Source: a virus. From it: DNA of 32,117 bases. The notes beneath the pieces were generated by a model. That model did no database searches. It was not told where the DNA came from and saw only the letters and a program-made list of their open reading frames with translations. The DNA is taken from IMG/VR virus record IMGVR_UViG_3300042509_000239, positions 1 through 32,117 of that record. One strand, given 5' to 3'. Below are positions 1 through 32,117 of this stretch, in pieces. Both the position numbers and the translations under genes were made by a program. How positions within the stretch are numbered: the first letter of the stretch is position 1; the number at the start of each line of letters is the position of its first letter.

Positions 1-2
1 GC

Positions 3-17
3 TGGATGGGCTCCTAA
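3..17 (+). CDS. C-terminal end of an upstream gene (partial)
   Basis: One reading frame ends in TAA at 15-17, directly before the ATG at 18. This would be the last four codons (Trp-Met-Gly-Ser) of a plus-strand gene that begins outside the window. In P22-like phages the large terminase commonly lies just upstream of the portal region, so it is a candidate. The visible codons are too few to prove that any gene ends here. Confidence 0.25.
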   Translation, partial: WMGS

Positions 18-275
18 ATGGCAAAAAAGAGTGTATCTCTATCTGTCGGTCGAGGCGAGAAGTTACCCGCAAAGCAGGGGGCTGGGCTGACTGCCAAAGG
101 GCGTGAGAAGTATAATCGCGAGACTGGATCAAATTTAAAAGCACCAGCACCGAATCCAAAGACCAAGGCTGATGCGGGGCGCAAGGCGTCCTTTTGTGCC
201 AGGATGGGCGCGGTTGCTGCCAACGCTAAGGACGGCGAACGTGCTAAGGCTTCTCTTAAACGATGGAAGTGTTAA
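18..275 (+). CDS. small basic phage protein, DUF6321-like
   Basis: This is an 85-residue, Lys/Arg/Ala-rich protein. The central GLTAKGREKYNRETGSNLKAP-type segment (about residues 23-43), followed by KASFCARM and a KASLKRWKC C-terminus, matches from memory a family of small phage proteins that I believe is DUF6321. The function is unknown. The basic charge suggests nucleic-acid or head association, but that is inference. It starts immediately after an upstream stop at 15-17. It belongs to a run of conserved tiny genes together with 772-921 and 923-1057, and the HNH gene at 278 separates it from them. Confidence 0.75.
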   Translation: MAKKSVSLSVGRGEKLPAKQGAGLTAKGREKYNRETGSNLKAPAPNPKTKADAGRKASFCARMGAVAANAKDGERAKASLKRWKC

Positions 276-277
276 TC

Positions 278-775
278 ATGAAAACTTGTTTCTGTTGCAA
301 AACAGAAAAACCATATATTTTGTTTTTTAAGCACAATCAAACAAATGATGGTTATCATAGTTGGTGCAAAGAATGTTGCACTAAAGGTAACATTCGTTCC
401 CGCACAAAACAAAACTCTACAATTGAAGGTCGTGCAAAAGTCTTTTTGCAAAACGCAAAAAAAAGCGCAGTTAAACGCCAGCAAGTGTTTGCGCTTACGG
501 TAAAAGACATTGTAAATTGTTGGACAGATCAAAAAAGCATTTGCGCATATAGTGGGCGTGAAATGACATTAGTTGCAGGAAAACTCAATACAGTATCTAT
601 TGAGCGTATTAATAGCTTTGAAGGCTATACTGTTGAAAATACAATTCTTGTTTGTCAAGCAATTAATCGAATGAAATCTGATTTTGATTTTGAAGATTTT
701 TACGATTTGTGCCGAGATGTTGCTAATTTTCTTGGTGATGACCAACTTAAACTTGCTGTTGGAGATTACAAATGA
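278..775 (+). CDS. HNH-type homing endonuclease with N-terminal zinc ribbon
   Basis: This 165-residue protein opens with a Cys4 zinc ribbon (C4-x2-C7 and C30-x2-C33). Its second half has a treble-clef nuclease-like region: a CAYSG turn, SIERINSFEGYT, then VCQAINRMKS. Free-standing phage HNH homing endonucleases of the type 'S-I-D-R-I-D ... G-Y-T ... N ... N-x-M-K' look like this. They nick or cut DNA at intron-less target sites and spread the gene. The ATG at 278 is preferred over 263 because GGAAG lies 7 bases upstream and it does not overlap the previous gene. Its stop overlaps the next start by ATGA. Its codons are conspicuously AT-rich compared with flanking genes, which suggests recent insertion. 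Confidence 0.8.
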   Translation: MKTCFCCKTEKPYILFFKHNQTNDGYHSWCKECCTKGNIRSRTKQNSTIEGRAKVFLQNAKKSAVKRQQVFALTVKDIVNCWTDQKSICAYSGREMTLVAGKLNTVSIERINSFEGYTVENTILVCQAINRMKSDFDFEDFYDLCRDVANFLGDDQLKLAVGDYK

Positions 776-921
776 GTAAGCCTGGTTTATACGCTGCAAT
801 TCATGCTAAACGTGAGCGCATTAAAGAAGGCTCTGGCGAGCGCATGAATAAAGTAGGGAGCAAGAACGCCCCCACTGCTAAAGATTTTAAACAATCTGCT
901 AAGACGGCTAAGAAGAAGTAA
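772..921 (+). CDS. tiny conserved phage protein
   Basis: This is a 49-residue basic protein reading [20 protein letters not shown] at its start, followed by a [13 protein letters not shown] segment and a poly-Lys end. Proteins of this style (GLYANIHAKR...GSGE...) recur in tailed-phage genomes beside portal and terminase genes. The function is unknown. The start codon overlaps the HNH stop as ATGA, so translation is probably coupled. I derived the frame by hand from the bases. High Lys/Arg content hints at DNA or RNA contact, but this is not established. Confidence 0.7.
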
Positions 922-922
922 T

Positions 923-1057
923 ATGCCTTTAGTTAAATCACCCACTAAAGAAGCCTTCCGTAAGAATGTGAAGGCTGAAGTCAAAGCCGGAAAGCCTATT
1001 CGTCAAGCCGTTGCAATCGCTTACTCTGTGAAAAGAAATGCTAAAACCAATAAATGA
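923..1057 (+). CDS. tiny conserved phage protein
   Basis: This is a 44-residue basic protein (start [19 protein letters not shown], end RNAKTNK). The pattern 'S-x-x-A-F-x-x-N-V-x-x-E-x-x-A-G-K-P-x-x-Q-A-V-A-I-A-Y' is frequent in small proteins of phage packaging regions; I know no function for it. It starts one base after the preceding stop and its last 20 bases overlap the start of the GroES-like gene in another frame. That is typical of tightly packed, translationally coupled phage genes. Confidence 0.7.
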
Positions 1058-1283
1058 CAATATCGTAGTCAAACCAGACCCCTTCGTTCAGTCTGGGCTA
1101 ATTATCATGCCTGAAGAGGATATGCGCACAGGTGTTGTGGTCGCTGTTGGTCCTGGCAAGAAGGGATCAAACCGCCCACTAATGGTATCGGTCGGGGATC
1201 ACATCATGTATAGTGGCACTATTGACCAAGAATTTGATGGTTTTTTGGTAATGAAGGACAAGGATGTCATTGGGACTGTATGA
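1038..1283 (+). CDS. groES: phage GroES-like co-chaperonin
   Basis: This 81-residue protein has the GroES opening ([12 protein letters not shown]), a mobile loop with the hydrophobic tripeptide at residues 20-23 (GLII, equivalent to GGIVL of bacterial GroES), and the core strands [12 protein letters not shown] and [10 protein letters not shown]. Bacterial GroES is about 97 residues, so the loop and roof are shortened. Phage co-chaperonins of this kind (the T4 gp31 principle) cap host GroEL to fold phage proteins, often the coat protein. P22-type coat is a known GroEL substrate, so that role is plausible here. No GroEL partner is in the window, so it must use the host's. It overlaps the genes on both sides. 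Confidence 0.85.
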
Positions 1284-1792
1284 TACTTACCAGACAACAA
1301 GCAATAGCGCAAAACGCAGCCCGATATTTTACGGGCAATGCTTGTATTAATGGTCATGTAACAGAACGGTACACAGCTAACAAAACTTGTTGTGAGTGCG
1401 CAAACGCAACTGCCAACAAAACAAAAGCAAAAGACCGACAAAAATATGTTGCGTCTTCTACTAATTGGCAACGTCTTAATCCAGATAAAGTCCACGCAAG
1501 TGTGCTTAAAGCCAATCGTAAAAATCCTGCTCGTCGCAATTTATGGACTGCAAATTACAAGCAAGCTAAAATAAAGCGTATGCCTGCTTGGTTAAATAGC
1601 GGTCAAATATTTGAGATGGAAAGCGTATACACATATTGTTCTGCGCTGAGAGGCTGCGGTCTTGACTATCATGTTGACCATATTGTGCCTTTACGAGGTA
1701 AAATTGTTTCAGGCCTTCATGTGCCGTGGAATTTACAGGTTATTCCAGGATCGGATAACGTAAAAAAAGGGAACCGGTTCGATGGCTATTAA
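1280..1792 (+). CDS. HNH endonuclease
   Basis: This 170-residue protein has the classical HNH ββα core near the C-terminus: DYHVDHIVPLRG (D133-H134), a second His at 147 in SGLHVPWNLQVI with N151, then SDNVKKGN (N160, N165). The N-terminal third has CxNGH and CCEC elements that may bind zinc. It is probably a homing endonuclease or a packaging-associated nicking enzyme. It sits directly before the portal, where some phages carry an HNH protein that assists terminase, so both roles remain open. The start ATG overlaps the co-chaperonin stop (ATGA), and its end overlaps the portal start by 11 bases. Confidence 0.85.
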   Translation: MILTRQQAIAQNAARYFTGNACINGHVTERYTANKTCCECANATANKTKAKDRQKYVASSTNWQRLNPDKVHASVLKANRKNPARRNLWTANYKQAKIKRMPAWLNSGQIFEMESVYTYCSALRGCGLDYHVDHIVPLRGKIVSGLHVPWNLQVIPGSDNVKKGNRFDGY

Positions 1793-3944
1793 AGATAAAG
1801 ACATTATTTCTGTTGCTAAAGCCAGATTTACTATGGCTGTTTCAGCTTACTCAGAAAGTCGTGAGGACGAGCTAGATGACCTGCGTTTTTATGCTGGAAG
1901 TCCTGATAACGCGTGGCAATGGCCAGCCGACGTGCTTCAAACCAGAGGCTCCGTCCAAGGTCAGACCATCAACGCCCGCCCCTGCCTCACCATCAACAAA
2001 CTCCCCCAGCACGTCAGACAAGTTACCAACGATCAACGCCAAAATCGACCAAGTGGGAAGGTAATTCCCGTAGACGACAAGGCTGACGTTGAAGTGGCTG
2101 AGATCTTTGACGGGCTGGTTCGCCACATTGAGTACATCTCTGATGCGGATGTGGCGTATGACACGGCGTGTGAGAATCAGGTGTCGTATGGCGAGGGCTA
2201 TATCCGTCTGCTGACTGAGTACTGCGACGACAATACCTTTAACCAAGACATTAAGATTGGTCGCATTCGTAATTCGTTCTCAGTCTACATGGATCCCACC
2301 ATCCAAGACCCGTGTGGGTCGGATGCGCAGTGGTGTTTCATTACTGAAGACCTGACCAAAGAAGAGTACGAGCGTCAGTTCCCTGATGCGCAGCCTATAT
2401 CGTCAATGATGCAGCAAGGTGTTGGGGACGCTTCTATCTCGCAGTGGGTGAGCGAGAATACAGTCAGGATTGCTGAGTATTTCTATATTGAGCATGAGAA
2501 GGCGACACTGAACCTGTACTACGGTAATGTGAGCGCCATGAAAGGCTCGGTTGAAGATCAAGACATGGTCATGCGTGGCATGAAGCCAATTCGCACCAGA
2601 ACTGTTGACATTAAAAAGGTCAAATGGTGCAAGATTAATGGTTTTGAGGTGCTTGAGTCCCAAGATTGGGCGGGTGCATCTATCCCTGTGGTCAGAGTGG
2701 TTGGTAACGAATTTGAAGTTGATGGTCGTATTTATGTCTCTGGTATTGTGCGTAACGCTAAAGATGCGCAGCGCATGTATAACTACTGGACTAGCCAAGA
2801 GGCTGAGATGTTAGCCTTGGCGCCCAAAGCCCCGTTTATTGGCTATGGTGGTCAGTTTGAAGGCTACGAGATGCAATGGAAGACGGCGAATACGACCAAC
2901 TGGCCGTATCTGGAAGTCAACCCCGATGTGACTGACGGTATGGGCGGTGTACTGCCCCTGCCACAACGTGCGCCCCCGCCACTGCCCCAAACAGGTTTGA
3001 TTCAAGCTAAGATGGGTGCTAGTGACGATATTAAAGGCACGACTGGTCAATATGACTCAAGTCTTGGGCAAACCTCTAACGAGCGTTCTGGTAAAGCTAT
3101 CTTAGCCCGTGAGCGTCAGGCGGATGTCGGCACATACCACTATGTGGATAACTTAGCCCGTGCTGTGCGCTACATTACCCGTCAGATCGTGGACTTGGTG
3201 CCTAAGATTTATGATACCGAGCGTATTGCTCGTATTATTGGCATTGATGGCGAGACAGACATTGTTAAGGTCAACCCTAACCAGCCAATGCCGGTCAATA
3301 AGATTGTGGATCAGCAAGGCATTGTGCTTGAGAAGATTTATAACTTGGGTGTGGGTAAGTACGATGTGTGCGTGACTACCGGTCCAAGCTACATGACTAA
3401 GCGTCAGGAAGCTCTGGAAGCGATGGCGCAGCTCTTGCAAGGCAACCCACAGTTGTGGGCGGTTGCAGGCGACTTGTTCATTAAGAACATGGATTGGCCT
3501 GGTGCGCAGGAGATGTCCAAGCGCTTTGCCAAGACCATTGATCCTAAGTTGATGGAAGGTGGGGATGACTCGCCTGAGATGCAGGCGGCTAAGATGCAAA
3601 TGGATGCGATGAACCAAGAGATGCAGCAGATGATGAGTATGCTTCAGAATGTGTCTAAGTCTGTCGAGGTTCAAGAGCAGCAACGTGCGGATTATGAGGC
3701 TCAGATCAAGGCGTTTGATGCCGAGACTAAGCGTATCTCTGCCGTGCAAGCTGGCATGACCTTTGAGCAGATTCAGGACATTGTGAGCGGCACTATTGCT
3801 GCTGCCTTGGATACTGGGGACTTGATTGGTGGCGCTCCACAGCGTCAGCCGTTTGAGATGCCACAAGAACAGATGCCCCCTCCTGACCAAATGATGTCGC
3901 CCCCTGACCAAATGCAGCAAATGCCAATGGAGCAACAACCGTGA
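1782..3944 (+). CDS. P22-like portal protein
   Basis: At 720 residues it matches the P22 portal (about 725). The N-terminal region (residues 1-230) has the family pattern: FYAGSPDNAWQW, RPCLTINKLPQHVRQVTNDQR, the VAYDTACENQVSYGEGYIRL region and FSVYMDPT. The middle contains SGKAILARERQADVGTYHY, which is usual for this family. The C-terminus is rich in Met, Gln and Pro with helical QMQQMMSMLQ stretches, corresponding to the barrel/tail region. Twelve copies form the ring at the packaging vertex through which DNA enters and leaves, and on which the gp4-like adaptor docks. The start codon overlaps the HNH gene and the end overlaps the next gene. Confidence 0.95.
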   Translation: MAIKDKDIISVAKARFTMAVSAYSESREDELDDLRFYAGSPDNAWQWPADVLQTRGSVQGQTINARPCLTINKLPQHVRQVTNDQRQNRPSGKVIPVDDKADVEVAEIFDGLVRHIEYISDADVAYDTACENQVSYGEGYIRLLTEYCDDNTFNQDIKIGRIRNSFSVYMDPTIQDPCGSDAQWCFITEDLTKEEYERQFPDAQPISSMMQQGVGDASISQWVSENTVRIAEYFYIEHEKATLNLYYGNVSAMKGSVEDQDMVMRGMKPIRTRTVDIKKVKWCKINGFEVLESQDWAGASIPVVRVVGNEFEVDGRIYVSGIVRNAKDAQRMYNYWTSQEAEMLALAPKAPFIGYGGQFEGYEMQWKTANTTNWPYLEVNPDVTDGMGGVLPLPQRAPPPLPQTGLIQAKMGASDDIKGTTGQYDSSLGQTSNERSGKAILARERQADVGTYHYVDNLARAVRYITRQIVDLVPKIYDTERIARIIGIDGETDIVKVNPNQPMPVNKIVDQQGIVLEKIYNLGVGKYDVCVTTGPSYMTKRQEALEAMAQLLQGNPQLWAVAGDLFIKNMDWPGAQEMSKRFAKTIDPKLMEGGDDSPEMQAAKMQMDAMNQEMQQMMSMLQNVSKSVEVQEQQRADYEAQIKAFDAETKRISAVQAGMTFEQIQDIVSGTIAAALDTGDLIGGAPQRQPFEMPQEQMPPPDQMMSPPDQMQQMPMEQQP

Positions 3945-4303
3945 AAGCCTGTGATTTTGTAGGTATGCTGTTTCTAGCACGGGATGTGACCCATTCTGTG
4001 CATTTGAACACCCGCAGTTATTCTAAGCACAAAGCCTTGCAAAAGTTCTATGAGAATATCATTGAACGTGCAGACGCATTTGCTGAAGCCTATCAGGGCA
4101 GAAGTGGCTTGATGGGTCCAATCTCTCTGAGTTCTGCTAAAAAGACTACAAATGTAGTTGAGTTTTTAGAAGGTCAGTTAGAAGACATTGAAGCTAATCG
4201 TTATAAAATCTGCGACAAAGACGACTCCACAATGCAACAATTGGTGGATAATATCATTGAGTTGTATTTGACAACCCTCTACAAGTTAAAATTTTTAGCC
4301 TAG
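3941..4303 (+). CDS. small helical protein, DUF5856/ferritin-fold-like
   Basis: This 120-residue helical protein probably starts at GTG 3941, with GGAG 8 bases upstream (3929-3932) and an overlap with the portal stop. An alternative ATG at 3965 lacks a ribosome site. The pattern 'H-x-x-H-L-N-T-R-S-Y-x-x-H-x-A-L-x-x-F-Y-x-x-I' followed by ERADAFAEAYQGRSG resembles the DUF5856 phage family, whose helices look like Dps/ferritin. The second half (VEFLEGQLEDIE, TMQQLVDNIIELYLTTLYKL) fits a four-helix bundle. A role in iron binding or DNA protection is speculative because the metal ligands cannot be confirmed by eye. Confidence 0.7.
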   Translation: MKACDFVGMLFLARDVTHSVHLNTRSYSKHKALQKFYENIIERADAFAEAYQGRSGLMGPISLSSAKKTTNVVEFLEGQLEDIEANRYKICDKDDSTMQQLVDNIIELYLTTLYKLKFLA

Positions 4304-4309
4304 GAAATA

Positions 4310-4615
4310 ATGATGGAACTTTTGAAACCATTGGCAAAAGCCGACTTCCCTGGCGCAGTTGTTGCGTACACGGGATCAGCGGGTAACACTACGACATGGA
4401 ATGCCGGTCCCCAAGGCGTAATCATCTGGTCAACAACTCCCGCTTACGTCGAAGTCGGCGAAGGTGCAGTTGCCACGACCGCTAGCACACCAATCCCTGC
4501 CTTTACTCCTATTCCGTTTGCCGTGCCTAATGGCTCAGGTGGATTGTGGAGAGTGAGCGCCATTCAAATATCTGAGGCTGGCTCGGTGTATTGCAAACCG
4601 GTCAATAAAGAATGA
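4310..4615 (+). CDS. hypothetical structural-region protein
   Basis: This is a beta-rich protein of 100-101 residues with no Cys motif apart from one Cys near the end. It contains VVAYTGSAGNTTTWNAGPQGVIIW-like beta segments and ends in KPVNKE. Similar short 'Y-T-G-x-A-x-N-T-x-x-W' proteins occur as minor virion proteins in phages. Two in-frame ATGs adjoin (4310 and 4313). AGGA at 4302-4305 gives a more normal spacing to 4313, so that may be the real start. The stop overlaps the next gene by ATGA. The function is unknown. Confidence 0.65.
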   Translation: MMELLKPLAKADFPGAVVAYTGSAGNTTTWNAGPQGVIIWSTTPAYVEVGEGAVATTASTPIPAFTPIPFAVPNGSGGLWRVSAIQISEAGSVYCKPVNKE

Positions 4616-4773
4616 GTTTCGGTGTCGCACTGCGAAATGGCGTAGCGATCGGGCTTGGCAGTATTGCCACGCTCTTTTCTGGATACGGGCGTGATACTAA
4701 CTCTGGTAATCTCGAAACTGAATCAGGTGCTAACCTCGTACAAGAGGATGGCGGCTTTATATTGTTGGAGTAA
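4612..4773 (+). CDS. small tail-region protein with acidic 'LxxExG' end
   Basis: This 53-residue protein starts MSFGVALRNGVAIGLGSIAT and ends with a two-fold motif, 'N-L-E-T-E-S-G' then 'N-L-V-Q-E-D-G-G-F-I-L-L-E'. Such L-x-x-E-x-G repeats are common at the ends of phage tail-associated polypeptides. The N-terminal half is hydrophobic and Gly-rich. The frame was derived by hand. It overlaps the preceding stop (ATGA) and is followed four bases later by the next start. The function is unknown; context suggests a minor virion or appendage component. Confidence 0.6.
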   Translation: MSFGVALRNGVAIGLGSIATLFSGYGRDTNSGNLETESGANLVQEDGGFILLE

Positions 4774-4777
4774 AACT

Positions 4778-5281
4778 ATGCCCACAGTAACTTTATCTAT
4801 TTTTGCGGGTGTAGGCGCCCAATTATTTGATGACAGCGGCAACCCGCTAACAGGTGGAAAAATTTATACTTACGAAGCGGGCACTTCTACACCGCTTACT
4901 TCGTACACTTCTAGCGCTGGCAATACTGCGCATTCAAATCCCATTATTTTAAATGCCGCAGGCAGAGTGCCAACGGGTGAAATTTGGCTTGATTATGCAA
5001 AGTTATACAAATTCATTGTACGAACGTCTGCCGATGTTTTAATAGCTACTTACGATAATATTGGGGGCAGTTTTAACGCATCTCCTATTATTGCTAACTT
5101 TACAGGCACAGGATCACAAGTAAATTTTAGTTTATTGTCTGCACCCGCTAATGAAAATAGCACTCAAATTTATATTAACGGTGTGTATCAACAAAAAAAT
5201 ACTTATTCCGTTGCGGGAACTGTTGTTACATTTTCTGAAGCACCTCCGGTTACTTCAACAATTGAAGTCAACTACGTTTAA
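4778..5281 (+). CDS. tail appendage protein with P22 tailspike head-binding-like N-terminus
   Basis: This 167-residue protein begins with a beta-rich module, QLFDDSGNPLTGGKIYTYEAG, then TPLTSYTSSAGNTAHSNPI, LNAAGRVPTGEIWL and YKFIVRTS. It recalls the N-terminal virion-binding domain of P22-type tailspikes. The C-terminal 65 residues (FTGTGSQVNFSLL ... IYINGVYQQKNTYSVAG ... IEVNYV) form a separate small beta module widely reused in phage fibres. There is no receptor-binding body, so it may be an adaptor on which the next fibres dock. The ATG at 4778 is chosen over an upstream in-frame ATG (4655) because the 53-residue gene fills that space and residues before 4778 match nothing. Confidence 0.75.
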   Translation: MPTVTLSIFAGVGAQLFDDSGNPLTGGKIYTYEAGTSTPLTSYTSSAGNTAHSNPIILNAAGRVPTGEIWLDYAKLYKFIVRTSADVLIATYDNIGGSFNASPIIANFTGTGSQVNFSLLSAPANENSTQIYINGVYQQKNTYSVAGTVVTFSEAPPVTSTIEVNYV

Positions 5282-5291
5282 AGGTTAAATC

Positions 5292-5900
5292 ATGGCAGAT
5301 GCAAAAATTTCAGCACTACCCGCTTCAACTACACCGCTTGCTGGTACCGAGGTGCTGCCAATTGTTCAAAGCAGCACAACCAGACAGGTCAGCGTTGCCA
5401 ATTTGACCGCTGGTCGTGCAATTAGCGCAACTCAACTTACATTAACCACAGGCAATCTTATTGTTGCAAGTGGTCAAGGCATTGACTTCTCTGCTGACCC
5501 TGCTGCTGCGGGGATGACATCCGAGTTGTTGGATGACTATGAGGAAGGGACATTCACCGCAACGCTTGCGGGGTTTACGACAAATCCGACAACACCCGTT
5601 ACTTCGACATCAAGATATACAAAAATTGGTAGGCAAGTTTCGTGTCAAATTAATTTTGTAAGTGTCGATACAACAGGTGCTTTAGGTGCAATTCTTGTGC
5701 AAGGTTTGCCTTTTGCCGCTGGTTCAGAAACAATTGGCGCAGCAGCACAAGGTGCTATGTCAAGCACAAATATTCCTGCTGCGCTTTTAGGTGCAGGCGC
5801 AACGCAAATGGAAATTATAGCTTCTAACGCAAGAATAAACCTTCCGTTTACTGCTGGTGCGGGGCAATTTTTGCAAATCAATATTACTTACACGGTGTAA
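5292..5900 (+). CDS. tail fibre or appendage protein
   Basis: This 202-residue protein has an N-terminal anchor, ISALPASTTPLAGTEVLPIV ... TRQVSVANLT (residues 6-39), like the start of the product at 11817, which suggests the same docking site. Residues 80-202 form a beta module starting DDYEEGTFTATL, with RYTKIGRQ and GLPFAAGS, and ending YTV. The same module ends the neighbouring tailspike (5910-7346). Such modules usually trimerise or bind surface ligands at fibre tips. The start has GG-rich upstream sequence (AAAGGTTAAATC). Confidence 0.75.
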   Translation: MADAKISALPASTTPLAGTEVLPIVQSSTTRQVSVANLTAGRAISATQLTLTTGNLIVASGQGIDFSADPAAAGMTSELLDDYEEGTFTATLAGFTTNPTTPVTSTSRYTKIGRQVSCQINFVSVDTTGALGAILVQGLPFAAGSETIGAAAQGAMSSTNIPAALLGAGATQMEIIASNARINLPFTAGAGQFLQINITYTV

Positions 5901-5909
5901 GGAAAAACT

Positions 5910-7346
5910 ATGTCTTTGACCAAAGTATCTTATTCAATGATTGAGGGCGCAATTGCCAACATCATTGACTACGGCGCAGACCCAACAGGCGTTGCGGATA
6001 GCACAGCAGCTATTCAAGCTGCGATTAATGCAAGCAAATCCGTGTACATTCCGCCTGGCACATTTAAAGTCACAGCACCAATTATTCTTTCTCAAAACAA
6101 CTTTGAGATAACAGGAGTAAAAGGTAAGTCTATTTTGATGGGTGGGGGCGGCGGCGATATTTTTGGTATGTTTAAAGTTGCTGTTGTATTTACTGCTGAA
6201 TTTGGTTTGATTGAAAATCTTACTTTTGATAGTGATGACCACACTAAAGTTAGATGGGCGATTAGCACAACCGCACCTGTATATTTGTCACACGTTACCA
6301 TTTCGGAATGTAATTTTAACGCTCGATTAGCGGGTGGAATTATTGCGCTAATGATTGCGTGTCACATTTCAAGATGCGTGTTTGGCGTGTTTGAGCGAAA
6401 CCTTGGGAATAGCATGAAAGCTATTCAATCTATTGGTCAAGTTTCTCCTAGCGTTGCAACAACAAACATTAACGTCATTGAGCAATGCGAATTTGCGTAT
6501 TGTGGCTCTCCAGAAACTATAGTTGAGTTTGAAACTGGTTTTAAAGTTGTGTTTAGAGACTGTATTTTTGAACAATTAACACCTACTTTAGCGGTTGTTT
6601 TATTAACTGGTATTGCATTTCCTGTGTTTGATGGATGTTGGTTTGAAAACGCACAAGGAACAACTGATGCTGGAAAATGTGTAATCTATACTAAAAAAGA
6701 TGCAAATAATATTTCTTGCGAAGTGTTAACTGTAAATGAATGTCTTTTTCATACATATTCAACCATTCCAAGTGGTTTAATAAATTTTGGCGATAGCACA
6801 AGAAAGCACCTTGAATTTAATAAAAATTTCATGGTTGACTTGCAATCGACGGTTCTGGTCGGTGGCAATTCTTCTGCAACAATGCTTAGTACTTACGGAA
6901 ATTCCGCAACCGTAGATGTTGGCGGCGATGCTTCTGGATTTCAGTATGACTCACCCGCTGCTTTTGACTTAGGTGTCAGACTGAGTACTGGCGGCAGCAA
7001 TCTTAACGATTACGAAGAAGGAACATGGACACCAGCAGGTAACGGAGTCACTTTGACTTTAAATGGTGTTCAACGGTACACAAAAGTTGGTCGTATTGTC
7101 ACAATTCAAGGGGACATTACTTTTCCAACCACTGCTGACGTTGGGTTAGCAACTATATCTGGTTTGCCTTACGCAGCCGGAACTTCTGCTGCATATGCAA
7201 TTGGGTTTAGTAACGAAGCAGGTATTTTAAGGTGTGTAACCTCCGCAGGTTCTGCTACTGTTGGTTTTTACATTGGCGCAGCAAACGCAACAAACGCTAA
7301 TTTAAGTACGGATAGGATTATTTTTTCTGGTTCTTATACTGTTTAA
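5910..7346 (+). CDS. tailspike with pectate-lyase-like right-handed beta-helix
   Basis: This 478-residue protein starts with the hallmark entry of the pectate lyase 3/glycosyl hydrolase 28-like family, IIDYGADPTGVADSTAAIQA (residues 18-37), followed by SVYIPPGTFKV. Repeated coils with VxFRDCIFE, FDGCWFEN and LTVNECLFH patterns run to about residue 320, as in parallel beta-helices. Residues 364-478 are a C-terminal beta module shared with the previous gene. Such trimeric tailspikes bind and often cleave host surface polysaccharide. Catalytic residues cannot be assigned by eye. It is AT-richer than the coat and portal genes and Cys-rich in the helix, which suggests modular exchange. Confidence 0.85.
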   Translation: MSLTKVSYSMIEGAIANIIDYGADPTGVADSTAAIQAAINASKSVYIPPGTFKVTAPIILSQNNFEITGVKGKSILMGGGGGDIFGMFKVAVVFTAEFGLIENLTFDSDDHTKVRWAISTTAPVYLSHVTISECNFNARLAGGIIALMIACHISRCVFGVFERNLGNSMKAIQSIGQVSPSVATTNINVIEQCEFAYCGSPETIVEFETGFKVVFRDCIFEQLTPTLAVVLLTGIAFPVFDGCWFENAQGTTDAGKCVIYTKKDANNISCEVLTVNECLFHTYSTIPSGLINFGDSTRKHLEFNKNFMVDLQSTVLVGGNSSATMLSTYGNSATVDVGGDASGFQYDSPAAFDLGVRLSTGGSNLNDYEEGTWTPAGNGVTLTLNGVQRYTKVGRIVTIQGDITFPTTADVGLATISGLPYAAGTSAAYAIGFSNEAGILRCVTSAGSATVGFYIGAANATNANLSTDRIIFSGSYTV

Positions 7347-7372
7347 TTTTTGATTTTAATTGGAGTATTAAA

Positions 7373-7612
7373 ATGGCTATTACTAAAGAATTGATTGTTG
7401 ACCGCATCGAAGTCCTTGAGAACGGTTGCGTTCAAGTACGCACCAAGACCGCTATCATGGAAGATGGTAAACAGATCAGCGGATCATTCCATCGTCACGT
7501 TGTCGCTCCAGGCGATGACTACGCTGCGGAAGATGCACGAGTTAAAGCTATCTGCAAAGCAACGCATACGTCTGCCGTAGTGTCTGCGTATAAGGCTTCG
7601 CAAACTAAGTAA
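7373..7612 (+). CDS. conserved phage hypothetical protein
   Basis: This 79-residue protein (MAITKELIVDRIEVLENGCV, then QVRTKTAIMEDGKQISGSFHRHVVAPGD) has a pattern I recognise from many tailed phages, where a similar short protein lies beside tail or structural genes. Two beta strands with the sequence 'V-D-x-I-E-V-L-E-x-G-x-x-Q-V-R' are followed by an Ala/Lys-rich helix. The function is unknown. A ribosome site (TTGGAG) lies about 8 bases upstream. It closes the tail-appendage block; a candidate promoter overlaps its end. Confidence 0.75.
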   Translation: MAITKELIVDRIEVLENGCVQVRTKTAIMEDGKQISGSFHRHVVAPGDDYAAEDARVKAICKATHTSAVVSAYKASQTK

Positions 7613-7625
7613 AATACTGTATATT
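7597..7625 (+). promoter_or_regulatory. candidate promoter for scaffold/coat genes
   Basis: TTCGCA at 7597-7602 is followed after a 17-base spacer by TATATT at 7620-7625, a fair match to sigma70 -35 and -10 boxes (four and five of six). It overlaps the end of the preceding gene and stands 43 bases before the scaffold start, where strong late expression would be useful. No transcription data; moderate to low confidence. Confidence 0.4.
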
Positions 7626-7632
7626 AAACGTA

Positions 7633-7663
7633 CTGGTGCGCCCACCAGGGTTTCTTAGGAAAC
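7633..7663 (+). promoter_or_regulatory. two small stem-loops before the scaffold gene
   Basis: CTGGTG (7633-7638) pairs with CACCAG (7643-7648) around a CGCC loop. Directly after it GTTTC (7650-7654) pairs with GAAAC (7659-7663) around TTAG. The second stem overlaps the ribosome-binding AGGA (7657-7660) of the scaffold gene starting at 7668, so folding could tune scaffold translation. Stems are short and the function is inferred. Confidence 0.4.
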
Positions 7664-7667
7664 AAAA

Positions 7668-8438
7668 ATGTCAGACGAAGTAAGCCAAGCGGAAGTGCCC
7701 GCGCCGGAACTGGAAGCTACGGTAGCCCCAGTATCTGAAGTACAAACGCCGGAAGTAGACCAAGACCAGCAGCCAGCCAAGACCTTTAGTCAGGAAGAAC
7801 TGGATGCAGCCATTGGAAAACGGCTCGCAAGAGAGCAACGTAAGTGGGAAAGAGAGCAGGCTCAACGAGCGCAACCACCTGTGCAGTCAGCTACTCCCGT
7901 AGCGCCAGAACAGTTTGAATCGACCGATGCGTATGTAGATGCATTAGCAACGCAGAGAGCCGAACAACTTTTGGCACAACGAGAGCAGAATAAGCAAAGG
8001 ACGGAACTCCTAGAGTCGTATCACGACAAAGAGGAAAAGGCACGGGAGAAGTATGACGACTTCGAGCAAGTCGCCTATAACCCAAACCTTCCAATCACTG
8101 ATGTGATGGCTCAGTCGATTCAAGCATCTGATATTGGTCCCGAAGTGGCTTACCACTTAGGCGCTAATCCGAAAGAAGCTGAACGCATCGCCCGCCTATC
8201 GCCAATCTTGCAGGCTAAAGAAATTGGTAAATTGGAAGCTAAATTAGCCTCTGACCCGCCAGTTAAGAAAACATCTAACGCGCCAACGCCTATTAGTCCT
8301 CTCACTGCCAGAAGCTCGGGTTCGCCCGCATACGATACAACTGACCCACGCTCTATCAAAACGATGAGTACGTCAGACTGGATCGAAGCCGAACGGCAGC
8401 GTCAGGTTAAAAAGCATGAAGCGCTACGCAACCGCTAA
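7668..8438 (+). CDS. scaffolding protein
   Basis: This 256-residue charged protein has an acidic, Pro/Glu/Val-rich N-terminus (residues 1-40) and a long helical segment. That segment begins FSQEELDAAIGKRLAREQRK (about 40-59), rich in Gln, Arg and Glu, and continues to about 130. The C-terminus is basic (RQRQVKKHEALRNR), as in P22 scaffold, whose basic C-terminal helix binds coat protein. Position immediately before the coat gene is decisive. It directs procapsid assembly and leaves before DNA packaging. A candidate promoter and a stem-loop around its ribosome site precede it. Confidence 0.88.
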   Translation: MSDEVSQAEVPAPELEATVAPVSEVQTPEVDQDQQPAKTFSQEELDAAIGKRLAREQRKWEREQAQRAQPPVQSATPVAPEQFESTDAYVDALATQRAEQLLAQREQNKQRTELLESYHDKEEKAREKYDDFEQVAYNPNLPITDVMAQSIQASDIGPEVAYHLGANPKEAERIARLSPILQAKEIGKLEAKLASDPPVKKTSNAPTPISPLTARSSGSPAYDTTDPRSIKTMSTSDWIEAERQRQVKKHEALRNR

Positions 8439-8458
8439 CTTACTTTTAGGAAATTATC

Positions 8459-9661
8459 ATGGCTAATAGCCTTCTTACCATTGACATGATTACCCGTAAG
8501 TCTCTCGAAATCCTCGAGAACAATCTGGTACTCACACGCAACGTAAACCGCCAGTACGACGACTCCTTCGCTGTTGAAGGTGCCAAGATTGGCTCGACTC
8601 TCCGTATCCGCCTGCCCGATCGTGCGCTGGTAACTGACGGTGCTGCCCTGCAAGTTCAGGCAGACAACGAACAGTTCACAACGCTGACTGTGTCCAGCCA
8701 AAAGCATATCGGCGTGAACTTTACGTCTGCCGAACTTACAATGCAATTGGATGACTTCGCAGAGCGTGTCTTGAAGCCTCGCGTCTCGCAGTTGGCATCT
8801 TCGGTTGACGCCGACGTTGCGACTTCGTACAAAGGCATCTACAACACAGTTGGCTCACCAGGCACTACGCCTGCGACTTCCTTGGTTCTGTTGCAAGCCA
8901 ACCAGAAGCTCAACGAATTTGCCACTCCGATGGATCAGCGCTACGCAACGGTTAACCCCGCTGCCAACGCCGGTCTGGTTGAGGGCATGAAAGGTCTGTT
9001 TAACCCAACCGGCACTATCAGCCGCCAGTTCAAAAACGGCATGATGGGTGAAGGCATTTTGGGTCTGGACGAGATCAATATGTCTCAGTCAATCAGCAAC
9101 CACACGAACGGCGATTGGGGCACTGCCATCACTGTGACGTCTACCGTTGCAACTCAAGGTCAAGCCACTCTGCCAATCAGCTTCACTGGTTCGAGCAAGA
9201 CATGGAACGTGGGCGACGTATTCACCATCGCTGGTGTGTTCGCTGTTAACCCACAGACACGTCAATCGACAGGTAGCTTGCAACAGTTTGTTGTGACTGC
9301 TGCGGTAACTGGTTCTTCGACAGCTACTCTGGACATCAGCCCCGCTCTGTACACAGCCAGCAACGCATTGGCTACTGTGTTCTCTTTCCCACAAGCCGGT
9401 GCTGTTGTGACGATGGTTGGTTCGGCTACTGTTAGCTACCCACAGAACCTGATCTACCACAAAGATGCCATTAGCTTTGCTACGGCTGACTTGTTGTTGC
9501 CACAGGGCGTGGATATGGCTTCGCGCCAAGTCCATAACGGTATTTCGTTGCGTATCGTGCGTCAGTACGACATCAACAACGACCGTCTCCCTTGCCGTAT
9601 TGACGTGCTGTATGGCTACAACGCCATCCGTCCCGTCACTGCCGTCCGTCTCTGGGGCTAA
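8459..9661 (+). CDS. major capsid protein, P22 coat family
   Basis: This 400-residue protein is recognised by the P22 gp5-type start (LLTIDMITRKSLEILENNLV), then NVNRQYDDSFAVEGAKIGSTL and the HIGVNFTSAELTMQLDDFAERVLKP segment (E-loop and spine). Residues about 220-330 are beta-rich and Thr/Val-rich, in the place of the inserted I-domain of P22 coat. The C-terminal KDAISFATADLLLPQGV and RIVRQYDINNDRLPCRIDVL complete the HK97-fold A/P domains. Length is close to P22 coat (430). It assembles the icosahedral head on the scaffold. RBS AGGAAAT precedes the start; a hairpin follows the stop. Confidence 0.95.
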   Translation: MANSLLTIDMITRKSLEILENNLVLTRNVNRQYDDSFAVEGAKIGSTLRIRLPDRALVTDGAALQVQADNEQFTTLTVSSQKHIGVNFTSAELTMQLDDFAERVLKPRVSQLASSVDADVATSYKGIYNTVGSPGTTPATSLVLLQANQKLNEFATPMDQRYATVNPAANAGLVEGMKGLFNPTGTISRQFKNGMMGEGILGLDEINMSQSISNHTNGDWGTAITVTSTVATQGQATLPISFTGSSKTWNVGDVFTIAGVFAVNPQTRQSTGSLQQFVVTAAVTGSSTATLDISPALYTASNALATVFSFPQAGAVVTMVGSATVSYPQNLIYHKDAISFATADLLLPQGVDMASRQVHNGISLRIVRQYDINNDRLPCRIDVLYGYNAIRPVTAVRLWG

Positions 9662-9666
9662 ATCAG

Positions 9667-9684
9667 TGGGGGCTTCGGCCCCCA
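9667..9684 (+). terminator. hairpin after the coat gene
   Basis: TGGGGGC (9667-9673) pairs with GCCCCCA (9678-9684) around the very stable loop TTCG. It lies five bases after the coat stop. The following bases are AT-rich but there is no clean T-run, so it may be a partial terminator or an mRNA-stabilising 3' hairpin that lets coat be expressed above downstream genes. Confidence 0.65.
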
Positions 9685-9712
9685 TTCGTAATTTATTTAA
9701 AGGAAATTTATC

Positions 9713-10114
9713 ATGGCACTTTCTAATGGCACAGGCGGTTATCAGGTCGGCGCAGGCGCAACTGACGAAGCAATTATGTTCGTTCAGGGCGCACCTACTG
9801 CATTGGCTGCCGCAGCAACCGCAACGGCTGCACAACTCCAAAATGGTCTGTTTACTTTTGACGGCACCGCTGGCAACCTAACATTGCCAACAGTTGCTTT
9901 GTTAGAAGCAGGCATGCCTAGCGCACAAAAAGTCAATTCTGCATTTGATTTCTTTGTTATCAACATTGATGCTGCTGGTTCTGATACAGTCACTTTGGCT
10001 GTTGGCACTGGTTGGTCTATCGTTGGTGTTGCTGCGGTAACTGTTAATACTTCGGCTCATTTCCGTGCGCGTAAGACTAGCGACACGACTTGGACTGCAT
10101 ATCGCATTAGCTAA
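9713..10114 (+). CDS. putative head decoration or minor capsid protein
   Basis: This 133-residue, Ala/Thr/Val-rich, Cys-free beta protein follows the coat gene. The pattern 'A-A-Q-L-Q-N-G-L-F-T-F-D-G-T-A-G-N-L-T-L-P' and the 'F-D-F-F-V-I-N' strand, then VTLAVGTGWSIVG and a FRARKTSDTTW end, recur in small proteins encoded next to coat genes in many phages. A decoration role is likely from position and composition, but I know no proof. It has its own RBS (AAAGGAAAT) and is bracketed by two TTCG hairpins, so its transcript level can be set independently. Confidence 0.65.
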   Translation: MALSNGTGGYQVGAGATDEAIMFVQGAPTALAAAATATAAQLQNGLFTFDGTAGNLTLPTVALLEAGMPSAQKVNSAFDFFVINIDAAGSDTVTLAVGTGWSIVGVAAVTVNTSAHFRARKTSDTTWTAYRIS

Positions 10115-10120
10115 TGTAAC

Positions 10121-10155
10121 AACCCCGTCCTTCGGGGCGGGGTTTAACTTTTTTT
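10121..10155 (+). terminator. rho-independent terminator
   Basis: A ten-pair stem (10121-10130 with 10135-10144, one G-T pair) closes on a TTCG loop and is followed by TAAC and seven T (10149-10155). This is a textbook intrinsic terminator, seven bases after the stop at 10112-10114. Read-through must serve the later head genes unless another promoter exists. Confidence 0.88.
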
Positions 10156-10178
10156 GGAATTGATAAAGGAGTTTTAAC

Positions 10179-10775
10179 ATGGCAAATAATAAACCGATTG
10201 GCGTAGCATACGCTGATCCTTTGCTTGATTCTGTACAAGTTGGTACCTCTAATGAGCCTATTGAAATTAATACTTCAGGCGTATTAAATGGTGCTTATGC
10301 GACAACCTCAGCCGCTTCAGGCGACACCCGTCTTAACTTTAGCCGTTTAACTTTTACCTCCACAGGTTCAGGCGAAACTGCACGTTTCTTGACCCGTGTA
10401 ACTGGTGCTAACGGTGCTACTGCTGGAACTATTAACGGCGCTCACATTAGCTGCGCAGTTAACACTGGTGGCACAATTAGTGGTGCGGCTAACGCTTTGC
10501 GCGCAACTATTGGTGGTTCGTCTACTAACCCAGGCGGCACACTTGCTGCGTTGCAACTTGATTCCGATATTGCTTCTGGCGGCACTTGGTCTAACGCATC
10601 TTTCTTGCGCGTGACCAACTCTGGCAGTGGCACACTCGGTAACTTTGCAGCATTACCCGCTGTAGCTGTAGATGGCGTATTTCGTGCAAAAGTAGGATCC
10701 CCTGTTGTATCGCACACTATTCCTGTGACTAGCGGTGGTGTAACTTACTATATTATGGTTTCTACAATCGCCTAA
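10179..10775 (+). CDS. hypothetical virion-region protein
   Basis: This 198-residue protein is Gly/Ser/Thr/Ala-rich, almost without charged residues, and predicted all-beta by composition. The start is MANNKPIGVAYADPLLDSVQ and the end HTIPVTSGGVTYYIMVSTIA. Repetitive 'N-T-G-G-T-I-S-G-A' and 'L-R-A-T-I-G-G-S' segments suggest a beta-helical or stacked structure. It lies between the putative decoration protein and the gp4-like protein, so a virion component is likely. A good RBS (AAAGGAG) precedes the ATG. I do not recognise the family. Confidence 0.65.
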   Translation: MANNKPIGVAYADPLLDSVQVGTSNEPIEINTSGVLNGAYATTSAASGDTRLNFSRLTFTSTGSGETARFLTRVTGANGATAGTINGAHISCAVNTGGTISGAANALRATIGGSSTNPGGTLAALQLDSDIASGGTWSNASFLRVTNSGSGTLGNFAALPAVAVDGVFRAKVGSPVVSHTIPVTSGGVTYYIMVSTIA

Positions 10776-10776
10776 T

Positions 10777-10938
10777 ATGATAATTACAAAAGAGTTTTTG
10801 CTGTCTGAAATCTCTGACTTAGAGGCTGAATCACAGAAGGCGCAAGTCTTCTTGGTTCAGGCTCAAGCTACTATTTCAGCATATACGTTGCTTATAAAGA
10901 AATTAGACGAGCCAACCGAAAATGCAAATCTATCTTAA
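10777..10938 (+). CDS. small coiled-coil protein
   Basis: This 53-residue protein (MIITKEFLLSEISDLEAESQ, KAQVFLVQAQATISAYTLLI, KKLDEPTENANLS) is one amphipathic helix with heptad-like Leu/Ala/Ile spacing. Small 'E-I-x-x-L-x-x-E-x-x-K-A-x-V-F-L-x-Q-A-x-x-x-x-x-A-Y-x-x-L-I' proteins are common in phage head regions. The frame was found by hand; the start is one base after the previous stop and the end overlaps the next gene by 17 bases. Function unknown. Confidence 0.65.
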   Translation: MIITKEFLLSEISDLEAESQKAQVFLVQAQATISAYTLLIKKLDEPTENANLS

Positions 10939-11092
10939 ACACCCAGTTCATGGTACTAAGATTGCCACCATGAGTCTGGAAGCAGAATATGATGAAACAA
11001 ACGGCTGGGTGCGGTACAATCCCGATACGCCTGAAGTTGAAGTAGCGGAGCCAGTTAATACGCTAAAACGTCGTCGTAAAACTACGGAGTAA
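10922..11092 (+). CDS. small conserved phage protein
   Basis: This 56-residue protein (MQIYLKHPVHGTKIATMSLE, AEYDETNGWVRYNPDTPEVE) has a basic tail with three consecutive Arg (KRRRKTTE). The pattern 'V-Y-L-K-H-P-x-H-G-x-K-x-A-x-x-x-x-E-A-x-x-D-E-x-x-G-W-x-R-Y-x-P' is familiar from small proteins of tailed phages, where the tail is usually basic. No function is known. It overlaps the previous gene and ends two bases before the gp4-like gene, so it belongs to the head operon. Confidence 0.65.
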   Translation: MQIYLKHPVHGTKIATMSLEAEYDETNGWVRYNPDTPEVEVAEPVNTLKRRRKTTE

Positions 11093-11094
11093 AC

Positions 11095-11808
11095 ATGGCC
11101 ACAACAGCCAATGACCAGATCAACGGCGCTTTGCGCTTACTCGGCGTGTTGGCTGAAGGTGAGACTCCGTCAGCAGCGACATCGCAAGACGCACTTGTTG
11201 CGCTGAATCAAATGATCGACAGTTGGAATACTGAGCGTTTAGCCGTATTCTCAACCCAAGACCAAGTGTTTAGTTGGCCTCCAGGCTTCTACGAGCGCAC
11301 ACTGGGACCCACAGGCGACTTTGTGGGCAACCGCCCGATCTTGGTTGAAGACTCCACATACTTTAAAGACCCTGCGTCTGGTATCTCCTACGGTCTTAAG
11401 CTGATCAATCAGCAGCAATACAACGGTATTGCAGTCAAGACCGTGACCTCGACCTACCCGCAAGTCATGTGGGTCAACATGACTTACCCAGACATTACAA
11501 TGACGATCTATCCGGTGCCTACCAAGGTGCTGGAGTTCCACATTGTGTCGGTTGAAGAATTAACAACCCCCGCCAATCTTGCAACAAATTTAGCGTTCCC
11601 ACCAGGCTATCTGCGGGCGTTTCGCTACTGTTTGGCGTGTGAGTTAGCTCCTGAGTTTGGTGTTGAGCCATCGCCCACAGTCATGCGGGTTGCGATGACC
11701 TCTAAGCGTAACTTAAAGCGTATTAACAATCCTGACGACATTATGTCAATTCCTTATTCGATTGTTGGCACTCGTCAGCGCTTTAACATTTTCGCTGGTA
11801 ACTTCTAG
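11095..11808 (+). CDS. P22 gp4-like tail accessory/head completion protein
   Basis: This 237-residue protein has the gp4 family opening: ATTANDQINGALRLLGVLAE, then SQDALVALNQMIDSWNTERL and FSTQDQVFSWPPG. In P22, gp4 (166 residues) forms a ring below the portal, seals packaged DNA and is the platform for gp10; it has also been reported to have muramidase activity. The present protein is longer, with a beta-rich middle (residues 80-160) followed by FPPGYLRAFRYCLACELAPE and a helical end. Position after coat and before gp10 agrees with P22 order. Confidence 0.88.
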   Translation: MATTANDQINGALRLLGVLAEGETPSAATSQDALVALNQMIDSWNTERLAVFSTQDQVFSWPPGFYERTLGPTGDFVGNRPILVEDSTYFKDPASGISYGLKLINQQQYNGIAVKTVTSTYPQVMWVNMTYPDITMTIYPVPTKVLEFHIVSVEELTTPANLATNLAFPPGYLRAFRYCLACELAPEFGVEPSPTVMRVAMTSKRNLKRINNPDDIMSIPYSIVGTRQRFNIFAGNF

Positions 11809-11816
11809 GATTAATT

Positions 11817-12551
11817 ATGGCAAACGTAACCATACCCCAATTACCAGCAGCCACCACTTCGGCTGGAACTGACCTATTGCCTGTAGAGCAAAGTGGCGTT
11901 ACTAAACAAATGACTAGAACAATTTTGTTGACTAACGCTACGTTAACTACAGCTATTCTCGGAACACCCCAATCTGGCACATTAACGAACTGTACGGGTT
12001 TGCCCGTATCTACAGGCGTTAGTGGGCTTGGCACAAACGTGGCTACATTTTTGGGTACACCTTCTAGCGCTAATTTACGCGCTGCCGTAACGGACGAAAC
12101 AGGTACAGGCGCATTAGTTTTTGCAACTAGCCCGACTTTGGTGACTCCACTTCTTGGCACGCCAACCTCTGGAGTGCTTACTTCATGTACTGGATTGCCA
12201 CTTACCACAGGCGTGACGGGTGCGTTACCAGTTGCAAATGGTGGCACAGGTGCATCAGAAGCAGTTCAGGCATTAAGTGGCCCTGGTGCGGTAAATATTA
12301 CAAGTCTTTCCACAGCATTCACATCAACTGCTGCGGGTAATGCGCTGACGCTTGCAGATGGCGCACAAGGCCAACTCAAGACCATTATTTATGTTGCAGA
12401 AGCCGCGGGCGGTGATACTGGTGTTTTGACACCAACCAACCTAGGAAGTGCAACCACAATCACATTCAATGCAGTTGGTGATTCGGTGACTCTCCAGTTT
12501 GCTGGAACTGATTGGTGGGTCGTTGGATTTCGTGGTGCTGTGGTTGCGTAA
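11817..12551 (+). CDS. repeat-containing tail fibre protein
   Basis: This 244-residue Thr/Gly/Leu-rich protein starts with an anchor (IPQLPAATTSAGTDLLPVEQ, then GVTKQMTRTIL) like that of the product at 5292. Two copies of a 'L-G-T-P-x-S-G-x-L-T-x-C-T-G-L-P-x-x-T-G-V-x-G' repeat (residues 48-72 and 113-137) flank a SSANLRAAVTDETGTGALVF segment, followed by VANGGTGASEA. This repeat series is very common in fibres of tailed phages and forms fibrous beta structure. The C-terminal 100 residues form a beta cap ending WWVVGFRGAVVA. It sits between the gp4 and gp10 homologues, an unusual place for a fibre compared with P22. Confidence 0.78.
   Translation: MANVTIPQLPAATTSAGTDLLPVEQSGVTKQMTRTILLTNATLTTAILGTPQSGTLTNCTGLPVSTGVSGLGTNVATFLGTPSSANLRAAVTDETGTGALVFATSPTLVTPLLGTPTSGVLTSCTGLPLTTGVTGALPVANGGTGASEAVQALSGPGAVNITSLSTAFTSTAAGNALTLADGAQGQLKTIIYVAEAAGGDTGVLTPTNLGSATTITFNAVGDSVTLQFAGTDWWVVGFRGAVVA
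11958..12227 (+). repeat. two-copy coding repeat in the fibre gene
   Basis: The fibre protein repeats one 25-residue unit at 11958-12032 and 12153-12227 (LGTPQSGTLTNCTGLP versus LGTPTSGVLTSCTGLP, each followed by a TGV-x-G tail). The DNA copies have diverged in third positions, so the repeat is old or maintained for structure rather than a recent slip. Confidence 0.75.
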
Positions 12552-12554
12552 CAT

Positions 12555-14093
12555 ATGAAAACACCAATCTTAGGATCGGCGTATGTTGCCCGCAGCGTTA
12601 ATGCGGCGGATAACCGCATGGTTAACATGTTCCCAGAAGTCATCCCCGAGGGTGGCAAAGAGCCAGCGTTTCTGAACCGTGCGCCTGGGCTGAAGTTCTT
12701 AGCCACAATAGGCAACGGTCCCGTGCGTGGGCTGTGGGTGCTAAAGGCTGACCCAACACGCGCCTTTGTCGTGTCGGGCAATCAGTTCTTTGAGATTGAC
12801 AGTAGCTACACAGCGACCCTGCGTGGTACGGTAAATGGTACGGGCCCCGTGTCAATGGTAGATAACGGCACTCAGATTTTTATTGCTACAAACCCTAATG
12901 GCTATATCTTTAACACGTCTACAAACGTGTTTGCTCAGATTACTGACCCAGACTTCCCTGGTGCTGTGACGGTAGCGTACCTTGATGGTTACTTTATTTT
13001 TAACCCGCCTAACTCGCAAAGGTTTTATTTAACCGCGTTGTTAGATGGCACTTCGGTTGATCCGCTAGACTTTGCAAGTGCTGAAGGCTCGTCTGACGGG
13101 CTGGTCGCACTCATTGTCGATCACCGCGAACTGTGGCTCTTTGGTACAGACTCAATTGAAGTCTGGTATGACGCAGGGCTGTCTGACTTTCCCTTTGTAC
13201 GCATCCAAGGCGCGTTTAACGAGCTAGGATGCGCTGCCCCATACTCTGTTGCCAAGTTGGACAACGGACTGTTCTGGCTCGGTTCTGACGCCCGTGGTAA
13301 GGGTATCGTATACCGTGCTGAAGGCTACACGGGAAAACGCATGAGCACCCACGCAGTTGAGTGGCAGATCCAGCAGTACGGCGACATCTCGGATGCCATT
13401 GGCTACACCTATCAGCAAGACGGTCACGCTTTCTACGTCTTGATCTTCCCAAGCGCAAATACGACTTGGGTGTTTGATGTGGCGACTCAAGCGTGGCATG
13501 AGCGTGCAGGGTTTGTAAACGGTGACTTTACCCGCCATCGTTCTAATTGCCAAATGGCGTATAACGGTGAAGTCATAGTAGGTGACTACCAGAACGGTAA
13601 CATCTACTCTTTTGATTTGGATGTGTACGCTGACAATGGTCAAATCCAGAAGTGGCTACGCTCATGGCGGGCGCTGCCCACGGGTCAGAATAACCTGAAG
13701 CGCACAACACAGCACTCCATGCAGTTAGATTGCGAAACGGGTGTAGGCTTAAACGGTGTTGATCAAACTGAAAATGTTGAATGGTTTTTTTACACTTCTA
13801 GTGGAGATCAACTTGTAACCACTAGCGGCGATTTGTTAATGTTTTCGCCACCCTTTGTACAGGGCGCTAATCCACAGGCGATGTTGCGTTGGTCAGATGA
13901 TGGTGGTCACACATACTCTAACGAGCATTGGAAGTCTCTTGGCAAGATCGGCGTATTCCAACGTCGTGCTATCTGGCGCAGGCTTGGCATGACTTTGAAG
14001 TTGCGGGATCGGGTGTACGAATTGTCAGGTACTGATCCGGTCAAGATTGCTATTGTCGGCGCTGAACTAATACTGAGTCCTACAAATGCCTGA
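12555..14093 (+). CDS. P22 gp10-like packaged DNA stabilisation protein (tail hub)
   Basis: This 512-residue protein starts PILGSAYVARSVNAADNRMV then NMFPEVIPEGGKEPAFLNRAPGL, the usual N-terminus of the P22 gp10 family. The body is beta-propeller-like, with repeated blade strands (LWVLKADPTRAFVVSGNQFF, ELWLFGTDSIEVWY, GLFWLGSD, WVFDVATQAWHERAG, GEVIVGDYQNGNIYSFD). In P22, gp10 (472 residues) forms the hexameric hub between the gp4 ring and the tailspikes or needle. It overlaps the next gene by eight bases. The ATG at 12555 lies three bases after the fibre stop. Confidence 0.9.
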   Translation: MKTPILGSAYVARSVNAADNRMVNMFPEVIPEGGKEPAFLNRAPGLKFLATIGNGPVRGLWVLKADPTRAFVVSGNQFFEIDSSYTATLRGTVNGTGPVSMVDNGTQIFIATNPNGYIFNTSTNVFAQITDPDFPGAVTVAYLDGYFIFNPPNSQRFYLTALLDGTSVDPLDFASAEGSSDGLVALIVDHRELWLFGTDSIEVWYDAGLSDFPFVRIQGAFNELGCAAPYSVAKLDNGLFWLGSDARGKGIVYRAEGYTGKRMSTHAVEWQIQQYGDISDAIGYTYQQDGHAFYVLIFPSANTTWVFDVATQAWHERAGFVNGDFTRHRSNCQMAYNGEVIVGDYQNGNIYSFDLDVYADNGQIQKWLRSWRALPTGQNNLKRTTQHSMQLDCETGVGLNGVDQTENVEWFFYTSSGDQLVTTSGDLLMFSPPFVQGANPQAMLRWSDDGGHTYSNEHWKSLGKIGVFQRRAIWRRLGMTLKLRDRVYELSGTDPVKIAIVGAELILSPTNA

Positions 14094-14931
14094 TATTACC
14101 CAAATCATGCCCCCAAGGGTGCCGCTTGTAGATCAGCGCACGGGGCTAATTTCGCGGGAATGGTATCGGTTCTTTTTCAATCAGTTTGAAAAAGTAAGCG
14201 GCAGTGCTGCGTCTTTAGAAGATGTACAGCTTGGGCCAGTTGAAACAGACTCTTTTGTTTTTGAGTTCATTAAAAACATTACGCAGTTTGCCATTCAACC
14301 GGCACAAGATGGCGTTGTTGATCAGATTGCAGAGATGCAAAAGCAGATCCAAGCGGCAGAACTTAGTTCTGAGGGCGCTCTTATGGCGCTACAAGCGCAG
14401 TTAGCCAACTTATTTGCCGACGTGCAAGGGTTAGCGCTATCGCCTCCTGTGACGCCCCAGTTAAAACGGGCAAGGTACGGGTCGTTTTACGACACCACCA
14501 CGCAGACAGGTACGACCATTAACACGGCTAAAGCCATTACGTTTAACACGACTGACCTCAGCAACGGGGTGTACCTTGGTACGCCGACCTCACGGGTATA
14601 CGTCGATACGCCAGGGATTTACAACTACGATATGTCGTTTCAGCTAGATAAGACTAGCGGCGGCGTAGGTAACTTTTACATTTGGTTTAGGCTTAATGGC
14701 GTGGATGTTGCCAACAGCGCTAGTTATATACAGATTCAAGGCAATAACCATGAGATATTTTCCTCGTTAAATTACTTTTTTGATTTAAACGCAGGGGATT
14801 ATGTTGAAATAATGTTTTCGGTTTCAACTCTTAGTGTTGAAGTTGCGGCCTTTGCTGCTGCTGCACCTGTCCCAGCCATACCCTCTATCATTCTGACCGT
14901 TGCAAATAATATCGAAGGAGCATCAACATGA
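14086..14931 (+). CDS. tail-needle candidate with C1q/TNF-like knob
   Basis: This 281-residue protein has three parts. Residues 1-35 form an anchor (PPRVPLVDQRTGLISREWYRF). Residues 70-125 form a helical, heptad-like segment (VVDQIAEMQKQIQAAELSSE, LMALQAQLANLFADVQGL). Residues 150-275 form a beta jelly-roll of C1q/TNF type, with SFYDTTTQTGTTINTAKAI, VYVDTPGIYNYDMSFQL, FYIWFRLNGVDVANS and LNAGDYVEIMFSVS. In P22-like phages gp26 follows gp10 and forms a trimeric needle that plugs the tail; the Sf6 needle ends in a TNF-like knob. Position, coiled coil and knob therefore suggest a needle. The N-terminus does not obviously match P22 gp26, so a general fibre is the alternative. Confidence 0.65.
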   Translation: MPDITQIMPPRVPLVDQRTGLISREWYRFFFNQFEKVSGSAASLEDVQLGPVETDSFVFEFIKNITQFAIQPAQDGVVDQIAEMQKQIQAAELSSEGALMALQAQLANLFADVQGLALSPPVTPQLKRARYGSFYDTTTQTGTTINTAKAITFNTTDLSNGVYLGTPTSRVYVDTPGIYNYDMSFQLDKTSGGVGNFYIWFRLNGVDVANSASYIQIQGNNHEIFSSLNYFFDLNAGDYVEIMFSVSTLSVEVAAFAAAAPVPAIPSIILTVANNIEGAST

Positions 14932-15263
14932 CCGTAACCGTAAAGGTACTTGTACCGGCAAAGACTGCTGAAAACGCCCAGACAACGCAATATACTGCGT
15001 CGGGTGTGACTGCGCTGATTGACAAGTTTACCGCAACCAACTATAGCGGTTCGGCTGCCACTATCAGTGTGAACTTGGTAACTGCGGCGGGATCAGCCGG
15101 TAACGACAACTTAATTGTCAAGACTAAGACCTTGCAGCCATCCGAGACGTATACGTTTCCTGAGCTAGTAGGGGCAGCGCTTATGCCCAGTGGCTTCATC
15201 TCGACCTTGGCAGGAACGGCTTCTGCGGTTAACATTCGTGTGTCGGGTCGAGAGATTACATAA
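14928..15263 (+). CDS. small beta-rich virion-region protein
   Basis: This 111-residue protein (VTVKVLVPAKTAENAQTTQY, ALIDKFTATNYSGSAATISV, QPSETYTFPELVGAALMPSG, ending VNIRVSGREIT) looks like a single beta sandwich. Similar proteins with 'I-D-K-F-T-A-T-N-x-S' are common near tail genes of phages. The function is unknown. The start ATG overlaps the preceding stop, and its stop shares one base with the next ATG (TAATG), so it is coupled on both sides. Confidence 0.65.
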   Translation: MTVTVKVLVPAKTAENAQTTQYTASGVTALIDKFTATNYSGSAATISVNLVTAAGSAGNDNLIVKTKTLQPSETYTFPELVGAALMPSGFISTLAGTASAVNIRVSGREIT

Positions 15264-15712
15264 TGAGTCATTTAGAGTCTTTGCGCAGCGCATTTGAGAC
15301 TACGCTACAACTGCCTGCTGTAGCGGGTGAGTGGCTGTTGATGCTGTACGAGACAATTCAATTGCTAGATGATTGCGCTGATGACGATAAGATTCAACGA
15401 TCTGACTTGGATTCTGTTATTTGGGCTTCTTTGGTAGCTATGCCGTCCAATGCGTTTTATTTGGCAAACCAGAAAGAATTAGCGTCTGCTGTGGCGAATA
15501 TGATTTTAAAATGGCAAGCGTCCGATAAAGTAGAACGCGCAGGCAAACATGACGAAGTGTCTTTTGTTTGGCGCGCTGGGTACTACGATGTTGTATTAAC
15601 TGTTGTTCGGTTATGCCACGGAGTAGCAATTGCGCACCAATGCGCTGCCGATGTCATGCGATTGTACGGCGAAAAATACAGCGATTATGTAAAGGAGTTC
15701 GATAATGCCTGA
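15263..15712 (+). CDS. helical protein at the P22 gene 14 position
   Basis: This 149-residue helical protein (SHLESLRSAFETTLQLPAVA, EWLLMLYETIQLLDDCADDD, then SVIWASLVAMPSNAFYLANQ) resembles no enzyme I know. Conserved features in such phage proteins are 'W-L-x-x-L-Y-x-x-I-Q-x-x-D-D-x-x-D-x-D' and 'F-x-W-R-A-x-Y-Y-D-V-V-L'. P22 encodes gene 14, involved in ejection or morphogenesis, between the needle gene and ejection gene 7, so position suggests an accessory factor for the ejection proteins. Sequence similarity to gp14 cannot be judged by eye. Confidence 0.65.
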   Translation: MSHLESLRSAFETTLQLPAVAGEWLLMLYETIQLLDDCADDDKIQRSDLDSVIWASLVAMPSNAFYLANQKELASAVANMILKWQASDKVERAGKHDEVSFVWRAGYYDVVLTVVRLCHGVAIAHQCAADVMRLYGEKYSDYVKEFDNA

Positions 15713-16688
15713 TCCAATTAGCGGCATGGCAGTAGCCAGTATTGGCGGTTCTTTAATCTCAGCCGGCGCTGCGGGAAAAGCTGCGGACACACAAGCTGAC
15801 GCAACAGAACGCGCTGCTCAACTGCAAAACGAACAGTTTTTAAGAAGCATTGAACTGCAAGAACCGTTTCGCCAAGCGGGATTGCAAGGTCAAAATAGGC
15901 TGTTGACTTATCTTGGTATTGGCGGCACACCACAATACGACGACACTGCATATAACAAAGCGCTTGCTGATTACAACGCAAGTCTTTCTAGACTTGATCC
16001 GTCGCAGTTTACAACGGGCGGTGGTGGCGGTGGCTATTACACTAGTGGCGGCGGCGAATCTGACCAGATGCCGGTTTACCAAGGAGGCACTGGCGGTACT
16101 TTTGACCAAGCGGGTTACGACACAGCGCGGGCTGGAATTGTTGCGCCTGATCGTGAGAAGTTTAGACTTACTAGTGGTGATGTTAACGATCCAAATTTTG
16201 GTAAATACGCAACGGCTGAGTATACGCCTGAGATGTTTGCCAAGGGTATGGACCCAGGCTATCAGTTCCGCCTTAAAGAAGGTATGCAAGGTCTTGAGCG
16301 CAGCGCTGCCGCCCGTGGTGGTTTGCTATCCGGTGGTACGCTCAAAGGCATCCAGCGCTACGGTCAGGACATGGCATCGCAAGAATATCAAAACGCTTTT
16401 AATCGTTACCAAGCAGAGCGCACAGGCACACTTAACCCATACCAATCATTAGCGGGTGTTGGTCAATCTACGGCTAACACGCTTGGTACTATGGGTATGA
16501 ACTACGCTAACCAAGTAGGCGAGTTATATCAAGGCGGCGCTAACGCAAGGGCTTCTGGTTATGTTGGTGGTGCTAATGCGCTTAATCAAGGCATCAGTGG
16601 CGTATCTAATATGTATTTCCAAAATCAATTGCTTAATCGCTTGCCGGTTAGCTCTGGATCAACAGCCGGTGGCTGGACTTCAGCGTAA
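15705..16688 (+). CDS. ejection (DNA transfer) protein, P22 gp7-like
   Basis: This 327-residue protein has a hydrophobic Gly/Ala-rich N-terminus (MAVASIGGSLISAGAAGKAA), then a Gln/Glu-rich helix containing LQNEQFLRSIELQEPFRQAG, a Gly-rich linker with six consecutive Gly at about residue 106, and a C-terminal part. The last contains GYQFRLKEGMQGLERSAAAR, GGLLSGGTLKGIQRYGQD and NAFNRYQAERTGTLNPYQSL. This C-terminal pattern is standard for phage DNA transfer or ejection proteins of the gp7 group. Such proteins are packed in the head and injected to build a channel across the envelope. It is the first of three likely ejection genes, as in P22 (7-20-16). Confidence 0.8.
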   Translation: MPDPISGMAVASIGGSLISAGAAGKAADTQADATERAAQLQNEQFLRSIELQEPFRQAGLQGQNRLLTYLGIGGTPQYDDTAYNKALADYNASLSRLDPSQFTTGGGGGGYYTSGGGESDQMPVYQGGTGGTFDQAGYDTARAGIVAPDREKFRLTSGDVNDPNFGKYATAEYTPEMFAKGMDPGYQFRLKEGMQGLERSAAARGGLLSGGTLKGIQRYGQDMASQEYQNAFNRYQAERTGTLNPYQSLAGVGQSTANTLGTMGMNYANQVGELYQGGANARASGYVGGANALNQGISGVSNMYFQNQLLNRLPVSSGSTAGGWTSA

Positions 16689-16697
16689 GGATAAGAT

Positions 16698-18338
16698 ATG
16701 CCAATTAACCCAAACATTGCATTAGGCATTCAGCCTGTTCAGCAGCCTAATCTTCTTGGCCAGATGGGTCAGATTATGGCCATCCGCGCTGCGCAACAAG
16801 AAATGGAAGGCAGTCAAGAAGCAAGAAATTATTTTGCCAAACCGGCTTCTGAGCGTGGTGATCCATCAAGATTGCTTGGCACAAAGCAAGGGCAAGCAGC
16901 GTATAAAGCGCTTAACGAAGGACAAGTTAAACAACTTGAAGCTGAACAAAAAAGAATTAATTTGGTCGGTGCGGGCGCAGGCGCAGTGTTGGAAAACCCA
17001 ACAATGGAAACTTTTACAACTGTAGTTTCTGATTTGGTTAACAGAGGGATATACACGCCTCAACAACGCGATCAAGCGTTTGCAGCTATTGGGAATGACC
17101 CGTCAAAAATTAAAGCATTTGTAACACCGATATTTAACCAAGCAATTTCTGCTGAAAAGCGGTTATCTGATATTACATCGCGCGCTAATGCTGCTACGGC
17201 TGCTGGCCCTGGTCATCGTCAAGCTTCGGTTGCCGAGCAACGTTTAAAGATGGAACAAGACGAACTTGAGGAAATTCGTAAAATAATACAACAAGGACGT
17301 GTGGAAACACCTTCTGTTGCAGTAACACCTTCCGTGGTTAGCATTGGAGGAGGAGGCGGCGGCGCACCAATGCCAACAGCACCTGTTGCTGGCGCAGTAA
17401 CACCTGTTACAGGCGCAGGGGTGCAACCTAACGTGTTGGCGACACAAGTGACGCCGCCTACAGCACCTCCAGCGCCGTCTGTTAACGCGTTAGATTCAAA
17501 TGCGCAAGGACAACAAATTATCCAACAAATTAGCCAACTTATCCGCACTGGTCCAAAAGGAAGGCAAGTAGCAGACTCTTTAATTAAAGAATACAATTTA
17601 TTAAACCCAGCGGGAAAAATTGAGCCCGACGCAAATGGAGTGTTACAAATTGTAAACGAGCGCGCAGGCACTTCTAGACCTGTTATCGGCGCAGATGGTA
17701 AACCAGTAATTGCTAAGTCCCCATTTGAATCTGCATACAGTAAAGGTGTTGGCGAAGAAGCAGCTAAGTCTGACGTAGCATTAGTTAGTAGCGCGCAAGC
17801 TGCTGTTGCAAAATTACAAGACATTAACCAAACGCTTACGCAACTTAACAAGTCAGACGCAATTACTGGTTTTGGCGCCGATTTACTTACCGATGTTGAG
17901 CGGTTTAGAGCGCAATTTACGCAAGATATTAAAGCCGGCAAACGTGTCGCAGATACGCAAATTCTTAATGCTATGCTTGGTTCTGAAGTGTTTGGCATGA
18001 TCCAATCACTGGGCATTGGAGCAAAAGGTTTAGATACCCCTGCTGAACGCGAATATTTGCGTGAAGTGATGACAGGTACTGTCCGAATGGATAAGGCTGC
18101 TCTTATTAAATTGACAGAGATTCGCAAGAACGTTACTGAAAGAGCAATTGACGAGTACAACAAAAAATTGGATAGCGGCGAACTTAATAGGTACTTTGAA
18201 ACGCGCGGTATAAAACCTAAAAGAATTGAAAAACCAGCCTCGCCTAGTGCGGCGGTTACTGATTCAATAGAAAGTTTAAAAGAAGCAGGACTTTGGCAGT
18301 ACATGTCGCCTGAGGATCAAAAATTATGGCAGAAATGA
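16698..18338 (+). CDS. ejection protein, P22 gp20 position
   Basis: This 546-residue protein has an N-terminal Gln-rich helix (LLGQMGQIMAIRAAQQEMEG) and helical repeats to about residue 200. A low-complexity Pro/Thr/Val/Gly linker follows at about 200-270. The C-terminal helical domain (about 350-500) contains SDAITGFGADLLTDVERFRA, AMLGSEVFGMIQSLGIGAKG, then LDTPAEREYLREVMTG and LIKLTEIRKNVTERAIDEYN. This domain is familiar from large internal or ejection proteins of podovirus-type phages. The P22 equivalent in order would be gp20 (471 residues). It overlaps the next gene by 13 bases. The assignment rests on order and composition. Confidence 0.7.
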   Translation: MPINPNIALGIQPVQQPNLLGQMGQIMAIRAAQQEMEGSQEARNYFAKPASERGDPSRLLGTKQGQAAYKALNEGQVKQLEAEQKRINLVGAGAGAVLENPTMETFTTVVSDLVNRGIYTPQQRDQAFAAIGNDPSKIKAFVTPIFNQAISAEKRLSDITSRANAATAAGPGHRQASVAEQRLKMEQDELEEIRKIIQQGRVETPSVAVTPSVVSIGGGGGGAPMPTAPVAGAVTPVTGAGVQPNVLATQVTPPTAPPAPSVNALDSNAQGQQIIQQISQLIRTGPKGRQVADSLIKEYNLLNPAGKIEPDANGVLQIVNERAGTSRPVIGADGKPVIAKSPFESAYSKGVGEEAAKSDVALVSSAQAAVAKLQDINQTLTQLNKSDAITGFGADLLTDVERFRAQFTQDIKAGKRVADTQILNAMLGSEVFGMIQSLGIGAKGLDTPAEREYLREVMTGTVRMDKAALIKLTEIRKNVTERAIDEYNKKLDSGELNRYFETRGIKPKRIEKPASPSAAVTDSIESLKEAGLWQYMSPEDQKLWQK

Positions 18339-20419
18339 CCATTGAGCAACAACGCGCTATAGCAATCGCGCGCGCTCGTCGAAAAGCTGAAGAAGAAGCA
18401 TTGCCTGGCGCAAGATCTGAAACGCCCGAGTGGGGCGTTGAAAACCCAACAGCATTTAAAATTGCTTCTGGTGCTAGAGAGATGCTTGGTCCAACGTTTG
18501 AAGCCTTGGGCACAGCGGGGGGCGCCGTGTTAGGTTCAGCTTTAGGTCCTGTTGGTACAGTAGGCGGCGCAGGGCTTGGCTATGGGATGACACAAGAAGT
18601 ATTGCGTGGTGCGGATGTTTTGCTAGGCCGCGCAAAACCACGAACAGGCATGGAGACTGTAACTGAGCCCGTTGGCAACGTAGCGTTTGGCGCCGTCACA
18701 GAAGCGGCTGCGCCTAAAGTTATGTCTTTGTTATCTAAAGGCGCTGGGCGTGTTGTTGACTTTGTTAAAGGAAATCGCCCTGAAATTAAAGCGGCAAATA
18801 TGCTGCGTCAGTCGTTAGAATCCGGCACACGCTCAGGCGTTGAGCCTGTTCAAAACGTGTTGCGCAACGCACCAGAAGGCATGACTGCTGCGCAAGCAAC
18901 TACTGATCTTAAAGCACCTTTGTGGCAATCGTTAAACGCTAGTGTTGCTCGACAGCGCGGTGCGGTGGATGATTACGCAAACGTGCTTGCTAATCAGCAA
19001 GCCAACGATTTAGCTGATTTGGCTAAGTTTGCAGGCGGCGATACCGCTACTGAAGTACGTCAATCTGTAACGGGCGCTAAACGCGCGTTAGGCGCAACAA
19101 CTGAGCCAACTAAAAAAGCAGCACTTACTGCCGCTTCTGATGTTAGCGAAACTATGGTTGGGCTAAAAGGTGAGGCTGCAACAGCGCGAGAAGCAGCCGA
19201 AATAAAAACTGCCGATGCACGGCGCATGGCATCCGCCGCTGAAAAAGCTGCCGCCCGCGCTAACAAAACATTTCCTGTTGAAGGGCAGCCCCGTGTGTCT
19301 GGAAAGTATAGTTACTGGGGTACTGAAGCGGCTGAGACTGCTGAAAAGCAATTGTCTGACGCCGCAAGCGGTTCACTTAAATTTGGTGACGCTGCCAGGC
19401 TACGCGAAGCAGCATTAGAAAGTTTGCAAAACGCTGGGCTTGTGCCACTTGAAGGCAAACCTTTAGCAGATCAAATTCGTGCGCTAACAAAAGACCCTGC
19501 GTTTGCCGGTAATCGCGAACGTGCAATTGCGCTTAATCGTGTAGCTAAAGAAATTGAACAATGGACTTCTTCTAATGGTGTGGTAGATGCTCACGCATTA
19601 GATGCAATCCGCAAAAACGTAGTCAATTCTATTTTTGCAAACAGCCCGTTAGACCCTAAAGCTAAAGCTAAAGCTGTTGCGCAAACAATGAACGATATTC
19701 GTCCTGCGATTATTGACGCAATAGAATCCGCTGGTGGTACTGGCTATAAAGACTATTTGCAGTCATATCAAAAAGGCATTCAATCTGTTAATCAAAAGCA
19801 GCTAATGGGCGCTGCGCTTGATATGTATAAAAACAAACCTGATGAGTTCATTAAACTTGTTGATGGTGACATCCCCAAGTCTGTTGAAAAAATTATGGGG
19901 TTTGGTAATTTTAGTGTTGCGGATGAACTTGGCCCTGAAGCGATGGCTACTTTGCGCAGCGCAGCGCAGACGTTGAAAAACGCTAAAGAAATGACTGCAC
20001 AATCGTCAATGGCGCAAGATGCGTTGCGTGAATTGCTTGCAGAAAACGTGTCGCTTATGCGCTTGCCATCTTTAATCAGTGCTAAATTTGCCGCAACAAA
20101 CGTTGCAATTGGTATTTTAGAAAAGAAAATTGGCAAAGATGTTATGAAAGCACTTGTTGACGGTTTAAAAACCGGCAAAGGCGCTGCTGAATTATTAGAC
20201 ACGCTTCCTACTAGCGAAAAGAATCGTGTGCTTAAACTTTTGTCCGATCCAAGAAATTACGGTGTCCCAGCAGGCGGTTTAGCTACAGGCGCGGCGAGTG
20301 CCACTGGTGCTGATGAATATATTAGCGGGCTAACAAAAGATCCTGTTGGAACGCTCACAGGGGCAAACAAACTAGCACCACAAAAACTATACCAAAACCG
20401 CAACTCTCTGAGGCCGTAG
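18326..20419 (+). CDS. large ejection protein, P22 gp16 position
   Basis: This 697-residue Ala-rich helical protein is the third of the ejection block and matches gp16 of P22 (609) in position and size. Residues 45-90 form a Gly-zipper, membrane-prone hairpin (FEALGTAGGAVLGSALGPVG, then TVGGAGLGYGMTQEVL). The middle contains long Ala/Glu/Arg helices (about 255-310). The C-terminal half has FIKLVDGDIPKSVEKIMGFG and LRSAAQTLKNAKEMTAQSSM motifs often seen in phage internal virion proteins. I see no lysozyme or transglycosylase catalytic motif. A membrane-crossing role during genome delivery is inferred. Confidence 0.7.
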   Translation: MAEMTIEQQRAIAIARARRKAEEEALPGARSETPEWGVENPTAFKIASGAREMLGPTFEALGTAGGAVLGSALGPVGTVGGAGLGYGMTQEVLRGADVLLGRAKPRTGMETVTEPVGNVAFGAVTEAAAPKVMSLLSKGAGRVVDFVKGNRPEIKAANMLRQSLESGTRSGVEPVQNVLRNAPEGMTAAQATTDLKAPLWQSLNASVARQRGAVDDYANVLANQQANDLADLAKFAGGDTATEVRQSVTGAKRALGATTEPTKKAALTAASDVSETMVGLKGEAATAREAAEIKTADARRMASAAEKAAARANKTFPVEGQPRVSGKYSYWGTEAAETAEKQLSDAASGSLKFGDAARLREAALESLQNAGLVPLEGKPLADQIRALTKDPAFAGNRERAIALNRVAKEIEQWTSSNGVVDAHALDAIRKNVVNSIFANSPLDPKAKAKAVAQTMNDIRPAIIDAIESAGGTGYKDYLQSYQKGIQSVNQKQLMGAALDMYKNKPDEFIKLVDGDIPKSVEKIMGFGNFSVADELGPEAMATLRSAAQTLKNAKEMTAQSSMAQDALRELLAENVSLMRLPSLISAKFAATNVAIGILEKKIGKDVMKALVDGLKTGKGAAELLDTLPTSEKNRVLKLLSDPRNYGVPAGGLATGAASATGADEYISGLTKDPVGTLTGANKLAPQKLYQNRNSLRP

Positions 20420-20420
20420 C

Positions 20421-20642
20421 ATGGATTCACAAATGTTGTTTAACATCGTCATTGGTCTGGCTTCGTTCTTCGGCGGCTGGGTGCTTAACAATATCACCAA
20501 GGCTATTGACCGCCTTGATGATGACGTGCGCAAAATGCCCACAACATATCTTTCTAAAGATGAATACCACCGCGACATTGCTGAGATCAAAAGTATGCTG
20601 TGCAAGATTTTTGACAAGCTAGACAACAAGGTAGACAAATAA
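20421..20642 (+). CDS. small membrane protein, holin-like or lysis accessory
   Basis: This 73-residue protein has one N-terminal transmembrane segment (about residues 5-23, MLFNIVIGLASFFGGWVLN), followed by an amphipathic helix (KAIDRLDDDVRKMP) and a charged coiled-coil tail (DEYHRDIAEIKSMLCKIFDK). Tail architecture and location before a holin and an endolysin fit a group of small phage lysis-cassette proteins (XhlA-like in layout). It could help holin function or be an antiholin. It overlaps the next gene by one base (TAATG). Confidence 0.72.
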   Translation: MDSQMLFNIVIGLASFFGGWVLNNITKAIDRLDDDVRKMPTTYLSKDEYHRDIAEIKSMLCKIFDKLDNKVDK

Positions 20643-21007
20643 TGGATCCGATTACCATACTCGCGGCGCTCGGACCACTTGCTGTAGACTTAGGGAAATC
20701 CCTAATCGGACGGTTTATTCAATCTGACGTCTACAAGCCAACCAACGTGGGCGAGTATGTGCAGATGCGTAACGTCGATTTAGAGATGTTTAAGGCGATG
20801 AATAACGCTGGGGCTGGTGGTAACACCTACCCGTGGGTTGAAGCGATTGTGCGCCTCATGCGCCCCTCTGTAGCGGCAATTGCCCTAGGCACATGGTCGT
20901 TTATGATGGTGACAGGGCAAGACAACCCAGCCGTAAATAATTTTGCCTCTGCTGTTGGCTTCTACTTGTTTGGCGACCGCACACTCTTTTACGCGCAGAA
21001 GAAATGA
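20642..21007 (+). CDS. holin, three-TM (GTA-holin-like)
   Basis: This 121-residue protein has hydrophobic segments at about residues 3-21 (PITILAALGPLAVDLGKSLI), 72-90 (MRPSVAAIALGTWSFMMVTG) and 97-112 (FASAVGFYLFGDRTL). Between them lies PWVEAIVRLMRPSVAA, typical of the 'Holin of 3TMs, for gene-transfer release' family. Holins accumulate in the inner membrane and open it to release or activate the endolysin. The gene directly precedes and overlaps the endolysin gene (ATGA), a usual lysis cassette. Confidence 0.83.
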   Translation: MDPITILAALGPLAVDLGKSLIGRFIQSDVYKPTNVGEYVQMRNVDLEMFKAMNNAGAGGNTYPWVEAIVRLMRPSVAAIALGTWSFMMVTGQDNPAVNNFASAVGFYLFGDRTLFYAQKK

Positions 21008-21552
21008 ATACAAACTGGAAGCGCTCGTTTGATCTGATGTTGCAGTCCGAAGGTGGGTTTAGCGATGACACACGCGACAACGGTAACAAGTTACCCGATG
21101 GTCGCCCAGGCTCCACGATGCTGGGTGTCACGCAGTACAACTGGGAACAATGGCTTGGACATGAGGTCACACATGAACAAATGCGTAAACTTACTGCGGC
21201 GGATGTTGAACCATTTTACAAGCGGAAATTTTGGGACGCCGTGCGAGGTAGTGCTCTACCTCTCGGTATTGATTATCTCGTGTTTGATTTTGCTGTAAAC
21301 GCAGGGCCTGGTCGCTCGTCCAAACTTCTACAGACCGCTGTAGGTGTGCCTGCCGATGGCATGATCGGACCAATCACATTAGGTGCCGTAGCCGTCTATT
21401 CTCCAACCCAACTTATTGATAAGTTCTCAGAAGCCAAAATCGACTTCTATCGTGGGTTGTCAAATTTTGACGTCTACGGCGTCGGTTGGATGAACCGTGT
21501 TAAGCACGTCCGTAAGGCTGCGCTTGAGATGGTGGGCTCCAACCAAACTTAA
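21004..21552 (+). CDS. endolysin: GH108 muramidase plus peptidoglycan-binding domain
   Basis: This 182-residue protein has a GH108 N-terminal domain: the catalytic Glu is probably E16 in SEGGFSDD, followed after an insert by GVTQYNWEQWLG. Family motifs LTAADVEPFYKRKFWDAVRG and DYLVFDFAVNAGPGRSSKLL follow. Residues 110-182 resemble PG-binding type 3 (VGVPADGMIGPITLGAVA ... FYRGL ... VYGVGWMNRVKHVRK). It cleaves the glycan backbone of murein at the end of infection. Compared with the usual EGG-Y-x-x-D-x-x-D-x-G-G-x-T pattern, the loop here is longer (TRDNGNKLPDGRPGSTMLG). No signal peptide is seen, so holin release is needed. Confidence 0.9.
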   Translation: MNTNWKRSFDLMLQSEGGFSDDTRDNGNKLPDGRPGSTMLGVTQYNWEQWLGHEVTHEQMRKLTAADVEPFYKRKFWDAVRGSALPLGIDYLVFDFAVNAGPGRSSKLLQTAVGVPADGMIGPITLGAVAVYSPTQLIDKFSEAKIDFYRGLSNFDVYGVGWMNRVKHVRKAALEMVGSNQT

Positions 21553-21712
21553 GCCACGTCTTTTGCACGTCGGTAGACGCTGCAGGGACGTAGACGAACG
21601 TAGGGTCGTCTCTAAGTGGACAAGCTGCTTTCTTCATGCAACGATCGTTTAAGTCACACCAAGTGATGTGGCTGCAAACACAAGTTTCATCTATCTGATT
21701 CGAGGTTGACAT
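21500..21712 (-). CDS. small Cys-motif protein
   Basis: This 70-residue protein starts at the ATG at 21712; AGGGAG lies about 8 bases upstream on the minus strand, whereas an upstream in-frame ATG at 21736 has none. The motif is C-V-C-x5-C-D-L-N-D-R-C (CVCSHITWCDLNDRC), followed by another Cys. The same spacing recurs in the product at 23456-23638. Four Cys may bind zinc. The last 53 bases overlap the end of the endolysin gene on the other strand. It is the last gene of the long minus operon. The function is unknown. Confidence 0.6.
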   Translation of the reverse strand: MSTSNQIDETCVCSHITWCDLNDRCMKKAACPLRDDPTFVYVPAASTDVQKTWLKFGWSPPSQAQPYGRA

Positions 21713-21756
21713 AGCGTACTCTCCCTGAGATGGCAATTAAATCTGGTTGTTGTTTC

Positions 21757-22089
21757 TTAGCTTTTTCTGCTGCTAGTTTTAGTGCTGGTGGTAACTGATA
21801 GGGCTTCACGTCTTTTAATTTCTCTGTTGACATACCACACCGCCTTTTTTAAGTCTTCGATTGCGTCGTGTTTAAGATCAGCACGCCAAATATATTTTAT
21901 GGCATTCCCTAAGCAAAAGTTCATAGTTTCGGTAATCTGGATACACTCCACGCCAGACGGGTGTGCTGTGTAATGTGGCGGGTGGTTAACAAGGTCTTCG
22001 GCTATCTGTTGAACTGTTTTTAATGGCATAGGGTGTGCATAGCCTCCGTGTTTTTCTAAATAATCTTCAATTGTTTTCTCCTCACTCAT
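21757..22089 (-). CDS. DUF3310 (SaV-like) phage protein
   Basis: This 110-residue protein contains the complete DUF3310 signature at residues 35-92: NHPPHYTAHPSGVECIQITE, FCLGNAIKYIWRADLKHDAI, EDLKKAVWYVNREIKR. The family is very common in phages, often annotated as nucleotide kinase-like, but its activity is not firmly established. Some members are reported as targets or partners of host defence sensing. The C-terminal 18 residues are Ser/Thr/Lys-rich and likely disordered. Its start overlaps the winged-helix gene by eight bases, so the two are coupled. Confidence 0.88.
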   Translation of the reverse strand: MSEEKTIEDYLEKHGGYAHPMPLKTVQQIAEDLVNHPPHYTAHPSGVECIQITETMNFCLGNAIKYIWRADLKHDAIEDLKKAVWYVNREIKRREALSVTTSTKTSSRKS

Positions 22090-22453
22090 ACTTTGCTCCT
22101 AGCAGTTCTACCCTTGGGTGGTGAAATAGCCATGCTGCTGCATAGTCTGGTCTGGGTGCGTCAATCTCTATCTTCTCAGTGACTACGGTGTCTTTAATCT
22201 TTTTGTTTGGTGCCTTACGTTTGCCAACAAACTCAACAGAATCACCTTTGCCGTACCTGTATGCCTTCGTAGGCACCCCGTACTTACCACTGCGCCACTC
22301 ACACACATAAATGTGACCGGCCTCCTCTAGGCGTCGTAGGTGAGCTGCAATGGCAGTAGCAACCATTTTCATTTCTTTGGCAATCTCAGCAGCAGTCATG
22401 CTTTTTTTGCTTTTCAGAATGTCAAGCACTTGTTCTTGTTTGGGGGTGATCAT
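22082..22453 (-). CDS. winged-helix DNA-binding regulator
   Basis: This 123-residue protein begins with a helix-turn-helix of the MarR/ArsR winged type: TPKQEQVLDILKSKKSMTAA, EIAKEMKMVATAIAAHLRRL, EEAGHIYVCEWRSG (residues 3-56), in which the last piece is the wing. The second half is basic (KRKAPNKKIKD) and ends with an aromatic DYAAAWLFHHPRVELLG. It could regulate phage or host promoters. RBS GAGGAG is well placed. The gene overlaps its upstream neighbour by ATGA. Confidence 0.8.
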   Translation of the reverse strand: MITPKQEQVLDILKSKKSMTAAEIAKEMKMVATAIAAHLRRLEEAGHIYVCEWRSGKYGVPTKAYRYGKGDSVEFVGKRKAPNKKIKDTVVTEKIEIDAPRPDYAAAWLFHHPRVELLGAKYE

Positions 22454-23085
22454 GTGTTTTTCTCCTCAATGTTATAAAACCAATTGTCATCCGCACTCCA
22501 TTTGCGGGTGCCATCTACCGTCCAGAATGTTTGTGCCGCTTGAAAGTCAGGGAATTTTGTCTCGCTTGGTATTAGGCTTTGGTCGTACCACAGGCACCGG
22601 TTGTTTGGCTGGCAAGCAAACTGTCCGTTATCAAGACGTATAAAGTTAAACGATTTGTGTTCTTCTGCCTGTTCGGTAAAACCCGTATCCAAGTCTTGCC
22701 CATCCGCGCAAAAGTCTACGGTAAACAAGTAAGTACCAAACTGCCATGTCTTGTCTTTAGCCAAGAACTTAACGCCTAAGTTGCGCAGGCCAATCTTTTC
22801 GATGACCGTAAACCTATACCCCATGCAGTCCCAAAGTTGTAATGTGTCGATAGGCAGCATGGCAGGGCTATCTGTATGCCAAACATAAGCGTGGATGGGC
22901 AGCTTGTCGTACAGAGCACCGTAGTTAGGTAGTAGGCTCTCTATGCGAAACACCTGACCTCTGAGCGCTTTGATGCTGACCCAGATGGCGGGTTCGTATT
23001 CGCCGTGACCTTTGGTAAAGTTATATAAAAACTCACGCCGCACAAAGCACTTTAGTGGCGGGAGGGATGAGACGATGTAGCTCAT
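22450..23085 (-). CDS. conserved phage hypothetical protein
   Basis: This 211-residue aromatic-rich protein (start MSYIVSSLPPLKCFVRREFL; end WFYNIEEKNT) is unrecognised as to function. It has repeated Trp/Tyr/Phe strands (PAIWVSIKALRGQVFRIESL, LPIHAYVWHTD, WQFGTYLFTVDFC) and an end with FACQPNNRCLWYDQSLI and WSADDNWFYNI, suggesting a beta-rich fold. I recall similar proteins of this length in several phages, always hypothetical. ATG 23085 is chosen because AAAGGAG lies upstream and the preceding gene ends at 23082 (ATGA overlap); an upstream in-frame codon at 23121 has neither. Confidence 0.75.
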   Translation of the reverse strand: MSYIVSSLPPLKCFVRREFLYNFTKGHGEYEPAIWVSIKALRGQVFRIESLLPNYGALYDKLPIHAYVWHTDSPAMLPIDTLQLWDCMGYRFTVIEKIGLRNLGVKFLAKDKTWQFGTYLFTVDFCADGQDLDTGFTEQAEEHKSFNFIRLDNGQFACQPNNRCLWYDQSLIPSETKFPDFQAAQTFWTVDGTRKWSADDNWFYNIEEKNT

Positions 23086-23459
23086 GTGTTGCGCTCCTTT
23101 AGCTTGGCTTCTGCCCACCACACGGCAGACTGAAAAGCCTGTTCTGTCACCCAGCTTTGTTTTACGCCTTCTGCTATCTCCTCGTCAGTCAGCCCGACCC
23201 ATATACGTTTAATCGCTTCAGTCTCGTCAATCCCATCTTGTTTGCCAGCAAAGTATGCTCGTTCATAAATGTCTAGTGGGTGTTGTGACTGCTCAACACT
23301 CAACCCACCAGACCGATGCGCCATGTCGGATGTGTCCCATTGTTCAAGTGCTTGGCGTAAATCGTCTACAACAATAGCAATAATATGCTCGTCAGCTCGT
23401 AGAAGTTTATTTTCTAGCACTTGCTTTGCTGACTCTGCGGCTTTGCGTAATTCAGTCAT
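23082..23459 (-). CDS. phage hypothetical protein
   Basis: This 125-residue mainly helical protein runs ELRKAAESAKQVLENKLLRA, VDDLRQALEQWDTSDMAHRS, YERAYFAGKQDGIDETEAIK, WVGLTDEEIAEGVKQSW, then FQSAVWWAEAKLKERN. Mixed 'LTDEEI' and 'AAREIEAKLKERN' modules like this are common in variable early phage proteins that seem to shuffle short segments. No enzymatic motif. Start 23459 (with GGGAGA upstream) is supported by the ATGA overlap with the upstream gene. Confidence 0.68.
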   Translation of the reverse strand: MTELRKAAESAKQVLENKLLRADEHIIAIVVDDLRQALEQWDTSDMAHRSGGLSVEQSQHPLDIYERAYFAGKQDGIDETEAIKRIWVGLTDEEIAEGVKQSWVTEQAFQSAVWWAEAKLKERNT

Positions 23460-23638
23460 GCCTTTTCTCCCTTCAAACACCGATCATATAGATCACAACG
23501 CTCCGGACTGATGCATTCGCACTTGATTGGTTTCTTTGCTGCATCCCACCCCGCGCACCAAGCTCGGTATGCAAACCCTTGTGACTTGGTACCCTCCAAG
23601 CTGTCGTACCACAGGCTAAATAAGATGTCTTTGGTCAT
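23456..23638 (-). CDS. small Cys-motif protein
   Basis: This 60-residue protein has an N-terminal helix (TKDILFSLWYDSLEGTKSQG), an AYRAWCAGWDAAKK segment, and a C-terminal C-E-C-x5-C-D-L-Y-D-R-C motif. The last has exactly the spacing seen in the product at 21500-21712. The 'F-A-Y-R-A-W-x-A-G-W-x-A-A' stretch is common in small phage proteins. The Cys set could be a zinc knuckle. Start 23638 has AAGGTGG upstream and overlaps the next gene upstream by ATGA. Function unknown. Confidence 0.65.
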   Translation of the reverse strand: MTKDILFSLWYDSLEGTKSQGFAYRAWCAGWDAAKKPIKCECISPERCDLYDRCLKGEKA

Positions 23639-23823
23639 TTCTGCCACCTTGCTCTGATTGCGGCTGCGCAACTTTCCCAACTAGCGTCAATCCTTGCGCC
23701 CTCTGATTCACACAACTTTGCACACGCTTCACGTTCCATCAGAATGGCCTCTTCAATGGCCAAAACCACTGCGGCTTTGACTTGCTTTTTGCAGTCTTCA
23801 AAACCTTTTTCGTATTGATTCAT
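23635..23823 (-). CDS. small helical phage protein
   Basis: This 62-residue protein (MNQYEKGFEDCKKQVKAAVV, LAIEEAILMEREACAKLCES, then ASWESCAAAIRARWQK) is a familiar type, with 'I-x-x-E-R-E-A-C-A-K-x-C-E' followed by 'C-A-A-A-I-R-A-R'. Four Cys are spread along predicted helices. Such proteins are common in tailed phages and their role is unknown. Overlaps by ATGA with both neighbours. Confidence 0.68.
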   Translation of the reverse strand: MNQYEKGFEDCKKQVKAAVVLAIEEAILMEREACAKLCESEGARIDASWESCAAAIRARWQK

Positions 23824-23963
23824 TTTGCCTCCAACGCAGTCTTAATCAAGTGAACAATCTGGCGGCTGATTGAGCGAGTCTGGCTATCGGCTTGCGCTTT
23901 CACAACCTTGAATATCTCAATCGGCATACGGATGGTGACAAATCTATCTTTAGGTTCGATCAT
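23820..23963 (-). CDS. ribbon-helix-helix (Arc-like) DNA-binding protein
   Basis: This 47-residue protein is the size of a minimal ribbon-helix-helix repressor such as Arc (53). The strand RFVTIRMP is followed by helix 1 (IEIFKVVKAQADSQ), a turn (TRSI) and helix 2 (SRQIVHLIKTALEA). Dimers bind DNA through the paired strands. ATG 23963 is chosen because GGAG lies 8 bases upstream and the RHH strand starts within eight residues; the longer reading from 24047 lies over the nuclease gene. It overlaps that gene by 14 bases. Confidence 0.78.
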   Translation of the reverse strand: MIEPKDRFVTIRMPIEIFKVVKAQADSQTRSISRQIVHLIKTALEAK

Positions 23964-24288
23964 TTCTATTCTCCAGTATTTGTGCCTTGGCATCCTCAGC
24001 ACCAAGTCCCACAATAACATGGTAACCAACACTTTGTAAATAATCAATCATGCCTTGTTGCTCTGGCGATATCTTGCCACCCTTGACTTTCTTCATCTCA
24101 ATCCACAGTTTCCATGCCGGTACAAACAAGTCTGGGATGCCAGGCACCACGCCCTCGACCTTAAGCTTCATGGCTTGCGTCTTGGAGCGCAGTCCCCCAT
24201 TTGGAATCGCAAAGATTAATGTATCCGGATAGGTGCGGCGAAACCACATGATAAGGTGGGCTTGTTCTAGGTGTTCTGAAGTCACCAT
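23950..24288 (-). CDS. VRR-NUC-type nuclease
   Basis: This 112-residue protein, from the ATG at 24288 with GCGGGGA upstream, carries the VRR-NUC (PD-(D/E)XK) pattern: E8, AIPNGG (27-32), VPGIPDLF (48-55, Asp 53), LWIEMKK (61-67, Glu 64 and Lys 66), then SPEQQGMIDYLQSVGYHVIV with Gln 77. Stand-alone VRR-NUC proteins in phages are Holliday-junction resolvase-like or structure-specific nucleases. Position between a PP-loop enzyme and regulators in a recombination operon fits a role in resolving replication intermediates. A longer in-frame start at 24489 would lie inside the PP-loop gene and is rejected. Confidence 0.88.
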   Translation of the reverse strand: MVTSEHLEQAHLIMWFRRTYPDTLIFAIPNGGLRSKTQAMKLKVEGVVPGIPDLFVPAWKLWIEMKKVKGGKISPEQQGMIDYLQSVGYHVIVGLGAEDAKAQILENRNDRT

Positions 24289-24289
24289 G

Positions 24290-25138
24290 TCATTCCCCGC
24301 AGAAACAAGCAATGCCTTCTTCATCTGGATCAATAAGTGATATCTGATCTTTTGTAAACTGCGCCATGCTTGCATAGCCAGGACGATCTTTGCGAAAGGT
24401 GGCACCGCTTGGTTTGGATGCCAATACCATAGCTTCCATATTTGCCCACCAAATCGCACGCTCTGGCCTTTCAGCAATAAGTGTTGCAATCTGATTGGCT
24501 GGCTTTAAAAAACACAGATCACAATTGCCCGCCAATGTCCTACCGTTATATGTCGGCAACTCAAGATTAAATGATTGTTTTGCCCAAAAATTACCTACAT
24601 CTTGAACACTTACTTTTGCAGTAAATAGAGGTATCCTGCGCTTATCCGCTACCTTTGTGGCGCGACGTGCTTCGTCATATCGCAACCCTATCCATGATGC
24701 GTTCTCTAATTCTGATTTTGTGCAATCGTCAAACAGTCCAGAGTGTTTAAGAAAACACGCCATAGTGCGTATTTTTAATTCACTTGTGCAAAACCTTGTT
24801 ACTGGATTAGGTAAATATTGACGCTTGCGAATGATTGCCTCAAACGGTTCCCCGTTTCGTGCGGCCGTCTCATAAGTAACTTCTTTGTACCTATACTCTG
24901 GCTTTTCGTGTTCTTGATATTCAATCCAATGTATTTTGACATTCCAATTAACAGAACAATCGTTAACAAACTTTAGTGTGGCTTCCTCTTCTTTGCCTGT
25001 GTTTGCAAAGCACACAATGCCATCATCAGGCATCTTCCCGCCATGTGCCTCTAGCACTTTGTAAAGCATATAGGCAGAAGTCCTGCCGCCAGAGAAGCTT
25101 ATGCACGTTGGTTCTGTAATTTCGTATGGGTTTACCAT
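24290..25138 (-). CDS. PAPS-reductase-like PP-loop ATP pyrophosphatase
   Basis: This 282-residue protein has the PP-loop SFSGGRTSAYML (residues 14-25), the IVCFANTGKEE strand, the RFCTSELKIRTM signature (C117, like CTxxLK in PAPS reductase/DndC relatives), SWIGLRYDEARR, a C206-x2-C209 pair in GNCDLCFLKP, and a terminal CFC (278 and 280). The four-to-five Cys set could hold a Fe-S cluster. Family members activate a substrate with ATP and in several cases transfer sulfur; a classical sulfate-assimilation role is unlikely in a phage. Nucleic-acid modification is possible but unproved. It overlaps the helicase by seven bases and precedes the nuclease. Confidence 0.85.
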   Translation of the reverse strand: MVNPYEITEPTCISFSGGRTSAYMLYKVLEAHGGKMPDDGIVCFANTGKEEEATLKFVNDCSVNWNVKIHWIEYQEHEKPEYRYKEVTYETAARNGEPFEAIIRKRQYLPNPVTRFCTSELKIRTMACFLKHSGLFDDCTKSELENASWIGLRYDEARRATKVADKRRIPLFTAKVSVQDVGNFWAKQSFNLELPTYNGRTLAGNCDLCFLKPANQIATLIAERPERAIWWANMEAMVLASKPSGATFRKDRPGYASMAQFTKDQISLIDPDEEGIACFCGE

Positions 25139-26724
25139 AATCTTTTCACCACCTTATAAAATTTGCCATCCCGCTGGTAAGAAATCATGCGAGGCGGGTT
25201 AGCCTGGTTCATCTGCACCACCAAATAATTGATAGGTGCCTGCTCTTGGTTAATGCCAGACAGCACTGCCTTTGCTTGGTTGCCTATGTCATGCAACAAC
25301 TGCCATGATTTCTGCCCAGCAAAGCCTTGATTAAAAATGGGCAAATACTCAGTAATTGGCGGGTCAGTCAAGCCACCATAGTAAGTGACAGCAATCATTT
25401 CGTTGCCACTGGCACGGCTAACATGCTTGCGCCAATGCCAATCAGTCACCGGCATATCCATGCCATTTAGCCCCATGATGTCGTCATGGCGCAGCACTAA
25501 CTTCTTTTCTTCTGGCGGTGGGAATGCGTGACCACAGTTCGGGCAGACCTTAGCAGAGATATGCACAATCTCATGGCACTCATCGCACACCTTGACCGGT
25601 ACCTCGCCCTCACCCGACCCACCCTTTTTTGGTGGCTGCACGTTGGTGATCGGACCGTGCGTCTCGACCACCCCCGCAAAGTCGAGCACCAAGCAGTGAT
25701 CGGTGTGACTCTTGGGGCGCATACCACGCCCTGCCATCTGGACATAGAGCGATGCGCTCATGGTTGGGCGTAGCATAGCGATCAGGTCTATATCCGGATA
25801 GTCAAATCCTGTGGTCAGCACATTGGCATTGGTCAGCGCACGAATGCGCCCAGCCTTAAACTCGGTCAGTATCCTGTCACGCTCTGCCTTGGGTGTTTCA
25901 CCGGTCACACACGCTGCAGTCACGCCCTGCGCAATTAATTCTTGGCATACGTTCTGTGCGTGTTTGACACCAGCGCAAAAGAACAACCAGGCGCGTCGAT
26001 CACAGGCAAGCTTGATGACCTCACGCACCACTTGTTTATTTTTATCGGCATTGTCCACTGCCGCCTGCAACTCGGACTCAATGTACTCGCCACCACGCTT
26101 GTGTACACCCGACACGTCAAAGCGCTCGGACGTGGTTTTGCTACGCAGGGTCGCCAAATATTTTTTATAAACTAACTCCTCAATGCTGACCGGCTCAATC
26201 AACGCATCAAACAATGCCGGTTTATCCGTGATTAAACCGTGCCCAAGGCGATAAGGCGTGGCGGTCAACCCTACCACCCTAAGATTAGGATTAATCGCTT
26301 GTAGGTCGTTTAAAAGGGTGCGGTATCCGCCCTCATCTTTGTGGCTCACTAGGTGACACTCATCAACAATCACCAAATCAATGTGTCCAAGCAGGGCTGC
26401 CTTGGTTCTGACTGACTGAATGCCGGCAAAGGTAATGGGTTCACCCAATTGACGCTTGCCGATCCCTGCGCTATAAATACCCAAAGGCGCTCCCCTCCAG
26501 TGGAGTCTCATTTTCTCTGCATTCTGAACAATCAACTCTTTGACATGCGTCAACATAAGAATTTTTGTTTTTGGCCAAGATTGCAGCGCGTCCTTACACA
26601 GCGCCGCCACGATGTGGCTCTTCCCCGACCCAGTTGGCAGGACGAGGCACGGGTTGCCGGTTGGGTTCTTGTGAAACCACGCATATAGCTGATCGATGGC
26701 GCGTTGTTGGTAGTCACGCAACAT
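25132..26724 (-). CDS. SF2 DEAD/DEAH-type helicase with zinc ribbon
   Basis: This 530-residue protein carries SF2 motifs: Q-like RDYQQRAI (3-10), Walker A PTGSGKS (30-36), Ia MLTHVKEL, DECH (121-124), GLTATP (152-157), VTGETPKAER, ALTNANVLTTGFDYP (296-310) and motif VI QMAGRGMRP (329-337). A Cys4 ribbon (C380, C383, C394, C397) follows, then a C-terminal domain without known motif. Related phage helicases unwind forked or recombination DNA (UvsW/RecG-type work). Start: ATG at 26724 overlaps the TGA of the upstream gene; a TTG one codon earlier (26727) is possible, because GGAG spacing suits both. Confidence 0.93.
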   Translation of the reverse strand: MLRDYQQRAIDQLYAWFHKNPTGNPCLVLPTGSGKSHIVAALCKDALQSWPKTKILMLTHVKELIVQNAEKMRLHWRGAPLGIYSAGIGKRQLGEPITFAGIQSVRTKAALLGHIDLVIVDECHLVSHKDEGGYRTLLNDLQAINPNLRVVGLTATPYRLGHGLITDKPALFDALIEPVSIEELVYKKYLATLRSKTTSERFDVSGVHKRGGEYIESELQAAVDNADKNKQVVREVIKLACDRRAWLFFCAGVKHAQNVCQELIAQGVTAACVTGETPKAERDRILTEFKAGRIRALTNANVLTTGFDYPDIDLIAMLRPTMSASLYVQMAGRGMRPKSHTDHCLVLDFAGVVETHGPITNVQPPKKGGSGEGEVPVKVCDECHEIVHISAKVCPNCGHAFPPPEEKKLVLRHDDIMGLNGMDMPVTDWHWRKHVSRASGNEMIAVTYYGGLTDPPITEYLPIFNQGFAGQKSWQLLHDIGNQAKAVLSGINQEQAPINYLVVQMNQANPPRMISYQRDGKFYKVVKRLW

Positions 26725-27740
26725 CAAAATATCTCCGCACCAAAGTCTTTACGCAAGGTCTTGATGAACTCATCAGGACTCGCACAGGCTTTGTAATTGG
26801 CAACAATTTCGCGGCTGGAAAAGACATCCGGACCTTTAATGCCATTACTAATCTCACCTTCTGGCGTGATCCAGATAACGTCATCGCCCAAAATCTTGAC
26901 CTTCCACGGTACTAGATCAGGGTGCAGAACGTGCGCCTCGCAGCCAGCCTTTTGATTCTCAAAACTTAGTTTGACGTTGTACTCTAAACAAGACCAAGTG
27001 CCATCTTCATTGGCACTGCTGTAAGTACAAGTCCGACAGTTAACTTCCTTAGTCAACTTAGTCTTATGGCAAAACTCATGCGCCGCACAGAACCGGCATT
27101 CAAACCATGTAGGGTCGGTGCTAATGGGTGGTGGCATACGATCAGCCTTGACCAAGCGATGGCCACGCTCCACGCCCTTCTGAGCCACAGCCTTATCAAG
27201 CTTGACCCGCTCGGTATAGATACGGTCGTCGTCCTTGCATATCGCCACATACAGCGCACGGTCAAGCTTCATCCCTAGCATGTACATCTGCATCTGGACA
27301 AAGTGCATGGGCTTGGACTTCTCAACGCCATCCTTTAGCAAACTATCAAACGATTTCTTGCCATGCGTCTTGATCTCCAACACATGGGGTGTCTTGGGTG
27401 CTTCTGGCACACCAGATTCAATGATGCCGTCAATGCTGCCAGAGACATGGCACCCGAAGTCCACCCGACTTTGGTTAGCACCGGTCTTTTGCACACTCAT
27501 ACCAATAGCGCGTAGGTCTGACACAACTTGTGCCTCCTCAGTCTGACCACGTCTGAACAGGCGCAGGATCCGACCAGGGAACTTCTCGACCACCGCCATT
27601 CTAAACGATAGCCATAGCCACCGATCGCAGGGGTGACCCAGTACGCTAGCACCCATGTGGGGTCGAGCACCACCCTGATTATCTTCATGGTGCTTGTCAA
27701 TCAGTGCTTCAATCGTGTATTCTGACTCTGGTATTTTCAT
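26724..27740 (-). CDS. Cas4/RecB-like PD-(D/E)XK exonuclease
   Basis: This 338-residue protein has a RecB-family nuclease core: RRGQTEEAQVV (E69), GSIDGI (Asp 104), LEIKTHGKKSF (Glu 122, Lys 124) and FVQMQMYMLGM (Gln 151). Cys 38 (GHPCDR) together with C215, C218 and C224 (ECRFCAAHEFC) forms a Cas4/AddB-like Fe-S site. A second Cys set (C235, C238, C251, C267) may bind zinc. The C-terminal domain (270-338) is unfamiliar. Such phage enzymes resect DNA ends for single-strand annealing recombination. RBS AAGGAGAGG precedes the start. Confidence 0.88.
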   Translation of the reverse strand: MKIPESEYTIEALIDKHHEDNQGGARPHMGASVLGHPCDRWLWLSFRMAVVEKFPGRILRLFRRGQTEEAQVVSDLRAIGMSVQKTGANQSRVDFGCHVSGSIDGIIESGVPEAPKTPHVLEIKTHGKKSFDSLLKDGVEKSKPMHFVQMQMYMLGMKLDRALYVAICKDDDRIYTERVKLDKAVAQKGVERGHRLVKADRMPPPISTDPTWFECRFCAAHEFCHKTKLTKEVNCRTCTYSSANEDGTWSCLEYNVKLSFENQKAGCEAHVLHPDLVPWKVKILGDDVIWITPEGEISNGIKGPDVFSSREIVANYKACASPDEFIKTLRKDFGAEIF

Positions 27741-27760
27741 GTACCTCTCCTTGGTTTTTT

Positions 27761-27793
27761 TGCCCCCAACCGTGTGGCTGGGGGCATTTTTTT
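27761..27793 (+). terminator. hairpin with T-run, oriented opposite to the operon
   Basis: TGCCCCCA (27761-27768) pairs with TGGGGGCA (27779-27786), continued by CC/GG after one mismatch, around the loop GTGT. On the plus strand it is followed by seven T (27787-27793), so it reads as an intrinsic terminator for rightward transcription. In the leftward operon the RNA has an A-run on both sides of the stem, so termination there should be poor and the hairpin might only stabilise or process the mRNA. Confidence 0.65.
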
Positions 27794-28259
27794 ACTTCTT
27801 AACCCAAGGTGGGGCTGCCTTAGCTGCTGCCGGTGCTTTGGCTGCCACTGGTGGTGCAGCGCCATTAGACTTGTAACCCTTGACGTCGTTCGATGCGCCA
27901 TACTGCTCGGACTCACGCACATCTAGCTTAATGCTCAACTGTCCACCAATTAATTGATCAGTGTCTTGCACAGTTGTCAAGCCAATTGCTCGCATAAGCT
28001 CACCAAGCTGCTGGCGACCAATCTCCTCAGCCTTGGGGTTTGGGTTCTTGATGTTCAGGTTGCCAAACACCACGCGCCCTTGGTGGGTGGGTCCAGTAAT
28101 GTCATAGCGCACAGCAATATACTGACCCGTGCCTGCTTTGGTGTTTTTGATCTCCGCACCGTTCACCACTGCTGTGTACCAGCCAGCCGGTAATGGTTCA
28201 AAATTACGGTCAGAGACGGGGAGCGCGTCAACGCTGAAGGTTTCGAGAAGTTGTGCCAT
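27792..28259 (-). CDS. DUF669-like single-stranded-DNA-binding protein
   Basis: This 155-residue protein begins LETFSVDALPVSDRNFEPLP then AGWYTAVVNGAEIKNTKAGT, with QYIAVRYDITGPTHQGRVVF and a conserved GNLNIKNPNPKAEEIGRQQL segment, the arrangement of DUF669 proteins, which are phage-encoded SSB-like partners of Sak-type recombinases. The last 25 residues are Ala/Pro-rich and end PPWVKK, basic rather than the acidic SSB tip. It probably coats ssDNA made by the nuclease or helicase for the ATPase encoded upstream. A hairpin follows its stop. Confidence 0.82.
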   Translation of the reverse strand: MAQLLETFSVDALPVSDRNFEPLPAGWYTAVVNGAEIKNTKAGTGQYIAVRYDITGPTHQGRVVFGNLNIKNPNPKAEEIGRQQLGELMRAIGLTTVQDTDQLIGGQLSIKLDVRESEQYGASNDVKGYKSNGAAPPVAAKAPAAAKAAPPWVKK

Positions 28260-28264
28260 GATAT

Positions 28265-28636
28265 TTATTCCTTAATGATTGTGAAAGATGGGCGACCGTT
28301 GGTGGTCGTAATAGCGTCCTGCAAAACTTCAGTAATGCTTACATCTGCTGACTTCCATGCCGAGGCATTGACTTCAGGCTTCCACCGAAACAGGCTGGAT
28401 AAGTGCTGGGTTAAACCAAACTCTGCTGCTAAATCTTGAAGCTTGTCGGCATTGACCTTGCGATCTAAGCGCCCCACGACCTTGACCTTGTAGCCATCGG
28501 CATCGATGTTCTGAGTGCCGTCGAGGGTTTTGGCGATGTCTAACTCCATAACCAATTGATCCTCAATGCTGCGACGCAATTCGATCGCTGCTTTCTCTGC
28601 TTCTTTGGCGTCGAGCCATTGTTGGTAGAGGTTCAT
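28265..28636 (-). CDS. conserved phage protein of the recombination operon
   Basis: This 123-residue protein starts with a helical, Lys/Glu-rich segment (LYQQWLDAKEAEKAAIELRR), then DGYKVKVVGRLDRKVNADKL, AAEFGLTQHLSSLFRWKPEV, and ends AITTTNGRPSFTIIKE. Proteins with 'L-F-R-W-K-P-E-x-N-x-x-x-W-K' and 'T-x-x-G-R-P-S-F-x-I' occur regularly beside DUF669 and Sak4 genes; I believe a DUF7173 family covers them. The function is unknown. Constant linkage suggests a part in DNA recombination or replication. ATGA overlap with the gene upstream. Confidence 0.78.
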   Translation of the reverse strand: MNLYQQWLDAKEAEKAAIELRRSIEDQLVMELDIAKTLDGTQNIDADGYKVKVVGRLDRKVNADKLQDLAAEFGLTQHLSSLFRWKPEVNASAWKSADVSITEVLQDAITTTNGRPSFTIIKE

Positions 28637-28830
28637 ACTTCCTCCCGTGCGCGAATCATTGCGTCTGCCATCTGATAAGCTTCAGTAGCATTCATAAGGT
28701 GGGTGTTAAACACATTGTCACGGTGGGCAAAAATGCCCGTTATGATTGCCGCCGCAAAGTAATCCCGCAATGTCATGCCGCGCAACACTTCGCTATTAAT
28801 AATGGTTGGAAATGCTTGTTGTTGTTTCAT
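28633..28830 (-). CDS. small conserved phage protein
   Basis: This 65-residue protein contains GMTLRDYFAAAIITGIFAHR followed by an ATEAYQMADAMIRAREE helix. The 'G-M-x-L-R-D-Y-F-A-A-x-A-L-x-G' plus 'A-Y-x-x-A-D-A-M-L-x-A-R' pattern is very common in small early phage proteins of unknown function. ATG 28830 is chosen: it follows the TGA of the ATPase gene (28834-28832) by one base and has GGGGG upstream. Overlaps the next gene by ATGA. Confidence 0.78.
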   Translation of the reverse strand: MKQQQAFPTIINSEVLRGMTLRDYFAAAIITGIFAHRDNVFNTHLMNATEAYQMADAMIRAREEV

Positions 28831-28831
28831 A

Positions 28832-29503
28832 TCAACCCCCAATCTTTGCAATGATGGCACCAAGGTCGGGTGCTTCCCAAGTGTCAAGCTTGCCGCTACG
28901 ATCCTTGGCTTGCCAGATACCGTCGCTGTCACACATCAGCGCACGTTGCGCATTGCCCTCTTGATCTTTCTCCACACGGAGTGCCAGAACCATGTCAAAG
29001 AAATAAGGTAATTGTTGGCCTGTCTTGTTACCAGGCATCGAAGGTGCATAAAGAATTCGACCAGTTTCATCAGTTGCCTTTTCGCACTTGGCGGTAAAGT
29101 AAACGTGCTTGTTGGGGATATCACGGAACGCACGGATGATGTCAGACATCTGCTCCTGCATGGCGCCGTAGGCTTGGCGCGGATCTTTTGCAATCTTCTT
29201 CTCATGATTCAAAACAACTTCAGCAATCTCGCTAATTGAATCCAGAGTGATTGACTCAAAGTGCTTAGCTTCGTCAGATTCAGTCACCCATCTGTACGCT
29301 TCCATCAGTGTGTCGTAAGATGACACCTCAACAAAAGGCACGTCAGCATCAGCAATAGACAAAAGACCGCCTTCTGCTGAGAACACTACAGGATTAGGCA
29401 GTGTTGGAATCAGTGAGGTTTTGCCAGCTCCTGCATTACCGTACACCAATAACTTCACGCCGTTAGCGTGTAAACCTTTAGTACTGCGTAGATTGATAGC
29501 CAT
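28832..29503 (-). CDS. Sak4-like RecA-family ATPase (AAA_24)
   Basis: This 223-residue protein has Walker A GNAGAGKTS (22-30), an acidic sensor-like region FSAEGGLLSI, a Walker B-type strand SITLDSIS (84-91), MQEQMSDIIRAFRDIPNKHV and the VYFTAKC strand. Length and motifs match phage Sak4 single-strand annealing proteins, RecA-core ATPases that work with an SSB-like partner; the DUF669-like gene lies three genes downstream. It is the first gene of the long leftward operon, with RBS TAGGAGAG, directly facing the control region. Confidence 0.9.
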   Translation of the reverse strand: MAINLRSTKGLHANGVKLLVYGNAGAGKTSLIPTLPNPVVFSAEGGLLSIADADVPFVEVSSYDTLMEAYRWVTESDEAKHFESITLDSISEIAEVVLNHEKKIAKDPRQAYGAMQEQMSDIIRAFRDIPNKHVYFTAKCEKATDETGRILYAPSMPGNKTGQQLPYFFDMVLALRVEKDQEGNAQRALMCDSDGIWQAKDRSGKLDTWEAPDLGAIIAKIGG

Positions 29504-29551
29504 GTGGCTCTCCTAAGTGATCGCTTGTTGGGATATCCGTTTAGCGATTGA

Positions 29552-29580
29552 TTGAATTATTGCATAATTAAATGTATAGT
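29552..29580 (+). promoter_or_regulatory. rightward sigma70-like promoter
   Basis: TTGAAT (29552-29557) and TATAGT (29575-29580) are separated by exactly 17 bases, with TG directly before the -10. It would start near 29587 and drive the HTH/primase pair, giving a leader of about 35 bases. Its -35 shares bases with the leftward -10. Confidence 0.62.
29555..29569. promoter_or_regulatory. candidate operator (inverted repeats)
   Basis: AATTAT and ATAATT form a perfect inverted repeat around TGC, lying between the elements of both promoters. Wider inverted pairs occur too: ATTGAATT (29551-29558) with AATTCAAT (29592-29599), and CTTGTTG (29524-29530) with CAACAAG (29583-29589). AT-rich DNA yields such repeats by chance, so only the position supports an operator. 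Confidence 0.4.
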
Positions 29581-29585
29581 GTCAA
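29556..29585 (-). promoter_or_regulatory. leftward sigma70-like promoter
   Basis: On the minus strand TTGACA (29585-29580), a perfect -35, is followed after 18 bases by AATAAT (29561-29556) with an extended TG one base before it. It stands about 53 bases before the start of the Sak4-like gene and would drive the whole minus operon. It overlaps the rightward promoter almost completely. Confidence 0.65.
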
Positions 29586-29620
29586 CAAGTAAATTCAATT
29601 TAATTACAAAAGGCACAAAA

Positions 29621-29788
29621 ATGTTAACCATTGACCAAATCTTTGAGCTTCTACAGGATAGGGCGGTGCCTGTGGTGGCAGAGCGTACCGGCATCCACTA
29701 CAACACTGTGTTGAACATCAAAAACGGCACAAATAAGAACCCGTCCTATGAAGTGATTAAGAAATTGTCCGATTACTTTCAATCATGA
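29621..29788 (+). CDS. small HTH (Cro/XRE-like) DNA-binding protein
   Basis: This 55-residue protein is essentially a single helix-turn-helix domain: TIDQIFELLQDR, then VPVVAERTGIHYNTVLNIKN (helices 2 and 3), and NPSYEVIKKLSDYFQ. It is the size of small Cro-like repressors. ATG 29621 is chosen because AAAGG lies upstream and the domain starts there; an in-frame ATG at 29552 lies inside the promoter. Its stop overlaps the primase start (ATGA). It probably binds the overlapping divergent promoters just upstream. Confidence 0.83.
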   Translation: MLTIDQIFELLQDRAVPVVAERTGIHYNTVLNIKNGTNKNPSYEVIKKLSDYFQS

Positions 29789-31692
29789 GCATCCCTATGA
29801 CCACAACAACCAAGCTAGATGCGGCTCTTAGCTATGCGTCATGGGGCTGGCATGTCTTGCCATTGATCCCAAACGATAAGCGCCCAGCCTCGGCACATGG
29901 CGTACATGATGCGACCACAGATGCAGATCAAATTAAGAGATGGTGGGCGCAGAATCCGAATTACAACATTGGTATCGCAGCAGGGGAAAAGTCCGGCATT
30001 GTGGTGTTTGATATTGACCCCCGCAATGGTGGCGACGAATCGTGGGACGATTTCACAACCGAGCACGGCGCGGTGCCAGACGGCATATGTCAGCTAACAG
30101 CCGGTGGTGGCCAGCACTATATCGCCCAGTGGCGAGATGGTTTGAAAAGTTGTGAATTGCGCAAAGGTGTTGATTTCTTGGCTGGTGGGCGCTACTTTGT
30201 GGTCGCACCATCAAGTGTGAATCAAAAAGAATACACATGGGAAGCGTCTGGCGACCCGACCGATGGTGTTTGCCCTTTTGTCATACCAGACCAATGGCTT
30301 GCAGCAATGGCCGTGCGCAAGGTGATTGTAAGCGCCACCGATGGTGCCTTGATTACCGGCAACCGTAATGCAGGCTTGGCGTCTCTCGCAGGGTCAATGC
30401 GTCGCAATGGGTTTTCAAACACCGAGATTCACGCAGCCATTAGCATAGTCAATGCCGAGCGGTGCGACATTCCCCTGCCAGCATCAGACATCAGACGTAT
30501 TGCTGAGAGCATATCCCGATATGAGCCAGAGCATGATTTAGGGGCATCTGTTTCCCTTGGCAATGCCGCAGCCGATAGTTTAATAAATAAAAATATTGAT
30601 GTTATTGAAAAGTTAAACGCCGTCTTTGGCGATCAACTTGGCACTGAGTACGAAGCACCCAACGAACTAGTCGAGGGTTTGATGACCATAGGGAGTGCCG
30701 TGGTCGTATATGGCGACAGCAATTCAGGCAAGACATTCTGGGCGCTCTCGGTCGCGGCATCCGTGGCAATGGGTACAGAATGTTATGGTCGTCGTACTGA
30801 CCCTGGTCTTGTTGTGTATCTGGCAAGCGAATCCCCTGCTAGCATCCGCTCACGTATTCAGGCATTAAAAAAATACCATAACGACGACTTAGAAAACTTG
30901 GTTGTTGTTCAAGCACCCGTTAATTTTTACTTAGGCGATGGCGACGCCACCGACGTAATCGCTTTGGTTAAGATGGTCGAGCAAATGAAAGGGCAACCGG
31001 TACGCCTGATCGTGGGCGACACCCTTGCCAGAATCAGCGCAGGAGCGAACGAAAACAGTGGGGAGGATATGGGACCGGTCATGTCCCGTTTTGACGTTGT
31101 GGCAGCCGCAACACGCGCTTGTATTATGATTATTCATCACAATGGCAAAGACGCCGCCAAGGGGTCAAGGGGCTGGTCCGGTATCCGCGCCCACATTGAT
31201 ACAGAGATTGAAGTTAACGAAAAGGATGGGGTTAGATCGGTTACCGTCACAAAACAGCGTGAATTACCCAGCAAGGGCGATGCGATTTACTTCAAGTTGC
31301 ACGTTATTGAGATGGGCAAAACCAAGTTTGGCAAACCGGCGACCACTTGCGTGGCAATCCCAGATGATGATTCACAGACACAGAACCCCCACCAGCCCCT
31401 GACAAAGTACGATCAAAACGTACAGTTATTAGAACGCGCTTGGCGTGTCTCAGGTGCCGAGATGCGCAACAATAGCCCGTACCTGTCCAGAAGTGCCCTA
31501 ATTGACGTCATTATGGGCGATGGTAACTCACAGCGCACGGCAGAGAATAAAGTGCTGCCAGGGCGCAAAGATGGGTTAATTATGCCAATGCTCAATGCCG
31601 GAGTAATGAAACCATATGAGCATGGCTGGATATTTGTAAACCCAACACAGACCACTGCGATGGTTATGCTATCCAATAATGATAAAGAGTAA
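29785..31692 (+). CDS. primase-polymerase fused to AAA (RepA-like) ATPase
   Basis: This 635-residue protein has an N-terminal prim-pol domain (bifunctional DNA primase/polymerase, AEP type): LPLIPNDKRPA (25-35), FDIDPRNGG (Asp 76 and 78), TAGGGQHYIA (His 111) and GVDFLAGGRYFVVAPSS (128-144, Asp 130). A helical linker with GNRNAGLASLAGSMRRNGFS (192-211) follows. The second half is a RecA-like ATPase/helicase domain of the AAA_25 type: Walker A GDSNSGKTF (310-318), Walker B LIVGDTLAR (408-416), HHNGKDAAKGSRG (451-463) and SGIRAHID. It likely primes and unwinds phage DNA. An alternative start lies at 29797. Confidence 0.9.
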   Translation: MSIPMTTTTKLDAALSYASWGWHVLPLIPNDKRPASAHGVHDATTDADQIKRWWAQNPNYNIGIAAGEKSGIVVFDIDPRNGGDESWDDFTTEHGAVPDGICQLTAGGGQHYIAQWRDGLKSCELRKGVDFLAGGRYFVVAPSSVNQKEYTWEASGDPTDGVCPFVIPDQWLAAMAVRKVIVSATDGALITGNRNAGLASLAGSMRRNGFSNTEIHAAISIVNAERCDIPLPASDIRRIAESISRYEPEHDLGASVSLGNAAADSLINKNIDVIEKLNAVFGDQLGTEYEAPNELVEGLMTIGSAVVVYGDSNSGKTFWALSVAASVAMGTECYGRRTDPGLVVYLASESPASIRSRIQALKKYHNDDLENLVVVQAPVNFYLGDGDATDVIALVKMVEQMKGQPVRLIVGDTLARISAGANENSGEDMGPVMSRFDVVAAATRACIMIIHHNGKDAAKGSRGWSGIRAHIDTEIEVNEKDGVRSVTVTKQRELPSKGDAIYFKLHVIEMGKTKFGKPATTCVAIPDDDSQTQNPHQPLTKYDQNVQLLERAWRVSGAEMRNNSPYLSRSALIDVIMGDGNSQRTAENKVLPGRKDGLIMPMLNAGVMKPYEHGWIFVNPTQTTAMVMLSNNDKE

Positions 31693-31804
31693 CCCCCTTT
31701 TGCCCCCTTTGACCCCCAAGGGGGTTCAGGGGGTTTGAAGGTAAAGTAGGGCGACCAACCCCCGCCCACCCCCTACCCCCTATAGGGGAGGGGGAAAGGG
31801 GGTT
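31691..31804. repeat. C-run/G-run hairpin and quadruplex-prone intergenic element
   Basis: This element separates convergent genes. Part A has three CCCCC runs (31693-31697, 31703-31707, 31713-31717) facing two GGGGG runs (31720-31724, 31729-31733). Part B nests AACCCCC (31757-31763) with GGGGGTT (31798-31804), CCCCCT (31769-31774) with AGGGGG (31789-31794), and CCCC (31777-31780) with GGGG (31785-31788) around TATA. On the minus strand the runs at 31780-31759 meet the four-G-run rule for a quadruplex. It probably terminates transcription from both sides; no T-run is present. Confidence 0.75.
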
Positions 31805-31807
31805 AGC

Positions 31808-32117
31808 CTATACGGGGTCTTTTTGGGGGTTAACTTCAATATCCGTCACATTATCAATCAATCTAGACTCAGCACTCCTTAGTGCTTCATTAATGGATAT
31901 CTGAGTGTGGGTGACGCTTACATCAATCTTGTCGCCCCATTGTTTGGGTCTAAGTTTTGATGCGGTCCACTTACGAGCGTCAATGCGCAAGCGCTGGCGA
32001 TTGACCCAGGCATTGATCAATTGAGGGTCTAGTCCTTCCGGTGGCATTTCATCCGATAGATCTACTAGTTCATCCGCGAGATAATCCCCGCGCTCTGCTA
32101 TTGCTTCTCTGTACTTG
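31808..32117 (-). CDS. terminase small subunit, C-terminal part (5' truncated by window edge)
   Basis: The frame stays open from the stop at 31810-31808 to the right edge, giving 102 residues and no start. The visible part begins KYREAIAERGDYLADELVDL and continues with NRQRLRIDARKWTASKLRPK, QWGDKIDVSVTHTQ and a charged SEALRSAESRL-like helix. The 'R-x-R-L-x-x-D-A-R-K-W-x-x-S-K-L-x-P-K-x-x-G-D-K' pattern is characteristic of a broad family of phage small terminase subunits, which recognise pac DNA and regulate the large subunit. It is on the minus strand, opposite to the structural genes. An internal Met at 32047 is not the true start because homology continues upstream. Confidence 0.85.
   Translation of the reverse strand, partial: KYREAIAERGDYLADELVDLSDEMPPEGLDPQLINAWVNRQRLRIDARKWTASKLRPKQWGDKIDVSVTHTQISINEALRSAESRLIDNVTDIEVNPQKDPV

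Follow-up and report, generated by a model that had tools for sequence, protein, structure and literature searches.

The DNA analysed here (the window) is an IMG/VR virus record of 32,117 bases, which carries on its minus strand, at 24290-25138, an ATG-started open reading frame whose 282-amino-acid product is predicted to be an SspD-like PP-loop ATP pyrophosphatase or sulfur-transfer enzyme of the phrog_424, or lambda NinC, family. An earlier note on this DNA had described the gene as overlapping or abutting a helicase gene and a VRR-NUC gene, and this is indeed its setting. On one side, its start shares 7 nt (ATGGTAA, 25138-25132) with the stop of a gene for a RadD-like (RadD/ResIII) SF2 helicase with a C-terminal zinc ribbon (25132-26727, minus strand). 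On the other side, a single nt separates its TGA stop (24292-24290) from the ATG at 24288 that is the probable start of a gene for a VRR-NUC nuclease of the phage Holliday-junction-resolvase type (23950-24288, minus strand; PHROG E=4e-38, Pfam VRR_NUC E=7.9e-5, the latter just under the gathering score); a longer, TTG-started open reading frame at 23950-24489 is a mechanical extension of this nuclease gene. Upstream and in the same direction, Pfam and PHROG profiles identify a Cas4/RecE-type PD-(D/E)XK exonuclease (26724-27740), a DUF669 protein of the single-strand-DNA-binding type (27792-28259) and a Sak4-like single-strand annealing protein (28832-29503), all on the minus strand, and so the term 'recombination operon' is correct for this phage. 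Since no large terminase was recognized in the window, the record may be a fragment. Elsewhere in the window, two endonuclease VII/HNH-like genes (263-775 and 1280-1792, plus strand) lie just ahead of the portal gene, and a gene at 22450-23121 (minus strand) matches phrog_3704, whose ferredoxin label looks doubtful, as the product lacks the CxxC cluster motif typical of ferredoxins.

The PP-loop protein matches phrog_424 at E=5e-40 (5.1e-40) and, judged by this profile, belongs to PHROG 424, which includes NinC of phage lambda; this family is common among phages, and in that sense the enzyme is ordinary. No NCBIfam model matches it, and its Pfam PAPS_reduct score of 16.4 bits is below the curated cut-off of 22.5. 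The PP-loop motif SGGRTS (residues 16-21, 25076-25093) is intact, as had been noticed earlier, and within an alignment of 156 homologues S16, G18, R19 and S21 are invariant, with G17 retained in 152/156 and T20 in 153/156. Also invariant across the 156 are K122, R153, D155, E156 and three core cysteines, namely C117 in R-F-C-T-x-x-L-K (24788-24790) and the pair C206 and C209 in G-N-C-D-L-C-F-x-K (24512-24523), all three of which occur in SspD and DndC too. A count of conserved cysteines among homologues, which the earlier note had named as a test of its five-residue set, thus gave 156/156 for the core three and >97% for the C-terminal pair C278 and C280 (CFC, 24299-24307; 152/156 and 153/156, respectively). 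All five are present here, but only the core three are universal, as the Cys tail has no counterpart in the Acinetobacter plasmid versions and in one Vibrio phage version. Further cysteines at positions 12, 43, 61, 128 and 139 are not family-wide. The core three probably form a putative three-Cys [4Fe-4S] site, a pattern also known from DndC, where a [4Fe-4S] centre is held by three cysteines (PMC10853773). Judged from dN/dS, the gene is under purifying selection, with values of 0.03-0.08 against relatives at 78-80% nucleotide identity that are approximate because synonymous sites are saturated. Taken with the phrog_424 match and the existence of 79 IMG/VR relatives, this places the reading frame far from chance.

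An AlphaFold2 model built with 33 relatives in the alignment has a pLDDT of 87.5 and a pTM of 0.86, the exception being tail residues 273-282, which fall below a pLDDT of 50 and are predicted to be disordered. The best solved Foldseek matches are APS reductase, the [4Fe-4S] enzyme LarE and CysH (E 2e-3 to 5e-3, TM 0.28-0.41); since these are superfamily-level matches, none with E<1e-3, Foldseek cannot discriminate among the enzymes. A search of PDB chain sequences, with the single sequence and with a profile, returned no relative. In virome studies, NinC relatives are routinely counted as cysH auxiliary metabolic genes of sulfur assimilation, and the usual reading of the gene would be a sulfonucleotide (PAPS/APS) reductase. 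That reading draws on annotation habit, on a fold common to APS reductase and CysH, and on the cysteines that both CysH and the present protein have in a flexible C-terminal tail. It is nevertheless highly improbable, and CysH was rejected: the hhalign match to CysH is 0.8% and not significant, the protein has an ATP-type PP-loop where that of CysH is altered as well as core cysteines that E. coli CysH lacks, its tail reads CFCGE instead of the ECG-type catalytic tail, and it sits among DNA genes. The earlier doubt that sulfate assimilation was involved was thus well placed, and the NinC family as a whole is probably misfiled under that heading.

For comparison with characterized enzymes, the SspD and DndC profiles were made from sequences taken from complete operons (in the case of SspD, a true sspBCD operon). 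The match to SspD (hhalign 98.6%, E=1.3e-15, 194 columns) is second to that with lambda NinC (99.7%, E=2e-25), whereas DndC and TtcA reach 26.6% and 2.2%, respectively; the PADLOC SspD model is matched by 33/33 close relatives, while the PADLOC DndC model does not match the window protein. In a maximum-likelihood tree, in which TtcA, CysH and NinC have long branches, the NinC family forms its own clade with SspD as the neighbouring one; support is 90/93 at the fork leading to the family and 92/73 at the split where the long-branched TtcA joins it, and the SspD sequences make up a separate clade (98/98) with the PP-loop protein outside it. On these profile and tree comparisons, the nearest characterized relative is SspD, not DndC, CysH or TtcA, and the 'DndC-like' label in the earlier note is to be replaced. 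SspD is the ATP pyrophosphatase of SspABCD DNA phosphorothioation, with which bacteria mark their own DNA by sulfur in its backbone. As the nearest relative, DndC gives way on the weaker match, and no dndD or dndE product was recognized among the scanned window proteins; DndC shares the core cysteines of RxCTxxLK and CxxC, but is much longer and falls in another clade. TtcA was set aside on the profile comparison and on motifs (CxxC pairs), its alignment being limited to the PP-loop.

The likeness to SspD takes in the PP-loop, the core Cys pattern and the C-terminal Cys pair, and in detail comprises a length of ~280 aa and the motifs SGG-x-(D/T)-S, TG(K/E)E, RxCTxxLK, (G/A)IRxDExxR and CxxCF followed by a Cys-pair tail. 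Against this, identity is ~25%, the clades are separate, and the tail is CxC (GIACFCGE) rather than the CxxCH (GGACLICHK) of SspD. SspB (DUF4007), SspC, DndD, DndE and a cysteine desulfurase were each looked for and not recognized among the window proteins scanned. Because its family branches next to SspD and not within it, and no SspB or SspC is recognizable in the window, the protein is best called SspD-like, not SspD, although it probably works like SspD; any sulfur mark would need host partners. Lambda NinC shares the PP-loop, the three core cysteines, the tail cysteines and a position in a phage recombination region, but has ~25-28% identity and is flanked by NinB and NinD, not by a helicase and VRR-NUC. 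The open-access literature searched assigns no biochemical function to lambda NinC, and the texts searched state neither the placement of its family beside SspD with a full Cys set nor the fusion described below.

Relatives were found at 79 loci in IMG/VR, in 200 phage records, including that of Salmonella phage Chi (lambda NinC being reached at E ~1e-8), and in 219 plasmid records, where conjugative Acinetobacter plasmids and E. coli elements of 92-101 kb predominate; one of the latter is typed IncY (P1-type). Among bacterial genomes, of which the best 80 of 276 stretches were taken, many relatives belong to a recurrent gene cluster that also holds topoisomerase III-like, cytosine methylase, DUF3085, DUF3577 and DUF3275 genes (loci L112, L113, L114, L120 and related ones); the chromosome of Pectobacterium aroidearum L6 has two copies of this cluster, each with the PP-loop gene. 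By gene content, these clusters are putative integrative and conjugative elements (ICEs) of the ICEclc/PAGI-2 type, and the family is borne by mobile elements, i.e. phages, P1-type phage-plasmids, conjugative plasmids and putative ICEs. Family members in phage records OM025231, OL699877, PP660558 and OR290970 are named holin or head morphogenesis, which is clearly wrong. A Pseudomonas homologue (L173:8042-9160, minus strand) has INGGRTS in place of SGGRTS and an altered C-terminus, and may be a decaying copy.

The linkage to DNA genes on which the earlier note had leaned holds in part. The pairing with helicase and VRR-NUC genes is kept only in the near lineage, at ~87-100% identity, with many loci at 82-88% lacking it, and was thus discarded as functional evidence. 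Unrelated families of recombination nuclease (RusA, Ref, YbcO, VRR-NUC) or NinB do, however, lie directly adjacent at 13 of 33 non-redundant viral loci, as against 32 of 263 for other genes of those loci (OR 4.7, p=2.6e-4, with the nuclease classes chosen after the neighbours were seen), and the context remains DNA-related. This adjacency, along with the lambda order ninB-ninC-...-ninG, would fit an accessory factor of recombination that works with the adjacent resolvases and annealing proteins on branched or single-stranded DNA rather than in defence. Such a role is unlikely, as the nuclease classes were post hoc, the association may reflect a shared nin-type position, and those nucleases are missing beside the copies examined on conjugative plasmids and putative ICEs. 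Less probable still is that the NinC family is a separate DNA sulfur-modification enzyme, borne by mobile elements, that operates with no SspB or SspC, the adjacent nuclease (VRR-NUC, RusA, Ref or YbcO) nicking as SspB does; SspB nicks DNA for phosphorothioation (PMC7188994, PMC8092258). Were that improbable scheme true, the sulfur mark would be of the phages' own making, applied as they recombine or replicate, from lambda through to the present phage.

Methylases provide a second connection to DNA. Cytosine methylase genes lie near the PP-loop gene at 13 viral and 20 bacterial loci, and in Vibrio phage 41E34.2 (MW824394, L189:2989-4428) a 479-aa protein, deposited only as a methyltransferase, joins a NinC-like PP-loop domain with both core and tail cysteines to a Dam N6-adenine methylase (PF05869, E=1.8e-38). 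This fusion is the strongest single pointer to DNA. The Salmonella phage Chi protein chi_017 (L083:419-1105), deposited as a PAPS reductase, is actually a Dam methylase with no PP-loop, a misnaming probably carried over from fused relatives. The fusion and the neighbouring genes also bear on whether the substrate might be tRNA or other RNA, thiolated or activated, for example, to shield phage translation from tRNA-cutting defences. Other PP-loop sulfurtransferases (TtcA/TtuA-type) act on tRNA, and the three-Cys pattern suits those as well. Such a target is distinctly unlikely here, for the relation to TtcA is confined to the PP-loop, DNA is what both the neighbours and the fusion partner act on, and no tRNA gene is present in the window.

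The preferred reading, tentative and held at somewhat less than an even chance, is ATP-dependent sulfur transfer that acts on DNA, or on the host phosphorothioation machinery, as a counter-defence. The protein would bind ATP at SGGRTS and activate its target via adenylylation, while a host cysteine desulfurase (IscS type) would supply the sulfur, to be passed on through the core cysteines 117, 206 and 209 and the mobile tail pair; the most likely target would be DNA. It may replace or compete with SspD or DndC in the host phosphorothioation complex, such that, early in infection, the sulfur label with which the host marks its own DNA would also reach phage DNA, or the defence would be disrupted. 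If this is right, many 'cysH' auxiliary metabolic genes would be DNA-modification or counter-defence genes, an idea that is directly testable in lambda. Weighing against this reading is the Thr that the PP-loop has where SspD and DndC have Asp. That substitution, like the pairing of an SspD-like surface and cysteines with no partner genes, would instead favour a decoy or dominant-negative protein, one that would block SspBCD or DndCDE complexes by docking into them, or block the desulfurase by binding it, and leave DNA unmodified. A decoy is fairly unlikely, as the near-perfect retention of PP-loop and cysteines in the 156 sequences and the low dN/dS argue for catalysis.

Counter-defence by sulfur transfer has precedents. 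For the bacterial system, an SspA-SspD complex has been demonstrated, and its authors infer that sulfur passes from the desulfurase SspA to SspD (PMC7188994, PMC8092258). A 2024 paper citing Piel et al. 2022 credits an anti-Dnd role to a vibriophage PAPS reductase (PMC10945359), although that paper's own phages did not fit, the gene in one Vibrio case not tracking infection of a Dnd host. An sspD-like gene of an Acinetobacter prophage has been proposed to mark the phage genome (PMC12421847). The role in DNA modification or counter-defence that the earlier note suggested is therefore plausible, having been published for relatives, and by the same token is not new. Removing the nin region does not impair the plating of lambda on laboratory strains (PMC10695390), which fits a counter-defence role but does not demonstrate one.

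Co-occurrence with phosphorothioation systems was assessed in two sets of bacterial genomes. In the set of 399 Pseudomonas genomes, 32 were counted as carriers by a strong match, at a limit of 1e-40 that was set after a gap was seen in the hit list; the query alignment for this search (A2) included chi_017, which later alignments left out. The gene is present in 4 of the 10 DndD carriers as against 28 of the 389 others (p=0.005, with genome size and ancestry uncontrolled), and in the DndD carriers it and the dnd loci are at separate places. There was no overlap with the seven Pseudomonas carriers of DUF4007 (SspB/BREX-4), and in 396 Burkholderiaceae-type genomes the overlap with Dnd was 0, for an expected 0.3 (11 and 11 carriers, and hence no power). 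The association is thus nominal, confined to Pseudomonas and to Dnd, and suggestive at most. Two additional arrangements of PP-loop genes were observed. A second PP-loop family, with SGGKDS, RFCTDELK and a Cys-rich tail, adjoins an apparent DNA cytosine methylase gene in Pseudomonas (L181:5935-7002 and L182:6075-7025), and in Acinetobacter baumannii plasmid NZ_CP115630 (L087:4834-6726) an N-6 DNA methylase gene comes after a tandem of two PP-loop genes that differ from each other.
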